NCBI RefSeq assembly: GCF_004116725.1
Contig: NZ_PDKG01000004.1
Span: 124,001-188,000, forward strand
DNA: 64,000 bases
Origin: Arcobacter sp. CECT 8986
Lineage (GTDB): Bacteria > Campylobacterota > Campylobacteria > Campylobacterales > Arcobacteraceae
Reading direction: 5' to 3'
The translations under genes and the position numbers were made by a program. The notes under the pieces are model-generated. The model did no database searches and was not told the DNA's origin. It was given only the letters and a program-made list of their open reading frames with translations. Shown here piece after piece: positions 1-64,000 of the stretch. How positions within the stretch are numbered: the stretch's first letter is position 1; each line of letters opens with the position of its first letter.

Positions 1-156
1 TTCATCTACTCTTTTTGTTTTTGTTAATATTTTTATACTAAGGTCAGTTAATTTTGAAGCTAACCATTTTCCAATTACAAAAATAACAATAGCCAATGCA
101 ATATTTAAAGCATACATTCCAATTAACTCTGATACAGTTTGAACACTCCCATCCAT
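1..156 (-). CDS. Mechanosensitive ion channel, MscS family (N-terminal part only)
   Basis: The first 52 codons of a minus-strand gene whose remainder lies left of the window. The start at 156 has an AGGAGT ribosome binding site at 161-166. The protein opens MDGSVQTVSELIGMYALNIA and continues with a hydrophobic helix (about residues 15-33) and a basic segment SKLTDLSIKILTKTKRVDE. This resembles the N-terminus and first membrane helix of small MscS channels, which release solutes on hypo-osmotic shock. It follows proS by 14 bases and is probably the last gene of that operon. The family call rests on the N-terminus alone. Confidence 0.6.
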   Translation of the reverse strand, partial: MDGSVQTVSELIGMYALNIALAIVIFVIGKWLASKLTDLSIKILTKTKRVDE

Positions 157-170
157 AATGACTCCTAATT

Positions 171-1874
171 TTATTTTATAAGTTCAATTAACTTTGGTAC
201 TACCTCATCAATAGATACATCAATTTTTTCTAATGTTTTTCTATTAACTATTTCAACCATTCCCTCTTTTAATTTTTTACCAATAACAACAGCATAAGGG
301 AATCCAATAAGTTCAAAATCACCCATTTTGAAACCAAATCTAGCATTTTTTCTATCATCTAGTATTGTTTCTATTTGATTTTCTTTTAAAGAGTTATAAA
401 TCTTTTCACCAACTTCTAACTCATCTTCTTTTTTAGCATTTGAAACAATAATATCAACCATAAATGGAGCAGTTGGCTTAGTCCAAATACACCCTTTTTC
501 ATCATGGTTTTGCTCAATGACTGCTGCTACTAATCTACTAACACCAATTCCATAACATCCCATGATAAAAGGTTGAGATTTTCCATTTCCATCTAAAAAT
601 GTTGCATTCATAGCACTTGAATATTTTGTTCCAAGTTGGAAAATATGACCTGCTTCAATACCTTTAGTATAAGATAATTTTCCATCACAATGAGGACAAG
701 AATCACCCTCTTGTACTAAAATCAAATCTTTAAAAGTTAAATCTAATGAAGTTAAATCAACACCAGTTAAATGATACTCTTCTTCATTAGCACCACAAAC
801 TACATTATTATCATCTTTTAATTCATTATCAACTACTACTTTAATATCTTTTGGTAAATCAATAACACCACAATAACCACCAACTAAGTTAGCACTTTGT
901 AAATCTTCAGGTGTTGCATCTAATAACTCCAATGCTTCAACAGCATTACAAGCTTTAGTCTCTTCTAACTCATCAGTTCCTCTTACAAAAAATACAACTA
1001 CTTCAGAAGAGTTTTCATACATCGCTTTTTTGATTACTGCTTTTATTGAATAGTATGCATCAATATTTAAAAAGTTACTTACCTCTTCAATTGTTTTACA
1101 ATTAGGAGTATGAACTTTTTGTATCTCTTTAGTCTCTAAAGCTTCTTTTTTATTTGGTTTTCTTGTTGCTGCTTCAACATTAGCACCATAATCACAACTA
1201 TCACATACTGCAATTGTATCTTCACCTGAGTTTGCTAAAATCATAAACTCTTTTGAGCCACTTCCACCTATTGCTCCACTATCTGCTTCAACAATTCTAA
1301 ACTCCAATCCTAATCTTTCATAAACTCTTTTATAAGTTTTTTCCATAAGATTAAATTCTCTTACTAAATCTTCAGTTGTTGCATGAAAAGAGTAAGCATC
1401 TTTCATAAGAAACTCTCTACCTCTCATAAGTCCAAACCTAGGTCTAGCTTCATCTCTAAATTTTGTATTTATTTGATAAAGATTAACTGGTAAATCCTTA
1501 TAAGAAGTGATTCTATTATTTACCATATCAACTAAAGCTTCTTCATTTGTAGGAGATAATACAAAGCTAGTATTTTTTCTATCTTTAAATTTAAGAAGTT
1601 CAGGTCCCATAGTATTTGCTCTACCTGATTCTTCCCATAAAGAAGTTGGAGTTACAAATCCCATTTGTACTTCATTTGCACCAGCATTATCCATCTCTTC
1701 TTTTACTATTGCTCTAATTTTTTCTAATACAATTTTACCTAATGGCATAAAGTTATAAATACCTGCTCCAACTTGATTTACAAATCCACCTCTAACTAGA
1801 AATTGGTGAGATGCTAAAGTCGCATCTTTTGGTGCTTCTTTAGTAGTTGGTATAAACATATTTGAAAATTTCAT
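171..1874 (-). CDS. proS: Prolyl-tRNA synthetase
   Basis: Charges tRNA-Pro with proline in the cytoplasm. The 567-residue length fits the bacterial form that carries an editing insertion between motifs 2 and 3. Visible class II signatures are motif 2 ([16 protein letters not shown]) and motif 3 ([17 protein letters not shown]); the C-terminal anticodon-binding domain includes [19 protein letters not shown]. An upstream in-frame ATG at 1895 overlaps hemA. I prefer the ATG at 1874 because AGAGGA lies just upstream of it and [15 protein letters not shown] resembles the usual family N-terminus. It follows hemA, as in Campylobacter and Helicobacter. Confidence 0.96.
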
Positions 1875-1881
1875 TAATTTA

Positions 1882-3189
1882 TTATCCTCTTTCATTTATA
1901 GTCAATGCATGATCACATTGATATTTATTTAACATATTAGAATCATTTTTTAGTTCAAACATTGATTGAACTGCTCCTAATACAATATCGCATTCCATAT
2001 TTTTTGATAAATGTTTAATTTTTTTAGATGGTTGATGAAGGTACTCTTTTAATACTGTTTGACATAATTTTCTAATATTCTCTTCATCTTCTCTATTTAT
2101 AAAACCTTTTTTTATTGCATTATTTACTTTTTTATCAATTACTTCTTCACCTCTTAAATAAAGATGTTTAAGTACTGGTTCTACTTCTAAAGTTTTTAAC
2201 CAATCAAAAAATTCATTTGACATTTTACCAACAATACCAAATGCAGTTTTTGCTTGTTTTGCTTTTAATTCCATATTTGCATTTACTATAAATTGTAAAT
2301 CATCAACAGTAAATATTTTTAGATTTGGTGATTCTATATCATCTATATCTCTTGGAACTGCTATATCAAACCAGTATCTTTCAAAATCACACTCTTCCAC
2401 CATATTTTGAGTAATAATTGGATAAGGAGCTGAAGTTGCAGTTATCATAACTGGTATTTCATTTAATAATCGTTTTAAATTTGAATAATCTTCTACTTCT
2501 ACATTCTCTTCAAAAGTTTGCGCAAGAATAGTAGCTTTTTTAATATCTCTACTTGTTAAAACTACTTTAAATCCTTTAGAAATAAGATGCTTAACTGTAA
2601 GTTCACTCATCTCTCCTGCACCAATTACTAATGCTTTTACACCCTCTTTATTACCTATTTCTTCTTTTGCTTTTAATACAGCAGTACTTGCAACTGAAAC
2701 AGAACCTGTTCCTAAAGTTGTTGCAGTTCTTACTGCTGCTGCACATTTAAAAGCATAGTGTAAAGCTCTTGGTAGGTTTTGATGACAGTAACCTTTTCCT
2801 AATGAGAATCTAAATGAGTCTTTTAACTGTCCAACAATTTGAGTCTCTCCAATAACTAAAGAATCAAGTGCTGAAGCAACAGAGAAAAGATGATGAATTG
2901 CTCCATCATCATCATATACATCTGCTCTTTGCATTAAATCTTCAAACTCAATTGCTGAATATGAAGCTAACCTTTCAAGAATAATCTCTGTTGCATATGA
3001 AATGCTAGTTGTCGAGATAATAATCTCAACTCTATTACATGTAGAAAGAACAATCGCTTCTTTGATTGCTTTTTCTAGTGTTATTTGTTTTAAGAATCTA
3101 TCTTTATCTTCTTCACATGAAAAAGCAAGTTTTTCCCTTGTCTGAATATCAGTATTTTTATGTGAAAAACTTATTACTAAATAGCTCAT
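1882..3189 (-). CDS. hemA: Glutamyl-tRNA reductase
   Basis: First committed step of C5-pathway tetrapyrrole synthesis: it reduces glutamyl-tRNA to glutamate-1-semialdehyde with NADPH. The catalytic cysteine is C51 in STCNRVEII, and H100 sits where the family has its active-site histidine. The NADPH-binding Rossmann motif GAGEMS is at 190-195, followed by a C-terminal helical dimerisation domain. The 435 residues are normal for the family. The gene starts 2 bases after the prenyl synthase stop and precedes proS, so the three are probably cotranscribed. Confidence 0.96.
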
Positions 3190-3191
3190 TA

Positions 3192-4088
3192 TTAAAACTC
3201 TCTTTCAATCATTGCTGTCATTATTTGAACTAAAGAATCATCATTTTCATGTTCTACTGCTTTTATAGCTTCATGTCCTAATTGCTGAGATTGTTTTATA
3301 CTATCTTCTAAAGCTTTTGTATTTATCATCTCTTGTTTTATCCAAGCACTCTCTTCTTGTGATAACTCTTTTTTGTATAATGCTTTTAATTTATCTTTAT
3401 GTTCTGTTCTTTCAAATAGTAATAAATAAGGAATTGTAACTTTTCCTTCAACAAAATCTAACATTGCTGGTTTACCAAGTGTTTTTGAATCTTGAGTAAT
3501 ATCTAAAATATCATCAATCATTTGAAATGCTAAACCTAAATTTTTACCATAAAGTGCAAATTTATCTGCATCTTTATTTACTAAAAGTGCAGCAGCTTTA
3601 GCAGCAGCTTCAATCAGTGAAGCAGTTTTTTTATAAATCATATCAAAATATTTATCATATGATGTATTAAAATCTTTTGTTAAATCCACATCAAGCATCT
3701 CACCAATACTTAAAAGTGTTACAGCATTTGAGATTGTATATGCAATCTCTTTTGGCATTTGTGTTAGTTCTGTAAATGCTTTAGAATATAATACATCTCC
3801 AAACATAATTGATGTTTTATTGTCATAAAGTGCATTTACTGAAGGTTTTCCTCTTCTAGTATCTGCTTCATCAATTACATCATCATGTAATAGTGAAGAT
3901 GCATGAATCATCTCAACAATTGCACAAAGTTTTATTGATTGCTCATTTACTCCTGCAATTTTAAGAATCAACTTACTTCTTAACATTTTTCCTGTTGCAA
4001 GTTTTTCTAATAATTCAATACATTTTTCATCATTACATTCTATAATAAATTTTTTTATTTGTTCTTTTACTTTTTCTAACTCTATCAA
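3192..4088 (-). CDS. Trans-polyprenyl diphosphate synthase (IspB-like)
   Basis: Condenses isopentenyl diphosphate onto an allylic diphosphate to build the isoprenoid chain, probably for the menaquinone side chain. Both aspartate-rich motifs are present: DDVID at 69-73 followed by RRG, and DDILD at 192-196 in FQMIDDILD. The GGKRLRP-type motif appears in altered form as GKMLRSK (33-39). At 298 residues it is a little short for octaprenyl synthases. Chain length cannot be read safely from sequence, so ispA against ispB is unresolved. Its place directly before hemA matches Campylobacter and Helicobacter neighbourhoods. Confidence 0.87.
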   Translation of the reverse strand: MIELEKVKEQIKKFIIECNDEKCIELLEKLATGKMLRSKLILKIAGVNEQSIKLCAIVEMIHASSLLHDDVIDEADTRRGKPSVNALYDNKTSIMFGDVLYSKAFTELTQMPKEIAYTISNAVTLLSIGEMLDVDLTKDFNTSYDKYFDMIYKKTASLIEAAAKAAALLVNKDADKFALYGKNLGLAFQMIDDILDITQDSKTLGKPAMLDFVEGKVTIPYLLLFERTEHKDKLKALYKKELSQEESAWIKQEMINTKALEDSIKQSQQLGHEAIKAVEHENDDSLVQIMTAMIEREF

Positions 4089-4097
4089 TTTTAAACC

Positions 4098-4397
4098 TTA
4101 CGAATCTAATCTTTGAATTACTTCACCAGTAAATTCAATATATAAACTCTTTTTCATTTCTTCAACTTTTTGACTATTCTCAAATAAATATTGTTCTAAA
4201 ACTCTATTTATATCAAAATCACTACTTTTATCTTCACTTAAAAGTAGTTCCATAATTGCATATTTTTCAATTATTTTATCTAATTCATCATCTACTATTT
4301 GTGTATTTGCATTTCTTATTGCATCAAAAAATTTAGATTTAGGTGTTCCACTAAAAATATCATCTTCATCTTCAAATAGTGCTTCATAATTAGGCAT
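4098..4397 (-). CDS. DUF2018 family protein (HP0242-like)
   Basis: A 99-residue acidic, all-helical protein with no catalytic motif and no signal peptide. It contains the region ALFEDEDDIFSGTPKSKFFD and helices such as KIIEKYAIMELLL. From knowledge of the family, this is the Campylobacterota-restricted DUF2018 group that includes H. pylori HP0242, whose dimer forms an unusually intertwined fold. The function is unknown. It sits between hisD (1-base stop/start overlap) and the prenyl synthase, the same neighbourhood as HP0242 near proS-hemA-ispB. Confidence 0.75.
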   Translation of the reverse strand: MPNYEALFEDEDDIFSGTPKSKFFDAIRNANTQIVDDELDKIIEKYAIMELLLSEDKSSDFDINRVLEQYLFENSQKVEEMKKSLYIEFTGEVIQRLDS

Positions 4398-5695
4398 TAT
4401 TTTTCCTTATTTAACCTAACTCTTACAGATTTTGCATGAGCTGTTAAACCTTCTGTATCTGCTAATATTGCACAAGCTTCACCTAATTCATCAATTGCTT
4501 GTGAAGAAAAATTAATAATAGATGATTTTTTCATAAAATTCTCTACATTTAATGGACTATAAAATTTAGCTGTACTTCCAGTTGGTAAAGTATGATTTGG
4601 TCCTGCAATATAATCACCAATTGGCTCAGGAGTATTTTCACCTAAGAAAATCGCACCTGCATGTTTAATTTTTGAAAGTAACTCAAAAGGATTTGCTGTC
4701 ATTACTTCTAAGTGTTCTGGAGCAATTTCATTCATAAGATTACAAGCTTCATCCATGTCTTTAGCAATAATAATAGCTCCTCTATCATTTATAGATTTTG
4801 AAGCAATTTCTCTTCTACTAAGAGTTTTTAAGTAGTTATCTACTTCAATTGATGTTTGAGTTGCAATCTCTTCATCAATAGTAATCATAATAGAACTAGC
4901 CATTTCATCATGCTCAGCTTGAGAAAGTAAATCTATTGCTAAATATTTTGGTTTTGCGCTGCTATCACTTAAAATTCCAATTTCACTTGGACCTGCAATC
5001 ATATCTATATTTACTTCACCAAATACAAGTTTTTTTGCTGTTGCAACAAAGATATTTCCAGGCCCTGTAATTACATCAACTTTTGGAATAGTTTCAGTTC
5101 CATAAGCCATCGCCGCAATTGCACTAGCTCCACCTACTTTAAATGCTTTAGAGATATTACAAATATGACATGCAGCAAGAAGTAATTCATTTACTTCATT
5201 ATTTGGAGTTGGAGTACATACAACAATCTCTTCAACACCTGCAACAATTGCTGGAATTGCATTCATAAGTAAACTACTTGGATATGCAGCTTTTCCACCA
5301 GGAATATATAAACCTGCTTTATCAACAGCACTTACTTTTTGACCTAAAACAGTTCCATTTTTTTCGAAATCTATCCATGATTTTGGAAGTTGTTTTTCAT
5401 GATAAGCTTTAATTCTATCGTATGCTGTATGAAGAGCTTTTTTTAAATCACAATTTATATTTTCATATGCTGCTTTCATATCATCTTTTGAAATTAAAAG
5501 TTCATCATCACTTTTTACTTCCCATTTATCAAACTTTGCAATATGTCTTTTTAAAGCTTCATTTTTCTCTTCTACAATTTCACCGATAATATCAGTAACA
5601 ATTGCTGAAACACCTTTTATATCCGTCTTTGCTCTTGCTAAGATTGAATCAAACTCTTCTTTAAAATTATCCTCTTGTGTACTAATAATCTTCAT
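4397..5695 (-). CDS. hisD: Histidinol dehydrogenase
   Basis: Zinc- and NAD-dependent enzyme for the last two steps of histidine synthesis, oxidising L-histidinol to L-histidine. The 432 residues match the family. Recognisable segments are GLYIPGGKAAYPSSLLM, ITGPGNIFVATAKK, AGPSEIGILSD, LSQAEHDEMASS (zinc-site and catalytic region) and GPNHTLPTGSTAKF. Its stop shares a base with the DUF2018 start, and aroK lies 8 bases upstream, so it belongs to the aroK-to-proS operon. No other his genes are in the window. Confidence 0.96.
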   Translation of the reverse strand: MKIISTQEDNFKEEFDSILARAKTDIKGVSAIVTDIIGEIVEEKNEALKRHIAKFDKWEVKSDDELLISKDDMKAAYENINCDLKKALHTAYDRIKAYHEKQLPKSWIDFEKNGTVLGQKVSAVDKAGLYIPGGKAAYPSSLLMNAIPAIVAGVEEIVVCTPTPNNEVNELLLAACHICNISKAFKVGGASAIAAMAYGTETIPKVDVITGPGNIFVATAKKLVFGEVNIDMIAGPSEIGILSDSSAKPKYLAIDLLSQAEHDEMASSIMITIDEEIATQTSIEVDNYLKTLSRREIASKSINDRGAIIIAKDMDEACNLMNEIAPEHLEVMTANPFELLSKIKHAGAIFLGENTPEPIGDYIAGPNHTLPTGSTAKFYSPLNVENFMKKSSIINFSSQAIDELGEACAILADTEGLTAHAKSVRVRLNKEK

Positions 5696-5703
5696 AACAC
5701 CCT

Positions 5704-6213
5704 CTAAATTTTTTCTAATATTTCTTTTGCAATGTCAATAGTATCTCTGTTTTCTACATTTACTATTATATCTGCAACTTTTTTATAGTCATTTACTCTA
5801 ATATCATAAAGTTTTTTTGCTTCTTCTAAATTTTTTAGTAGAGGTCTCTTTTTAAGTTTTTTTTGAGCATCTTCTGAATTATTAATTCTATTTAAAATCC
5901 CTTCAAAGCTTGATTGTAAATAGATTACTTTTCCTATTTTATTCAAATTTTCTTGTTTAAAAAATCCACCACCAGTAGAGATTAAAGTATTTGAAACATT
6001 CTTTTCAAGCCATAGTGCACATCTTTTTTCTAAGTCTCTAAAATATGCTTCACCATCTTGTTCAAAAATTTTTTTTATTTTTCTGTTTTCCATACTTTCG
6101 ATTAAATCATCTGTATCAATTGCAAACAATGAAGATTGTTTTATCAACTGTCGTGCAATAGTACCTTTCCCTACTCCCATAAAACCTACAAGTATAATAT
6201 TACCCTTATTCAA
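5704..6213 (-). CDS. aroK: Shikimate kinase
   Basis: Phosphorylates shikimate at the 3-hydroxyl with ATP in the route to chorismate. The P-loop GFMGVGKGT spans residues 10-18. D33 and D35 in DTDDLIE form the substrate- and Mg-binding region, FRDLE carries the substrate-binding arginine, and STGGGFF is the shikimate-binding glycine stretch. KKRPLLKN matches the lid region. The 169 residues are typical. It is the first gene of the leftward housekeeping operon; its promoter should lie in 6214-6292. Confidence 0.94.
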   Translation of the reverse strand: MNKGNIILVGFMGVGKGTIARQLIKQSSLFAIDTDDLIESMENRKIKKIFEQDGEAYFRDLEKRCALWLEKNVSNTLISTGGGFFKQENLNKIGKVIYLQSSFEGILNRINNSEDAQKKLKKRPLLKNLEEAKKLYDIRVNDYKKVADIIVNVENRDTIDIAKEILEKI

Positions 6214-6292
6214 AAAAACATCCCTTATGATTTATATAGCCATAGATTATAACTAAATTTTAGTAAAATTCTAAATGACTAAAATCAATTTT

Positions 6293-9202
6293 TTAATCTA
6301 ATGGAATAGATATTTTAAAAACTGCACCTTTGTGCATTTTATTTTCATAACTATATTTACTATTATATGCTTCAATTTTCCCATAAATATGCTCATTTAT
6401 AATTTGATAAGTCATATAAAGTCCAATTCCAGTTCCATCACTTTTATGTTTTGTTGTAAAATATGGTTCAAATATATTTTCAATAATATTTTCAGGTATT
6501 CCACCTGCATTATCTTTGATAATTATTATTGCATTATTTCTTTGTTTAAAAGCCTCTATAAATATATATTTGTTCTCTACTATATTCTTCTCTTTAAATG
6601 CATCATTTGCATTATTTAATATATTTAATAGTGCTTGTGTTAACTCATTTTTATAAGTATTTATCTCTAAATTTTCATCAATTTTTAATACTACATTAAT
6701 AAAATTTGTTTTAAAAATACTTTCTAATAATACTAGATTTTGTTCGACCATTGATTGAACTAAAAACTTCTCTTTTCTTTTATCAGCTGCAAAGAAATTT
6801 CTAAAATCATCAATTGTTGAAGAGAGATGTTGAGCTGTTGAATTTAACTTATCTAAAAACTCAATTGATTCTTTTTTATCATCTAAATTTGTTTCAATTT
6901 TAAGTTTTAATCCAGTTGAAATAGTTGAAATAAGACTTAAAGGTTGTCTCCATTGATGGGCAATATTTCCAATCATTTCTCCCATAGAGGCAAGTTTTGA
7001 TTGTTTGAAAAGTAGTCTTTCTTTATTTTTTAGCTCTGTTAAATCAACAATAGTAAATAGCTTAACTTTTTCATTATTGATATAAATATATCTATCTTTT
7101 ACTAACGCAGGAAATCGTGAACCATCTTTTTTTACTAACTCTATTTCATAAAAATCCAAATTTTTATTTAATGATTCTTTTAGTGTTACTACAAAGTCTT
7201 CATGCACATGATGATATAAATTTTTTCCAATTACTTCTTCTTTATTATCATAACCTAATAGTTTATATCCAACTTTATTAATATCAATACAATCATGCTC
7301 TTTAAATATTAAAACAGCTTCCATAATAGAATCAAGTAAAACTTCAAATGTTAAAATTGACTCTTTTAAAGCACCTTGTGTCTTTTTTAATTCTGCATTT
7401 TTTTCTTCTAGTTTTTCTCTTTCTTCTTGTATTTTCTTTTTATTATCTAAAACCTCTTTATATCTATAAGTAATAATAAATAGAATAATTATAAAAACAA
7501 TAAAAACTTTCCAAAAGAATTTATAATCGATTCTATTGTCATAATTTACACTTATCCATTTTTTCATTATTTCATGTTTTGTAGACATCTCTAACTTTTG
7601 AACTAACTTATCAAAAATTGAGTATAAAAGAAAATCATCATCCCTAACACCAATACTTAAATCAAATTTTTCATCAAGTTTTCCAGCTATTTTCAACTCA
7701 GAAAAATAACTACTTTGAAGCTTATAACCTAAAGTTGTAATACTATCAATAAATCCATATACTTCATCGTGAAGAACTTTATCAAGTCCATCTTCAACTG
7801 AATCAACTAAAACAAATTTCTTATTTGGGTATTTTTTAATTAGATATTTACTAAAAGCATAATCTTTTCCTACTGCTATTTTTTTATCATCTAAAACATC
7901 TTCAAGACCATTTATATATCTTGTACTATTTTTTGTAGCAATTGCCAAAGGAAAGTTCAAATAAGGTTTTGTAAAATCAATATATTTCTTTCTATTTTCT
8001 GTACTTATAACTTGAGATAAAATATCACATTTTCTTTGTTTTATAGCTTCTAAACTATCTTTAAAAGATTTTGTTTTGTATATAGTCAAAGGAATATTAA
8101 GTTCTTTTTCAAAGAATTTCATAAAATCACTTATAATTCCAGAATATTTGCCATTTTTTAACTCTTCAAAAGGCATTCTATCTGGGTCAATACACATAAT
8201 AATTCTATCTTTTTTCTCTAAGTATGTTATCTCATCTTTTGAAAAATCATAATTTTTAGAGTATTTACTTAATGAATATACTAGTTGATTTAATTGAATA
8301 TTCTTGCTTATTTTTCCAGCTTTTTTTGCTTCTTCTAATTGAGTAGATAAAATATCTTGTCTAATTTCTCCGATTTTATATGAATCTAAGAGCATAATAC
8401 TTTCTATTTTATTTGCTTCATATTTTAAAGCTTCTTTACTTTTTCGTTTAGAATATTTATTATAAATAATATCTATCATTTCATCTTTATTTTCTAAAGC
8501 GTATCTCCAACCTTTGTTAGTTGCTTCTATAAAACTTTTGATAGTTCTAGTATTATTTTTCAAGTAAGCCAATGAAGAAAATAGGCTTTCACCTAAAGTC
8601 GTAACTTCAAAATTTGAAGGATTTATTACGTTGTATTCAATTCTATTTTTTTGAAGAATAAAAGGCTCATTTGTTATAAAAGCACTCATTGCATCAACTT
8701 TTCCTGACATAAACTCTTCAATAGAGCCAAAAGGTTTGATTTTTATATCTTCTTTTTTTATATCAAATTTATCAAGTAATCTTTTTAAAGAGGAGTTTTT
8801 TAATTCAAAAGTACTAATACTTATAGTTTTGTTTTTTAATTCTTCAGGAGAGAAAATATCTCTTTTTGTAATAAATACTAAAGGAGAGACTTTTAAATAA
8901 TTAGCTAAAAGAATAATAGGTTTACTTTTATCATAATTATCTATTATTGAAGTATCATAAATTCCAAATGTTGAGATGCCATTTTTAACATCACGTTCAA
9001 TGTCAACACCATTTTTATACTCTTTTAACTCAACATCAAATCCAGCATCCTTGTAAAAACCTTTTTCAACTGCAGCAATATATCCTGCAAATTCAAACTG
9101 ATATTTCCAATTAAGTTGAATAGATACTTTTTTAGTAGGTTGTGCAAATAAAGAGTTTATAACAACAAAAAACATTAAAATACTTATCTTTAATAAGTGC
9201 AA
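6293..9202 (-). CDS. Hybrid sensor: NMT1/SsuA-like and SBP_bac_3 domains fused to a PAS histidine kinase
   Basis: A 969-residue membrane sensor kinase. After a signal peptide (about 1-20) comes an NMT1/THI5-like solute-binding domain (about 24-240, opening VSIQLNWKYQFEFAGYIAA), then a second solute-binding domain of the SBP_bac_3 type (about 330-550, with DPDRMPFEELKNGKYSG). One membrane helix (about 560-580), a coiled coil and a PAS domain (about 610-730) lead to an H-box with HQWRQPLS (His near 748) and a GHKL ATPase ending in GTGIGLYMTYQII. The frame is continuous, so the fusion is real. The ligand is unknown; thiamine-pyrimidine-like compounds or amino acids are possible. No response regulator is adjacent. 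Confidence 0.87.
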   Translation of the reverse strand: MHLLKISILMFFVVINSLFAQPTKKVSIQLNWKYQFEFAGYIAAVEKGFYKDAGFDVELKEYKNGVDIERDVKNGISTFGIYDTSIIDNYDKSKPIILLANYLKVSPLVFITKRDIFSPEELKNKTISISTFELKNSSLKRLLDKFDIKKEDIKIKPFGSIEEFMSGKVDAMSAFITNEPFILQKNRIEYNVINPSNFEVTTLGESLFSSLAYLKNNTRTIKSFIEATNKGWRYALENKDEMIDIIYNKYSKRKSKEALKYEANKIESIMLLDSYKIGEIRQDILSTQLEEAKKAGKISKNIQLNQLVYSLSKYSKNYDFSKDEITYLEKKDRIIMCIDPDRMPFEELKNGKYSGIISDFMKFFEKELNIPLTIYKTKSFKDSLEAIKQRKCDILSQVISTENRKKYIDFTKPYLNFPLAIATKNSTRYINGLEDVLDDKKIAVGKDYAFSKYLIKKYPNKKFVLVDSVEDGLDKVLHDEVYGFIDSITTLGYKLQSSYFSELKIAGKLDEKFDLSIGVRDDDFLLYSIFDKLVQKLEMSTKHEIMKKWISVNYDNRIDYKFFWKVFIVFIIILFIITYRYKEVLDNKKKIQEEREKLEEKNAELKKTQGALKESILTFEVLLDSIMEAVLIFKEHDCIDINKVGYKLLGYDNKEEVIGKNLYHHVHEDFVVTLKESLNKNLDFYEIELVKKDGSRFPALVKDRYIYINNEKVKLFTIVDLTELKNKERLLFKQSKLASMGEMIGNIAHQWRQPLSLISTISTGLKLKIETNLDDKKESIEFLDKLNSTAQHLSSTIDDFRNFFAADKRKEKFLVQSMVEQNLVLLESIFKTNFINVVLKIDENLEINTYKNELTQALLNILNNANDAFKEKNIVENKYIFIEAFKQRNNAIIIIKDNAGGIPENIIENIFEPYFTTKHKSDGTGIGLYMTYQIINEHIYGKIEAYNSKYSYENKMHKGAVFKISIPLD

Positions 9203-9237
9203 AATAAACCTTTAAAATATGTTAATAAATTATACCA

Positions 9238-10140
9238 TTATTTTTTAAAATCAAACTTTCTTTTATATCGCTCAATCATTGATTGATTTCCCAAAATTCC
9301 ACCTTGATGTATATATACTATTGTCTTACTACTTTTAAAATAATTAGAGTTCAAAAGTGTAATAAAACCTAAAGGGTCATATAATAAATCAAACTCAATT
9401 TTAGTCTCTTCTTTTAAGTTTTTATACATTTCATAGAACTCTAAGTATAGCTTCCCAAAATGGTAATTTTTTGGACTTTTTAAAATTATTGGATGATTTT
9501 TTTCATCTTTTTCCAACATAAAAAATTGTTTTTTTAAATACTCATCTTTTCCAACACAAGAACAAGTTATTACTTCACAATCCAAATATTTTTGTAAAAA
9601 TAAAGAAGTTGTTCCTGTACCACTTGGCAAACAAACAACCATATCATTTATGTTATTTTCAATTTGCCAATTTTTAATCTCAGTTGCAAGTATTTTTATA
9701 CCATAACTTGCTTCTAAAACTCTACCACCTTCTTGTATATATAATATATCTTTTTGCAAACAATTAGATGATATATACTCATTTAAGTCTTCTTCATTTT
9801 TTTCTATTAGATTTGCACCGTTTTTTAATGATGCTTCATAATTGCCTTGGGGATTTTCTTTTAGATAACTTGAAATATGCTTTATATAAAAATCAAAATC
9901 CCAGTTTCTAAGCTTTGCTAAAACAGACATTGAGTATAGTGAGTTAGCTTGTGCAGAGCCATAAGAAATTAGTTTTTTTACATTTTTAAAATCATTTTTA
10001 TAAAAATAGTAAAACTTTCTTGCTTTATTTCCTGAGAAATCTTTATCTAGTAAATCATCTCTTTTTACAAAGATTTTTCTATTATTAAATGTTACTTCTT
10101 GCATTGGTGAATTTGTAAATTTCATATGTGATTGTACCAT
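9238..10140 (-). CDS. PLP-dependent deaminase, ACC deaminase/D-cysteine desulfhydrase family
   Basis: A fold-type II pyridoxal-phosphate enzyme. The N-terminal pattern IFVKRDDLLDKDFSGNKARK carries the probable Schiff-base lysine K39, and VCLPSGTGTTSLFL is the phosphate-binding loop. Family members eliminate ammonia, or sulfide from D-cysteine; sequence alone does not fix the substrate. Length (300 residues) is normal. Starts at 10140 and 10125 (MKFTNSP) are both possible and neither has a clear ribosome binding site. It is divergent from exbB, with about 50 bases between them. Confidence 0.8.
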   Translation of the reverse strand: MVQSHMKFTNSPMQEVTFNNRKIFVKRDDLLDKDFSGNKARKFYYFYKNDFKNVKKLISYGSAQANSLYSMSVLAKLRNWDFDFYIKHISSYLKENPQGNYEASLKNGANLIEKNEEDLNEYISSNCLQKDILYIQEGGRVLEASYGIKILATEIKNWQIENNINDMVVCLPSGTGTTSLFLQKYLDCEVITCSCVGKDEYLKKQFFMLEKDEKNHPIILKSPKNYHFGKLYLEFYEMYKNLKEETKIEFDLLYDPLGFITLLNSNYFKSSKTIVYIHQGGILGNQSMIERYKRKFDFKK

Positions 10141-10158
10141 TTATTAATAAAAGTTTTG

Positions 10159-10164
10159 TACAAT
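10159..10164 (+). promoter_or_regulatory. Probable -10 box for exbB-exbD
   Basis: TACAAT lies 31 bases before the exbB start, with AAAGG at 10178-10182 as ribosome binding site. The deduced start of transcription is near 10171. No clear operator was seen. Confidence 0.4.
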
Positions 10165-10189
10165 TATAAAAATAATAAAAGGTATTTGA

Positions 10190-10672
10190 ATGAATTTATT
10201 AGAGTATATTGATAAAGGTGGTGTAATAGTTTATATCCTTATTGTATTAAATATTATTGGATTTACTATTATATTTTGGAAATTTTTTACATTACCTAGA
10301 AAAAATGCAATGATAAATAAAATAAAAGAAAAAATAGATTTATCAAAAGATAACGTAAATGCTCAAATAGAATATGAAGTACAAAAATTAGAAATAGGAT
10401 TAACATATATTAAAAATATTGCTTCTATTGCTCCTTTATTAGGATTACTTGGTACTGTTTATGGGGTTTTTAAAGCATTTGAAACAATTACAGCAAAAGG
10501 GCTTGGTGACCCAACAGTTTTTTCTAGTGGTATTTCAATAGCACTTATTACAACAATTGCTGGTCTTATAGTTGCTATTCCTCATCATATTGCATATAAC
10601 CATTTTATTTCACAAATAGATGCAATTGAACTAAAAGCAAAAAAAGATTTAATAGAGATAAAAAAAGATTAA
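10190..10672 (+). CDS. exbB: ExbB/TolQ/MotA-family proton channel subunit
   Basis: Inner-membrane subunit that, with ExbD, converts proton-motive force into TonB (or Tol) movement. The 160-residue protein has three predicted membrane segments: about 12-30, one containing ASIAPLLGLLGTVYGVFKAF, and one with ISIALITTIAGLIVAI. The conserved glycine and threonine pattern of the channel core is visible. ATG follows AAAGG. exbD begins 2 bases after the stop. No tonB is adjacent; a separate TonB-type operon lies at 59.4-64 kb. Confidence 0.88.
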   Translation: MNLLEYIDKGGVIVYILIVLNIIGFTIIFWKFFTLPRKNAMINKIKEKIDLSKDNVNAQIEYEVQKLEIGLTYIKNIASIAPLLGLLGTVYGVFKAFETITAKGLGDPTVFSSGISIALITTIAGLIVAIPHHIAYNHFISQIDAIELKAKKDLIEIKKD

Positions 10673-10674
10673 TA

Positions 10675-11064
10675 ATGAAAAGAAGAGAGACTTTAGGAGC
10701 TGATTTAACTCCCATAATTGATGTTGTATTTATCTTATTAATATTTTTTATTGTTACTTCTGTATTTAAAAAAGAGCAACTTGCTCTTATGTTAGATTTG
10801 CCATCATCAAATGCAAAAGAGATGGAAGTAGAAAAAAAACAAGTCTATATTGAATTAAGTGAAAATAAATTAGCAATAAAAGGTAATGAAGTTACTTTTA
10901 AAAGTTTAGAAGATGAACTAAAAGATATAAAAGATAAGAAAAAGCCTATTGTTGTAAGAATTGATAAAAATGTAAAATATGAAAGAGTGGTTAAAGTATT
11001 AGATTTACTTCAAAAATTAGATTTAAATAATTTAGCTTTAATTACAAATACAAATAAAAACTAG
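10675..11064 (+). CDS. exbD: ExbD/TolR-family transport subunit
   Basis: Single-pass partner of ExbB. The opening LTPIIDVVFILLIFFIVTSV carries the membrane-embedded aspartate (D17) thought to take part in proton translocation. The remaining ~95 residues form the periplasmic domain, ending VVRIDKNVKYERVVKVLDLL. The 129 residues are typical. It is translationally close to exbB and ends inside a hairpin shared with the convergent fba. Confidence 0.88.
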   Translation: MKRRETLGADLTPIIDVVFILLIFFIVTSVFKKEQLALMLDLPSSNAKEMEVEKKQVYIELSENKLAIKGNEVTFKSLEDELKDIKDKKKPIVVRIDKNVKYERVVKVLDLLQKLDLNNLALITNTNKN

Positions 11065-11083
11065 AGAAAATCTCTTAGTTTTT
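11056..11083. terminator. Bidirectional terminator between exbD and fba
   Basis: AAAAACTAGAGA pairs with TCTCTTAGTTTTT (one bulged base), with a loop of about three A. It runs into T-rich sequence on the plus strand and, by symmetry, on the minus strand. The stem contains the stop codons of both genes. Confidence 0.7.
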
Positions 11084-12142
11084 ATTTAATGCTTGTAAGT
11101 CAGAAAATGCTACTTCAAGTCTAGCAATCATAGATTCTTGACCTGCTCTTAGCCATTTTCTTGGGTCATAGTAACCTTTATTTGGTTTATCTTCACCATC
11201 TGGGTTTCCTATTTGACCTTGTAGATAATCGTGATTTTTAGCTTCGAATTCTCTTACACCATTCCAAAATGCCCATTGTGTATCTGTATCAATATTCATT
11301 TTAATAACACCATACTCAATAGCTTCTCTAATCTCTTCAAGCGCAGAACCAGAACCACCATGGAATACAAAATCAACTGGTTTATCATTTGTATTTAGTT
11401 TTTCTTTAATATATTTTTGAGAATTGTCTAAAATTACAGGAGATAATACAACATTACCTGGTTTATAAACTCCATGAACATTACCAAATGAAGCAGCAAT
11501 TGTAAAGTTTTCTCCTACTTCTAGTAATTTTTCATATGCATAACAAACCTCTTCTGGTTGTGTATAAAGAAGTGAATTATCAATTCCTGTGTTATCAACA
11601 CCATCTTCTTCACCACCAGTAATTCCAAGTTCAATCTCTATTAGCATATCAATGTCATTCATTGTTTTAAAATATTCAACACAAGTTGAAACATTTTCTT
11701 CTAAAGATTCTTCACTTAAATCTAACATATGAGATGTATAAAGAGGTCTACCTGTTGCGTCAAAGTGTTGTTTTCCAGCTTTTAATAAGCCATCAATCCA
11801 AGGTAAAAGTTTTCTTGCTGCATGGTCTGTATGTAAGATTACAGGAACATTATATGATTTTGCCATTGCATGAACATGCATAGCTCCTGAAATTGCTCCT
11901 AAAACTGCTGCATCAGAAGTTTTTAATCCCTTTCCAGCAAAATATTGAGCTCCACCATTTGAAAATTGAATAATAATTGGTGAATTAACTTTACTTGCAG
12001 CTTCTAAAACTGCATTTACAGAATCAGTTCCTACAACATTTACAGCAGGAATAGCAAAATTATTCTCTTTTGCATATGCAAAAAGTTTTTTTGCCTCGCT
12101 TCCACTTAATACACCAGGTTTAACTACATCAAATACAGCCAC
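11075..12142 (-). CDS. fba: Fructose-bisphosphate aldolase, class II
   Basis: Zinc-dependent reversible cleavage of fructose-1,6-bisphosphate, used here probably mainly for gluconeogenesis. HTDHAARKLLPWIDGLL carries zinc and catalytic residues, IEIELGITGGEEDGVD is the conserved glutamate/glycine segment, and FHGGSGSALEEI with MNIDTDTQWAFW are the phosphate- and substrate-binding loops. The 355 residues match the class IIA form. The PEB4-like PPIase lies just upstream in the same direction, as in Campylobacter. Confidence 0.95.
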   Translation of the reverse strand: MAVFDVVKPGVLSGSEAKKLFAYAKENNFAIPAVNVVGTDSVNAVLEAASKVNSPIIIQFSNGGAQYFAGKGLKTSDAAVLGAISGAMHVHAMAKSYNVPVILHTDHAARKLLPWIDGLLKAGKQHFDATGRPLYTSHMLDLSEESLEENVSTCVEYFKTMNDIDMLIEIELGITGGEEDGVDNTGIDNSLLYTQPEEVCYAYEKLLEVGENFTIAASFGNVHGVYKPGNVVLSPVILDNSQKYIKEKLNTNDKPVDFVFHGGSGSALEEIREAIEYGVIKMNIDTDTQWAFWNGVREFEAKNHDYLQGQIGNPDGEDKPNKGYYDPRKWLRAGQESMIARLEVAFSDLQALNKN

Positions 12143-12152
12143 TTAAATCTCC

Positions 12153-12962
12153 TTATTTAATAACTATTTTAGCTTCATTTTTTAATTTTTTTGAAATACT
12201 ATCCATTCTATCTTTAAATTTAGATTGAAGTAAATATTGTTTAATTCTACTTTCTACTTTATCAAAAGTTAGAGGTTTAGAAGCAGTTTTAGACTCTAAA
12301 TAAATTACATGATATCCAAATTGAGTTTTTACAGGAGATTTTGAATACTCACCAGCTTTTAACTCTTTTGCTGCTTTACTAAATTCTGGAACCATTCTAT
12401 TTTCTGGGAATTTACCTAAATATCCACCTTTAGTTGCTGTTGGTCCTGTTGACATCTCTTTTGCTAATTTAATAAATTCATCTTTTTTATTTTTAGCTTT
12501 GTTTAATTTAGCAATTGCTTTTTTTGCATCTGCTTCTGTTTTTAATAAGATATGTCTAGCTTCTAAGATAGCTGGTTCTTTAAAAGTACTTTTGTTTTTG
12601 TTGAAGTAATCTTTTGCTTCTTTATCTGAAACTTGTACTGCTTTAAATTGTTGTTGCATCCAGATTTCTAATGCTAAATCTTTTTTAATTTTATTTAATG
12701 CATCTTTGAATTCTTTTTCATTTTCTACACCACTTTTTAAAGCTTCAAATGTAAAAAGTTTCTTTTTAATAGCTTGTTGAATTATTTTATCTTTTCTATC
12801 TTTTGGTAAAAGATCAATATCAACGTTTTTATTTCTTAAAATAACAGCTAAATCGTCCTTTGTAATTTTTTCCCCATTAACTGATGCATAGTAATCACTA
12901 GCAGCACTTAATGACGTACTTAAAACTAATGTAGCTATTACACTTGATACTATTTTTCTCAT
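12153..12962 (-). CDS. Periplasmic parvulin-type peptidyl-prolyl isomerase (PEB4/CBF2-like)
   Basis: A secreted folding helper for outer-membrane proteins. It has a signal peptide (residues 1-21, cleaved near SLSAA), a SurA-like helical N-domain and a parvulin domain from about residue 134 (ARHILLKTEADAKK) through STGPTATKGGYLGKF and TQFGYHVIYLESK. The 269 residues and position directly before fba match the C. jejuni PEB4 locus. A 10-base gap to fba suggests cotranscription. Confidence 0.86.
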   Translation of the reverse strand: MRKIVSSVIATLVLSTSLSAASDYYASVNGEKITKDDLAVILRNKNVDIDLLPKDRKDKIIQQAIKKKLFTFEALKSGVENEKEFKDALNKIKKDLALEIWMQQQFKAVQVSDKEAKDYFNKNKSTFKEPAILEARHILLKTEADAKKAIAKLNKAKNKKDEFIKLAKEMSTGPTATKGGYLGKFPENRMVPEFSKAAKELKAGEYSKSPVKTQFGYHVIYLESKTASKPLTFDKVESRIKQYLLQSKFKDRMDSISKKLKNEAKIVIK

Positions 12963-13107
12963 AATCGTCCTTTTTATTTGTTATAAAATTTATTCTATCT
13001 ATATTTTATTAACAATTGATTAATTTAATAAAATTTTCGTAAAGCATATAGTATAACGTATCTTTACTTTATAAAAATAACAAAAAAAATAAAATTTTGA
13101 AATTTAA

Positions 13108-13147
13108 CTTAAAAAACCTTTAAATTTTTAAAATTTTATGGTACAAT
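13108..13147 (+). promoter_or_regulatory. Promoter of the HsrA/CosR-like gene with a possible self-binding site
   Basis: TACAAT at 13142-13147 is a good -10 box, giving a start near 13154 and a ribosome binding site AAGG before the ATG at 13191. Upstream, 13108-13124 read on the minus strand is TTTAAA-N5-TTTAAG. As I recall, the H. pylori HP1043/HsrA site is TTTAAG-N5-TTTAAG, so this would be one mismatch away and fits autoregulation. The region is very AT-rich, so chance is a real alternative. Confidence 0.4.
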
Positions 13148-13190
13148 TCGCAGAAAATTTAAACTTAACTTAAATTTAAGGAAAATATAC

Positions 13191-13874
13191 ATGAGAATTT
13201 TAATTATTGAAGATGAAATTACATTAAACAGAACACTGCAGGAAGGGTTAACTGATTTTGGTTACCAAGTAGATGCAGCAGAAAACTATAAAGATGCAGA
13301 ATATTTTATAGATATTAGAAATTATGATTTAGTACTTACTGACTGGATGTTACCAGATGGTGATGGTATTGAATTGTGTAAAATCGTAAAAAATAGAAGC
13401 TCTAGAACTGCAGTTGTAATTATTTCTGCAAGAGACGATAAAGAGAGTGAAATTGAAGCATTAAAATCTGGTGCTGATGATTATATTAAAAAACCATTTG
13501 ATTTTGATATTTTACTAGCAAGAATTGAAGCTAGATTAAGATTTGGTGGAACTAACGTAATCGAAATTGAAGACCTTGTTATCAATCCAGATGAAGAAAA
13601 AATCATCTATAATGATGAAGAGATTGAATTAAAAGGTAAACCTTTTGAAGTATTAACTCACTTAGCTAGACACAGAGATCAAATCGTTTCAAAAGAACAA
13701 TTATTAGACGCAATCTGGGAAGAACCAGAATTAGTAACTCCTAATGTTATTGAAGTTGCGATTAACCAAATTAGACAAAAAATGGATAAACCTTTAAATA
13801 TCTCTACTATTGAAACAATCAGAAGAAGAGGATATAGATTCTGCTATCCTGAATCACACGACGACGCAGAATAA
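13191..13874 (+). CDS. OmpR-family response regulator, HsrA/CosR orthologue
   Basis: DNA-binding regulator of 227 residues. The C-terminal winged helix (KGKPFEVLTHLARHRDQIVS through IETIRRRGYRFCYP) is nearly identical to H. pylori HP1043/HsrA and C. jejuni CosR, essential regulators of growth and oxidative stress. Unlike those proteins, the receiver keeps the full phosphorylation set: E7/D8, D51 in LTDWMLPDGDG, S79 and K101. A sensor kinase starts 47 bases downstream. This suggests a true two-component system rather than an orphan regulator. Confidence 0.9.
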   Translation: MRILIIEDEITLNRTLQEGLTDFGYQVDAAENYKDAEYFIDIRNYDLVLTDWMLPDGDGIELCKIVKNRSSRTAVVIISARDDKESEIEALKSGADDYIKKPFDFDILLARIEARLRFGGTNVIEIEDLVINPDEEKIIYNDEEIELKGKPFEVLTHLARHRDQIVSKEQLLDAIWEEPELVTPNVIEVAINQIRQKMDKPLNISTIETIRRRGYRFCYPESHDDAE

Positions 13875-13921
13875 TTAAATAAACAATACTAAATAACACT
13901 ATTTGATTTTGAAGGATTTAT

Positions 13922-15214
13922 ATGAACACGAAAAGCATTTATAAACAGTTTTACCAAAAACTAATACTTGCCACTTCGCTGTTCATTACTACTTTATCTT
14001 TCATCTTTTATGGGTACACAAAAGCAACTATTTATGAAGAACTAAAAGAGAGCTTAGTTGCTGATGCTCAACTAATATATAAAATTAGTAAAAGTAAAGG
14101 TGCCAATAAAACAAACTTTAACATAATAACTCACACAGGTATTACTGTTGATTTAGTAACAGTTGATAATCTTGCTGAGATAAGTTTTGAGACTTTTGAT
14201 AGCAATGGAGATTATTATGTTGAACTTTTATATCCTTTTGATATAAAAAGTAAAAAATTCATAAAGATAATAAAAAATATAAACTCATCAAGAGAGATGC
14301 TTACAAAAATATTTAACAATTTATTATTCTTATCTCTTGGTGGACTAATACTTGTTGTTCTTTATGCATTTACTGTATCAAAAACTCTATTAAGACCTAT
14401 TATTCAAATAACTAAGAAGTTATCTAATATGAATGAGAATTATCTTACTCAAATTAATAAAGATACTTTACCTATTGAATTTCATCCACTAGCTGATTCT
14501 ATTAACTCTTTGACAAATAGAATTGAAACATATGTAAAATTCAAAAAAGAGTTATTTATAGGTGCAGCACATGAACTAAAAACTCCTCTTGCAGTAATGA
14601 AGTTAAAAAATGAAGTAACTTTGATGAAACAAAGAGATGCTGAAAAATATCAAGACACTTTAAAACTTACTATCAAACAAATTGATGATATGAATAAAAT
14701 GATAGGTTCAATTCTTGATATTGGTAGAGCAGAAGGTGCACAATTTGAAAAACCTGTTGAAGTTGATTTAGTTCAATATATGCAAAGAAAAACAAATGAT
14801 TATAGAATGTTAAGTGCTCAAAAGAAAATCACTATTACTTTCTATGCAAATGTTAACTACTATAATATATTGTTACAAGTAACACTTTTAAATCAAATTA
14901 TTCAAAACTTTGTACAAAATGCAATTAAGTTTACACCTGAAGAACATAGTATAGCAATAAGACTTGAAAAAAATAAAGAGTTTACAACTATTTCTGTAAC
15001 TGATGATGGTGTAGGAATTGATGAAAATATTGACCTATTTGCTCCATTTAAAAGAGTTGGAAATGAAAGTGGTGCTGGACTTGGATTATTCTTAGCTAAA
15101 AATGCAGCCGATGCAATGGGTGCAAAAATATCTCTAGAAAATAGAAAAGATGGAAAACTTGGATGTGTTGCAAAGCTTATGCTTTACAATAATCCTGTAT
15201 GTAAATTATCTTAA
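13922..15214 (+). CDS. Sensor histidine kinase, cognate of the HsrA/CosR-like regulator
   Basis: A 430-residue kinase with a membrane helix at about 14-32, a short periplasmic sensor (about 33-130), a second helix (about 133-152), a HAMP-like linker starting at LLRPIIQITKKL, and an H-box FIGAAHELKTPLAVMK with the phospho-accepting histidine near residue 217. ATPase motifs follow: NFVQNAIKF (N box), VTDDGVGID (G1) and GAGLGLFLAK (G2). It follows the regulator in the same direction. Its last codon overlaps the convergent CoA-binding gene by 4 bases. Confidence 0.88.
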   Translation: MNTKSIYKQFYQKLILATSLFITTLSFIFYGYTKATIYEELKESLVADAQLIYKISKSKGANKTNFNIITHTGITVDLVTVDNLAEISFETFDSNGDYYVELLYPFDIKSKKFIKIIKNINSSREMLTKIFNNLLFLSLGGLILVVLYAFTVSKTLLRPIIQITKKLSNMNENYLTQINKDTLPIEFHPLADSINSLTNRIETYVKFKKELFIGAAHELKTPLAVMKLKNEVTLMKQRDAEKYQDTLKLTIKQIDDMNKMIGSILDIGRAEGAQFEKPVEVDLVQYMQRKTNDYRMLSAQKKITITFYANVNYYNILLQVTLLNQIIQNFVQNAIKFTPEEHSIAIRLEKNKEFTTISVTDDGVGIDENIDLFAPFKRVGNESGAGLGLFLAKNAADAMGAKISLENRKDGKLGCVAKLMLYNNPVCKLS

Positions 15215-15639
15215 AATAACGCCTCATGTTCGATTTTAGTACAATTATTTTGTACTACTTTCATACCTGCATCAGTAGCTTTTTTTGCAGCATCATTATT
15301 TACTAAACCTAGTTGAGTCCATATTGTATCAATATCACCTCTTTTTATAGCTTCATCTACAATTTTATCTATAACTTCTGGTTTTCTAAATATATCAACC
15401 AAATCAATTTTTTCAGGAATATCACTTAAGTGTCTATAAACTTTTTCACCTAAGATTTCATCTTCTTTTGGATAAACTGGAAAGATTTTAAATCCAGCAC
15501 CTTTTAAATAGCTTGCAACTTTGTTACTAGCTTTAGTCGGGTCAGGAGAACAACCAATAATAGCAATTGTTTTTGTATTCTCAAAAATGCTTTTTATCTC
15601 TTCTTTATTAGAATTAATTGTTGCAAATTCGCACTGCAT
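15211..15639 (-). CDS. CoA-binding (YccU-like) protein
   Basis: A 142-residue single Rossmann domain of the CoA_binding_2 type. TKTIAIIGCSPDPTKASNKV is the nucleotide-binding start, FKIFPVYPKEDEILGEKVY is the second conserved block, and IWTQLGLVNNDAAKKATDAG with VVQNNCTKIEH form the C-terminal signature. Related proteins bind CoA; the physiological role is not established. It is transcribed alone toward the kinase gene. Confidence 0.83.
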   Translation of the reverse strand: MQCEFATINSNKEEIKSIFENTKTIAIIGCSPDPTKASNKVASYLKGAGFKIFPVYPKEDEILGEKVYRHLSDIPEKIDLVDIFRKPEVIDKIVDEAIKRGDIDTIWTQLGLVNNDAAKKATDAGMKVVQNNCTKIEHEALF

Positions 15640-15808
15640 TTTTTATCCTTTAAAATAAAATATATTAATAATATAACAAATTAGTAAAAATTTTAATAAA
15701 CAAAAAATTATTTTTTACTAAAACTCTTACAAATAGTGTCATTATTTGCTTATTTTAGGAAAATTACAATATAATAACACAATAAATTTTATAAAAAGTA
15801 AGAAAAAA

Positions 15809-17614
15809 ATGAAAAGAATCCATCTATTACTATTATTTCTATTCCTTGAAATAGGGACTCTTATTATTCTTTTTGCCAATTACAAGACAAAAGAGGATTC
15901 AATTTTAAATGCTGAAACTCAATTAGCAGTTTCACAATATAAAATAATAAATGACTCTTTTAAAAATCTTGCTAATAGTGTGTTCTTTGGATACATAAAT
16001 AAACCACAAATAATAGATGCCTTTGAAAAAAGAGATAGAGAACATTTACTCTCTTTATTAAATGAAGACTACCAATATTTAAAAACTATTGATTTTGAAC
16101 AAATTCACTTTCATTTACCAAATAACCACTCATTTTTAAGACTTCATAGACCTGGTAAGTATGGTGATGATTTAACAAATATAAGATACAGTGTTGAATT
16201 TGTTAATAAAAATAAAGTAAAAATATCAGGACTTGAAATAGGAAGAGTACTTCCAGGATTTAGATATGTTTATCCATTGTTCAAAGATTTTAAATATATA
16301 GGAAGTGTAGAAAACTCTTTTGGGGCAGATGCATTTATAAAAAGATTAGAAAAAATTTATAATATTCAAGTTCATTTTTTAATTGAAAAAGAGTTATTTG
16401 ATAAAAAAGTATTTGATGTTTATAAAGATTTGTATAAAAAAAGTATTGAGCATGAAGATTATATTTTACTAAAACCAAATAAAGAAACATTTGATAAAAA
16501 AATACAAAAATACTTAGAAAACTTATATCAAACAAAATTAAAAAACAAAGTTAATTTAAAAGTAAAACAAAAAAAGACTTTTTCGCTAGAAGTGAAAATA
16601 AATACAAAAGATGGAATAAAACATAAAATTGTTACATTCTTACAATTAAAAAATATCAAAAATGAAAAAATTGGATACTTTGTAATTTATAAAGATAATG
16701 ATAAACTAGAAAAAGTTGAAGAAGAGTTTTTTGAAGAGTGCTTAATTTTTAGTTTTATAAACTTTTTAATACTTCTTTTAATTTATAAAGAGATTTCAAA
16801 AAAAGAGACTTTAGAAAAAACGGTAAAAGAAAAAACTGCACAATTAAATCTTCTGAATCTTTCACTTGAAGAGAGAATAAAAAGAGAAGTAATTAAAAAT
16901 AAAAAACAAGAAGAGAAACTACATGAATATGAAAAAATGGAGCAAATGGCAGAACTTATGGGAAATATTGCACATCAGTGGAGACAACCACTTGGAGCAA
17001 TATCAGTTGCTGCATCTGGATTAAAAATAGAAGATGAATTAAATATATTAAAAAAAGAGGATATAAAATTTCATGTTGATTCTATACTAAAAAATACAAA
17101 TTTCTTATCAAGTACAATTGATACTTTTACTGAATATATTAGAAATAATTCAGAAGTAAAAGAGGTGTTAATCCAAGGTGTTATAGTCGAAACATTAAAT
17201 ATAATAAAATCTACATATAAAACTTGTAATATAAATATTATATATGAAAGAGATGAGTGTGAAGATATATATAAAGAGATAGTACCAAATGATTTATCTC
17301 AAATTTTAATTATATTATTAACTAATGCAAAAGAGGCGTTAATAAAAGATGATATAAAAAATCCTTATATTCAAATATCTATAAAAAAACAAACAAATAG
17401 TTTTTCTATTATTGTTAAAGATAATGCAAAGGGAATTGATGAGAGAATTATCTCAAAAATATTTGATCCATATTTTACAACTAAACATCAAGCACAAGGT
17501 GTAGGATTAGGACTTCACATTGCAAGAAGAGTTGCAAGAAATAATCTAAATGCAGAAATTACAGTAGAAAATAGTAAAGCTGGTGTTTGTGCAAAAGTTA
17601 AAATACCATATTAA
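15809..17614 (+). CDS. Histidine kinase with a dCache_3-like periplasmic sensor
   Basis: A 601-residue membrane kinase. A first helix (about 5-23) precedes a large periplasmic domain with IHFHLPNNHSFLRLHRPGKY, a pattern typical of the dCache_3-like sensor family. A second helix near 310-330 leads to a coiled coil, an H-box with NIAHQWRQPLGAIS (His near 389) and an ATPase ending in GVGLGLHIARRVA. I chose the ATG at 15809 over an upstream in-frame TTG because it directly precedes the signal-anchor sequence. No response regulator is adjacent; the small gene at 17625 follows 10 bases later. Confidence 0.84.
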   Translation: MKRIHLLLLFLFLEIGTLIILFANYKTKEDSILNAETQLAVSQYKIINDSFKNLANSVFFGYINKPQIIDAFEKRDREHLLSLLNEDYQYLKTIDFEQIHFHLPNNHSFLRLHRPGKYGDDLTNIRYSVEFVNKNKVKISGLEIGRVLPGFRYVYPLFKDFKYIGSVENSFGADAFIKRLEKIYNIQVHFLIEKELFDKKVFDVYKDLYKKSIEHEDYILLKPNKETFDKKIQKYLENLYQTKLKNKVNLKVKQKKTFSLEVKINTKDGIKHKIVTFLQLKNIKNEKIGYFVIYKDNDKLEKVEEEFFEECLIFSFINFLILLLIYKEISKKETLEKTVKEKTAQLNLLNLSLEERIKREVIKNKKQEEKLHEYEKMEQMAELMGNIAHQWRQPLGAISVAASGLKIEDELNILKKEDIKFHVDSILKNTNFLSSTIDTFTEYIRNNSEVKEVLIQGVIVETLNIIKSTYKTCNINIIYERDECEDIYKEIVPNDLSQILIILLTNAKEALIKDDIKNPYIQISIKKQTNSFSIIVKDNAKGIDERIISKIFDPYFTTKHQAQGVGLGLHIARRVARNNLNAEITVENSKAGVCAKVKIPY

Positions 17615-17624
17615 AGGAGCGATT

Positions 17625-17972
17625 ATGAACTTACCTAAAGATGCAAAAAAAATAGAGTTAGACAATATCACAGTTGATTTTTTTGAATTTACAAAAGATG
17701 GTGATACTTTTGTATATTTTGACACTTCTGTGTGTGCAGCTCCAGAGCCTATGATAAATGCAATGGCGGGATTAAAATATATAAATCATACAAATAAAAA
17801 GTTACTTATGAAAAATCATCAAATTCCTTCAGGATTATTTCCTAGAATTGATAAAAGTTTTGATTTTATTATTGAAAGAGTTGAAGATGATAATGTTCTT
17901 ATAACATTTACATATACACAAGATTCACTAGCTGAAATTGATTTTAATAATAACTTTTGTGCAGGAGCTTAG
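17625..17972 (+). CDS. Conserved small protein of unknown function
   Basis: A 115-residue soluble protein with strong translation signals (AAAGGAG, then ATG at 17625). I do not recognise the family. It has no signal peptide or membrane helix. Notable stretches are FFEFTKDGDTFVYFDTSVCA, PEPMINAMAGLKYI and a C-terminal FCAGA. The two cysteines (in SVCAAPEP and NNFCAGA) could matter for redox or metal binding. It probably shares a transcript with the Cache kinase 10 bases upstream, so a role in that signalling pathway is possible. Confidence 0.65.
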   Translation: MNLPKDAKKIELDNITVDFFEFTKDGDTFVYFDTSVCAAPEPMINAMAGLKYINHTNKKLLMKNHQIPSGLFPRIDKSFDFIIERVEDDNVLITFTYTQDSLAEIDFNNNFCAGA

Positions 17973-17985
17973 ATTTTTTCTAAGC
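17967..17985. terminator. Hairpin over two convergent stop codons
   Basis: GCTTAGA and TCTAAGC form a perfect 7-bp stem with a five-T loop. It covers the TAG of the plus-strand gene and the TAA of the minus-strand phosphoesterase. There is no clear T-run on either side, so termination strength is uncertain. Confidence 0.4.
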
Positions 17986-19024
17986 CTTGCAGTTTCTCTT
18001 GAATATAGTTTTTCACTTGTGAATAATCTATTGTCTCTTTAAAATCTTCAAATTTTGCACCACTTGCATTCACATGACCTCCGCCATTTGCAAGTTTTTC
18101 TGCCATATAAGAAACATCTACTTTTCCATCTGCTCTAAAAGATGCATTCCCTTTTTTACTAATATCTATAAAGAAATCATAATCAGGATTTGCTTTTAAA
18201 AATGCATTGGCAGGAATAGAAATAGAACCTAAAGTATAAGTTAGTAATCCTTTATGTCCTTTGAATAATACCGTTAAATCATCTTTTATTTTATCTAAAG
18301 AATATACTAAATATTTAGCACTTAAATTATCCAAAGTATCATCAATACCATTTGTATTTAAAAACTCTTTTTTTAACTTATGTATGTCATTATCTAGTTT
18401 AATATTTGCATCTTCTTCATTGATATATTTTGCAGCTTCTTTTAATAAATATAGTCTAAATTCTCTATTTAAATCAGCAAAAAGTACATTATTAATCTCT
18501 CTTACTTTGCTAATCATAGTTAAAAGTACTTTTCCAAACTCAAAATTAAAAGTTTCATTATCTAACCAAATATCAATAGCATTCACACTAGCAATTAAAG
18601 GATTAATCCACTCATCATTTTGTGAAAAACCACCGTAATTTTTGCATAAATATTCATATGTAATTTTTGCAGCACATTTACTTATATCAAGAAAATACCA
18701 ATCATATGAATCTGCACTTTTTTGACCAGATGCATGATGATCTAAAAGTTGAAGTTTAATATTATAATTATCATTTTTTAAAGCTGTTATCTCTTTATCT
18801 AAATCTTTTGATTCTTGTGGTGTAAGATTTAAATCTGTAATTAAAAGAAAAATCTCTTCTTCTTTATTCTCTTGCTTTATTAACTCAAGAACTTTTTTTA
18901 AAGTTAATTTTACTTCAAGCCCATAATTGGCATTAAAAAAAACACCTTGATTAAATATCTCTTTTGTTAATAATTGACAAGAATATCCATCTAAGTCTGT
19001 ATGTGAAATATGAAATAATTTCAT
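17969..19024 (-). CDS. DHH-family phosphoesterase
   Basis: A metal-dependent phosphoesterase of 351 residues. HISHTDLDGYSC (D10, D12) and DHH at 95-97 in LLDHHASG form the metal site. The C-terminal DHHA1 domain has GGGHVNASGAKF. Family members degrade short oligonucleotides (NrnA-like) or cyclic dinucleotides; here no GGDEF or membrane part is present, so an oligoribonuclease-type role is more likely. Its ATG overlaps the stop of the Rrf2 gene by 4 bases (ATGA), so the two are translationally coupled. Confidence 0.8.
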   Translation of the reverse strand: MKLFHISHTDLDGYSCQLLTKEIFNQGVFFNANYGLEVKLTLKKVLELIKQENKEEEIFLLITDLNLTPQESKDLDKEITALKNDNYNIKLQLLDHHASGQKSADSYDWYFLDISKCAAKITYEYLCKNYGGFSQNDEWINPLIASVNAIDIWLDNETFNFEFGKVLLTMISKVREINNVLFADLNREFRLYLLKEAAKYINEEDANIKLDNDIHKLKKEFLNTNGIDDTLDNLSAKYLVYSLDKIKDDLTVLFKGHKGLLTYTLGSISIPANAFLKANPDYDFFIDISKKGNASFRADGKVDVSYMAEKLANGGGHVNASGAKFEDFKETIDYSQVKNYIQEKLQGLEKI

Positions 19025-19422
19025 GAAGCAATGTCCTTAAGAGTTAAATCCTCTAAGAACACGTTTATTTTATTTTGTAAGTTATTTAGTAAAGGCCAAA
19101 TTGTGCATGTATTAGCAATATCAGAAGGACAAGAATTAATAGATGGAGAACACTCAAAAACAGATGGATTTTTCTCTTCTGCTGCTGTTGTAATTTCCAA
19201 AATTGTTAATTTGTCATATGATTTTTTTAGAGCAAAACCACCGTTAACACCTCTATGAGATACAACAATATCATTTTTTGCTAGATTTTGCATAACTTTT
19301 GCTAAAAAAGATTTTGATATATTTAATTCTTTAGATAATACATCTACATTTTTTGGTTTATCACTTTTTGCAATAGATACTAAAGAAAGAAGTGCGTATT
19401 CGCTCTTTTTTGTTAATAACAT
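19021..19422 (-). CDS. Rrf2-family regulator with a three-cysteine Fe-S motif
   Basis: A winged-helix regulator of about 133 residues. I chose the ATG at 19422, preceded by AGGA, over an upstream ATG at 19452 because MLLTKKSEYALLSL is the normal family start. The HTH region is VLSKELNISKSFLAKVMQNL and the wing is VSHRGVNGGFALKK. Three cysteines, C91, C98 and C106 (C-x6-C-x7-C), match the Fe-S-binding layout of IscR/NsrR-type proteins, so it probably senses Fe-S status, nitric oxide or redox state. It leads the operon with the DHH phosphoesterase. Confidence 0.85.
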   Translation of the reverse strand: MLLTKKSEYALLSLVSIAKSDKPKNVDVLSKELNISKSFLAKVMQNLAKNDIVVSHRGVNGGFALKKSYDKLTILEITTAAEEKNPSVFECSPSINSCPSDIANTCTIWPLLNNLQNKINVFLEDLTLKDIAS

Positions 19423-19467
19423 AATTTTCCTAACTAAATTTTTAATAAACATATTCTACTAGAAGTA

Positions 19468-19506
19468 AAATTAATATTAATTTTTTTTGTAAACTAAATT
19501 TAGTTT
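19468..19506 (-). promoter_or_regulatory. Two 16-bp palindromes upstream of the Rrf2 gene
   Basis: AAATTAATATTAATTT (19468-19483) and AAACTAAATTTAGTTT (19491-19506) are both perfect palindromes. A half-copy AACTAAATTT recurs at 19432-19441, right before the chosen start. They are candidate operators for autoregulation by the Rrf2 protein. The surrounding sequence is extremely AT-rich, so some symmetry is expected by chance. Confidence 0.35.
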
Positions 19507-19520
19507 TTATAAAAAATTTA

Positions 19521-19550
19521 AAAAAAAAGGTTGCAAGTTAACTTGCAACC
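19521..19550 (-). terminator. Intrinsic terminator of rpsO
   Basis: GGTTGCAAGTT and AACTTGCAACC form a perfect 11-bp stem (19529-19550). On the minus strand it is followed by a run of eight T (the A-run at 19521-19528). It lies about 35 bases after the rpsO stop. T-runs on both sides would also stop plus-strand transcription. Confidence 0.9.
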
Positions 19551-19583
19551 TTTTTACTTAGCTAAATTGGTAAAGTAAGTAAA

Positions 19584-19856
19584 TTACTTAGCTCTAATTC
19601 CTAACTCAGCAACTAAAGAAGTAAATCTTTCATAATCAGTTTTCTTTAAGTATTGTAAAAGTCTTTTTCTTTTACCAACCATTTTTAAAAGACCTAATCT
19701 TGAAGAGTGATCTTTTTTGTTTGTTTTTAAGTGCTCAGTAAGAACTCTAACTTGCTCTGTTAAAATAGCAATTTGAACTTCTGCTGAACCTGTATCTTTT
19801 TCATTTTTTTGGAACTTTGCAATAATACTTGCTTTTACGTCCTGATCTAAAGCCAT
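19584..19856 (-). CDS. rpsO: Small ribosomal subunit protein S15 (uS15)
   Basis: Binds 16S rRNA in the central domain and helps form the platform. The 90-residue protein shows [40 protein letters not shown] and [20 protein letters not shown], which are diagnostic. A strong ribosome binding site, AGGAGG, precedes the ATG. It is monocistronic, with its own promoter and a strong terminator. Confidence 0.97.
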
Positions 19857-19910
19857 AATGACCTCCTAATAGGTATATTTAATTTCACTTAACAATTTTA
19901 AGTGTCGCGA

Positions 19911-19916
19911 ATTATA
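19911..19916 (-). promoter_or_regulatory. -10 box of rpsO
   Basis: On the minus strand this reads TATAAT, placing the transcript start near 19904 and leaving a leader of about 48 nt. The divergent ABC gene starts at 19982, so the two promoters share this 125-base space. Confidence 0.55.
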
Positions 19917-19981
19917 TTCAAACTTATATTAAAGTAAGTTTAAGTTAAATATGATTAAATTATGTTTATTAGGGAGAAAAA

Positions 19982-20773
19982 ATGAATATAATAGACTTTG
20001 AAAATATTCATGTTGGATATGATGAGAAAATAATATTAAAAGAGTTAACACTAAAAATAAAACAAAATGAACACTGGGCAATTCTAGGCTCAAATGGTTG
20101 TGGAAAATCAACACTTATAAAACTTATGCTTTCAGAGCTTCATCCAAGAAAACAGTACAAATATAAAAAAGAGATTATGGGAAAAGAGAGATACTCAATC
20201 TTTGAATTAAAAAAAGATTTAGGAATTATTACAAATGATTTACATAATTACTTTGAAAAAAATGCAGGATTTTTGTCTGGATATGAAGTAGTATTAAGTG
20301 GTTTTTATAGTTCTATTGGTATTTTTAAACATCAAGATTTCACAGAAGAACAACACCAAAGAGCGATACAAACAATTGAGTTTTTAGAAATTGAAGAGTT
20401 AAAAGATAAATTAGTATGTCAAATGTCAACAGGACAACTAAGAAAATGTATAATTGCAAGAGCTTTAATTCATAAACCTAAAGCTTTTATTTTAGATGAA
20501 CCAACGGTTGGATTAGATATAAAAGCACAAGATAATTTTATAAAACTTCTTAAAAAACTTTCAAAAGAGAGTTCAATTGTTTTAGTAACTCATCACATAG
20601 AAGAGATTTTTAAAGAGATAAATAAAGTTGCACTTATAAAAGATAATACAATTTATAAAAGTGGTGATAAAGAAGATATTTTAAATAGCGAAAATTTATC
20701 AAAAATATTTGATATCAATATAAAACTTGATAAAGAAAATGATAGATATTTTATAAAAAGTATAGATAACTAA
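19982..20773 (+). CDS. ABC transporter ATP-binding protein (ModF/YlmA-like)
   Basis: A single ABC ATPase domain of 263 residues. Walker A is GSNGCGKST (36-44), the signature is a variant MSTGQLRKC, Walker B is AFILDEPTVGLD and the switch histidine is in VTHHIEEIF. The variant signature and the VTHHIEE region resemble orphan ATPases of the ModF/YlmA group. No permease gene is adjacent, although the next gene encodes a membrane protein. The substrate is unknown. Confidence 0.8.
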   Translation: MNIIDFENIHVGYDEKIILKELTLKIKQNEHWAILGSNGCGKSTLIKLMLSELHPRKQYKYKKEIMGKERYSIFELKKDLGIITNDLHNYFEKNAGFLSGYEVVLSGFYSSIGIFKHQDFTEEQHQRAIQTIEFLEIEELKDKLVCQMSTGQLRKCIIARALIHKPKAFILDEPTVGLDIKAQDNFIKLLKKLSKESSIVLVTHHIEEIFKEINKVALIKDNTIYKSGDKEDILNSENLSKIFDINIKLDKENDRYFIKSIDN

Positions 20774-20783
20774 AAGAGGTAAA

Positions 20784-21623
20784 ATGTTAAACATAGTATA
20801 TAAAAAACAAGTCATAAATAAATTATTTATGCTTACAGCTTTTTGTATTTTTTCACTTGTTATGTATCAAGGGCATATTCAAAAAGGTGGAGTTTATACA
20901 ATTTTAATGTATTTAACTTTTCTATTGATTGCTTTTCAAATTGCATCTATTTTTTATGTACTATTTGTAACAAGACGATTAGAATTAAAAATTGATGAAA
21001 AGACTATTTCATGGAAAGTTTTTGATAATAAAAAAATTTCTAAAGAAATAAATATTAATTTAGAAGAGATAAAACAGACAAAAACAGAGATAAATTACTT
21101 AACAGGAAATGTTTATTCGAACTTTACTATTACTTTTATACTAAATAATGATTCTATAATTGAGCTTACTGATGGACTTTTGTATGATATTGGACTAGAA
21201 AAAGCAGAAGAGATTTCTACTTATTTATTAAATCATAATTTAGGCGATGAGACAGATATTAAATTTGCAAATTTAGTAAAAGATTTGGATATTGATACAT
21301 CAAAAGAACAAAAATTTATAACAAAAGAGCCAAAAGCTTATATTTTAGGAGTTATTTCAAAAAATAAAAAAGAGTTTTTAGCTTTAAGATTACAAATCGA
21401 AGCTGTCTATTCAGATTATAATAACATCAAAAAAAATACAAACAATGAGTATTTAGTAGAAAATGTTGATAAAAAAGATAGTTATATCCATCTAAAAGCA
21501 AATCCTATTGGTTATATGATAAGATTTGAAAATGTAAGTAAAAAGCCTGATTTAAAGATGTTAAAAGAGTTTAAAGGTGCGACAATAAAAAATAAATTGG
21601 CAAATATAATGAGAGCAAAATAG
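20784..21623 (+). CDS. Two-helix membrane protein of unknown function
   Basis: A 279-residue protein with AGAGGT as ribosome binding site. Two hydrophobic helices (about 14-31 and 39-62, the latter with LMYLTFLLIAFQIASIFYVL) are followed by about 210 soluble residues rich in beta strands, reminiscent of bacterial PH-like domains (ELKIDEKTISWKVFDNKKIS). I do not recognise the family. It follows the ABC ATPase by 10 bases and ends in a terminator, so the two form an operon; it could be an accessory membrane partner. Confidence 0.6.
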   Translation: MLNIVYKKQVINKLFMLTAFCIFSLVMYQGHIQKGGVYTILMYLTFLLIAFQIASIFYVLFVTRRLELKIDEKTISWKVFDNKKISKEININLEEIKQTKTEINYLTGNVYSNFTITFILNNDSIIELTDGLLYDIGLEKAEEISTYLLNHNLGDETDIKFANLVKDLDIDTSKEQKFITKEPKAYILGVISKNKKEFLALRLQIEAVYSDYNNIKKNTNNEYLVENVDKKDSYIHLKANPIGYMIRFENVSKKPDLKMLKEFKGATIKNKLANIMRAK

Positions 21624-21640
21624 ATTTTTGCTCTTTATTT
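21612..21640 (+). terminator. Terminator after the ABC/membrane-protein operon
   Basis: AGAGCAAAA pairs with TTTTGCTCT (9 bp, five-base loop), followed by TTATTT. The stem covers the stop codon at 21621-21623. It also lies just past the stop of the convergent moaA. Confidence 0.7.
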
Positions 21641-21641
21641 A

Positions 21642-22610
21642 TCATCCACCAGTTTTATAAAATGCTCTAGCTGAAGTTTGAGTATCGCTCTCTTCTGACC
21701 ATTTGTTTTTTTCTGGTTTATTTTTTAAAACCTTTTTCAAAATTTCAAGAGCTTTTTCTATATCATCACTCTCAACTGCTTTTTTAATACTTAATGCATC
21801 TTCAAAATATAAACATGGTATCAAAAACCCTTCTGCTGTTAATCTTATTCTATTACAGTCTGAACAAAAATCAGCTTTGTGAGGTTCTATTATTCCAAAC
21901 TCATATCCATCATCTAACTCAAAGTTTTGAGAAGGTGAACTTCCATCTCTTTTTATAGCTTTGAAGTTATATTTAGAAGCAATAATATTTTGTATCTCTT
22001 GTGAGTTTAAACCTTTTGCACTATCTTTTGCATGATGATTTTCCATAAACTCAATAAACCTAACAGTATATCCTCTTTGTTTACAGTACTCTAAAATCTC
22101 TACAAGTTCATCATCATTAATGCCCTTCATTGGAACACAATTTATCTTTACTTTTAGCCCTACTTTTGAAGCAGTTTCTATTCCCTCTAAAACTTTATTT
22201 AATACATCTTTTTGTGCAATCTTTTGTGCTACATCAGCTTTTAATGTATCTAAAGATATATTTACTCTTTTAAGACCTGCATCTTTTAACTTTTGAGCAA
22301 CTTTTGGTAAAAGATAACCATTTGTAGTTAGTGCTAAATCGATATCATTTTTATAATCATATATCATTTTTATAAAAGTATCTAAGCCCTCTCTTAATAG
22401 TGGTTCACCACCAGTAATACGAACTTTTTTAACACCTTCATCTATTGATACTTTTATAAATTTAAATAAATTTTCATAAGAGAGTAGATTCTCTTTTGGT
22501 ACCCAAGAAAATGGTTTTTCAGGCATACAGTATTGGCATCTAAAATTACATCTTTCAGTAACAGATACTCTTAAATAATCTACTACTCTGTTGTGTCCAT
22601 CTATTAACAT
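21642..22610 (-). CDS. moaA: GTP 3',8-cyclase (molybdenum cofactor synthesis)
   Basis: Radical-SAM enzyme for the first step of molybdopterin synthesis. The N-terminal cluster motif is C21-x3-C25-x2-C28 in [12 protein letters not shown]. The C-terminal substrate-side cluster is C-x2-C-x13-C in [20 protein letters not shown], and the protein ends in the essential GG tail. The 322 residues are normal. Placement near the nap cluster is sensible, since NapA needs a molybdenum cofactor. Confidence 0.96.
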
Positions 22611-22674
22611 TATTTTCTCACTTTTTACAAAAAAATTTTAAAAGCTTAATATAATTAAACTTAAATAAGAAAAA

Positions 22675-23301
22675 TTAATTATAAATTGAAATTAATTTTT
22701 CTTGGTCAATCTCTCTTTTTTTCATATCAATATAACCTTTATCTTTATAGTTTCTAAGAACTCTTGATAAAGTTTCTGGTGTTATATTTAACATCTGTGC
22801 AATTAAGACATTTTTAGTTTTAAAAAAATCTTCTTGATTCTCAACTATATACTTTGCAACTCTTTCATGTGTATCTAACACAAGTTGAGAAGAGATAATT
22901 CTTTCTAAATTTTTTATCTTCTTAATCAAAGAAGATTGAATTTTTAAAATCATTGTTTCATTAGAATAGATAATCTTTTTAAACTTCTCAAAATCAATCT
23001 TTAAAACTTCACATTCACTATATGCTAATGCTGTTGCAGGATAAGGAATATTTTCAAAATTACTTAACTCTGCAATAAGCTCATTATCATAAAAGTATTT
23101 CATTACAATCTCTTTGTTTGTACTTGTACTTTTGTAAAGTTTCACAATACCTTTTACCAATAAATGCAAATATTTTGACTCATCGCCCTCATAAAAAATT
23201 ATGTTATCTTTTGAAAAATTAGTTTTTATTGAAATTTTTTCAATTTTTTTCAATATCTTTTCATCTAAATCTTCAAAAAGATAAAGCTCTTTTAAATTCA
23301 T
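22675..23301 (-). CDS. Crp/Fnr-family regulator (first copy)
   Basis: A cyclic-nucleotide-type sensor domain (about 1-120) and a C-terminal helix-turn-helix. The recognition helix is ITPETLSRVLRNYK, with the E..SR pattern that in FNR reads TTGA half-sites. The N-terminal cysteines that hold an Fe-S cluster in FNR are absent; the only cysteine is in YSECEVL. Oxygen sensing by a cluster is therefore unlikely, and a heme- or NO-sensing (DNR/NNR-like) mode is more plausible. It follows the TrpD2-like gene by 9 bases. Confidence 0.84.
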   Translation of the reverse strand: MNLKELYLFEDLDEKILKKIEKISIKTNFSKDNIIFYEGDESKYLHLLVKGIVKLYKSTSTNKEIVMKYFYDNELIAELSNFENIPYPATALAYSECEVLKIDFEKFKKIIYSNETMILKIQSSLIKKIKNLERIISSQLVLDTHERVAKYIVENQEDFFKTKNVLIAQMLNITPETLSRVLRNYKDKGYIDMKKREIDQEKLISIYN

Positions 23302-23310
23302 TCTTTACCT

Positions 23311-24228
23311 TTAGTTTAATCTTTCCCATGCTTCTTGTAAAGAATCAACTCTATTTGCAAATAATAAATATAAAGCAATATTAAACTTACTTAACTTTAA
23401 TATATCTTGACTTGGATTATTAATTATTTTTTTTGATTCTTCAATTGTTATATTTTCATATACTTTATCATAATTAATTCCATAATGTGATAATTCAAAA
23501 CTTTTTTCACAAATTTCATCATCTATTTTTTGCCAATATTTTCCATCTGAAAATACTTCTGGACTACCTTCAGCAGCTTTAACAATTGTTACTTGTTTAA
23601 AATATTCACTAAAAATATTTATATATTTTTGTACATAAGGTCTATGAAATGCAGTTGTAACTGCATATTCACTTTTTGCAACACCCAAAAGTTTTTCAAC
23701 TGTATTAAACACAGTTCGAAGTCCTAATTCATGTCTTAGTGGTGTTAAGTCACTTAAATTTTTTAAATACTCTTGTCTATCAAAAATATGAACATATTCA
23801 TTTGTTTTTAATTCACCAGCTAAATCTTTTGCACACATTCCAATTTTTGCAGGTTGCAAATAATCTGTTGAGATTACAAGATTTAAAGGTTTAATATCAC
23901 TATTTTTTTTATAAAAATCTTTTAATATATCTTCATATAAAGGAAATAAGAATGGATTTCTCACTCTTCCATCAAAGGAATAACCAAGTTCTATTGAATC
24001 TTTCACTTCTTTGAATGTCATTAAATTTTTCAAAGCTTTTACACAAGCTTTCAACTCATCATCTGATTCAAGTTTTACTCTAAAACCTATCAAAAATGCT
24101 CCAATTTGTGCATCAGTTACTTCTTTTTTAAGTATTTTTGTTATTACATCAATAGTCTCATCTTCTAATAAATCACGATTTCCTTTAATCCCTGTACCAA
24201 CGGCTTTTATATACTTTTTAAAATCCAC
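23311..24228 (-). CDS. TrpD2/YbiB-like glycosyltransferase-fold protein
   Basis: A 305-residue protein of the anthranilate phosphoribosyltransferase fold (glycosyl transferase family 3). The N-terminal helical domain is recognisable in VGTGIKGNRDLLEDETIDVI and TDAQIGAFLIGFRVK. The loops that bind phosphoribosyl diphosphate in true TrpD are not clearly conserved. The later segment ALYLLFANRVDSLQEAWERL also fits the YbiB group, which binds nucleic acid rather than acting in tryptophan synthesis. It leads the Crp/Fnr gene in the same operon. Confidence 0.7.
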   Translation of the reverse strand: MDFKKYIKAVGTGIKGNRDLLEDETIDVITKILKKEVTDAQIGAFLIGFRVKLESDDELKACVKALKNLMTFKEVKDSIELGYSFDGRVRNPFLFPLYEDILKDFYKKNSDIKPLNLVISTDYLQPAKIGMCAKDLAGELKTNEYVHIFDRQEYLKNLSDLTPLRHELGLRTVFNTVEKLLGVAKSEYAVTTAFHRPYVQKYINIFSEYFKQVTIVKAAEGSPEVFSDGKYWQKIDDEICEKSFELSHYGINYDKVYENITIEESKKIINNPSQDILKLSKFNIALYLLFANRVDSLQEAWERLN

Positions 24229-24328
24229 TTTTAAACCTTTATAAGCATAAAATATTAATCATTTAATTTAATTTTATATAAGGATAATATAGAATTGCTT
24301 AAATAAAACATGGGAATGGGGTTTACGT

Positions 24329-24994
24329 TTGAATTTACAAGAAACTATAAAATCTATTGATTTTTTTAATAGATTAACAGAAGAACAAATAGAGATATTG
24401 AGTGATTTTTCAAATATCACATCATATAAAAAAGACTCTATTTTATATTACGAAAGTGATGAAAATAATAAATTAATGTTTTTAATAGAGGGTTTATTAA
24501 AAGTATATAAAGTTGATAAATTCGGAAATGAGATTTTTTTATATCACATTTATAGCAATAATATGATTTCAGAACTTTCATCAATTAATAATACAAAAAT
24601 TCACTGTTTTTCTAATGCAGAGTTTATTGAAGATTCAAAAGTTTTATCAGTTGATTATGAAAAATTTAAAGAGAATTTTTTAGATAAAAATATATTAACC
24701 TCTGAACTAATAGAAGTTTTATTAAATAAAAGTCAGCAGTTTCAGTGTATTATAAATAGAGAGCTTGTATTTGATGCAACGGCAAAAGTTGCATTTATGT
24801 TAAAGCAAGATTTACATATGTTTAATAAACTAAAAAGACAAGAAGTATCTTTTATGCTTCATATTCAACCTGAAACTTTGTCAAGAGTATTAAAAAGATT
24901 GACAAGAAATAATATTATAAATATTGAAAATGGGGATGTACAAATCATTGATGAAAATTCATTGGTATCTATATTTAAAGGTATTGGGGTATGA
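24329..24994 (+). CDS. Crp/Fnr-family regulator (second copy)
   Basis: Paralogue of the regulator at 22675. The start is TTG at 24329 with GGGG upstream; nearby ATG codons are in another frame. The sensor domain spans about 1-120 and the recognition helix is IQPETLSRVLKRL, again with the FNR-like E..SR readout. It lacks an FNR-type N-terminal cysteine cluster. Its stop overlaps the next gene (ATGA), coupling it to the nitrate-sensor-like protein. The two together precede napA and are good candidates to control it. Confidence 0.84.
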   Translation: MNLQETIKSIDFFNRLTEEQIEILSDFSNITSYKKDSILYYESDENNKLMFLIEGLLKVYKVDKFGNEIFLYHIYSNNMISELSSINNTKIHCFSNAEFIEDSKVLSVDYEKFKENFLDKNILTSELIEVLLNKSQQFQCIINRELVFDATAKVAFMLKQDLHMFNKLKRQEVSFMLHIQPETLSRVLKRLTRNNIINIENGDVQIIDENSLVSIFKGIGV

Positions 24995-25980
24995 AAAAGT
25001 CACAAACAATTAGTAGTAAAATCAAAACTATTGGATTAATTTTTGTAATTTTAGTTGCAAGTTTAATTGCTACAACTATTTATTTAAATGAAAAAAATGA
25101 AAAAGATGCGTTGATTATAAATATTGCTGGTAAACAAAGAATGCTTACTCAAAGAATTTCTAAAAATGTATTTTATTTATATCATAACAATAAAAAAAGT
25201 TTCACAGAATTAGACAATGCAGCACAAGAGTTCATATATAATCTAAACTCTTTAAAAAATGGTAATACACTAATAAGTATAAACAAATCACCAACAGATG
25301 AGATTTCTAATCAAATTTCTAAAGTTGAGATTTTATGGAATAACTTTTACAAAAATATAAATAAATTTGAAGAGTTACTTCAATCAAGAGATAAAAATGA
25401 TAAAAAAACAGAAGATATACTAAAAAGTATTGTTGAAAATGTTTATGAAACAAATAACAAACTTTTAAATGAAGTTGATGAAATTGTTAGTTTATACACA
25501 ACTTATGCAGAAAATAAAACAGATTTCATAACATATTTTCAATATCTATTTGCACTTATAATTATTTTATTAATTGTATATAGTTACTTCAAATTAAAAA
25601 ATATGGAAGAAAATGCAAAAAAATTCCTTGAACTTACAAAAAAAATAAAAGATGGAAAAATTGCAGAACCAATTGATATGGCTGATTTTCAAGCTGAAGA
25701 TGAAATTGCAGAAGCCACAACTTCAATAAATTGTTTTATAAATAAAATAAATACAGCTATGAAATACTCAGATAGTGCTTCTAAAAAGCTTGAAGATTTA
25801 ACTAATGAATTTGATGAAATACTAGAAGAGTTAAAAGATTCTCAAGATTTATCAAATCAATTATTTAAAAGTGAAGATATGGTTATCGAATCACAAGAAA
25901 ACTTACTAAACTTCACTCATAAACTTGAAGATTTGAAAAAAGAGTTAAATTCTCTTTCTCAAAATTGTAATCATAAGTAA
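24991..25980 (+). CDS. NarX-like nitrate-sensing (PilJ-domain) membrane protein without kinase
   Basis: A 329-residue protein with helices at about 13-30 and 184-203. Residues 43-56 (INIAGKQRMLTQRI) match the P-box by which NarX/NarQ bind nitrate, including the arginine (R50 here) that contacts the anion. After helix two comes a HAMP-like segment and a long coiled coil, but no histidine kinase, ATPase or chemotaxis signalling tip. It overlaps the Crp/Fnr gene by 4 bases and lies before napA. It may pass a nitrate signal by protein contact. Confidence 0.78.
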   Translation: MKKSQTISSKIKTIGLIFVILVASLIATTIYLNEKNEKDALIINIAGKQRMLTQRISKNVFYLYHNNKKSFTELDNAAQEFIYNLNSLKNGNTLISINKSPTDEISNQISKVEILWNNFYKNINKFEELLQSRDKNDKKTEDILKSIVENVYETNNKLLNEVDEIVSLYTTYAENKTDFITYFQYLFALIIILLIVYSYFKLKNMEENAKKFLELTKKIKDGKIAEPIDMADFQAEDEIAEATTSINCFINKINTAMKYSDSASKKLEDLTNEFDEILEELKDSQDLSNQLFKSEDMVIESQENLLNFTHKLEDLKKELNSLSQNCNHK

Positions 25981-25987
25981 AATTAAT

Positions 25988-26578
25988 CTATTTTTTTAAG
26001 CTATTAAAATATTCTTGAGCCTTTTTTCTTAGAAGGCTCATCCTTTTCTCACCTTTTGGCAAGCTATTTCTTAAAACTTTCATACTATTTAAAAACTTAT
26101 CAATATCATTTGGAATTAAACTTTTTATATAATTTTTCAACTCTTTTGTGATTGCAGGAGATTGGCCATTTGTTGCGATAGATACTGTAATATCACCCTT
26201 TTTTATTATTGAAGGAAAGATAAAATCACTATACTCTTTAAAATCCACAAAGTTACATAAAACTTTTTTATTTCTTGTATATAAATAAATCTCTTCTTGT
26301 AATTTCAAATCATCAACAGCGACAACTAATATATCAATATTCTGTAAATAACCTTTATTGTAATTATCTTGTAAATATGTTAATTTATAATTATCTATTA
26401 GTTCTTTTAGTTCTTCTGTAATCTCTTTTGAGATAACTGTTATATTTGTTGAAAAATCTAACAAAGAAAGGATCTTTCTATGAGCAATAACGCCTCCACC
26501 AATTACTAATATATTTTTATTTTCCAAGTTTAATAATGTTGGTAAGTAGTTCAATTTAGCCCTTATATAGTTTTTCAT
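25988..26578 (-). CDS. Siroheme synthase, precorrin-2 dehydrogenase/ferrochelatase type
   Basis: A 196-residue Met8/CysG N-terminal-type enzyme that oxidises precorrin-2 and inserts iron. NILVIGGGVIAHRKILSLL is the NAD-binding site, and VCNFVDFKEYSDFIFPSIIK and DITVSIATNGQSPAITKELK are family signatures. The methyltransferase domain of full CysG is absent, so uroporphyrinogen methylation needs another gene. Its start lies in the shared control region with napA, so both may respond to the FNR-type box. Confidence 0.85.
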   Translation of the reverse strand: MKNYIRAKLNYLPTLLNLENKNILVIGGGVIAHRKILSLLDFSTNITVISKEITEELKELIDNYKLTYLQDNYNKGYLQNIDILVVAVDDLKLQEEIYLYTRNKKVLCNFVDFKEYSDFIFPSIIKKGDITVSIATNGQSPAITKELKNYIKSLIPNDIDKFLNSMKVLRNSLPKGEKRMSLLRKKAQEYFNSLKK

Positions 26579-26658
26579 ATTGTACTTTTTTTTCTTTTAA
26601 AAAGTATTATTTATGATTTAAATCGGACAATATATATCTTAATTTAAACTTATAAAAT

Positions 26659-26700
26659 TTGACTAAGGTCAATAATTATAAATAAAATAAGTGATACAAT
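26659..26700 (+). promoter_or_regulatory. napA promoter with FNR-type box at -41.5
   Basis: TTGAC-TAAG-GTCAA (26659-26672) is a perfect inverted repeat of the FNR type. TACAAT at 26695-26700 is the -10 box, so the deduced start is about 26707 and the box is centred at -41.5, the class II activator position. On the minus strand TATATA (26636-26631) stands at the same distance, so the box could also serve the divergent siroheme gene. Confidence 0.75.
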
Positions 26701-26729
26701 TGTTACGAAACAAATAAAAAGGAGATAAT

Positions 26730-29531
26730 ATGTCGCTTTCAAGAAGAGATTTTCTTAAAAGTTCGGCCGCAGCTTCAGCAGCAGCAGCAGTTGGGATGAA
26801 TATACCAACACCTTTAAAAGCAGCAGCTAATAAGCTAGAGGGTGACTGGAGATGGGACAAAGCAGCTTGTCGTTTCTGTGGTACAGGTTGTGGAATTATG
26901 ATTGCAACAAAACAAGGTAAAATTGTTGCAGTAAAAGGTGATCCAGCAGCTCCTGTAAATAGAGGGCTTAACTGTATAAAAGGTTATTTCAACGCAAAAA
27001 TTATGTACGGGGCAGATAGATTAAAACAGCCTTTATTAAGAGTAAATGAAAAAGGTGAATTTGACAAAAATGGTAAATTTGCACCAGTTTCATGGAAAAG
27101 AGCTTTTGATGAGATGGAAGTTCATATCAAAAAAGCGCTAAAAGAATCAGGACCTGAGGGTGTAGCTAACTTCGCATCTGGACAATATACAGTGATGGAA
27201 GGTTATGCAGCACAAAAAATGATGAAAGCAGGTTTTAGAAGTAATGCAATTGATCCAAATGCAAGACACTGTATGGCCTCAGCTGTTGTAGGTTTTTATC
27301 AAACTTTTGGTATTGATGAACCAAGTGGATGTTATGATGATATTGAACTTACAGATACTGTTGTAACTTGGGGTTCAAATATGGCAGAAATGCACCCAAT
27401 TTTATGGTCAAGGGTAACTGATAGAAAATTATCAGACCCTCAAAATGTTAAAGTAATCAATCTTTCAACATACAGACACAGAACTTCAGATTTAGCAGAC
27501 ATAGAAATTATCTTCAAACCAAATTCAGATTTGGCTTTATGGAACTATATTGCAAGAGAGATTGTATATAATCATCCAGAAGCAATTGATTGGGATTTTG
27601 TAAAAGAACATATTGTATTTGCTGCAAGTCCAGTAAATATGGGTTATGGTATGAGAAGAGCTGGTGAAAAATCATTAGTTGATGGTAAATACTCTGCAAA
27701 AGAGATGGAAATTATAAATAAAGAGATGAAAAAAGTAGTTTCTGAAGATGAAGCTCCTGCATTAGCAGCATATGGATATAAAGCTGGTGATGTTATGGTT
27801 AATAAACCTGCTGGACTTAAACACTGGGAAATCTCTTTTGAAGAGTACAAAAAATTCCTTGAGCCTTATGATATTGATTATGTTACAAAAGTATCAAAAG
27901 GGAATCCTGATGAATCTGATGAAACATTTAAGAAAAAAATTAAAGAATTAGCAGATTTATATATTGAAAAAAATAGAAAAGTAGTTTCATTTTGGACTAT
28001 GGGTATGAACCAACACACAAGAGGAACTTGGGTAAATACTTTAGCATATAATGTTCACTTTTTACTAAATAAACAAGCAAAACCAGGTTCAGGTGCATTC
28101 TCACTTACAGGACAACCAAGTGCTTGTGGTACTGCAAGAGAAGTAGGAACATTCTGCCATAGATTACCAGCAGATTTAATGGTAAAAGTAAAAAAACATA
28201 GAGATATTTGTGAAAAAGCATGGCAAATTCCAAGTGAAACTTTAAATCCAGTTGGAAATCAACACATTATGAAAATTCATAGAGATATTGAAGATGGTCT
28301 TGTTAAATTTGCATGGATTAGTGTATGTAACCCATACCAAGATAGTGCAAGTGCAAGTCACTGGATAAAAGCAGCTAGACAAATGGATAACTTTATAGTT
28401 TGTTCAGATGGTTATCCTGGTATTTCTGCAAAAGTATCTGACTTAATCTTACCAACAGCAATGATTTATGAAAAATGGGGAGCATATGGTAATGCAGAAA
28501 GAAGAACTCAACACTGGAGACAACAAGTATTACCAGTTGGTGATTCAATGTCAGATACTTGGCAATGGGTTGAATTATCAAAAAGATTTACAGTAAAAGA
28601 TTTATGGGGTGAATATACTCTAAGAAATGGTAAAAAATTACCAGATGTAATAGCAAAAGCTAAAGCAATGGGTTATGATGAAAATACATCAATGTATGAT
28701 ATCTTATTTGCAAATGAAAAAGCTAAATCTTATAAATTAGATGAAAATGATCCAATTCAAAAAGGTTTTGATAACTCTGAAGGATATGGAGATAGTAGAA
28801 ATGTTGTAGGTAGTGACGGTGAAGTATTTAAAGGTTATGGATTCTTTATTCAAAAATATCTTTTTGAAGAGTATGCAGACTTTGGTAGAGGACATGGTCA
28901 TGATTTAGCAGATTTTGATACTTATCATAGAGTTAGAGGTTTAAAATGGCCAGTTGTTGATGGTAAAGAAACAGCATGGAGATTTAATACAACATACGAT
29001 CCATATGCTAAAAAAGCAAGTCCAAATAGTGATTTTGCATTTTATGGTACTTTAGCTAAAGCACTTCCTCAAGGTAACTTAAAAGGAATTACTAATAAAA
29101 CTAAAAAACCATTAAAAAATAAAGCAAAAATCTTTGCTAGACCATATATGGATGCACCTGAAATGCCAGATGAAACTTATCCAGTTTGGTTATGTACAGG
29201 AAGGGTATTAGAACATTGGCATAGTGGAACAATGACTATGAGAGTTCCAGAACTTTATAGAGCAGTACCTGAAGCACTTTGTTATATGCATCCAGAAGAT
29301 GCTAAAAAATATGATTTAAAACAAGGTGAGTTAGCTTGGGTTGAAAGTAGAAGAGGAAAAGTTAAAGCAAGAGTTGAAACAAGAGGTAGAAATAGACCTT
29401 CAAGAGGTTTAGTTTTTGTACCATGGTTTGATGAAAAAGTATTTATCAACAAAGTTTGTTTAGATGCGACTTGTCCTATGTCAAAACAAACAGACTTCAA
29501 AAAATGTGCGGTTAAAATTTATAAAGCATAA
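26730..29531 (+). CDS. napA: Periplasmic nitrate reductase, catalytic subunit
   Basis: Reduces nitrate to nitrite in the periplasm. A Tat signal (SRRDFLK, then an alanine-rich stretch to about residue 33) directs export after cofactor insertion. The [4Fe-4S] cluster ligands are C47, C50, C54 and C82, and C181 in [13 protein letters not shown] is the molybdenum ligand. The 933 residues match the long Campylobacterota form. Translation starts after AAAAAGGAGATAAT. It heads napAGHBFLD under the FNR-type promoter. Confidence 0.98.
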
Positions 29532-29536
29532 ATTTT

Positions 29537-30337
29537 ATGGACACAAAGAAAGATCAAAAAATGAATAGAAGAGAATTCTTTTTAAATGGTGCTAGAGCTT
29601 TAGGGCTTACTGCACTTAGTGGACTTGTTTGGAGTGCTTATGTTGATGAAGTAACTGCTTCATCATTACTTCTAAGACCACCAGGAGCACTTGATGAAAA
29701 AGAGTTCTTGAAATCATGTATCAAATGTGGTATGTGTGTTGAAGCATGTCCATATGATACTTTAAAATTAGCAAAACCAGGAGATAACAAACCAATTGGA
29801 ACTCCATATTTTGTTCCAAGAGATATTCCTTGTTATATGTGTCCTGATATTCCATGTGTACCTGTTTGTCCAACAGATGCACTAGATATAAAAAAAGTAA
29901 CAAAAGATAATAAACTAGATATAAAAGAAGCATCTATGGGTGTTGCTGTGGTTGACCATAGTAGTTGTATCGCATTTTGGGGTATTCAATGTGACGCATG
30001 TTACAGAGCTTGTCCATTATTGGGTGAAGCAATAACTATTGAATATACAAAAAATGAAAGAACAGGAAAACATGCATTTTTAAAACCTGTTGTACATACA
30101 GATGTTTGTACTGGTTGTGGATTGTGTGAAAAAGCATGTGTGACAAAAAAAGCAGCTATTTTTGTTCTACCTAAAGAGGTTGCATTAGGTAAAGCTGGAG
30201 ATTACTATATCAAAGGTTGGGATAAAGATGATGAACAAAGATTACAAAAAGCAACAAACAAAATAAATAAAACAAAAATTAGTGAAAGAAAAGCTGTTGA
30301 TTCACTTAATGATTTAGGAGGAATTTTAGATGAATAA
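29537..30337 (+). CDS. napG: Ferredoxin-type protein NapG
   Basis: Periplasmic iron-sulfur protein that passes electrons from NapH toward NapA/NapB. A Tat-type start (NRREFFLNGA) precedes about four [4Fe-4S] motifs, for example CIKCGMCVEACPYD, CPDIPCVPVCP, CDACYRACP and CTGCGLCEKAC. A second possible start (M9, 29561) would place the Tat motif nearer the N-terminus. The end overlaps napH by 8 bases. Lack of napC with presence of napGH is the usual epsilon-group arrangement. Confidence 0.95.
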   Translation: MDTKKDQKMNRREFFLNGARALGLTALSGLVWSAYVDEVTASSLLLRPPGALDEKEFLKSCIKCGMCVEACPYDTLKLAKPGDNKPIGTPYFVPRDIPCYMCPDIPCVPVCPTDALDIKKVTKDNKLDIKEASMGVAVVDHSSCIAFWGIQCDACYRACPLLGEAITIEYTKNERTGKHAFLKPVVHTDVCTGCGLCEKACVTKKAAIFVLPKEVALGKAGDYYIKGWDKDDEQRLQKATNKINKTKISERKAVDSLNDLGGILDE

Positions 30338-31142
30338 TTTAATCTTTAAACATAGATTCCTAATAGCAAGAAGAATCACACAAATTACTATAATGTTTTT
30401 ATATTTTGCTGCAAATGCTTGGGGATTTAATTTCCTAATGGGAAATTTAAGTTCATCAAAAATATTAAATACCATTCCACTTAGTGATCCATATGCAGTA
30501 CTTCAAATGTTTGCAGCAGGAGCAGTAATATCTGCTGATGTATTAGGTGGAGTTTTTATTATTGTTTTATTTTATATGTTCTTTGGTGGTAGAGCTTTTT
30601 GCTCTTATGTATGTCCTGTAAATATGATTACGGATTTAAGTAATTATATTAGAAGAAGATTTGGTTTTAACAAAATCCAAAAAAGACAGCCAGCAAGTAG
30701 AAATATAAGATATTATGTATTAGCACTTAGTTTAGTTATATCATTTATTATGGGATATGCAGCATTTGAGTTTATTTCACCAGTTGCGATGATACAAAGA
30801 GGAATAGTTTTTGGTTTAGGTTTTGGTTGGGCAGCAATTTTAATTATATTTTTATTTGATCTTTTTGTTTTAAAAAATGGTTGGTGCGGTCATATTTGTC
30901 CTATTGGTGGATTTTATTCACTAATTGGAAGATTTAGTTTCATAAGAGTACATCATAATCATGAGAAATGTACTGCTTGTATGAAATGTAAAGAGGTATG
31001 TCCTGAATCACAAGTACTATTTATGATAACAAAAGACTCACTACCTGTAACATCAGGAGAGTGTACAAATTGCGGAAGATGTGTTGAAGTTTGTGATGAC
31101 GAAGCACTTAACTTTTCGATAAAAAATTATAAAAGGAAATAA
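30330..31142 (+). CDS. napH: Quinol dehydrogenase membrane subunit NapH
   Basis: Inner-membrane protein thought to oxidise menaquinol and feed NapG. The 270 residues hold four membrane helices, two CxxxCP motifs (CSYVCPVN and CGHICPIG) and two C-terminal [4Fe-4S] clusters (CTACMKCKEVCP and CTNCGRCVEVC). These are the diagnostic features of NapH. It overlaps napG by 8 bases and napB follows directly. Confidence 0.95.
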   Translation: MNNLIFKHRFLIARRITQITIMFLYFAANAWGFNFLMGNLSSSKILNTIPLSDPYAVLQMFAAGAVISADVLGGVFIIVLFYMFFGGRAFCSYVCPVNMITDLSNYIRRRFGFNKIQKRQPASRNIRYYVLALSLVISFIMGYAAFEFISPVAMIQRGIVFGLGFGWAAILIIFLFDLFVLKNGWCGHICPIGGFYSLIGRFSFIRVHHNHEKCTACMKCKEVCPESQVLFMITKDSLPVTSGECTNCGRCVEVCDDEALNFSIKNYKRK

Positions 31143-31143
31143 A

Positions 31144-31749
31144 ATGAAGTTAACTAGTATAACTTTAGGTATTGCAACAGCTGCAGCTATATTTATTGCA
31201 GGGTGTGCAACTAGTCAAAAAACTATCAGTGAAGAATCATTAGGTCTTAGAAAAACTGATTTATATACAGAGCAATCAACTGTTGCAAGTAAAACTATGT
31301 ATAAAGAAGAAGCACCAGGAACAAGTAAAAGAATTGAGAGATCATATGAAAATGCACCTCCAATGATTCCACATAGTGTTGAAGGAATGTTACCAATAAC
31401 AATAAATAATAATATGTGTACAACTTGTCATTTACCAGGAATTGCTGAGTCAATGAATGCAACACCAATTCCTAAAACACACTTTACTAATTATAGACCA
31501 GATACAAAATTAGATAAAAAAGGTGATATTATAAAAGATGGTAAAATTGTAAGAAATACTTCTGATCTTAAATTAGCAAAAGAGAAAAAATTAGATACAC
31601 TATCAGGAGCTAGATTTAATTGTAGTCAATGCCATGCTCCTCAATCAAAAGGTCAATTAGTTAAAAATAACTTCAAACCAGACTTTAGAGAAGCAGGAAG
31701 TAAAAACTCATCTGATTTAATTCAAAAAATGGATGAGGGTGTTAAATAA
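31144..31749 (+). CDS. napB: Diheme cytochrome c subunit NapB
   Basis: Electron-transfer partner of NapA. Two heme-attachment sites are visible, CTTCH and CSQCH, with histidines in IPHSVEG and PKTHFTNY as likely axial ligands. The N-terminus ends in IAGC at residues 18-21, a lipobox, which predicts a membrane-anchored lipoprotein rather than the usual free periplasmic protein. A perfect 13-bp hairpin separates it from napF. Confidence 0.94.
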   Translation: MKLTSITLGIATAAAIFIAGCATSQKTISEESLGLRKTDLYTEQSTVASKTMYKEEAPGTSKRIERSYENAPPMIPHSVEGMLPITINNNMCTTCHLPGIAESMNATPIPKTHFTNYRPDTKLDKKGDIIKDGKIVRNTSDLKLAKEKKLDTLSGARFNCSQCHAPQSKGQLVKNNFKPDFREAGSKNSSDLIQKMDEGVK

Positions 31750-31779
31750 TTAAAATAGAAGATTTTTCTTCTATTTTAA
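31750..31779 (+). promoter_or_regulatory. Hairpin between napB and napF
   Basis: TTAAAATAGAAGA and TCTTCTATTTTAA form a perfect 13-bp stem with a TTTT loop. It begins right after the napB stop and reaches the napF ribosome binding site AAAAGG (31778-31783). With no T-run beyond it, it is more likely an mRNA-processing, stability or translation-control element than a full terminator. Confidence 0.55.
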
Positions 31780-31791
31780 AAGGTGCAATTT

Positions 31792-32262
31792 ATGAAAAGA
31801 AGAGATTTTTTTAGTTCATTAAAATCATCAAAAAAAGAAGAAGAAAATATAATAAGACCTCCTTATTTTAAAGAAGAGAGTCTATTTAAAGATGCCTGTT
31901 TTGAGTGTGAAGGTTTATGTGCAAAAGCATGTGAAGAAGAGATTATTTTTATAAAAGAAGATAAAACTCCAAAACTAGACTTTAGCTCTTCTGGTTGTAC
32001 TTATTGTGATGAGTGTGCTAATAGTTGTCCAAATGAAGTTTTAGATATAGAATATAAAAAAAACATAGATGTAAATATTTCAATAGATATTTTAAAATGT
32101 CTAAGTTGGAATCAAACAATGTGTTTTTCTTGTAAAGACCCATGTTTAGATGATGCAATAGATTTTTTAGCAATGTTTAGACCTGAAATAAATAGTAACT
32201 GTACTTCATGTGGATTTTGTATAAAATATTGTCCAGTTGAAGCTATAAAAATAGGAGCATAG
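31792..32262 (+). CDS. napF: Ferredoxin-type protein NapF
   Basis: Cytoplasmic iron-sulfur protein linked to NapA maturation. After MKRRDFFSSLKSS come cysteine clusters CFECEGLCAKAC, CTYCDECANSCP, CFSCKDPC and CTSCGFCIKYCP. The first and third are looser than classical ferredoxin motifs. I chose ATG at 31792 over an in-frame GTG at 31783 because AAAAGG lies 8 bases before the ATG and the GTG overlaps it. It adjoins napL with no gap. Confidence 0.86.
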   Translation: MKRRDFFSSLKSSKKEEENIIRPPYFKEESLFKDACFECEGLCAKACEEEIIFIKEDKTPKLDFSSSGCTYCDECANSCPNEVLDIEYKKNIDVNISIDILKCLSWNQTMCFSCKDPCLDDAIDFLAMFRPEINSNCTSCGFCIKYCPVEAIKIGA

Positions 32263-33225
32263 ATGACTTTTTTTAGAATAATACTTATATTTTCACTATT
32301 TTTTGCTTTTACAAATGCAAGTACAATTATAAAACCTCAACAAATATTAAATACCTCAGGTGGCGTAACAGATATTGTTATAAATAAAGATAAACTTTAT
32401 GCCTCAACAACAAGTGGAACAATAGATATTTTTGATATCAAAAGTAAAAAACTTCTAAATAAAATTCAAGTACCCAAAACAGTTGATTTTATGGGAGATG
32501 AAATAGATGCAAAAATATATAGTGTTGATGTACTAAACAACAAAATTCTTATTTTATCACAAGGTAAAAAAGGTGGAAGAAATGTATTTTTATATGAAGA
32601 TAATAAATTATCAAAAGTAATAGATGAAACAAAAAGACTATTTATTTCTAAAGCAAAATTCATTTCAAAAGATAAAATTATATATTCACTTCTTAGTAAT
32701 CAATTCTTTTTATTTGACTTATCAAAAAAACAGAATATTTATGAAAGACAAATTTCACAGTCAAGGTTTTCTGATTTTAGTCTAAATGATGATAAATCAA
32801 AAATTATATTAGCTGATGAGAGTGGAGTATTGCACGAATACCAGATTTCAAATGGAAGATTTATTAGAAACTTTAAAAATCAAAATTTAGATAATGTATA
32901 TCAAGTTGATTGGAAAAAAGATACAATCATAACAGCAGGTCAAGATAGAAGAAGTGTAGTTTATAATGAAACTACACAAAATGCATATTATAAAAAAAGC
33001 GATTTTTTGGTTTATAGTTGTGGACTTAGTCCTAATTCTCATTATGCTGGATATTCAAGTGATGAATTAAATACAGTAACTATTTTTAATACACTAACAC
33101 AAACAAATATGTATAAATTAATAGATAATAAAATGTTAATTACAAATATCATTTTTTTAAATAATAATGAAATATTTGTTTCTAGTGATGATAGTAAAAT
33201 TAATTATTATAAAATAAAGGATTAA
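32263..33225 (+). CDS. napL: NapL, periplasmic beta-propeller protein
   Basis: A 320-residue exported protein typical of epsilon-group nap clusters. A signal peptide (about 1-19, ending FTNAS) is followed by repeated beta-propeller blades of the WD40/YVTN type, such as LYASTTSGTIDIFDIKSKKL and IILADESGVLHEYQISNGRF. Its precise role is not settled; in Wolinella it is dispensable but affects Nap activity. The family call rests on propeller repeats plus position between napF and napD. Confidence 0.84.
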   Translation: MTFFRIILIFSLFFAFTNASTIIKPQQILNTSGGVTDIVINKDKLYASTTSGTIDIFDIKSKKLLNKIQVPKTVDFMGDEIDAKIYSVDVLNNKILILSQGKKGGRNVFLYEDNKLSKVIDETKRLFISKAKFISKDKIIYSLLSNQFFLFDLSKKQNIYERQISQSRFSDFSLNDDKSKIILADESGVLHEYQISNGRFIRNFKNQNLDNVYQVDWKKDTIITAGQDRRSVVYNETTQNAYYKKSDFLVYSCGLSPNSHYAGYSSDELNTVTIFNTLTQTNMYKLIDNKMLITNIIFLNNNEIFVSSDDSKINYYKIKD

Positions 33226-33226
33226 T

Positions 33227-33613
33227 ATGAACATATCAAGTATAGTAGTTCAAACTCTTCCAAAATATGTAGATGAAGTAGTAAAAAATCTTAAAAATTG
33301 TGAAGCATGTGATTATCATATACATGATGAACAAGGAAGAATTATTATTACTATTGAAGGTAAAAATGTTGAAGAAGAGTTATCTAAACTAAGAGTAGTT
33401 GAACAAATAGAACATGTAATTAGTGCAGATATGCAAATGGCATATAGTGAAGAAGAGTTAAATGAGCATATGGAAGTTCTTGAAAATTCTGATGTTGTTC
33501 CAACTATATTAAATGATGATGATGTAAAACCAGAAGATATTATATATAGTGGAGATTTAAAAAAGAAAAATATTCAAGGGTTTGCTAAACATTTTGACAA
33601 AATAGGAAAATAA
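33227..33613 (+). CDS. napD: NapD, Tat-signal chaperone for NapA
   Basis: Small cytoplasmic protein that binds the NapA Tat signal so that export waits for cofactor loading. The ferredoxin-like fold start, MNISSIVVQTLPKYVDEVVK, and IIITIEGKNVEEELSKL are typical. At 128 residues it is longer than E. coli NapD, with an acidic C-terminal extension (about 75-128) of unknown purpose. It is the last nap gene. Confidence 0.9.
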   Translation: MNISSIVVQTLPKYVDEVVKNLKNCEACDYHIHDEQGRIIITIEGKNVEEELSKLRVVEQIEHVISADMQMAYSEEELNEHMEVLENSDVVPTILNDDDVKPEDIIYSGDLKKKNIQGFAKHFDKIGK

Positions 33614-33614
33614 A

Positions 33615-34064
33615 ATGCAAACAGAATATACTCAAAGTGAGTTCTTAATAGAAACAATTGTTCCAAAAGATGAATTAATAGTTTCAAGAACTGATTTAAA
33701 AGGAAATATCACATATGCAAATGAGACATTTGCAAGAATTAGTGGATATGAAGTAGAAGAACTACTTGGTAAACCACACAATTGTGTTAGACATCCAGAT
33801 ATGCCAAAAAAAATATTCGAAGAGTTATGGAGTAGTTTACAAAAAAATAATTCTTGGGAAGGTGTAATTAAAAATCTTAGAAAAGATAAAGGATTTTATT
33901 GGGTATATGCACAAATTAGTGTTGTAAAAAAAGATAACAAAATAGTTGAATACAAATCAATCAGAACACCTATTTCTTTTCAAGACAAAATCAAATATCA
34001 AAAACTTTATGACAGAATAAAAGAAGAGTCAAAAGAGCCTAAAAGAGTGGTTATCTACAAATAA
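33615..34064 (+). CDS. PAS-domain protein, Aer/CetB-like
   Basis: A 149-residue protein consisting almost only of a PAS domain. GNITYANETFARISGYEVEE and NCVRHPDMPKKIFEELW are hallmarks of the FAD-binding PAS of Aer and of C. jejuni CetB, which couples redox state to chemotaxis. It lacks the transmembrane and signalling parts of Aer and so would need a partner, as CetB needs CetA. It begins 1 base after napD and ends at a terminator, so energy sensing is transcribed with nitrate respiration. Confidence 0.83.
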   Translation: MQTEYTQSEFLIETIVPKDELIVSRTDLKGNITYANETFARISGYEVEELLGKPHNCVRHPDMPKKIFEELWSSLQKNNSWEGVIKNLRKDKGFYWVYAQISVVKKDNKIVEYKSIRTPISFQDKIKYQKLYDRIKEESKEPKRVVIYK

Positions 34065-34088
34065 AAATAGGTAATTCTTCCTATTTTT
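34063..34088 (+). terminator. Terminator of the nap operon
   Basis: AAAAATAGG and CCTATTTTT form a 9-bp stem with an eight-base loop. The right arm ends in five T followed by AT. It overlaps the PAS-gene stop codon. Confidence 0.7.
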
Positions 34089-34210
34089 ATCTACTTTGCT
34101 TATAAATTATACAAAAAAACTGTAAATCAAATAACATTTTGTACTAGAATTTTATTGTTAATTAAATAATTTTTTTAAGAGATTATTAATAATAAAATAA
34201 AGGAAAGAAA

Positions 34211-35227
34211 ATGAAATTACTTAAGTCTTTGTCTATTGGAATTGCTACTTTAACTTTAGCAACAACTGTCGCTAGTGCAGATACACTTGAAACAACGATT
34301 AAAAATGGTACATTAAGTTGTGGATTAAGTACTGGTCTTCCTGGTTTTGCATCTCCTGATTCAAATGGAGTATGGAAAGGTATAGATGTAGATGAATGTA
34401 GAGCTGTTGCTGCTGCTGTTTTAGGTGATGCAAATAAAGTAAAATATGCACACTTAAATGCAAAAGAGAGGTTTACAGCACTATCAAGTGGTGAAGTTGA
34501 TGTATTATCTAGAAATACAACTTGGACAGCTACAAGAGATTCATCTTTAGGTGTTAACTTTGCAGGTGTTAATTTCTACGATGGTCAAGGATTTTTAGTA
34601 AAAAAAGATTTAGGTGTTAAATCTGCAAAAGAGCTTGATGGAGCTACTTTTTGTATTCAAGCAGGAACAACAACTGAATTAAATCTAACTGATTATTTTA
34701 AAGCAAATAAGATGCAGTATACTCCAATCACATATGATACTTCTGCTCAAACTATTGAAGGATTTAAAGCTGGGAGATGTGATGCTTTAACATCTGACTC
34801 ATCTCAATTATACTCTTTAAGAACTACATTAAAAGACCCTAGTTCTACAATAGTTTTACCAGAGATTATCTCAAAAGAACCATTAGGACCTGTTGTAAGA
34901 CAAGGTGATGATAAATGGTTTAATATTGTTAAATGGTCACATATTGCATTATTAAATGCAGAAGAGTTAGGAGTAAACTCAAAAAATGTTGATGAAATGC
35001 TAAAATCAAATAATCCTGCTGTTAAAAGACTTCTTGGTGTGACAGGAGATATTGGTAAAAATTTAGGATTAGATCCTAAATGGGCATACAATATTATCAA
35101 ACAAGTTGGTAATTACCAAGAGATATTTGATAGAAATGTAGGTAAAGATTCTCCACTTAAAATTTCAAGAGGTTTAAATAAACTTTGGAAAGATGGTGGT
35201 CTTCAATATGGAGCTCCAATTAGATAA
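34211..35227 (+). CDS. aapJ: General L-amino acid ABC transporter, substrate-binding protein
   Basis: Periplasmic receptor of 338 residues with a signal peptide (cleaved near VASADT, about residue 23). SBP_bac_3 features include LSCGLSTGLPGFASPDSNGV, WKGIDVDECRAVAAAV and ARSNTTW-like text (SRNTTWTATRDSSLGVNFAG). The AapJ/BztA family binds a broad range of L-amino acids, often glutamate and aspartate. It has its own strong terminator before the permease genes, which would give more binding protein than permease. Confidence 0.9.
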   Translation: MKLLKSLSIGIATLTLATTVASADTLETTIKNGTLSCGLSTGLPGFASPDSNGVWKGIDVDECRAVAAAVLGDANKVKYAHLNAKERFTALSSGEVDVLSRNTTWTATRDSSLGVNFAGVNFYDGQGFLVKKDLGVKSAKELDGATFCIQAGTTTELNLTDYFKANKMQYTPITYDTSAQTIEGFKAGRCDALTSDSSQLYSLRTTLKDPSSTIVLPEIISKEPLGPVVRQGDDKWFNIVKWSHIALLNAEELGVNSKNVDEMLKSNNPAVKRLLGVTGDIGKNLGLDPKWAYNIIKQVGNYQEIFDRNVGKDSPLKISRGLNKLWKDGGLQYGAPIR

Positions 35228-35241
35228 GTAAAACTAAATTT

Positions 35242-35275
35242 AAAAAAAGGGGAAGAAAACACTTCCCCTTTTTTT
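35242..35275 (+). terminator. Strong terminator between aapJ and aapQ
   Basis: GGGGAAG and CTTCCCC, extended by flanking A and T runs to a 14-bp stem, with an AAAACA loop and seven T as tail. It lies 14 bases after aapJ inside the operon and probably lets only part of transcription continue. Confidence 0.88.
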
Positions 35276-35332
35276 ATTCATAAAATTAAGTTTTAAAATC
35301 AAAATCTAATAGGATAAATTGAAGGTAAAAAT

Positions 35333-36517
35333 ATGATGAAAAATAGAAAAAAGCCTCAATCAAATGTAGCTTTTTATAATAACCCCGAAAAACGAGCAAT
35401 TATCTATCAAGTATTAGCATTAGCTGGTATATTTTTATTTACTTATTTTATTTTAAATAATATGTTTATAAATATTGAAAAACGTGGGATTAATACAGGA
35501 TTCGATTTTTTAGGAAATGAAGCAGGATTTGGTATTATTCAATCATTAATTCACTATGATGAATCAAATACTCATGGAAAAGTTTTTGTTGTTGGTATTT
35601 TAAATACTATATTAGTATCTGCTATTAGTATAGTTTTTGCTACAATAATTGGACTTTTAATAGGAGTTGGAAGACTTTCTAAAAACTGGATGATTTCAAA
35701 ATTATCTATGATTTATGTTGAAACATTTAGAAATATTCCTGTACTTTTACAAATACTGTTTTGGTATAATGTTGTATTAGCCTCATTGCCTGGCCCTAGG
35801 CAATCATTATCATACTTTGATACAATTTTCTTTAATAATAGAGGATTATATATTCCTAAACCTATTTTAGAAAGTGGATTTATTGCTGTTTTTATTGCAT
35901 TTATTTTAGCAATTGTTGCTGTTGTTTACTTAGTAAAATGGGCAAAGAAAAAACATGAAAATACAGGGGAAAACTTTCCTATATTTTTCACTTCATTAGC
36001 TATTTTAGTACTAAGTCCAACAATAGTATTTTTTATAAGTGGTTCTCCCGCATCACTTGATTATCCAGCACTTAAAGGATTTAACTTTAGAGGTGGTTGG
36101 AGTTTAATTCCTGAACTACTAGCTTTATCTTTTGCTCTTAGTATCTATACAGCAACATATATAGCTGAAGCTGTTAGAGCAGGAATTGAATCTGTTCCAA
36201 AAGGACAACAAGAAGCAGCGCAAGCACTAGGATTAAAAGACTATGTTATTTTAAAAAAAGTTGTTCTTCCTCAAGCACTTAGAGTTATTATTCCACCTGT
36301 AATTAATCAATATCTAAATCTTACAAAAAACTCATCACTTGCAACTGCAATTGGTTATCCAGAATTAGTAACAATTTTTGCAGGAACAACTTTAAATGTT
36401 GTAGGACAAGCTATTGAGATAATTTTGATGACAATGGCTGTATATTTAACATTAAGTATTATCATATCAATTGCTATGAACTATCTTAATAAAAAAATGG
36501 AAATAAAGGAGAGATAA
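35333..36517 (+). CDS. aapQ: General L-amino acid ABC transporter, permease
   Basis: Inner-membrane permease of 394 residues. The HisM-type signature is EAVRAGIESVPKGQQEAAQA LGL (written here in two parts), the loop that docks on the ATPase. A large insertion between helices, including a periplasmic region, is typical of AapQ/BztB. Several membrane helices are evident. Two adjacent ATG codons (35333 and 35336) can start it. Its last base is shared with the aapM start. Confidence 0.9.
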   Translation: MMKNRKKPQSNVAFYNNPEKRAIIYQVLALAGIFLFTYFILNNMFINIEKRGINTGFDFLGNEAGFGIIQSLIHYDESNTHGKVFVVGILNTILVSAISIVFATIIGLLIGVGRLSKNWMISKLSMIYVETFRNIPVLLQILFWYNVVLASLPGPRQSLSYFDTIFFNNRGLYIPKPILESGFIAVFIAFILAIVAVVYLVKWAKKKHENTGENFPIFFTSLAILVLSPTIVFFISGSPASLDYPALKGFNFRGGWSLIPELLALSFALSIYTATYIAEAVRAGIESVPKGQQEAAQALGLKDYVILKKVVLPQALRVIIPPVINQYLNLTKNSSLATAIGYPELVTIFAGTTLNVVGQAIEIILMTMAVYLTLSIIISIAMNYLNKKMEIKER

Positions 36518-37593
36518 TGGCTGTTTATGAAAAAAAAGAAGCTAGAGTAGCTCCTAATGGTTCAAGAGGTATTTCATATTGGGTAAGAAAAAATCTATTC
36601 TCAAATATTACTAGTTCAATCCTTACTTTTGTATCTTTATACATTTTGTATCTTGTCTTACCACCATTATTAAATTGGTTAATTTTTGATGCAACATGGA
36701 CAGGAACAAAAGAGAATATTACAGGAGATGGAGCAAGATGGATATTTATATATGAAAAGTTCAATCAATTTATATATGGATTTTATCCACAAGAGGAGCA
36801 ATATAGACCAAATCTAATAATTGCACTTTTTATTATCTGCTTTTTTATATTTAAAAAAGTTCCAACTGTTTGTAAATTTGCAATTATAATTCTATTTCCA
36901 GTAGTTTCATTTTTTCTACTTCATGGAGGATTAGGATTAGAAGTTGTTCCCACTACAAAATGGGGAGGATTACTTCTTACTATTGTAGTTGCTTCTGTTG
37001 GTATTGTAGCTTCTTTTCCTATTGGTATTATCTTTGCATTGGGTAGACAATCTAAAATGCCAATTATTAGAACAATATCAATTATTTATATTGAATTCAT
37101 AAGAGGTGTTCCTTTAATTACTCTTTTATTTATGTCTTCTGTAATCCTTCCACTATTTTTCCCAGAAGGTATGGACTTTAATAAACTTCTTAGAGCATTA
37201 ATTGGTATTACACTTTTTCAAGCTGCTTATATAGCAGAAGTTGTAAGGGGTGGATTACAAGCTATTCCTAAAGGTCAATATGAAGCTGCTGATTCAATGG
37301 CACTTTCATACTGGCAATCAATGGGATTAGTTATCTTACCTCAAGCTCTTAAAATATCAATTCCAAATATTGTAGGAGCATTTATTTCACTATTTAAAGA
37401 TACAACACTAGTCTTAATTATTGGATTATTTGATTTACTTGCAATGGTAACATTAACAGCAAAAGATGCAAATTGGCTTGGATTTGAAACAGAAGGATAT
37501 GTCTTTGTAACTTTTATTTACTGGATAATCTGTTTTAGTATGTCTAAATATGCAAAAGTTATTGAAAATAGATACAACACAAACCATAGATAA
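36517..37593 (+). CDS. aapM: General L-amino acid ABC transporter, permease
   Basis: Second permease, 358 residues, paralogous to AapQ. The EAA-type loop reads [20 protein letters not shown]. It has a long N-terminal segment before the conserved helices, as expected for AapM. AAGGAGAG precedes the ATG, which overlaps the AapQ stop. With AapQ it forms the membrane channel. Confidence 0.9.
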
Positions 37594-37607
37594 ATAGGAA
37601 ATATAAT

Positions 37608-38354
37608 ATGAGTAAAATAGAAAATATGATAGAAATAAATCAACTAAATAAATGGTATGGAGATTTTCATGTATTAAAAGATGTAAATCTAAAAGTAAAA
37701 AAAGGTGAAAAAGTTGTTATTTGTGGTCCTTCTGGTTCTGGTAAATCTACAACAATTAGATGTATAAATAGACTTGAACCTTTTCAAGAAGGTGAAATAT
37801 ATGTTAAAGGATTACAATTAACAGAAGATGTTAAAAGAATTAGAGAAGTAAGAACTCATGTGGGTATGGTTTTTCAACACTTTAATCTTTTCCCTCACCT
37901 TTCAATACTTGAAAACCTAATTTTAGCTCCAACTTGGGTATCAAAAGTTCCAAGAAAAGAGGCTATAAAAACTGCAATGCACTATTTAGAAAGAGTAAAA
38001 ATTGCAGAACAAGCGCACAAATACCCAAATCAATTATCAGGTGGACAACAGCAAAGAGTTGCAATAGCAAGATGTCTTTGTTCAAATCCAGATATTATGT
38101 TATTTGATGAACCAACAGCAGCACTAGACCCTGAAATGATTGGTGAAGTATTAGATGTTATGACAGAACTTGCAAAAGATGGTATTACAATGGTTTGTGT
38201 AACACATGAGATGGGATTTGCAAAAAAAGTAGCTGATAGAGTTATATTTATGGATGCTGGTCAAATAGTTGAAGAGAATACTCCAATTGAGTTTTTTGAA
38301 AATCCACAATCAGATAGATTAAAAATGTTCTTAGAACAAATTTTAGACCATTAA
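37608..38354 (+). CDS. aapP: General L-amino acid ABC transporter, ATP-binding protein
   Basis: A 248-residue ATPase of the polar amino-acid family. Walker [10 protein letters not shown] is at 40-48, the Q-loop in [13 protein letters not shown], the signature is [10 protein letters not shown], Walker B is [13 protein letters not shown] and the switch region is CVTHEMGFA. It follows aapM by 14 bases and ends at a hairpin shared with lysE. Confidence 0.94.
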
Positions 38355-38355
38355 A

Positions 38356-38379
38356 AAAGTAAGAGTTTTCTCTTACTTT
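38356..38379. terminator. Bidirectional hairpin between aapP and the LysE-type gene
   Basis: AAAGTAAGAG and CTCTTACTTT form a perfect 10-bp stem with a TTTT loop. It sits right after the aapP stop and contains part of the stop codon of the convergent gene. Confidence 0.65.
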
Positions 38380-39016
38380 AACTAAGTGCTAGCCATATAC
38401 CTATAAAAATCATCAAAGTACCTGCTATTTTATTTATCAACCTTACATTAGAACTATCTTGAAGTAATTTCCCCAATGTAACACCTCCTGATGCATAAAT
38501 AATCAAGCATAAAAACTCTATTGTTAATATCATCAAGATTAAAATAGGAAGTTGAGATATCATAGGTAACTTATCATCTATAAAAGGAGGAAGCAATGCT
38601 ATAAAAAAAGCCCAACCTTTTGGATTTGCAATTGCAGTAATAAAACCTTGCATTGCCAAAGATTTTTTAGAAATATTAAATTCGCAATCTTTATCTAAAT
38701 TAAGAGCCATCTTTCCTCTTGAAAGCCACATCATAACTCCTAAATATATCAAATAAGCTCCACCTGCATATTTCAACACAAGAAAAATAGTAGGATATTT
38801 AAGCATAATTGTAGCAACTCCAATAACTGAAGATGTTGCAACTAGCCCTACTCCTATTAATTCTCCAAACATCATAAAAAAAGTCTTTTTTAAACCTATA
38901 CTCATTCCCATACTTAAAGACAATGTCATACACATTCCAGGAGTAATTGAAACAAAGAAAAAAGTGGGAATAAAAACTAAAAGTAGTGTAAAATTTATTA
39001 AATCCAAAATATCCAT
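38378..39016 (-). CDS. LysE/RhtB-family amino-acid exporter
   Basis: A 212-residue inner-membrane protein with about six helices. The N-terminal FFVSITPGMCMTLSLSMGMS and the following GLKKTFFMMFGELIGVGLVA match the LysE/RhtB signature, and FITAIANPKGWAFFIALLPP is the second conserved region. Members export amino acids or homoserine lactones; the substrate here is unknown. Its position facing an amino-acid importer is suggestive but not proof of a linked role. Confidence 0.85.
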   Translation of the reverse strand: MDILDLINFTLLLVFIPTFFFVSITPGMCMTLSLSMGMSIGLKKTFFMMFGELIGVGLVATSSVIGVATIMLKYPTIFLVLKYAGGAYLIYLGVMMWLSRGKMALNLDKDCEFNISKKSLAMQGFITAIANPKGWAFFIALLPPFIDDKLPMISQLPILILMILTIEFLCLIIYASGGVTLGKLLQDSSNVRLINKIAGTLMIFIGIWLALS

Positions 39017-39056
39017 CCTAAAAGCTAGATTATATCAAATCTAAGTAAAATAGAGT

Positions 39057-39446
39057 ATGAAAAAATTAATTTTATATATTTTTATAAACTTATTAACTAT
39101 TAGCTCAATATATGCTTCAAATACAAATATAAAACAAGCTAGAGTTATTGGAGTCTTTGATAAAGATGGAAATGGTGAAAATGTACAGCATATTAGAAAA
39201 ACAAAAGCTGATTATAATGGCATATGTTTTACAAAAATTGTAGTCATTGGAGATTTTTACCATACAAAACCTATTGTTTATATTGGAAAGTCAAAAGGTA
39301 TTTTTCAAAAACAAGAACCAGTCTATAATAAATATAAAATCAAAATAGGCACAATTTTAATCTACAAACATTTTAATGTATCCAAAGGATATGTAAAAAT
39401 TACTCTTGATAATAAACTTTTTGATTATAGAGTTTTTGTAAAATAG
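39057..39446 (+). CDS. Small exported protein of unknown function
   Basis: A 129-residue protein with a clear signal peptide (MKKLILYIFINLLTISSIYA, cut near residue 20). The mature part is basic and beta-rich, with ARVIGVFDKDGNGENVQHIR and YIGKSKGIFQKQEPVYN. No cofactor motif was seen; one cysteine occurs in GICFTKI. It is divergent from the LysE gene and stands alone before the large intergenic region. Confidence 0.6.
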   Translation: MKKLILYIFINLLTISSIYASNTNIKQARVIGVFDKDGNGENVQHIRKTKADYNGICFTKIVVIGDFYHTKPIVYIGKSKGIFQKQEPVYNKYKIKIGTILIYKHFNVSKGYVKITLDNKLFDYRVFVK

Positions 39447-39552
39447 TTCTAATTTTTGATAATTTTGTAAAGAGTAAAATAAATAATAATTTTGGTAATT
39501 CATCACTTTATTTTGACATATTCTGATTTTTTTTTAAAATTTTTCATAAAAA

Positions 39553-39574
39553 ATGCAAAATTTATGCAAAATTT
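39553..39574. repeat. Tandem 11-bp repeat upstream of the candidate small RNA
   Basis: ATGCAAAATTT occurs twice with no gap. The 11-bp period is one turn of DNA, so a protein could bind both copies on one face. It ends 30 bases before the FNR-type box at 39605. Confidence 0.5.
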
Positions 39575-39604
39575 ATATAAACATCACAAAAATATCACCT
39601 TGAT

Positions 39605-39646
39605 TTGATATAAATCAATTATATAATTTTTAAAAGGTTATATAAT
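39605..39646 (+). promoter_or_regulatory. FNR-type promoter of the candidate small RNA
   Basis: TTGAT-ATAA-ATCAA (39605-39618) is a perfect FNR consensus inverted repeat. TATAAT at 39641-39646 is a perfect -10 box. The deduced start is 39653, putting the box centre at -41.5, the same geometry as at napA. No protein-coding gene with normal signals follows. Confidence 0.75.
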
Positions 39647-39652
39647 TACGAT

Positions 39653-39780
39653 TAAAGAAGTTAAGTGTTTATAAATGTCTCCTTCCCTACATAATAAATC
39701 TAACTTCAACTTCTTTATTCTTCCCAATTCTCTCTTTATATCATTCTCATTCCTAACTTAAATAAAGAGAGAATTTTTTT
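39653..39780 (+). ncRNA. Candidate FNR-controlled small RNA with C/U-rich loops
   Basis: About 128 nt. TAAAGAAGTT at 39653-39662 pairs with AACTTCTTTA at 39708-39717, enclosing a loop with TCTCCTTCCCTAC (39678-39690). A second unpaired pyrimidine stretch (TTCTTCCC, 39718-39725) precedes a 14-bp terminator stem with seven T. C/U-rich single-stranded stretches are what repressing small RNAs use to cover ribosome binding sites. TCTCCTT is complementary to AAGGAGA in front of napA and of aapM. The strand is clear from promoter and terminator polarity. An ORF of 28 codons (39675-39761) has no ribosome binding site and is a less likely product. Confidence 0.65.
39726..39780 (+). terminator. Intrinsic terminator of the candidate small RNA
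   Basis: AATTCTCTCTTTAT (39726-39739) and ATAAAGAGAGAATT (39762-39775) pair over 14 bp with a 22-base loop, and T continues to 39780. The orientation is plus. Confidence 0.85.
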
Positions 39781-39811
39781 AAGAAGCTCATCAAATATTT
39801 TGATAAAAAAG

Positions 39812-39849
39812 ATGCGAATAAATTATAAAAAATGCGAATTTCTTATAAA
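39812..39849. repeat. Two 20-bp-spaced copies of ATGCGAAT-N3-TTATAAA
   Basis: The units lie at 39812-39829 and 39832-39849, with the first base of each 20 bp apart, two helical turns. They lie between two terminators, where no gene is evident. They could be a tandem protein-binding site. Confidence 0.45.
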
Positions 39850-39851
39850 CT

Positions 39852-39877
39852 AAAAGGAAACCGACGGGTTTCCTTTT
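39852..39877. terminator. Terminator of serS (bidirectional)
   Basis: AAAAGGAAACC and GGTTTCCTTTT form a perfect 11-bp stem with a GACG tetraloop, flanked by T or A runs. It lies 2 bases beyond the serS stop, and on the plus strand gives a second stop after the small RNA. Confidence 0.88.
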
Positions 39878-39879
39878 TT

Positions 39880-41124
39880 TTACATATATTTTTCTAAAAC
39901 TGTAGGTATTTTGATAGTTCCATCTTCTTGTTGATAGTTTTCCATAATTGCAACTAATGTTCTACCAACTGCTAATGAAGATCCATTTAATGTGTGAGTT
40001 AAGATATTTTTCTTTCCATCTTTGTATCTTATTTTTGCTCTTCTACTTTGGAATTCTCTCGTATTTGAAATTGAAGAGATTTCTCTATATTTATTTTGAC
40101 CTGGTAACCAAACTTCTAAATCTATTGTTTTGGCTGCACTAAATCCTAAATCACCAGTACAAAGCATTACTTTTTGGTGAGCTAAACCTAAAGAAGTTAA
40201 TAAATCACTTGCACAATTTACCATTTTTTCAAAAACTTCATCAGATTGTTCTGGTTTAGTAATTGCAACCATCTCTACTTTATCAAATTGATGTTGTCTA
40301 ATTAATCCCCTTGTATCTCTTCCAGCACTTCCAGCTTCTTTTCTAAAGCAAGGAGTATAAGATGTAAGTAACATTGGTAATTCATCTGATGATAATATTT
40401 CATCATTATATAGATTAGTTAAACTAACTTCAGCTGTTGGAATTAAATATAAATCTTCTCCATCAATTTTAAATAAATCATCTTCAAATTTTGGTAATTG
40501 ACCTGTACCTTGTAATGTATTAGAGTTTGCCATAAATGGAACATACCACTCTTCAAAACCTCTTTGTCTATTGAAGTCAAGCATATAGTTAATTAATGCT
40601 CTTTCAAGTCTTGCTGCTGTTCCTCTCATTGCTGAGAATCTAGATTTTGCAAGTTTTACACCTCTTTCAAAATCTAACCAACCATTTTGTTCACCTAAAT
40701 CCCAATGCTCTTTTGGTTCAAAAGAAAATTGTGGTTTCTCACCAACTGTTGCAATAACAACATTTTCTTCTTCATCTTGTCCATTTGGAACTTCTTCATC
40801 TGGTAAATTAGGAATTGATAATGCAATTGAAGTTAATTCATCTTCTAATTGTCTAACTTCTTCTTCTAAAACTTGTTTTTTATTTTTTAATTCATTGATA
40901 TTTGCTTGTAAAGGAGCAATATCAAGTCCTTCTTTTTTGTATCTTCCAAACTCTTTAGATAATTTATTTTGTTCAGCTGTAACATCTTCCATTTGTTGTC
41001 TTTTCTCTTTTGCTTGTTCAGAGATAGCTTTTAAATTATCTAAAGTTTTTTGTTCTACTTTTTTTCTAAGTAGTGCATTTGCAGTTGCTTCAAAATCTTT
41101 TTGTAATGCTTTTATATCAATCAT
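39880..41124 (-). CDS. serS: Seryl-tRNA synthetase
   Basis: Charges tRNA-Ser (and tRNA-Sec) with serine. The N-terminal ~110 residues form the tRNA-binding coiled coil. Class II motifs appear as [20 protein letters not shown] (motif 2) and the motif 3 region [32 protein letters not shown] and [15 protein letters not shown] bind the substrate. Length 414 is normal. It is alone on the minus strand with a strong terminator. Confidence 0.97.
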
Positions 41125-41232
41125 AATTAATCTTTCACCATTAAATTTTTCGCAATTATATCTAAATTTTACTTTACCCTATTTTTGGTTGTCATGTTTA
41201 GTGCATTTTTAAGTCTTTACTCAATATTAAAT

Positions 41233-41252
41233 GATTATAATTCTCAAAATTA
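41233..41252 (+). promoter_or_regulatory. Fur-like operator with embedded -10 box (copy 1)
   Basis: A 20-base element identical to 59377-59396. TATAAT (41236-41241) is the -10 box, giving a start near 41248. Read on the minus strand the element contains TTTTGAGAATTATAATC, close to classical Fur boxes. A repressor here would cover the -10 region. Confidence 0.6.
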
Positions 41253-41267
41253 AATCAAGGGTTATAT

Positions 41268-41588
41268 TTGTTGGATTTCATAATAAAAAAATATGCACAA
41301 CTTTCAATTCCTGAAGAAAGTGGTAAGAAAATTGGTCTTTTTAGAACAATATGTTCTATTTTTGGAGGATTAATTGTAGCTTATTTAAGTATGTGTTTAC
41401 TTGTATTTATTATTCCAGGAACTCCAGGAGAATCTATTATTATTCCATTGATGTTTAATACATTTGCTTGGGCAATAACTGCACTTTGGATAAGCCTTTC
41501 AGAATCTAAGTTAATTGCTTTAAAAAGAGTGATTTTTCCAACTATTTTATTATCAATACTAATATCATTTTTTTTAATAGGAAACTAA
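41268..41588 (+). CDS. DUF3649-like small membrane protein (copy 1)
   Basis: A 106-residue protein with two to three membrane helices. GLFRTICSIFGGLIVAYLSM and FNTFAWAITALWISLSESK match the DUF3649 pattern, a protein found next to PepSY-TM genes in siderophore clusters. The start is TTG at 41268 after AAGGG; its alignment with the ATG-started paralogue at 56937 supports it. The next gene begins 1 base after the stop. Function unknown; probably part of the PepSY-TM complex. Confidence 0.75.
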   Translation: MLDFIIKKYAQLSIPEESGKKIGLFRTICSIFGGLIVAYLSMCLLVFIIPGTPGESIIIPLMFNTFAWAITALWISLSESKLIALKRVIFPTILLSILISFFLIGN

Positions 41589-41589
41589 T

Positions 41590-43152
41590 ATGCAAGATTA
41601 TTCATCAAAACTATTTAAACAAAGACTTCAAAGAGTTCATATAATCGTTGGAGTTTGCGCATCTATTTTTATGTATATTGCAGTGTTTTTTGGAATATTT
41701 GCTATTTTATTACCATATATTCAAACATGGGAAAAACCATCAAGACATTTTGAAGTTGCAAATATTAAAAATATAGATTACTCTTCTATGATTGACCCTA
41801 TTATTTCAGATGCTGATTTTCCTAAAAATAATATAGTTATTACTCTACCTGGATATCACAATGACCCTGCTTTAAAAATTTCACACCAATTTGTAGAACC
41901 AATTGTATTTAATCCAAATACAAAAAAGCAAATAAAAGATGAAGAGGATATTTCAGAACTTGCATGGTTTTTAAATAGTATGCATTATGGAAGACCTTTG
42001 AAAACTTTTGGATATTTGCTTTTTGGATTTGTTGCTGTAAGTGTTATGTTTTTAATAATTGGAGGTTTGATTCAAGTTAGTATCATAAAATACAAAAATA
42101 AAGGTAAAAATCAACAAAGTAAATTTTCAAAATGGCATAGAAAAATTTTCACGTGGCTTTTTGCACCTTTTATTATCGTTACTCTTACAGGAGCGATGAT
42201 GAATATAGGTTATACTGGTTCTTCACTTATGACATATATTACATCAAAAGGTGAAACTTCAAATATTGGTGTACTTTTAGCTCCTGTTTTAGAGCCTGAA
42301 AAAAAACCAATTGTAAGAAAAAATGATAATGTAGAAATGCTTAAAATAAATGAACTTATAAAAAAAGCACAAAAGATAAACCCTAATATAAATTTTGAGA
42401 AGATTGTTTTAATAAATTGGAAAGACTCTAGTGCAAGAGTAGAACTAAGTGGATACAACCCTAAACTTCCATTTTTAAATGGAGTCTTTAATAAACCTAC
42501 TGTGATTTTAAGTGGTGTTGATGGAAAACTTATTCAAAATATAAAAGTATTAGATAAACACTGGTCTGTTTTATTCACAGATAGTATGTACTTTTTACAT
42601 CTTCTTTTTGGTGTAGATATATTTATTAGATTATTAATTGCAATAATAATGGGAATTTGTGCAGTTGCAATTGGATTTGGTGTTATGCTATTTTTAGAGA
42701 AAAAAGCCAAAAAATTTGAAAATAAAACTACTTTTTATCATTGGTATGGAAAATTATGCCTTGCAAGTATGATTGGAGTTATTCCTGCAACTGGTTTTAT
42801 ATTTTTACTTCAATGGCTTCTTCCTTTTGATTTAGAAAATAGACTTATTATTCAAAAAGGACTATTTTTTATATCTTGGATAGCTACATTTACATATGCT
42901 TTTTATGAAACAAACTCTTATAAAACAGCTAAAAACTTTTTTTATTTAGCTTCAATACTATTTTTAATAACACCAATTGTTCACTTTATATCAAGTGGAT
43001 ATTGGCCAATTGATTTGATAAATAATAGTATGAATATTATTTTATGTGTTGATATTGCACTATTTTTATTTGGATTGGCTCTTTTTATTTTAGCAGTTAA
43101 ACTTCCTAAAAATAGAGCAAATGCCAAAAAATTTTTTAATGCAAAAGTATAA
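41590..43152 (+). CDS. PepSY-associated membrane protein, possible ferrisiderophore reductase (copy 1)
   Basis: A 520-residue inner-membrane protein of the PepSY_TM group. Conserved blocks are RVHIIVGVCASIFMYIAVFF with H17, YIQTWEKPSRHF, NSMHYGRPLKTFGYLLFG, KWHRKIFTWLFAPF and FLHLLFGVDIF. Relatives such as Pseudomonas FoxB bind heme through membrane histidines and reduce ferric siderophores. The several histidines placed at helix ends fit that. It is the central gene of a three-gene set duplicated at 56937-59303. Confidence 0.8.
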   Translation: MQDYSSKLFKQRLQRVHIIVGVCASIFMYIAVFFGIFAILLPYIQTWEKPSRHFEVANIKNIDYSSMIDPIISDADFPKNNIVITLPGYHNDPALKISHQFVEPIVFNPNTKKQIKDEEDISELAWFLNSMHYGRPLKTFGYLLFGFVAVSVMFLIIGGLIQVSIIKYKNKGKNQQSKFSKWHRKIFTWLFAPFIIVTLTGAMMNIGYTGSSLMTYITSKGETSNIGVLLAPVLEPEKKPIVRKNDNVEMLKINELIKKAQKINPNINFEKIVLINWKDSSARVELSGYNPKLPFLNGVFNKPTVILSGVDGKLIQNIKVLDKHWSVLFTDSMYFLHLLFGVDIFIRLLIAIIMGICAVAIGFGVMLFLEKKAKKFENKTTFYHWYGKLCLASMIGVIPATGFIFLLQWLLPFDLENRLIIQKGLFFISWIATFTYAFYETNSYKTAKNFFYLASILFLITPIVHFISSGYWPIDLINNSMNIILCVDIALFLFGLALFILAVKLPKNRANAKKFFNAKV

Positions 43153-43161
43153 AGGAAAAAA

Positions 43162-43650
43162 ATGAACTTTTTAAAAACATTAATGTTTATAGCTTTTATA
43201 ACTATAAATTTATCTGCTCATGAGTTATTAGTTGATATTGTAAATAATAAAAATAATACAATCACAGTAAAAGCACAATTTGATACAAAACAAAAAGCAT
43301 CAGAAGCAATGCTTAAAGTTGAATCACTAGTATCAGGAGAACTACTATATAAAAAAAGATTACCTTATGAGAGCCAATTAACTATAAAGATTCCAAAAGA
43401 GCAGTATCAAATTGTAATAGATGCAGGAGAAGAACAAATAGTAAAAGAAGGTATTGCTCCAAATGAAGGTTTTAGTAAATTTGCTACAAAAGAGGTTTTA
43501 GAAAAACTATCAAAAAATAAAGAAGACCATGAGGATTTAAGTAATACTCTTATCATCTTTTTATTTATAGGTTTTATTCTTATTCTTTTAGCTATATATT
43601 TTAGTGCAAAAAATACAAATAGAATTATCAAAGAATTAAAGGATATATAA
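43162..43650 (+). CDS. Exported protein with C-terminal membrane anchor (copy 1)
   Basis: A 162-residue protein with signal peptide (cut near LSAHE, about residue 19), a beta-rich periplasmic domain (HELLVDIVNNKNNTITVKAQ, IVIDAGEEQIVKEGIAP), and a C-terminal helix (about 128-148). The domain resembles DUF4198/carboxypeptidase-like folds of metal-uptake accessory proteins, but I cannot assign it firmly. It follows the PepSY-TM gene by 9 bases and has a paralogue at 58821. Confidence 0.65.
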   Translation: MNFLKTLMFIAFITINLSAHELLVDIVNNKNNTITVKAQFDTKQKASEAMLKVESLVSGELLYKKRLPYESQLTIKIPKEQYQIVIDAGEEQIVKEGIAPNEGFSKFATKEVLEKLSKNKEDHEDLSNTLIIFLFIGFILILLAIYFSAKNTNRIIKELKDI

Positions 43651-43654
43651 TTTT

Positions 43655-43695
43655 ATAATAACAATTATCAATATTAAGTATTTATTGGTTAAAAT
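43655..43695 (+). promoter_or_regulatory. Promoter of the first iron-island response regulator, with Fur-like site
   Basis: ATAATAACAATTATCAATATT (43655-43675, given here as positions and 21 bases split: ATAATAACAATT, ATCAATATT around T) resembles a Fur box. TAAAAT at 43690-43695 is the -10 box. The deduced start, 43702, is the A of the ATG, so the mRNA would be leaderless. Confidence 0.45.
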
Positions 43696-43701
43696 TTTTT
43701 C

Positions 43702-44394
43702 ATGAGTTTAAATGAATTTAAAAATATGAAGCTATTATATGTGGAAGATGAAGTAAATATAAGAAAATATGCTATGTCATACTTTAATAGACTTTTTAAT
43801 AAAACATATGAAGCTTCAAATGCATTAGATGCTTATGAAATATTTCTAGAGCATAAACCACAAATTATTGTAACAGATATAAAGATGTCAAAAACTTCTG
43901 GTTTAGAGTTTATAAAAAAAGTAAGAGAGATTGATAATAAGTGCCAAATTATTGTACTTTCTGCTTTTTTAGATACAAAATATTTACTTGATGCTATTAG
44001 TTTAAATCTTGTAAAATATCTAACTAAACCAATTAAGCATGATGAATTATATCTTGCACTATGTGATTGTGCAAAAAATATTATAAACCAAAATAAAAAA
44101 TTAGTTTATTTCTCAAATGATTCATATTTTGACTATATCAATAAAAATCTATATTTAAAGAATGTCCAACAAAAAATCACACCAAAAGAGCTTAGTTTTC
44201 TTGAATTACTAATTGAGAATAAAAATAGAACTATTAGTTATCAAGAGATTGAAAACTATATTTGGTATGACTCAATTATGAGTGATAATGCTTTAAGACT
44301 TCTTGTAAAAAAATTAAGAAAAAAACTTCCAGATAATACTTTAGAAAATATTGCAAGAACTGGATATAAGATTAATTTATACGATAATCAATGA
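43702..44394 (+). CDS. OmpR-type response regulator (copy 1)
   Basis: A 230-residue regulator. The receiver has E15/D16 in YVEDE, phospho-acceptor D59 in VTDIKMSK, and lysine in LTKPIKHDEL. The C-terminal winged helix includes ITPKELSFLELLIENKNRTI and NIARTGYKI. There is no Shine-Dalgarno sequence; the -10 box ends 6 bases before the ATG. It overlaps the kinase gene by 4 bases (ATGA). It is paralogous to the regulator at 49996. Its location between iron-uptake genes points to control of the neighbouring receptor. Confidence 0.88.
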   Translation: MSLNEFKNMKLLYVEDEVNIRKYAMSYFNRLFNKTYEASNALDAYEIFLEHKPQIIVTDIKMSKTSGLEFIKKVREIDNKCQIIVLSAFLDTKYLLDAISLNLVKYLTKPIKHDELYLALCDCAKNIINQNKKLVYFSNDSYFDYINKNLYLKNVQQKITPKELSFLELLIENKNRTISYQEIENYIWYDSIMSDNALRLLVKKLRKKLPDNTLENIARTGYKINLYDNQ

Positions 44395-46097
44395 GAATAC
44401 TCTTACTTACCATTTTATTTTTATTATCTTTAGATGCAAAAGATTTACTAATAAAAAATAGATTTATAAAAATAGATGATGACAAAATATTCAATCAATT
44501 AAAAGATTTTGATTTTGAAAAACAAAAACTAAAAAAAGCAACAATAAAAATAACTCTTGATAAAGAACTTTTAAAAAATAAAGAGTTTTATCTTAAAATA
44601 ATTTGTGATTCAAAAAATATAAAAAATACAAATATAAAATATAAAAATTTTTCTGATTTTATAATAATAAAAGTAGACAAATCTTCTTCTAAAAATATCT
44701 TTTTGACATTTGAATATCCTAAAAAACAACAACTTAAATTTGCACTAATAAGATATAACAGTTTTGAATATAAATATCTACAAAAAAAAGAGAATCTTCT
44801 TTATGGATTAGCATATGGAATAATATTTTGTGCTTTTTTATATAATTTTGCAATATTTTTATATACAAAGCAAAAATCTTTTTTGTATTACTCTTTGATG
44901 CAATTTTGTCTTATTTTTATTCTTTATTATGCTGTACTTCTTGTAGAACAATCTTATATAAATAACACTCAACAAATCTTAACAGATTTTTTTGAAACCT
45001 TTTGTATTTTGATGATGATTCTATTTTCAAAAGAGATTTTAAATAGTAAAAAAAATATAAAATATATAGATAAATTACTTAATATATTAGTATATTTAAG
45101 TCTAATAGATTTACTTATAATTTTAATGTATGGATACTCACAACTATATAACTATATTCCTCGCTCTGTAATTGTTTTTACACTAGTTTTTGCTGGTTTT
45201 GTATGTATGATAAAAGGACAAAAAGTTGCAATTTTCTATTTTCTTGGTTGGTTAGTTGTATTTATATGTCTAACAATGATGGAACATGATACTTTTTATA
45301 TAAATAATTTATATATTATTCATATTGGACTTCCTTTAGAATCAGTTATATTAAGTTTTGCACTAGCATATAAATTAAAATTAAGTAGTGATGAGAAAAG
45401 ACAAAAAGACAATATGCTAATACAACAAAGTAAATTAGCCTCAATGGGTGAGATGTTAAATAATATTGCCCATCAATGGAGACAACCTTTGACAAATCTA
45501 TCTTTTATAAATATGGATTTAAAAATGGCAATAAAAAGTGATGATATTAATACAGACTACTTAAATGAAATTGTAAAAGACTCAACAAAACAGATAAATT
45601 TTATGTCTGAAACCCTTGATAATTTTAAAGGTTTTTATCAACCAAGTAGAAAAAAAGAGAGTTTTTTTATAAGTGAAACTATCTACTCTTGTATAAATAC
45701 TATAGAAAATAGTCTATTACAAGAAAAAATAAATTTAGATATTCAAATCATAAAAGATAAAAGAATAACTGCTTATAAAAATGAATTGATTCAAGTACTT
45801 TTAAATCTAATTACAAACTCAAAAGATGTCATAAAACAAAGAGAAATTTCATCTGCTGAAATTATTATTAAATTAAACATAGATGAAAAGAATAATTGTA
45901 TTTTAGAAATTATTGATAATGCAGGTGGCATAGATAAAAAGATAATAAATAAGATTTTTGAGCCATATTTTACTACAAAGAATGAAGGTAGTGGGATTGG
46001 ATTGTATATGAGTAAAGTAATTATTCAATCTCATTTTAAAGGAGAAATAACTGTACAAAACAACTTAAAAGGTGCTCATTTTAAAATAGTAATATAA
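44391..46097 (+). CDS. 7TMR-DISM sensor histidine kinase (copy 1)
   Basis: A 568-residue kinase. A signal peptide (about 1-16) is followed by a beta-rich extracytoplasmic domain of the 7TMR-DISMED2 type, then about seven membrane helices (about 135-335, starting GLAYGIIFCAFLYNFAIFLY), a short coil, an H-box LNNIAHQWRQPLTNLS (His near 361) and an ATPase ending in GSGIGLYMSKVII. The paralogue at 48293 has exactly the same length. It probably senses a periplasmic ligand linked to iron or siderophore. Confidence 0.86.
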   Translation: MRILLLTILFLLSLDAKDLLIKNRFIKIDDDKIFNQLKDFDFEKQKLKKATIKITLDKELLKNKEFYLKIICDSKNIKNTNIKYKNFSDFIIIKVDKSSSKNIFLTFEYPKKQQLKFALIRYNSFEYKYLQKKENLLYGLAYGIIFCAFLYNFAIFLYTKQKSFLYYSLMQFCLIFILYYAVLLVEQSYINNTQQILTDFFETFCILMMILFSKEILNSKKNIKYIDKLLNILVYLSLIDLLIILMYGYSQLYNYIPRSVIVFTLVFAGFVCMIKGQKVAIFYFLGWLVVFICLTMMEHDTFYINNLYIIHIGLPLESVILSFALAYKLKLSSDEKRQKDNMLIQQSKLASMGEMLNNIAHQWRQPLTNLSFINMDLKMAIKSDDINTDYLNEIVKDSTKQINFMSETLDNFKGFYQPSRKKESFFISETIYSCINTIENSLLQEKINLDIQIIKDKRITAYKNELIQVLLNLITNSKDVIKQREISSAEIIIKLNIDEKNNCILEIIDNAGGIDKKIINKIFEPYFTTKNEGSGIGLYMSKVIIQSHFKGEITVQNNLKGAHFKIVI

Positions 46098-46143
46098 AAA
46101 TAAGAAAGGACACTACTTTTTTATATACTTCTTCAAATAATAT

Positions 46144-46165
46144 CAATAGTGATTATTAGTATATT
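46144..46165 (+). promoter_or_regulatory. Fur-like site before the first TonB receptor
   Basis: CAATAGTGATTATTAGTATA overlaps this stretch. It shares AATAGTGATTAT and TAGTATATT with the element before the second response regulator (50711-50729), which has CAT inserted between these halves. The receptor starts at 46184. Confidence 0.5.
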
Positions 46166-46183
46166 AAAAACACAAGGGAATTT

Positions 46184-48283
46184 ATGAGGAAAAACACTTA
46201 TAAAAATCTATTTATTACTACACTTGTTAGTGTTTGTACAGCAAATAGTATCTATGCAAAAGAGAATCAAAATTTAGGTGATGTAATAATTCAAGGAAGT
46301 AAATTAGAAAGAAGTTTACAAGAGACTACTTCTAGTATTCAAGTTTTTAATGATGTTGATTTTTTAAATAGCAGTAGTTTAAATGATATGTATGATATTT
46401 TTGAGCAAACATCAAATATTAATCGTTCTGGTAAATATGGTTTTAATATAAGAGGAATTAGTACAGTTGGTATTGCTGGAACTTATATGGGTCCTAGAAC
46501 AATTGATGTGTCAATTGATGGTGTTTCTCAAGGCTCAAATGCTTCAAAACAAGGAGCAATATCAACATGGGATATGCAACAAGTTGAAGTAATAAAAGGC
46601 CCACAATCAACAACTCAAGGAAGAAATGCTTTAGCAGGAGCAGTGGTACTTAAAACTAAAGACCCTGAATTTATTCCAAATGGTGCAGTTCAACTTGATT
46701 ATGCAACTCATAATAATAGACAGTTCTCTGTTATGCAAACAGGACCAATTACTGATAACTTAGCATTTAGATTATCTGTTGACCACAAGTACTCAGGAGG
46801 TTTTGTAACTAATAGTGATATTAGAGGTGATAAATTTAATGAAAGTAAAATTACAAATGTAAGAGGAAAATTACTATATAAATTTGATAATGATGCAACA
46901 GTTTTATTAAATTTGAGTAGATTAAATTATGATGATTCTGGTAATACAAATGTTACAAAAGATAGAAAAAGTTTATGGAATACAGATGGTCACTATAATA
47001 CTGATGCAATTTCACACTCTATTGAAGTAAACTATCCAATAAATGAAAACTGGTCAATGAAATCAATTACAAGTTTTACAGATGAAACTTTAGATAGATT
47101 AAGTGACTTTGATAAACTTGATGGAAATGCACTTGCTAATATGGATAGAAGAAACAAAAGTTTTAATCAAGAGATAAGATTTAACTACAAAGGAGAAAAC
47201 TCTAAAAGTGTAATTGGTCTTTATCACTCACAAGGAAAAGGTGTAGATGATAGAAAAGTTACAGATTTAAATGGTACTTCTACATTTGGGGTTCCTGGAC
47301 TTTTATTAAGCTACCAACAAGACTTGGAAGAAAAGTTTAAAAATAGTGCTATTTATTTTAATACAGATTACTACTTAACTGACAATTTAACTTTACTTTT
47401 AGGAGCTAGACTTGACAGAGATACAAGGGAAAATAGTAGTGATATAGATGCACAAAGAACAACTAACTTAGGAGCACTTAATCCTATTATTGATTCTAGA
47501 TTAGCCTCACTTGCAAGTGGAGATATAGAAGCTAAAAAAAATAGTACTAATTTCTTACCAAAAATTGGTTTCAATTATAAATGGAATGATAATATTCACA
47601 CAGGATTTGTTTACTCTAAAGGTTATAGACCAGGAGGAATGTCTGTAAATCCAATAAGTGCAGCGGCAAAGGATTATGAAGCAGAATTTACAAATAATTA
47701 TGAACTATCTTTTAAATCATTATGGTTAGATAAAAGATTGTCTTTAAATGCAAATATTTTTTATACTACGTGGAAAGACCAACAAGTATCAGAACAAGGT
47801 AACTCAAGTAGCCCTTTTGATATAAATGTAGTAAATGCTGGAAAATCTACACTAAAAGGTATAGAACTTGATTCAAAATATCAACTAAATGATGAGATAG
47901 ATTTATATGGAAATGTAGGTTATTTAAAAGCTACATATAAAGAATATGAAGATGGAACAAATGATTATAAAGGAAATGAGTTAATAAAAAGCCCAAATAT
48001 CACAGCTAATATTGGTGCAAATTATAGAAATTCAAGTGGCTACTTTATAGGAGGAAACATAAACTATATTGGCTCACAATATGCAGACAGTGCAAACGAA
48101 AGAAAAATAGATTCATATTATGTTACAAATATAAAAACAGGATATGAAAAAGATGACTGGGCTTTATACGTTTATGCAAATAACTTATTTGATAAAAATT
48201 ATGAAATAAATAACTATGGTTCAGGTGAATATGAGATGGGAGACCAAAGAGTTGTAGGTGTAAACTTTAGATATTATTGGTAA
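46184..48283 (+). CDS. TonB-dependent siderophore receptor (first)
   Basis: A 699-residue outer-membrane receptor. A signal peptide (to about residue 25) precedes a plug domain with TonB-box-like DVIIQGS and VEVIKGPQSTTQGRNALAGA. The C-terminal barrel ends with VVGVNFRYYW, the aromatic end required for assembly. The plug and barrel length fit a ferric-siderophore receptor; the ligand is unknown. It is downstream of the RR/kinase pair in the same direction and has its own Fur-like site. Confidence 0.88.
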   Translation: MRKNTYKNLFITTLVSVCTANSIYAKENQNLGDVIIQGSKLERSLQETTSSIQVFNDVDFLNSSSLNDMYDIFEQTSNINRSGKYGFNIRGISTVGIAGTYMGPRTIDVSIDGVSQGSNASKQGAISTWDMQQVEVIKGPQSTTQGRNALAGAVVLKTKDPEFIPNGAVQLDYATHNNRQFSVMQTGPITDNLAFRLSVDHKYSGGFVTNSDIRGDKFNESKITNVRGKLLYKFDNDATVLLNLSRLNYDDSGNTNVTKDRKSLWNTDGHYNTDAISHSIEVNYPINENWSMKSITSFTDETLDRLSDFDKLDGNALANMDRRNKSFNQEIRFNYKGENSKSVIGLYHSQGKGVDDRKVTDLNGTSTFGVPGLLLSYQQDLEEKFKNSAIYFNTDYYLTDNLTLLLGARLDRDTRENSSDIDAQRTTNLGALNPIIDSRLASLASGDIEAKKNSTNFLPKIGFNYKWNDNIHTGFVYSKGYRPGGMSVNPISAAAKDYEAEFTNNYELSFKSLWLDKRLSLNANIFYTTWKDQQVSEQGNSSSPFDINVVNAGKSTLKGIELDSKYQLNDEIDLYGNVGYLKATYKEYEDGTNDYKGNELIKSPNITANIGANYRNSSGYFIGGNINYIGSQYADSANERKIDSYYVTNIKTGYEKDDWALYVYANNLFDKNYEINNYGSGEYEMGDQRVVGVNFRYYW

Positions 48284-48294
48284 TATCTAAAGTT
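48263..48294. terminator. Hairpin joining the ends of the first receptor and second kinase
   Basis: AACTTTAGATATTA and TAATATCTAAAGTT form a perfect 14-bp stem with a TTGG loop, made from the last receptor codons, its stop and the end of the convergent kinase gene. There is no T-run, so it may end or protect both transcripts. Confidence 0.6.
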
Positions 48295-49999
48295 AAACGA
48301 CTACATTAAAACAAGCACCATTTGGGATATTTTCTACTGAAATATCTCCTTTGAAATGAGAGTTAATTATAGTTTTAGACATATAAAGCCCTATTCCACT
48401 TCCACTATCTTTTGTAGTAAAATATGGCTCAAAAACTTTATTAATTATCTTCTCATTTATTCCACCAGCATTATCACAAACTTTAGTAATACTTTTTGAA
48501 TCTTTCATATTTATACAAATATCTATTTTTGCATCTTTTATATTTTTTTGAATTAATTCATCTTTTGCATTTGTAATTAGATTTAAAATTACTTGAGAAT
48601 ACTCATTTTCATATGAATAGACTTTTTTATCTTTTATAATTTCTACACTAATTTCTATTTTATAAATATCAAGTAAAGGCTTCATTATTGCGACTGCTTT
48701 TTTTACACCATCACTTATTAAAAAATATTGTTTTGCTTTGTTTGTCTTATAAAAATTACTAAAGCTATTTATTGTGTTTGACATAAAATCTATTTGCTCG
48801 TTTGATTCTTTTACTTTTTCTTCTACATATTTTGAATCTAATTCATTTAATTGTGCAGCAACTTGCAAATTCATATTTATATAATTTAGATGAGTTAAAG
48901 GCTGTCTCCATTGATGTGCAATATTATTTATCATTTCACCCATTGAGGCTAATTTACTTTTATGTATTAGCATTTTTTCTTTTTCATTCTTCTCTTTTAC
49001 TATTTTTTTTAGAGTAAAAGCCAATGCAACACTAAATATTATAGACTCCATAGGTGCTGCAAGATGAATCATATATATTCCACTTATAGAAAAATACATC
49101 TCTTGAATAAGTCCTACAAAAATTGCCATAAAACTCCAACCAATAGTATAAATTATTGCATTTTTATTACCTTTTAAAGTTGATATTATTCCTAAGATTG
49201 CAGGTATTAAAAAACTTACATAAAAGTGCATATACTCATACAAAATTGAGTATTTAAAAATCACAATAAGAACCAAATCAAATATATTTAAGAAGATAAA
49301 AAAATTGATAAATTTATTAATTAGAGGCATTTTTCTTTTTATATTTAAAATCTCTTTTGCAAAAAGAACAGTAAATAAAAATCCACTTGTTTCAAAAATA
49401 TCAACAATAGCTTGTCCTAAAATTGAAGGATAAGGTTGATAAGAAAAATATACAAATCCAAGTAGTGATAAAAGAACAAAAAACTGCATAATAGAGTAGT
49501 ATAAAAAACATCTTCTATTTGTAGAAAAATATATAATAAAGTAGTATAAAAATGCACAAAAGATTATTCCATAAGCTAATCCATATATTATTCCCTCATA
49601 AGGTAATAAATATTTATACTCAAAAGGTGTGATTAATTTTAGTCTAAATCCTGGTCTTTTTGCATGTTTATATTCATATTTAAAGTATAAAATATTTGGA
49701 GTGTTTTCATCAATTTTACTAATTAAAAGATGATTATATTTTCTAAGTTTTATATTTGATTCAACTAAGTTTTTATCATCACTAACTATATTTAGATAAA
49801 AGACTTTGCCTTTTAGATTTTTTTTATTTAGCTTCACTTTCATTAGAAATTTATCAACTATTTTATGTCTATATTCCCAATAACTTGCTGCTTTAAAATC
49901 TTTATAATTTTCAGAAATAGAAATATCTTCAATGATGTTAAATTTATCTGCATATAAATTTGCAAAAAACAAAGAAAAAAGTATAAGTATTCTAATCAA
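48293..49999 (-). CDS. 7TMR-DISM sensor histidine kinase (copy 2)
   Basis: Same architecture and length (568 residues) as the kinase at 44391: signal peptide, extracytoplasmic DISM domain, seven helices from GLAYGIIFCAFLYYFIIYFS, H-box INNIAHQWRQPLTHLN and an ATPase ending in GSGIGLYMSKTII. The start is TTG, overlapping the response-regulator stop (TTGA). It faces the first copy head to tail across the receptor at 46184. Its sensor part differs clearly from copy 1, so a different ligand is likely. Confidence 0.86.
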   Translation of the reverse strand: MIRILILFSLFFANLYADKFNIIEDISISENYKDFKAASYWEYRHKIVDKFLMKVKLNKKNLKGKVFYLNIVSDDKNLVESNIKLRKYNHLLISKIDENTPNILYFKYEYKHAKRPGFRLKLITPFEYKYLLPYEGIIYGLAYGIIFCAFLYYFIIYFSTNRRCFLYYSIMQFFVLLSLLGFVYFSYQPYPSILGQAIVDIFETSGFLFTVLFAKEILNIKRKMPLINKFINFFIFLNIFDLVLIVIFKYSILYEYMHFYVSFLIPAILGIISTLKGNKNAIIYTIGWSFMAIFVGLIQEMYFSISGIYMIHLAAPMESIIFSVALAFTLKKIVKEKNEKEKMLIHKSKLASMGEMINNIAHQWRQPLTHLNYINMNLQVAAQLNELDSKYVEEKVKESNEQIDFMSNTINSFSNFYKTNKAKQYFLISDGVKKAVAIMKPLLDIYKIEISVEIIKDKKVYSYENEYSQVILNLITNAKDELIQKNIKDAKIDICINMKDSKSITKVCDNAGGINEKIINKVFEPYFTTKDSGSGIGLYMSKTIINSHFKGDISVENIPNGACFNVVV

Positions 50000-50679
50000 A
50001 GTAACTCAATTTTATAGCCTATTTTAGATAGGTTTTTTATACAATTTATTGGTAGTTTTTTTCGTAAATCTCTAACTAAAAGTCTAATTGCATTTTCACT
50101 CATATACTCATCATACCAAATATGATTTTGTATCTGTTCATAAGTCACTGTTCTTGAAGAGTTTTCACATAAAAGTTTTAAAAATGAAATTTCATTTTTT
50201 GTTAGCTTTATAACCTCATCTTTAACTTTTAATTCACTTGTCATAATATCAAAATAAGAATCTTTTGTAATATATTTTTTATTATTTTCATTTTCAAAAA
50301 CACTTTTAGCACATTGAATTAATAAAGGAAAAATTGTTTCATGTTTTATTGGTTTTGTCAAATATTTCACTAAATGTAAATCTATAGCATCAAGTAAATA
50401 TTTTGTATCAGTAAAAGCACTCAATACAATAAATTGGATATCTTTATTTGTTTGTCTTACTTTTCTAATCATATCCAAGCCATTTAATTTAGGCATTTTT
50501 ATATCAGAAATTACTAAATGAGGAGAGTACTCTTCTATTTTTAAAAGGCCATCAACTGCATCTTTTGCTTCATATACATTATCAAATAATCTTTTTAGAT
50601 ATGACACAGCATTTACTCTAATATTCTCTTCATCTTCTATGTAAAGTATTTTTAATTTTTTGTACTTTTGTTTTAACAT
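49996..50679 (-). CDS. OmpR-type response regulator (copy 2)
   Basis: Paralogue of the regulator at 43702, about 227 residues from ATG 50679. The receiver has YIEDEE, phospho-acceptor aspartate in VISDIKMPK and lysine in LTKPIKHETI; the C-terminal part has LTKNEISFLKLLCENSSRTV. I chose ATG 50679 over TTG 50694. TATAAT ends 6 bases before it, which predicts transcription starting at the A of the ATG, so the transcript would be leaderless. It lies downstream of the second receptor. Confidence 0.87.
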   Translation of the reverse strand: MLKQKYKKLKILYIEDEENIRVNAVSYLKRLFDNVYEAKDAVDGLLKIEEYSPHLVISDIKMPKLNGLDMIRKVRQTNKDIQFIVLSAFTDTKYLLDAIDLHLVKYLTKPIKHETIFPLLIQCAKSVFENENNKKYITKDSYFDIMTSELKVKDEVIKLTKNEISFLKLLCENSSRTVTYEQIQNHIWYDEYMSENAIRLLVRDLRKKLPINCIKNLSKIGYKIELL

Positions 50680-50685
50680 AAAAGA

Positions 50686-50729
50686 ATTATACAATATTTT
50701 TAATAAATATTAATAGTGATTATCATTAG
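50686..50729 (-). promoter_or_regulatory. Promoter and Fur box of the second response regulator
   Basis: On the minus strand, CTAATGATAATCACTATTA (50729-50711) is close to the GATAATGATAATCATTATC Fur consensus. TATAAT at 50691-50686 is a perfect -10 box. The start falls on the ATG at 50679, and the Fur box is centred near -41. Confidence 0.65.
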
Positions 50730-50757
50730 TATATTTTTGAGGTGTTTATTGTTTTAA

Positions 50758-50778
50758 CAAGACCAAAAACTGGTCTTG
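50758..50778 (-). terminator. Hairpin after the second TonB receptor
   Basis: CAAGACCA and TGGTCTTG form an 8-bp stem with a five-base loop, 6 bases past the receptor stop. The T-run after it on the minus strand is weak, so it may be a partial terminator before the response regulator. Confidence 0.55.
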
Positions 50779-50784
50779 CTTTAA

Positions 50785-52911
50785 TTAAAATGAGTATTGT
50801 AAAGTTAAAGTTGCATTTCTAGGGTCTGCATAAACCATACTATTATCAGAACCACCCTCTCCAATTCCTGCATAATATCTTCTATCAAAAATATTATTTA
50901 CATTTAATTGAAGATTTAAATTTTTATTTATTTTATAATTTGCCATTACATCTGCTGTTACAGTTGGACTTTGAGTAATTGTTCCATATGCTGTTTTATT
51001 TGATTGTTTACTATTATAATTAACACCTGCACCAAAACTTAAATCTTTTAATTTATATTTTGTAAATAAATTTGCAGTTGTTCTTGATGCATATGTTGCA
51101 AACTTATCACCATTTGCATCTTTTGCTTCAAAGTTTGCTAATCCAAAGTTAATATTCCAATTATCTGTAATTTCACCAGCTAATTCAAACTCAAAACCTT
51201 TACTTGTTACACCTTCTGCTGCTTTATATGCATTATCTGACGAACCAAATACTTTTTTATCTCCATCTCTTTGAGCTACATTATCTTGCTCTATTCTAAA
51301 TACAGATAAAGATGCATTTAATTTACCATCAAAATACTCACCTTTTATACCAACTTCATAGTTTTTACCTTCAATTGGATCTATATAACTTCCACTTGCA
51401 GTTTGTTCTTCTTGAGGATTAAAAATCTCAGTATAACTTGCATAAATAGAGTGATTATCATTTATATCATAAACTACACCAACATATGGAGTTACTTCAT
51501 TATTAAACTCTCTATTACCCTTCCCATCATTACTTTCATATTCCCAATCAGAAAATCTCGCACCTGCAATTAATTTTAAACTATCTAAAAGTGAAAATTT
51601 ACCAACTAAATACATACCTGTTTGTACTGTTTTATCAGGAGAAGTAGGATTTGAATAATCAAATTTAGGTTTTGCAATATTTATATGATTAAAATTTAAA
51701 GAAGCCCCACCTAAAGATGGATATCCCCAATTATTATAAACAGTTTGCTTTTTGTTATACATATATCCTACAATAATCTCTTGTTCTAATCCACCTAAAG
51801 TAAATGGTGCAGAGATATATGCATCAATATTATTCTCTTTGTCATATTGGTCATTTGTATATGCTAATGGTGTATACTCTACACCCATATTTGTTGCTTT
51901 ATCAACTCTTCCTCCAAAATATAATAAAGAAGTATCACTATATATTTTTTTGTGTGAGTAAGATAGATTAAAAGTTATATCATCGTATAAAAATTGTTTT
52001 AAATCTACAAAATAGTTTTTTGTTTTACTATTCCAATATGTCCAATCTTCTGTAACTGTATCTTTTTTGTCAAAGTGTGTTCTACTTCCATTTGTATAAA
52101 ATGCAGGTAAACCACCCCATCTTATTCCATCTCTATCAAGTTTTTGATAACTTGCCCCTAAAGATAAAAATGTTGTGTCAGTTAAATCCATATCAACTAC
52201 ACCATAGAAAAAGTCATTTTTCTTTTGATATTTATCCATAAAAGATTTTTTATCTTCATGTTTTGCAACAATTCTTGCTCTTACACTACCTTCACTATTT
52301 AAAGGAGTTGAAATATCAGCTGTTGCACTATATCTATCCCAAGAACCACCAGATAAAGAGATATTACCTTTAAAGTCTTTACTTGTTGCATGTTTTCTAA
52401 CAAAGTTTAAACTCAATGCAGGATTTCCAGCACCAGTTGTTAAACCATTTGCACCTTTTACAACTTCTACTCTATCAAACATCGCTAAGTCAAAATCATT
52501 ATCAGCAATAGTTGCATGTGAAGGCATACCATCAACTTTGTAATAATCTATTTTAAAACCTCTTGCATTAGGATAAATTCTTTCATCCCATCTATTAACA
52601 GTAACTCCAGAAACATTTGCCATCAAATCTTGAAATGAAGTAATGTTTTGGTCTTTCATTTGTTGTGTTGTCATAACTGATACTGATTGTGGAGTATTTC
52701 TTATTGATAAGTTTAATTTACTTGATGTTCTCATTCCATCAACAGTATAAGATTTAGTATTTTCTGAGTCAGTTGATGAAACAACCTCAACTGAGCCTAA
52801 TGATTTACTACTCTTTTCAACTTTATTTTCCTCTTTTGCATACGAATGAGTACTTAAAATAAAAGCTGCGCATAAAGAAAGTCTAACGAAATTTTTTCTA
52901 TTAAATTTCAT
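50785..52911 (-). CDS. TonB-dependent receptor, FhuE-like (second)
   Basis: A 708-residue outer-membrane receptor. Signal peptide to about residue 25, then SLGSVEVVSST as possible TonB box and a plug with NTPQSVSVMTTQQMKDQNIT and VEVVKGANGLTTGAGNPALS. These resemble FhuE/PupB-type receptors for hydroxamate-type siderophores. The barrel ends NATLTLQYSF. A GATAATAATTATC operator lies just upstream. The RR/kinase pair follows on the same strand; the transposase-derived gene diverges from it. Confidence 0.9.
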   Translation of the reverse strand: MKFNRKNFVRLSLCAAFILSTHSYAKEENKVEKSSKSLGSVEVVSSTDSENTKSYTVDGMRTSSKLNLSIRNTPQSVSVMTTQQMKDQNITSFQDLMANVSGVTVNRWDERIYPNARGFKIDYYKVDGMPSHATIADNDFDLAMFDRVEVVKGANGLTTGAGNPALSLNFVRKHATSKDFKGNISLSGGSWDRYSATADISTPLNSEGSVRARIVAKHEDKKSFMDKYQKKNDFFYGVVDMDLTDTTFLSLGASYQKLDRDGIRWGGLPAFYTNGSRTHFDKKDTVTEDWTYWNSKTKNYFVDLKQFLYDDITFNLSYSHKKIYSDTSLLYFGGRVDKATNMGVEYTPLAYTNDQYDKENNIDAYISAPFTLGGLEQEIIVGYMYNKKQTVYNNWGYPSLGGASLNFNHINIAKPKFDYSNPTSPDKTVQTGMYLVGKFSLLDSLKLIAGARFSDWEYESNDGKGNREFNNEVTPYVGVVYDINDNHSIYASYTEIFNPQEEQTASGSYIDPIEGKNYEVGIKGEYFDGKLNASLSVFRIEQDNVAQRDGDKKVFGSSDNAYKAAEGVTSKGFEFELAGEITDNWNINFGLANFEAKDANGDKFATYASRTTANLFTKYKLKDLSFGAGVNYNSKQSNKTAYGTITQSPTVTADVMANYKINKNLNLQLNVNNIFDRRYYAGIGEGGSDNSMVYADPRNATLTLQYSF

Positions 52912-52936
52912 AAATTTGCTCCTTGTGTATATTTAC

Positions 52937-52949
52937 GATAATAATTATC
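52937..52949 (-). promoter_or_regulatory. Fur box before the second TonB receptor
   Basis: GATAATAATTATC is a perfect 13-base palindrome matching the core of Fur sites. It is 26 bases upstream of the receptor start and within the region shared with the divergent transposase-derived gene. Confidence 0.65.
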
Positions 52950-53093
52950 AGAATTAATCTGATGGAATTATTTCTTTTTTTTCCTTATAGAAATATTATT
53001 AATTTTTTTATCATGACAACCAATTTTCAAAGGGAAAATAATATTTAAATCTCCACATTTTTTGCACATTTTTTTTAAATATTATTGCTTACC

Positions 53094-53672
53094 ATGATAT
53101 TAAAAAATTTAAATTCAAAAAAAATAGAACTTACTAAAATAGAAGATATTTACAAATACTTTATACAAGATTTTACTGCAAGTGATACAGCAAAAGAGGT
53201 AAATCTTAGTAGACAAACAATAAATAAATATTATAAAGATTTTAGAAATCTACTTCTTAGCAAAACACAAAATAGATTTGATATCACAAATACTTCTCAA
53301 GAGTGCATAATCTTATATAGTTATAGTTTCAATAAAATAGACTTCTATTACATAGAGCATAAAAATAAATACTATTATTTAGACAAAGAAGATATAAAAA
53401 ATAAAGAACTATTTAATTTAATAGAAGATAAAATCAAAGAGAAATTAAATAATCACAAAAAAGCAAATGCAGTAAAAATACTTTATAATAAAAACAAAAA
53501 CTCATACTTTATATTAGGATATTTAAACTCTTCAAAAAATATAAATGATTATATTTCTAAAAGATTGAAAAAATTTAGAGGTATAAATAAAAATAACTAT
53601 AAAATGTATCTTGAAGAATCTTTTATTAGATACAATACAAATAAAGCTCATCTTCTTAATATTCTGTTTTAA
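53094..53672 (+). CDS. Small protein derived from an IS1595 (ISXO2-like) transposase
   Basis: A 192-residue protein. N-terminal FTASDTAKEVNLSRQTINKY is a helix-turn-helix and C-terminal KRLKKFRGINKNNYKMYLEE resembles the end of ISXO2-like transposases. The middle section lacks an evident DDE catalytic set and the N-terminal zinc ribbon is missing, so it should not transpose. I saw no terminal repeats. The start ATG 53094 is preferred to a TTG at 53085; TATTAT at 53080-53085 predicts an almost leaderless mRNA. It lies between two receptors, so it could act as a repurposed regulator. Confidence 0.55.
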   Translation: MILKNLNSKKIELTKIEDIYKYFIQDFTASDTAKEVNLSRQTINKYYKDFRNLLLSKTQNRFDITNTSQECIILYSYSFNKIDFYYIEHKNKYYYLDKEDIKNKELFNLIEDKIKEKLNNHKKANAVKILYNKNKNSYFILGYLNSSKNINDYISKRLKKFRGINKNNYKMYLEESFIRYNTNKAHLLNILF

Positions 53673-53701
53673 TTTACATTAATTCCCTTTTAAATAAATT
53701 T

Positions 53702-53720
53702 TGATTACTATTATCATAAT
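53702..53720 (+). promoter_or_regulatory. Possible Fur-like site and promoter of the AraC-type gene
   Basis: TGATTACTATTATCATAAT resembles half of a Fur box. CATAAT (53715-53720) or TACAAT (53727-53732) may serve as -10. The gene starts at 53745. Confidence 0.35.
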
Positions 53721-53744
53721 ACTATTTACAATTGGGAAATTTAT

Positions 53745-54707
53745 TTGAAGAATATAGAATACAAAAATTTACTAAATATAGAAAAGAAATCAATAAATCC
53801 TTTTTCAAGAGAATCATTAACTGCAAAAGTAAAAAAAGAGTTTGGAAATGGTAATTTTTATTGGCATGATTTTGGAAATGGAATAGCAAGTTCTATTTGC
53901 AACTATAAAGTAAAAGAGAATAGTAATATAAATTTATCTTCAGATATTTCTGGTGCAGTAATTATTTTTAATCTATCAAATGATATAAAATATATATTTG
54001 ATAATGAAAAAAATTTTGTATTAGAGAAAAATTCATTCTTTTTAGGACTCTCATCAAATCAGTTTAAAACACAAATAAATTTAAAAAAGAATCTAAACTA
54101 TAATAGTATTACTATTGGAATTAAAGAAAAGCTATTTTTAGAACTTGCACAAAAGTTAAATAATTTAAATTCAAAAATGACAGAATCAAAAAATCATAAC
54201 TACTCAATAATGCAAGGAGGATTAATTGATTCGATTCAATTGGATATATTAAATCATATTAATAAAAATAACAAAGATGAAAGCCTACTTTCTAATTTAA
54301 ATTTGGAATCTTTATGTACTAAACTTATTTATTACACTCTTGGCAAAATAATGAATCCTAAAGATGACCCTACTTTGAGTATTGATAAAATTGAATCACT
54401 AAAAAAAGCAAAAGATATAATACTTACACAATACCATTTACCATTAAGTATAAAAGATATTGCCAATAAATCAGCAACAAATGAATGTTATTTAAAAAAA
54501 GATTTTAAACAATATTATAATATGACAATTTATCAAATGCTAAAAGAACAAAGATTAAAAGAAGCAAAAAAACTACTTGAAAAAGAGATTAGTGTAAAAG
54601 AAGTATGTTTAAAAGTTGGATACAAACACACAGGTAACTTTAGCAAACTATTTTTTGATAAATTTGGTATTTCTCCTAGTCTTTATAAAAAACAATATAA
54701 TTACTAA
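53745..54707 (+). CDS. AraC-family regulator, PchR-like
   Basis: A 320-residue transcription factor. The C-terminal double helix-turn-helix is clear: LPLSIKDIANKSATNECYLK (first) and EVCLKVGYKHTGNFSKLFFD (second), followed by FGISPSLYKKQY. The N-terminal ~210 residues would sense the ligand; PchR-type proteins bind a ferric siderophore and activate its receptor gene. The start is TTG with GGGA upstream. The receptor gene follows at 54814. Confidence 0.87.
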   Translation: MKNIEYKNLLNIEKKSINPFSRESLTAKVKKEFGNGNFYWHDFGNGIASSICNYKVKENSNINLSSDISGAVIIFNLSNDIKYIFDNEKNFVLEKNSFFLGLSSNQFKTQINLKKNLNYNSITIGIKEKLFLELAQKLNNLNSKMTESKNHNYSIMQGGLIDSIQLDILNHINKNNKDESLLSNLNLESLCTKLIYYTLGKIMNPKDDPTLSIDKIESLKKAKDIILTQYHLPLSIKDIANKSATNECYLKKDFKQYYNMTIYQMLKEQRLKEAKKLLEKEISVKEVCLKVGYKHTGNFSKLFFDKFGISPSLYKKQYNY

Positions 54708-54753
54708 TTTTCCCTTTTATAGATAATTTTTTCCTTAATTTGATTATTACATA

Positions 54754-54772
54754 TTGATAATCATAATCATTT
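54754..54772 (+). promoter_or_regulatory. Fur box before the third TonB receptor
   Basis: TTGATAATCATAATCATTT differs from the consensus core TGATAATGATAATCATT by one base. It is 42 bases upstream of the chosen ATG at 54814. Confidence 0.75.
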
Positions 54773-54813
54773 TATGTATTATTCCTTCACTTATTTGCAC
54801 AGGAGAAACATAT

Positions 54814-56925
54814 ATGAAAATATCTAATAAAAAGAGTATTTCTTTTATATTATCAACTATATTATTAACATCATCTTCACTTTTTGCAAAAGATGATAAT
54901 AACAAACAAACAAAAGAACTAGATAGTATAACAGTTACAGAAAAAACAATATCACAATACCAACCTACTGAAAAAGTAGATATAAATAGAACAGGAATAG
55001 AGCTTGATGATTCTGCAAAATCTATTCAAGTTTATAATGAAGATTTTATATCAGATTATCAACCACAAAGTTTAACAGATATAGTTACTATGTCATCAAA
55101 TGTAGCATATGCAGGAGATAGTCATGGAAGAAATAATAACTATATAATAAGAGGATTTTCAGGAGCACCCACTTTAAGAGATGGATTTAATATTACAAAT
55201 GCTATTACGAATAGTGAAATTTTTAATTTTGAAAAAGTTGAAATATTAAAGGGTCCCGACTCTTTACAATATGGAGAAGCAAATCCTGGTGGGTTAATAA
55301 ATATTGTAAAGAAAAAACCAACAAAAGAGAATATCAGAAAAGTTGAATTTGAAGCAACTTCAAATGATCCATCTTTTAAGCCAAAAATTGATTTAGGAGG
55401 TTCATTAAATGATGATGGTTCACTAAGATATAGATTAGTTACTACATATACACATAAAGAAGATGCAAGAGATTTTAATGTTGATACAAAAAAACTATTT
55501 ATAGCTCCATCAATTGCTTATGATATAGATGACAATAATACAATCACATTTATATCTGAATATTTAGATGATAAATCACCGGCTGATTTTGGTACTTTTG
55601 TAAAAGAGAATGGAAAACCTCTTACAAATAGAGATACAATAACAACACATCCAGATGCAGAATTTGAAAAAGAACAAAAACTTGCAGGGTTTGATTTTGA
55701 TAGTAATTATGATACATGGAACTCAACTTTTAGATATAGATACATAGATTTAGAAAGAACAAATGATTCAGTATATGCGCCATATATAACAAGAGGAAAT
55801 CCAAATACAATCACTAGAAATTTCTCTACACAAGATTTTGATTCTTCAGAACACCTTGCACAATATACTATAAATAAAGAGTTTTATTTAGGAAATTTAA
55901 GAAATAGACTTAGTTTAGGATTTGATGCAAAAAAATCAAAAACAACAAATTCTGGATACTATGACACTACAATTAACTATATTCTTGACCCTAAAAATGT
56001 TAACTATGGAGGTTCATTAAGTTATTTATCAGACCATCCAAATGCATATAAATATGTTTATTCAAGAAGTGAAACAAAAAACTATGGAGGTTTTATACAA
56101 GACCATATAAATTTAACGCAAGATTTAATACTAAGTTTAGGTCTTAGATATCAAAAAGTTAAAACAGAAAATGAAAATGTATTAACAGATACAAAAAATA
56201 ACTATACTGATTCAGCAACTACACCACAAATTGGATTAGTTTATAAACTTTCACCAAAAACAACACTTTTTGCAAACTATTCTGAATCTTTTAATCCTCA
56301 AAATAGTAGTTATATTGATAAAAATGGTAATTTATTAGAACCAGAAGAAGGCAAAGGATATGAAGTTGGAGTAAGACAAAAACTATTTAATGACAACTTT
56401 ACACTTACAACTTCACTATTTAAAATTGAAAAAGAAAATGTTGCACAACAAGACCCAACAGCAACAAGAGCAAATATGTTTTATAGAACAAGTGAAAAAA
56501 TCAAAAGTAAAGGTTTTGAAATTGACTTAATGGGTCAGATAACAAAAAACTGGGCATTAGTTGCTTCGTATGGATATACAAAAACAGAAGATATAAACTA
56601 TGATAATAATCAATTAACAGGTGTTCCAGAGCACAATGCAAATATTTTCACTACATATGATTTAACAGATTTAGGACTAAAAAATATTTATGTTGGAGCA
56701 GGTGCTAGATACATAGGAAGTAGATTTGCAGATACAAGCAATGATATAAAAATAGACTCAAATGTTATTTATAATGCAATGCTTGGGTACAAAAAAGATA
56801 ATTGGAAAGCAAACTTTAGTGTAAAAAATTTAACTGATGAAGATTATATCGAAACAGCAGGAACAGCAACTGCTGCTTATGGTGAAAGAAGAACTGCAAT
56901 ATTTACATTAAGTTATTCATTTTAA
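54814..56925 (+). CDS. TonB-dependent siderophore receptor (third)
   Basis: A 703-residue receptor. I use the ATG at 54814, with GGAG upstream and a proper signal peptide (MKISNKKSISFILSTILLTS); the longer frame begins inside the Fur box. The plug shows ELDSITVTEKT and VEILKGPDSLQYGEANPGGL. The barrel ends GERRTAIFTLSYSF. It resembles FhuA/FpvA-like ferric-siderophore receptors. The PchR-like regulator is upstream and the second DUF3649/PepSY-TM set follows 11 bases downstream, so one operon is likely. Confidence 0.9.
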   Translation: MKISNKKSISFILSTILLTSSSLFAKDDNNKQTKELDSITVTEKTISQYQPTEKVDINRTGIELDDSAKSIQVYNEDFISDYQPQSLTDIVTMSSNVAYAGDSHGRNNNYIIRGFSGAPTLRDGFNITNAITNSEIFNFEKVEILKGPDSLQYGEANPGGLINIVKKKPTKENIRKVEFEATSNDPSFKPKIDLGGSLNDDGSLRYRLVTTYTHKEDARDFNVDTKKLFIAPSIAYDIDDNNTITFISEYLDDKSPADFGTFVKENGKPLTNRDTITTHPDAEFEKEQKLAGFDFDSNYDTWNSTFRYRYIDLERTNDSVYAPYITRGNPNTITRNFSTQDFDSSEHLAQYTINKEFYLGNLRNRLSLGFDAKKSKTTNSGYYDTTINYILDPKNVNYGGSLSYLSDHPNAYKYVYSRSETKNYGGFIQDHINLTQDLILSLGLRYQKVKTENENVLTDTKNNYTDSATTPQIGLVYKLSPKTTLFANYSESFNPQNSSYIDKNGNLLEPEEGKGYEVGVRQKLFNDNFTLTTSLFKIEKENVAQQDPTATRANMFYRTSEKIKSKGFEIDLMGQITKNWALVASYGYTKTEDINYDNNQLTGVPEHNANIFTTYDLTDLGLKNIYVGAGARYIGSRFADTSNDIKIDSNVIYNAMLGYKKDNWKANFSVKNLTDEDYIETAGTATAAYGERRTAIFTLSYSF

Positions 56926-56936
56926 AAGAAAGTTAG

Positions 56937-57239
56937 ATGTTAAAAAATATATATAATTATTTACAAACTCCAGAAAAAAGCGGAAGAAGATTAGGTCTTT
57001 TTAGAATTTTCTTCTGCATTTTTGGAGGACTTATAGTTGCTTATTTAGGTATGACATTACTTGCTTTTTTGATTCCTGGAGAAGTTAAAGAAACTGCAAT
57101 TATTTCTATTATGTTTAATACTTTAGCATGGGCTTGTACTACAACATGGATTGCACTATCTTATACAAAATTTAGTGCATTTCTTAAAGTTATTATTCCC
57201 ACATTAATCTTTTCATTTGCACTATATATTTTTTATTAG
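56937..57239 (+). CDS. DUF3649-like small membrane protein (copy 2)
   Basis: A 100-residue protein closely similar to the one at 41268: GRRLGLFRIFFCIFGGLIVA and FNTLAWACTTTWIALSYTKF line up with copy 1. Two to three helices, no soluble domain. It starts 11 bases after the receptor stop. Its function is unknown; fixed pairing with a PepSY-TM gene in both copies argues for a joint complex. Confidence 0.75.
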   Translation: MLKNIYNYLQTPEKSGRRLGLFRIFFCIFGGLIVAYLGMTLLAFLIPGEVKETAIISIMFNTLAWACTTTWIALSYTKFSAFLKVIIPTLIFSFALYIFY

Positions 57240-57249
57240 AAGGTAAAAA

Positions 57250-58824
57250 ATGACACAAGAAAAATCAAAATTATTTAAACAAAGATTATTTAGAATTCAT
57301 ATAGCAGCTGGAGCTATATTTTCTATATTTATGTATATTGCAATATTTTTTGGAGTATTTGCTATTTTACTTCCATATATTCAAACATGGGAAAAGCCAT
57401 CAAGACATATTCAAACAAATGATATTTTTAATATCAATTACAACAGTATGATTGATGAAGTATTAAAAGATGAGAACTTTCCTAAAGATAATATAATAGT
57501 AAATTTACCAGGAAGAATGAATGACCCTGCAGTTGTAATATCTCATAGATTTTCAAAAGAGATTGCTTTTAATCCAAGAACAAATAAAAAATTAGAAAAT
57601 GAGACAAAAGAACAATCAAATTTAGCGCACTTTTTAAATGAGTTGCATTATGGAACTCCTTTAAAAGTCATAGGTTTAATAATATTTGGGTTTGTTGCAG
57701 TTGGAACTATGGTTTTATTAATCACAGGAATAATTCTAATTTCACTTTTCAAATTTAAAAATAAAGGTAAAAATGCGCAAGCTATATTTTCCAAAATTCA
57801 TGTAAAAATATTTACTTGGCTTTTTGTTCCTCTTTTTTTAATAACTGCAAGTGGAGCTGTAATGAATATAGGTCTAATTAGTTCAAAACCTATGTCAAAA
57901 CTCCTTACTCATTCTAAAGCAAACTCTATTGATGAAGTAGTTGGAAAAGTATTATTTGCTCAAAATAAACATATAAAAAAACAAAATATAAAAGCATCAA
58001 TGCTTCCAATAAAAGATTTACTTAAAGAAGCAAAAAAGATAAATCCCCAACTTACATTCAAACAAATAAAATTAGTAAATTGGAATGATAAAAATGCAAG
58101 AGTAGAAATAACAGGTTACAATCCTTATAAACCTTTTTTAAATGGAGGAATATTTAATCGTCCTACAATAACTCTTGATGCAACAAATAAAAAACTAATA
58201 AAAAATCAAAAAACAATGGATAAAGTATGGCCAGTTTTTGTGGCTGAAAGTCTATTTTTTCTTCATTTTTTATTTGGTATTGATATTTTTTCAAGAATAT
58301 TAATCGCAATATTTATGTGTTTATGTGCAGTTGCTATTGGTTTTGGAATACTTCTATATTTAGAAAAAAAAGCCAAAAAATTTGAAGGTAAAATAACTTT
58401 TTATCACTTTTTAGGAAAATTTTCTCAAGCTAGTATGATTGGAATCATTCCTGCTACTGCTACACTATTTCTTTTTCAGTGGTTACTTCCTTTTGATTTA
58501 GAAAATAGAGTCTTATGGCAAAAAGGAATTTTTTATAACGTATGGCTTTTTACACTTTTTTGGTCATTTTATAGATTAAATTCATATAAAGCTTCTAAAG
58601 AGTTTTTCTTTACAGGAGGAGTTCTATTTTTATTGTCTGCAATTTTTCATATATTAAATTCTAATTTTTCTATAAATGAACTTTCAACTTTTACAACAGT
58701 TTTAAATGTAGATATTGTTCTATTTATATTTGCTCTGTTTTTAATATATATTAGTTTCAAACTTCCTAAAAATAGACAACAAGCTAAATATTTTTGGATA
58801 CAAAATAAAAAAGGAGAAAAATGA
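57250..58824 (+). CDS. PepSY-associated membrane protein, possible ferrisiderophore reductase (copy 2)
   Basis: A 524-residue paralogue of the protein at 41590. Conserved blocks recur: RIHIAAGAIFSIFMYIAIFF with H17, YIQTWEKPSRHI, NELHYGTPLKVIGLIIFG, KIHVKIFTWLFVP, FLHFLFGIDIF and QWLLPFDLENRV. One difference is that WHRK of copy 1 is IHVK here, the histidine being kept. Its end overlaps the next gene by 4 bases. The substrate may be the chelate taken up by the third receptor. Confidence 0.8.
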   Translation: MTQEKSKLFKQRLFRIHIAAGAIFSIFMYIAIFFGVFAILLPYIQTWEKPSRHIQTNDIFNINYNSMIDEVLKDENFPKDNIIVNLPGRMNDPAVVISHRFSKEIAFNPRTNKKLENETKEQSNLAHFLNELHYGTPLKVIGLIIFGFVAVGTMVLLITGIILISLFKFKNKGKNAQAIFSKIHVKIFTWLFVPLFLITASGAVMNIGLISSKPMSKLLTHSKANSIDEVVGKVLFAQNKHIKKQNIKASMLPIKDLLKEAKKINPQLTFKQIKLVNWNDKNARVEITGYNPYKPFLNGGIFNRPTITLDATNKKLIKNQKTMDKVWPVFVAESLFFLHFLFGIDIFSRILIAIFMCLCAVAIGFGILLYLEKKAKKFEGKITFYHFLGKFSQASMIGIIPATATLFLFQWLLPFDLENRVLWQKGIFYNVWLFTLFWSFYRLNSYKASKEFFFTGGVLFLLSAIFHILNSNFSINELSTFTTVLNVDIVLFIFALFLIYISFKLPKNRQQAKYFWIQNKKGEK

Positions 58825-59303
58825 AAAAAATAGTAAAAATAGTAATAATTTTATTAATACCATATTTTTTATATGCCCATGAATTAGAAATGAATATAGT
58901 AAATAATAATGACAATACTCTTACTATTTCAGGTATGTTCAATACAGGAGAGACAGCAGCAGGTGCACTACTAAAATTAGAAGCAAAAAATACAAAAGAG
59001 ATTTTATTTCAAAAAAGATTACCCTCTTCAAACTCTTTAAGAGTAAATATTCCAACAATTGAATATATGATTATTTTAAATGGAGGAGATGATGATATTG
59101 TCAAAAAAGAAGGTATTGCTCCAAAAGGTGGATTTAAAAAAGAGCATTCACAAAAAAAAGCCTCAAGAACAAATGCAAATATTGCTACAAGTAAAGCAGT
59201 TACAATTTCAATTGCCATAGCATTTTTACTACTATTTGCAACAATATTTATAAGTATAAAAAACACAAATAAACTTTTAAAAGAGATAGAAAAAATAAAA
59301 TAG
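58821..59303 (+). CDS. Exported protein with C-terminal membrane anchor (copy 2)
   Basis: A 160-residue paralogue of the protein at 43162. Signal peptide (cut near YAHEL, about residue 19), periplasmic domain (ELEMNIVNNNDNTLTISGMF, GGDDDIVKKEGIAPKGGFKK) and C-terminal helix (about 130-148). Both copies retain the EGIAP motif and the HEL start, which could bind a metal. It overlaps the PepSY-TM stop and ends at a hairpin. Confidence 0.65.
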   Translation: MKKIVKIVIILLIPYFLYAHELEMNIVNNNDNTLTISGMFNTGETAAGALLKLEAKNTKEILFQKRLPSSNSLRVNIPTIEYMIILNGGDDDIVKKEGIAPKGGFKKEHSQKKASRTNANIATSKAVTISIAIAFLLLFATIFISIKNTNKLLKEIEKIK

Positions 59304-59321
59304 CACTAAATAGTGCTATTT
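59298..59321 (+). terminator. Hairpin after the third-receptor operon
   Basis: AAATAGCACT and AGTGCTATTT form a 10-bp stem with an AAAT loop, covering the stop codon. Only three T end the stem, so termination may be incomplete. Confidence 0.5.
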
Positions 59322-59376
59322 AAGCAATATTATTATCATGAATAATAGATAAATAAGTTTAATTTTATTTATTATT

Positions 59377-59396
59377 GATTATAATTCTCAAAATTA
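59377..59396 (+). promoter_or_regulatory. Fur-like operator with embedded -10 box (copy 2)
   Basis: Identical to 41233-41252 over 20 bases. TATAAT at 59380-59385 gives a start near 59392, ahead of AAGGA and the ATG at 59417. It would place the whole TonB operon under the same control as the first DUF3649/PepSY-TM set. Confidence 0.6.
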
Positions 59397-59416
59397 CAAT
59401 TCTTAAAAGGAAAAAG

Positions 59417-60166
59417 ATGCATAAAAAATCTAAAGTTATCTTTTTTTCTCTAATATTAAGTACTTCAATTTTCGCAGACCAAATTGATAAATCAATGAAT
59501 ATTATTGAAAATACAAATAACAAATTGAAAAACTATCAAAATAAAATAGATAGAGTTGAAAATGATAGAGAAGAACTTTTATCTAAATATAAATATACAA
59601 GTGCCGAATTAAAAAATACAAAAATTTATAATAATCAACTAGAAAAAATTATAAATTCACAAGAAAAAGAGTTAAAAGATATAAATCAACAACTAGTTGA
59701 TATAGAAAAAACTCAAAAAAATATTTTTCCTCTTATGATAAAAATGGTTGAAAGTTTAAAACAACTAGTAAAAATGGATACACCTTTTCTAATAGAAGAA
59801 AGAACAAATAGAATAGAGAAACTAGAAGCAGCACTAAGTAAATCAGATATTAAAACTGCTGAAAAATATAGAATTATTCTAGAAGCATTTAAAATTGAGT
59901 ATGACTATGCAAATAGTATAGAAACATATCAAGATAAAATCAATAGCAAAACATTTAATTTCTTAAGAGTTGGAAGAACTGCTTTATACTACCAAAGTCT
60001 AGATTTAAAAGATTATGGATATTGGGATAAAAGTAAAAAAACATGGGTAGAAATTGATGATAGTAGTGCTAAATCAAATATAAGAAAAGCTATAAAAATT
60101 GCAAAAAAACAACAAAATGTAGATTTCTTGAACCTACCATTTTTAACACTTAAGGATAGTAAATGA
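59417..60166 (+). CDS. DUF3450-like periplasmic coiled-coil protein
   Basis: A 249-residue protein. Signal peptide (cut near STSIFADQ), then a long coiled coil (about 25-110) and a folded end with RVGRTALYYQSLDLKDYGYW. This is the DUF3450 family that leads Vibrio-type TonB2 operons. I use ATG 59417 after AAGGA; the earlier in-frame start is inside the operator. It overlaps the next gene by 4 bases. Its role in energy transfer is not established. Confidence 0.8.
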   Translation: MHKKSKVIFFSLILSTSIFADQIDKSMNIIENTNNKLKNYQNKIDRVENDREELLSKYKYTSAELKNTKIYNNQLEKIINSQEKELKDINQQLVDIEKTQKNIFPLMIKMVESLKQLVKMDTPFLIEERTNRIEKLEAALSKSDIKTAEKYRIILEAFKIEYDYANSIETYQDKINSKTFNFLRVGRTALYYQSLDLKDYGYWDKSKKTWVEIDDSSAKSNIRKAIKIAKKQQNVDFLNLPFLTLKDSK

Positions 60167-61479
60167 TTAAATATATATTAACTGCTATTTTAATTTCAAA
60201 CTTTGCATTTGGTCTTGATTTAAATAATTTATTAAATAATGTAAAGCAAAGTTCAAATAAAGAATTAGTTGAAGAACAAAAAAGATTAGAAGAGTTTTTA
60301 AATAACAAAGAGAAACAAAAACAACTTTTAATAAAAACTCAAAATGAATTAAAACAAGAGAATCTAAAAACAAAAAGATTAAAAGCAATAATTGAGCAAA
60401 AAGAGAAAGTATTAGCAAAACAAGAAGCTTTATTAAATGTAAAAATTGGAGATTTAGGTGAAATGTTTGGAAGTGTAAGACAAACATCAGCTGATTTTCT
60501 TACAAATTATAATAGAGGTTTCACAGCATCACAATTTCCTCAAAAAGAAGAGATATTCACAAAATTTTCTAACTCTAAAAAACTTCCAACAATTGAAGAG
60601 TTAACTACTTTTTGGCACACAATGCTAGATGAAATAATCCAAAGTGGAAATATCTCAAAATATAAAGCAAATGTTATTGCTCATAATGGAGAAAAATCTA
60701 TCAAAGATGTAACAAGAGTAGGATTATTTTCTGCATTTTCTGATGGAAATTATTTAAAATACTCAAATGATATTCATTCACTTGTTGAATTATCTGTTCA
60801 ACCAAGTTCTAGTTATCAAAGTGAAGCAAAAGATTTTGAAGAGAGTTCAAATGAGATTAAACAAGTTTTAATTGACCCTACAAAAGGTACTTTATTTGAA
60901 ATGTTAGGAAACAACCCAACACTAATGGATAGAGTAAATCAAGGTGGAATTGTAGGTTATATTATTTTGGTTCTTGGAGTACTTGGAATATTATTTGCTA
61001 TTTATAAAATAGCTATTTTAAACATCACTCACAATAAAATCAAAAAACAAGAAAAAGATATTTCAAATTATGATGATTCAAACTCATTAGGAGTAATTGC
61101 TGGTGTATTTTATAAAAACCAAAATGACTCAATTAATGATTTAGAAATAAAAATAAGTGAAGCTATTTTAAAAGAGACAAATGAGATAAAAAAAGGACAA
61201 AGTTTTGTAAAACTACTTGCAGCAGTTACACCTTTACTTGGTCTTTTAGGAACTGTTACAGGTATGATTGCAACATTCCAAGCAATAACTTTATTTGGTA
61301 CTGGTGACCCAAAACTAATGGCAGGTGGAATTTCAACTGCTTTAATTACAACAGTTTTAGGTTTAGTTACAGCTATTCCATTACTTTTTGCATATACATA
61401 CATATCTTCAAAATCTGAAGCTATTGTTTCAATATTAGAAGAGCAAAGTATAGGAATGTTAGCAAAAAACTTAAAATAA
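60163..61479 (+). CDS. TtpC-like extended ExbB/TolQ protein
   Basis: A 438-residue MotA/TolQ/ExbB protein with a signal peptide, a periplasmic N-terminal half with coiled coil (about 20-100) and then channel helices near 265-285, 345-370 and 385-415. FVKLLAAVTPLLGLLGTVTG is the conserved channel segment. This layout is that of Vibrio TtpC, which TonB2 systems need in addition to ExbB2 and ExbD2. It precedes exbB by 1 base. Confidence 0.84.
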   Translation: MIKYILTAILISNFAFGLDLNNLLNNVKQSSNKELVEEQKRLEEFLNNKEKQKQLLIKTQNELKQENLKTKRLKAIIEQKEKVLAKQEALLNVKIGDLGEMFGSVRQTSADFLTNYNRGFTASQFPQKEEIFTKFSNSKKLPTIEELTTFWHTMLDEIIQSGNISKYKANVIAHNGEKSIKDVTRVGLFSAFSDGNYLKYSNDIHSLVELSVQPSSSYQSEAKDFEESSNEIKQVLIDPTKGTLFEMLGNNPTLMDRVNQGGIVGYIILVLGVLGILFAIYKIAILNITHNKIKKQEKDISNYDDSNSLGVIAGVFYKNQNDSINDLEIKISEAILKETNEIKKGQSFVKLLAAVTPLLGLLGTVTGMIATFQAITLFGTGDPKLMAGGISTALITTVLGLVTAIPLLFAYTYISSKSEAIVSILEEQSIGMLAKNLK

Positions 61480-61480
61480 C

Positions 61481-61999
61481 ATGATTGATATATATATAGA
61501 TAATTTACTTGGCTTTTTTACAAAAGGTGGTTTTGTATTATATATCGTATTTGCAATCGCCCTATTTCTTTGGGCATTGCTAATCGAAAGATATATGTAC
61601 ATAAGTATCGAGTATAAAAAATTTAAAAAAGCTCTATTTGAAGATTTGAAAAATAATCAATTTGAAAAAAAATTCAAAGAAGAGATAAAAAGATATTTGA
61701 TTGAAGATTCAAATATGAAACTAAAAAGAGGTCTTAGTTTTATTAAGACTTTAATTATAGTTTGCCCATTAGTTGGTCTATTAGGAACTGTTACAGGGAT
61801 GATAGAAGTTTTTGATGTTATGGCAATAAATGGAACAAGTAATGTAAAATCTATGGCAAATGGTGTATCAATGGCAACTATTCCAACTATGGCTGGAATG
61901 GTAGTAGCATTAAGTGGGATACTTTTTGAAAAGAAATTAGAACTTTCAATAAAACACCACACAGATAAATTATATTTAGAGATTTCAAAGGTTTTATAA
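61481..61999 (+). CDS. ExbB-family proton channel subunit of the TonB2-like system
   Basis: A 172-residue protein with three membrane segments and the conserved IKTLIIVCPLVGLLGTVTGM and SMATIPTMAGMVVALSGILF. It is only distantly like the ExbB at 10190, so it is a separate system rather than a recent duplicate. It abuts the exbD gene with 1 base between. Confidence 0.88.
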   Translation: MIDIYIDNLLGFFTKGGFVLYIVFAIALFLWALLIERYMYISIEYKKFKKALFEDLKNNQFEKKFKEEIKRYLIEDSNMKLKRGLSFIKTLIIVCPLVGLLGTVTGMIEVFDVMAINGTSNVKSMANGVSMATIPTMAGMVVALSGILFEKKLELSIKHHTDKLYLEISKVL

Positions 62000-62000
62000 G

Positions 62001-62405
62001 ATGAGAAGATTTTCCCATAAACAGCATAAAGAAGAGACAGAGATAAACCTAACTCCAATGCTTGATGTAGTTTTTATTATGTTGATATTTTTTATTGTAA
62101 CTACATCTTTTGTAAAAGAAGCAGGTGTCGAAGTAAATAGACCAAGTGCAAAAACAAGTCATCAAAAATCTCAAGCGAATATATTAATTGCAATAAAAAA
62201 CAACGATGAGATATGGATTGACAAAAGAATGGTTGATATAAGAGCAGTTAGATCAAATATTGAAAGAATGAAAGCAAGTAATTCTCAAAATAGCGTAGTA
62301 GTACAATCAGACAAAGATGCAAGAACTGGTATTTTAGTAAAAGTTATGGACCAAGTAAGACTTGCAGGAATTACAAATATATCAATTTCAACACTAAAGA
62401 ATTAG
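62001..62405 (+). CDS. ExbD-family subunit of the TonB2-like system
   Basis: A 134-residue single-pass protein. TEINLTPMLDVVFIMLIFFI contains the membrane aspartate, and the periplasmic part ends VKVMDQVRLAGITNISISTL. The tonB gene begins 1 base after the stop. Confidence 0.9.
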   Translation: MRRFSHKQHKEETEINLTPMLDVVFIMLIFFIVTTSFVKEAGVEVNRPSAKTSHQKSQANILIAIKNNDEIWIDKRMVDIRAVRSNIERMKASNSQNSVVVQSDKDARTGILVKVMDQVRLAGITNISISTLKN

Positions 62406-62406
62406 T

Positions 62407-63033
62407 ATGAGAATTTTTATTGCAATTTCATTATCTTTTGTAATTTCTGTTTCTATGTTTATTTTAATGAATGAAATGACATCAACAGAAGGTAAAGCTT
62501 TACAAAAAAGAAGTGAACCAATTCAACTTACATACTTAAGAGATAAAAAAGATACAGATATACAAAAGAAAAAAAGAATAAAACCAAAAGAACCAGTTAA
62601 AAAAGTTGAACCAAAAAAACTAGATATGAAAACAAATTTAAATAAAAATCTAGACAAAAATGTAAAAATAAAACCTCTTTCTGTAAATAGAAATATAGAC
62701 ATCTCTTCTATAAATTCACTAAGTGGTGCACAAGTAGAGTTAGGTTCAAATTTATTAGATGCAAATATGCTTTCAGCATTAAGAAGAGTAAATCCAAGAT
62801 ACCCAAGAAAAGCAAAGATGAGAAGACAAGAGGGATTTGTTCAATTGGCATTTAAAATTGATGCAAAAGGTTTTGTAAAAGATGTAAAAGTTGTAGATTC
62901 TAATCCAAAAGGTCTATTTGAACAAGCATCTATTAAAGCAATTAAAAGATGGAGATTTAAACCATCAAAAGATGATGTTGAAGGTAGCTTCAAAAATGCA
63001 ACAATAACTTTTAATTTTAGGTTGGCAAGATGA
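62407..63033 (+). CDS. tonB: TonB energy-transducing protein
   Basis: A 208-residue protein. One N-terminal membrane anchor (about 5-22), a Lys/Pro-rich spacer (KKRIKPKEPVKKVEPKKLD), and a C-terminal domain with RVNPRYPRKAKMRRQEGFVQ and KAIKRWRFKPSKDD, which contacts receptor TonB boxes. The spacer is short, as in TonB2 proteins. It is the only TonB in the window and is expected to energise the three receptors. Confidence 0.9.
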   Translation: MRIFIAISLSFVISVSMFILMNEMTSTEGKALQKRSEPIQLTYLRDKKDTDIQKKKRIKPKEPVKKVEPKKLDMKTNLNKNLDKNVKIKPLSVNRNIDISSINSLSGAQVELGSNLLDANMLSALRRVNPRYPRKAKMRRQEGFVQLAFKIDAKGFVKDVKVVDSNPKGLFEQASIKAIKRWRFKPSKDDVEGSFKNATITFNFRLAR

Positions 63034-64000
63034 TAAAAAAATTACTTTTAGTATTAACACTTATGTTAGGTTCTAGTTTATATGCAGCACAGCATATGTC
63101 AAAAAGTACTTACAATAGTTTAACAAACGCTCAAAAACTTATGCAAGAAAATAAGTTTACAAAAGCAAAAGCTATTTTAGATGAACTTTTAAAACAAGAT
63201 AAAAATGCCTATGAGAAATCATATATTTTACAAACACTTTCAAATATTTATATTACAGATAATAAGTACGAAAAAGTAGCAAAAATATATGAAGAGATTA
63301 TCAAATTAGGTGCATTTGAACCAAAAAGTATAGATAATATAAAATTCTCTTTAGCAAAAATATACCTTTCAATTGAGAAGTTTGAGAAGAGTTTAAAACT
63401 ATCTAAAAGTTTAGTAAATAGTAAATTTATAAAAAAAGAAGATATTTATGAAAATTTAACTCTTGGATATTACTATAATAAAAAATACAAAAAAGCAATT
63501 GAGTACTCAAATATTTATATGAGTTCAAAAAAACAAAATATAAAAGAGTCTTGGTATAAAATTTTATACTCTTCATATATTGAAACAAAAAATTATAATG
63601 GTGCTTTATCTACTATGGAAAAAATGGTAAAACTATTTAATACAAATGAACAATATTGGGTTCAATTAGCTTCATTATATCAACAAAAAAATAGATTAAA
63701 AAAATCATTATCAACTTTAGAATTAGCATATAAAAACAATGTATTAACAAAAAAAGATAATATTTTATACTTTATAAATATTTTATTACAAAATGACGTT
63801 TATAATAAAGCTGGTGTTCTTTTAACAAAAGCTGTAAATGAAAATCTAATAAAAGAAGATAAAAAAATATTTGAAATATTGGTTACTTGTTTTATAAATG
63901 CAAAAGAGACAAATTTAGCAATAAAAAAACTTGAATCTTCAAAATTTGCAAATGAAAACAAATACAAAATGATACTTGCAAATCTTTACTACAATAAAGA
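63030..64000 (+). CDS. TPR-repeat periplasmic protein of the TonB2-like operon (runs off the window)
   Basis: A partial gene with at least 323 codons. The ATG overlaps the tonB stop (ATGA). The signal peptide is MIKKLLLVLTLMLGSSLYA. The rest is made of helical pairs of the tetratricopeptide type, such as AQKLMQENKFTKAKAILDEL and IYEEIIKLGAFEPKSIDNIK. Vibrio TonB2 operons also end in a TPR protein. No stop codon is reached before 64000. Confidence 0.78.
   Translation, partial: MIKKLLLVLTLMLGSSLYAAQHMSKSTYNSLTNAQKLMQENKFTKAKAILDELLKQDKNAYEKSYILQTLSNIYITDNKYEKVAKIYEEIIKLGAFEPKSIDNIKFSLAKIYLSIEKFEKSLKLSKSLVNSKFIKKEDIYENLTLGYYYNKKYKKAIEYSNIYMSSKKQNIKESWYKILYSSYIETKNYNGALSTMEKMVKLFNTNEQYWVQLASLYQQKNRLKKSLSTLELAYKNNVLTKKDNILYFINILLQNDVYNKAGVLLTKAVNENLIKEDKKIFEILVTCFINAKETNLAIKKLESSKFANENKYKMILANLYYNK

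Follow-up and report, generated by a model that had tools for sequence, protein, structure and literature searches.

In the 64,000-nucleotide stretch of DNA analysed here (the window), the gap beside the housekeeping gene serS (39447-39879, 433 bases, as an initial annotation had given it) carries what, judged from its sequence, is a real, undescribed and genus-specific gene for a structured small RNA (sRNA) with its own predicted promoter. The case drawn from the sequence consists of promoter anatomy, RNA structure, covariation, invariance of the loops, presence throughout the genus Malaciobacter, lack of a conserved protein and a promoter layout like that of nap. The explanation that we favour, and consider fairly probable, is a stand-alone Malaciobacter sRNA that would be activated by an Nss/DNR-type regulator in response to nitrate or nitric oxide (NO), and would act in trans on mRNAs through two loops, independently of Hfq. 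The positions of the features are given in Table 1.

Table 1. Elements of the sRNA unit and related features of the window
Feature	Position	Strand	Basis or remark
Crp/Fnr-superfamily regulator 1, candidate sRNA regulator	22675-23301	-	Lacks N-terminal cysteines; ETLSR recognition helix
Crp/Fnr-superfamily regulator 2, candidate sRNA regulator	24329-24994	+	Best solved-structure relative is DNR (3dkw)
TTGACTAAGGTCAA upstream of napA	26659-26672	+	22 nt before TACAAT; same layout as the sRNA promoter
Crp/Fnr-superfamily (Nss/DNR-type) operator TTGATATAAATCAA	39605-39618	+	Perfect palindrome; predicted centre -41.5
Upstream TATAAT, possible second (overlapped) promoter	39622-39627	+	Equally invariant in six genomes; absent from the initial annotation
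-10 TATAAT of predicted class II promoter	39641-39646	+	Begins 22 bases after the box TTGATATAAATCAA; invariant in 6/6
Small RNA, predicted body	39653-39780	+	Start deduced from the -10; 3′ end either 39780 or about 39881
5′ hairpin, long interrupted stem	39653-39717	+	Folding; six-copy fold comparison; covariation
Apical loop CUCCUUCCCU of 5′ hairpin	39679-39688	+	Within invariant 23-mer ATGTCTCCTTCCCTACATAATAA (39675-39697)
Hairpin 2	39726-39775	+	14-bp stem, 22-base loop with invariant CATTCCTAA; terminator-like in own species, then Ts
Direct repeat ATGCGAAT-N12-ATGCGAAT	39812-39839	.	Conserved; between hairpin 2 and serS-side terminator
Intrinsic terminator-like hairpin, shared with convergent serS	39852-39877	+	Hairpin there in 6/6 species, T-run in 5/6

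The predicted promoter consists of a perfect TTGAT-N4-ATCAA box and a perfect TATAAT, both lying where they had previously been placed. The start of the RNA was set at 39653 from a -10 element ending at -7, and relative to this predicted start the Crp/Fnr-type box is centred at -41.5. From this layout we infer transcription from about 39653, which is also the first base of the 5′ hairpin. In an alignment of the six Malaciobacter genomes the box is invariant, as are both TATAAT elements, AAAGAAGTT/AACTTCTTT, the 23-mer ATGTCTCCTTCCCTACATAATAA and the loop-2 sequence CATTCCTAA. The invariance of the second, upstream TATAAT counts against activation, as it would place the box in a repressing position. 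That element could be a second promoter, blocked by bound regulator. If it drove the RNA, a regulator bound over it would shut off transcription in the presence of nitrate or NO, and both TATAATs are indeed conserved, with a candidate promoter, TTGATT-N16-TATAAT, that scores 10/12. However, the TTGATT -35 is lost in two of the six genomes (G003 and G004), and the downstream TATAAT lies 22 nt from the box, a spacing also seen at the nap, HPP and hemerythrin promoters described below; we consider a repressing box quite unlikely.

For the predicted transcript (128 nt), folding gives two hairpins with an energy of -27 kcal/mol and a z score of -6.8; none of 200 shuffled sequences was as good. The 5′ hairpin had been described as a 10-bp stem enclosing a loop; the apical loop CUCCUUCCCU is there, but its stem runs to more than 10 bp, with interruptions. 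The second C/U-rich single strand of the same description is borne out as the loop of hairpin 2, in which CATTCCTAA is found unchanged in six genomes. Within the 64-kb window no Rfam family matched at or above its gathering cut-off, and no tRNA was detected.

The full unit was found beside serS in six of six Malaciobacter genomes searched. When 120 relatives were searched at the DNA level, it turned up in full only in the remaining five Malaciobacter genomes (E 7e-71 to 3e-32), and a 20-mer scan of named genomes picked out Malaciobacter halophilus DSM 18005 and Arcobacter sp. CECT 8985 as two carriers. All six copies share one fold (z -5.7 to -7.2). In a held-out test, a model (R2) made from three halophilus-like species found each of the remaining three, with E values from 1e-11 to 1e-14. 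In an alignment fitted to the structure, which favours the pairing figures, 92.7% of cells pair and seven pairs have changes on both sides, compared with 2.5 in shuffles (1 in 500 as high) and with 0 or 1 when the structure was slid along the alignment. A conserved secondary structure with covariation is thus present. Compensatory changes in the stem of hairpin 2 are visible by eye in the six-genome alignment, and the loops are unchanged across the genus whereas the stems vary.

These observations bear on whether the region is a gene at all, or a DNA element made up of regulator sites and inverted repeats at the 3′ end of serS. Inverted repeats exist as DNA too, and a conserved direct repeat, ATGYGAAT, lies downstream. 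The presence of a promoter, of a stem positioned at +1 and of compensatory changes nevertheless argues for a gene, and A-U to G-U changes in helix 2, together with single-stranded loops more conserved than the stems, suit an RNA. A DNA element is very improbable.

A second model (R1), run over 104 genomes of the family, matched only in the six Malaciobacter; the covariance search proposed in the initial annotation therefore finds the structure nowhere in the family outside this genus. Searches for homologues outside the genus, with R1 over the 104 family genomes and R2 over 24 serS flanks, gave only matches in coding sequence or below threshold. A weak extra R1 match and a one-mismatch match to the loop 16-mer, both outside the genus, lie inside genes. 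In 24 genomes from other genera, the region 3′ of serS contained no perfect box and no copy of the loop, and viral sequences gave no match to the unit. A Methylobacterium match in the 20-mer scan of named genomes and a second, partial match of 30 bases in the own genome (C1:272779) were taken as chance. On the side away from serS the neighbour changes: three species have a small exported protein there, and three, by eye, a cytochrome c assembly-type protein. By this distribution the unit is specific to the genus and goes with its serS side.

The initial annotation had pointed to a 28-codon frame starting at the loop ATG (39675-39761) as a potential conserved protein, and no such protein is present. 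Its length is 28, 26, 26, 27, 16 and 10 residues in the six genomes, with unrelated ends, and no Shine-Dalgarno sequence precedes the ATG. A short peptide, or a dual-function RNA, is suggested by the first nine codons (MSPSLHNKS), which are identical in 6/6 genomes. This identity, however, takes in nearly all synonymous sites and falls within the hairpin. We regard a peptide as extremely improbable and the sRNA as not protein coding. Nor would the RNA be a leader, since no same-strand gene follows it and serS is convergent.

A 14-bp terminator with seven Ts had been proposed as the 3′ end. The 14-bp hairpin and the Ts are there in the window's own copy, but the clean seven-T run after hairpin 2 is found in that copy only, the relatives having AATTATTTT, AAAATTTA, AATTAAAA and similar sequences. 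The hairpin on the serS side may be an alternative 3′ end; a 228-nt form reaching it folds with a z score of -5.1. The ATGYGAAT repeat has a period of 20-21 bases and is kept in the genus with variants (5/6 genomes by strict pattern; one copy is degenerate in one species), and is absent at serS in other genera. It also flanks a minus-strand TATAAT. In one Malaciobacter genome (G001; L071, 2773-2974) a perfect 61-base tandem repeat of 3.3 copies lies between the sRNA unit and serS. The ATGYGAAT repeat remains beside the sRNA in this genome despite the displacement of serS, and we therefore assign it to the sRNA unit.

The RNA had been called FNR-controlled. A Crp/Fnr-type box in the predicted activator position and a predicted promoter of its own were found as described, but the identification of FNR as the regulator has to be abandoned. 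A search with PF13545 detected only two Crp/Fnr proteins in the genome, both encoded in the window, with moaA, napA and the gene for a PilJ-domain sensor-like protein as neighbours; a third, weak match was rejected as a MarR-like protein by eye. Neither of the two has the N-terminal cysteine cluster of FNR, and no FNR with [4Fe-4S] cysteine ligands was found in the genome. Their scores against the FNR model are 25 and 21 bits, with a cut-off of 228. The recognition helix of each contains ETLSR, with the E--SR pattern that reads TTGA. FNR is without an orthologue in Campylobacterota, as are ArcA and NarP (PMC6682613), and the Nss-type regulators of Campylobacterota use TTGA-N6-TCAA (PMC11539149), a consensus that the box fits. 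Missing FNR cysteines, low FNR scores, the ETLSR helix, the relationship to DNR and these two reports therefore lead us to name the box Nss/DNR-type. Between a Crp/Fnr gene and nap, and immediately following the former, lies a gene (24991-25980 of the window) for a protein with a PilJ-type (NarX P-box-like) sensor domain and no evident output domain; it is a possible nitrate sensor partner.

The genome contains 17 perfect boxes, compared with 12 matches to a reversed control, so that most of them would be chance occurrences. Four of the 15 examined are intergenic and in a position to serve a promoter, upstream of the sRNA, an HPP-family gene, a NarJ/TorD-like gene and a hemerythrin gene. At the sRNA (in 6/6 species), HPP, hemerythrin and napA, the box is followed, exactly 22 bases on, by the start of a -10 element that has no more than one mismatch; the NarJ-like gene has no such -10 at this distance from its box. 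In the DNA examined, 11 of 34 distinct box/-10 pairs have the 22-base spacing, six of the 11 being the sRNA itself. In the AT-rich window DNA, a -10 hexamer of this quality would fall on any single position with a frequency of about 3.4%, from which we calculate about 1e-4 for three of four independent boxes at 22 bases. The sRNA thus has a TTGA-N6-TCAA operator in common with nitrate respiration genes, at equal spacing. We take this spacing, shared with nap, HPP and hemerythrin, as the best evidence for a place in the nitrate regulon, and the sRNA likely belongs with these promoters. By the same layout the HPP-family membrane protein (G000:C1:377275, L037) and the hemerythrin (G000:C5:178275, L049) are likely regulon members.

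The sequence TCTCCTT of the sRNA is, as had been noted, the exact complement of AAGGAGA in front of napA and aapM. These two genes are not singled out, however, AAGGAGA preceding 4 of the 49 window genes tested; the best duplex is formed with napA. In the interaction prediction suggested earlier, run here against the ribosome sites of the 49 window genes, the two loops performed somewhat better than composition-matched shuffles, which were as good in 10/200 and 4/200 cases, but the preference for Shine-Dalgarno sequences is modest and partly due to C/U composition. The nonamer complement GGGAAGGAG was found at no ribosome binding site of the own genome, and the loop-2 complement GTTAGGAATG inside genes only. 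A search for GAAGGAGA-N2-9-ATG over the six genomes, in which 76 sites were read, gave about 12 sites per genome. The only gene with GAAGGAGA in 6/6 was ccoP (cbb3 oxidase, by eye), whose ribosome site GAGAAGGAGAG (G000:C4:256527; orthologues L219-L224) is invariant in the genus and pairs with 8 bases of loop 1. We rejected ccoP as a target: its AAGGAGA is present family-wide, including genera without the sRNA, and lies within the ccoQ coding sequence. A small c-type cytochrome of 93 aa (L137, L142, L140) has a GAAGGAGA ribosome site in three genomes (G000, G002, G005) and is a possible target.

The motif searches revealed no target with conserved, extended complementarity or co-evolving pairing. 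The earlier suggestion that chosen mRNAs (napA, aapM) are repressed is accordingly not upheld, their complementarity being generically anti-Shine-Dalgarno; anti-Shine-Dalgarno action of the loops as such is plausible. If the invariant loops were protein sites rather than mRNA seeds, the RNA would regulate by binding protein or by another non-pairing route. The lack of a co-evolving target fits such a route, as does the invariance of the 23-base loop with its flanks, stem bases included. Against it, the 128-nt RNA contains no GGA motif for CsrA, and exposed C/U loops in two hairpins are usual for pairing sRNAs, such as RepG of Campylobacterota (PMC8295292). On balance we hold a non-pairing route to be unlikely.

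Transcription, the identity of the regulator, its signal and the mode of action are the parts of the favoured explanation that we infer. An Nss/DNR-type Crp/Fnr regulator, probably the product of one of the two genes next to nap, would bind the box and activate transcription of the sRNA. The signal, at low oxygen, would be nitrate or products of its reduction, NO being the likeliest. The RNA, with its 3′ end at either hairpin 2 or the terminator on the serS side, would act in trans without Hfq, for which no match over the cut-off was found in the genome. Its two exposed C/U-rich loops would pair with G/A-rich mRNA sequences, most likely around ribosome binding sites, and translation would be lowered. 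This mode of action is suggested by analogy to FnrS, RoxS and RepG (PMC8139620, PMC8295292). More tentatively, at a little under an even chance, it would be the first Campylobacterota sRNA directly in the Nss (nitrate/NO/N2O) regulon, an Hfq-free RNA invented within one genus, whose two anti-Shine-Dalgarno loops would lower several mRNAs at the onset of nitrate respiration.

The literature searched describes no RNA matching the Malaciobacter unit and reports no sRNA as a member of an Nss regulon. A review of respiratory regulation in Campylobacterota mentions no respiratory sRNA (PMC6682613), and an intergenic survey of Arcobacter sp. L leaves motifs confined to a genus unnamed (PMC6429828). 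In Malaciobacter, a marine genus, the sRNA is probably undescribed and probably tied to nitrate or NO respiration. Respiratory sRNAs such as FnrS, PaiI and RoxS are already known in other phyla; a genus-wide RNA under an Nss-type promoter would offer a small, testable case of Hfq-free post-transcriptional adjustment of respiration, and of a new sRNA arising inside one genus at a fixed location.

The box itself has its counterpart in Wolinella succinogenes Nss and Campylobacter jejuni NssR, DNR-type Crp/Fnr regulators of nap, nor and nos that use TTGA-N6-TCAA (PMC11539149, PMC6682613). PaiI of Pseudomonas aeruginosa (126 nt) and NarS of Salmonella are induced with nitrate respiration (PMC8139620, PMC5703892). 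PaiI requires NarL, and NarS requires FNR/NarL, in contrast to the Nss-type Crp/Fnr box found here; NarS is moreover cut from a 3′ UTR, unlike the stand-alone sRNA of Malaciobacter. The C-rich loop motifs of RoxS/RsaE (Bacillus/Staphylococcus) pair with Shine-Dalgarno regions. These RNAs are induced with NO by ResDE (PMC8139620) and differ in promoter type and phylum. In Helicobacter pylori RepG, a C/U-rich terminator loop pairs with a G-rich mRNA leader; RepG, however, binds homopolymeric G-repeats, and its homologues are reported in Helicobacter only (PMC8295292). Neither RoxS/RsaE nor RepG was matched through Rfam. FnrS of Escherichia coli is activated by FNR and represses mRNAs (PMC8139620). 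It likewise has no Rfam match here, and homology is not shown; the Malaciobacter regulator is Nss/DNR-like rather than FNR, and no Hfq was found. The sRNA nevertheless resembles FnrS as a predicted short stand-alone RNA that would be switched on by a Crp/Fnr-family regulator for anaerobic respiration.
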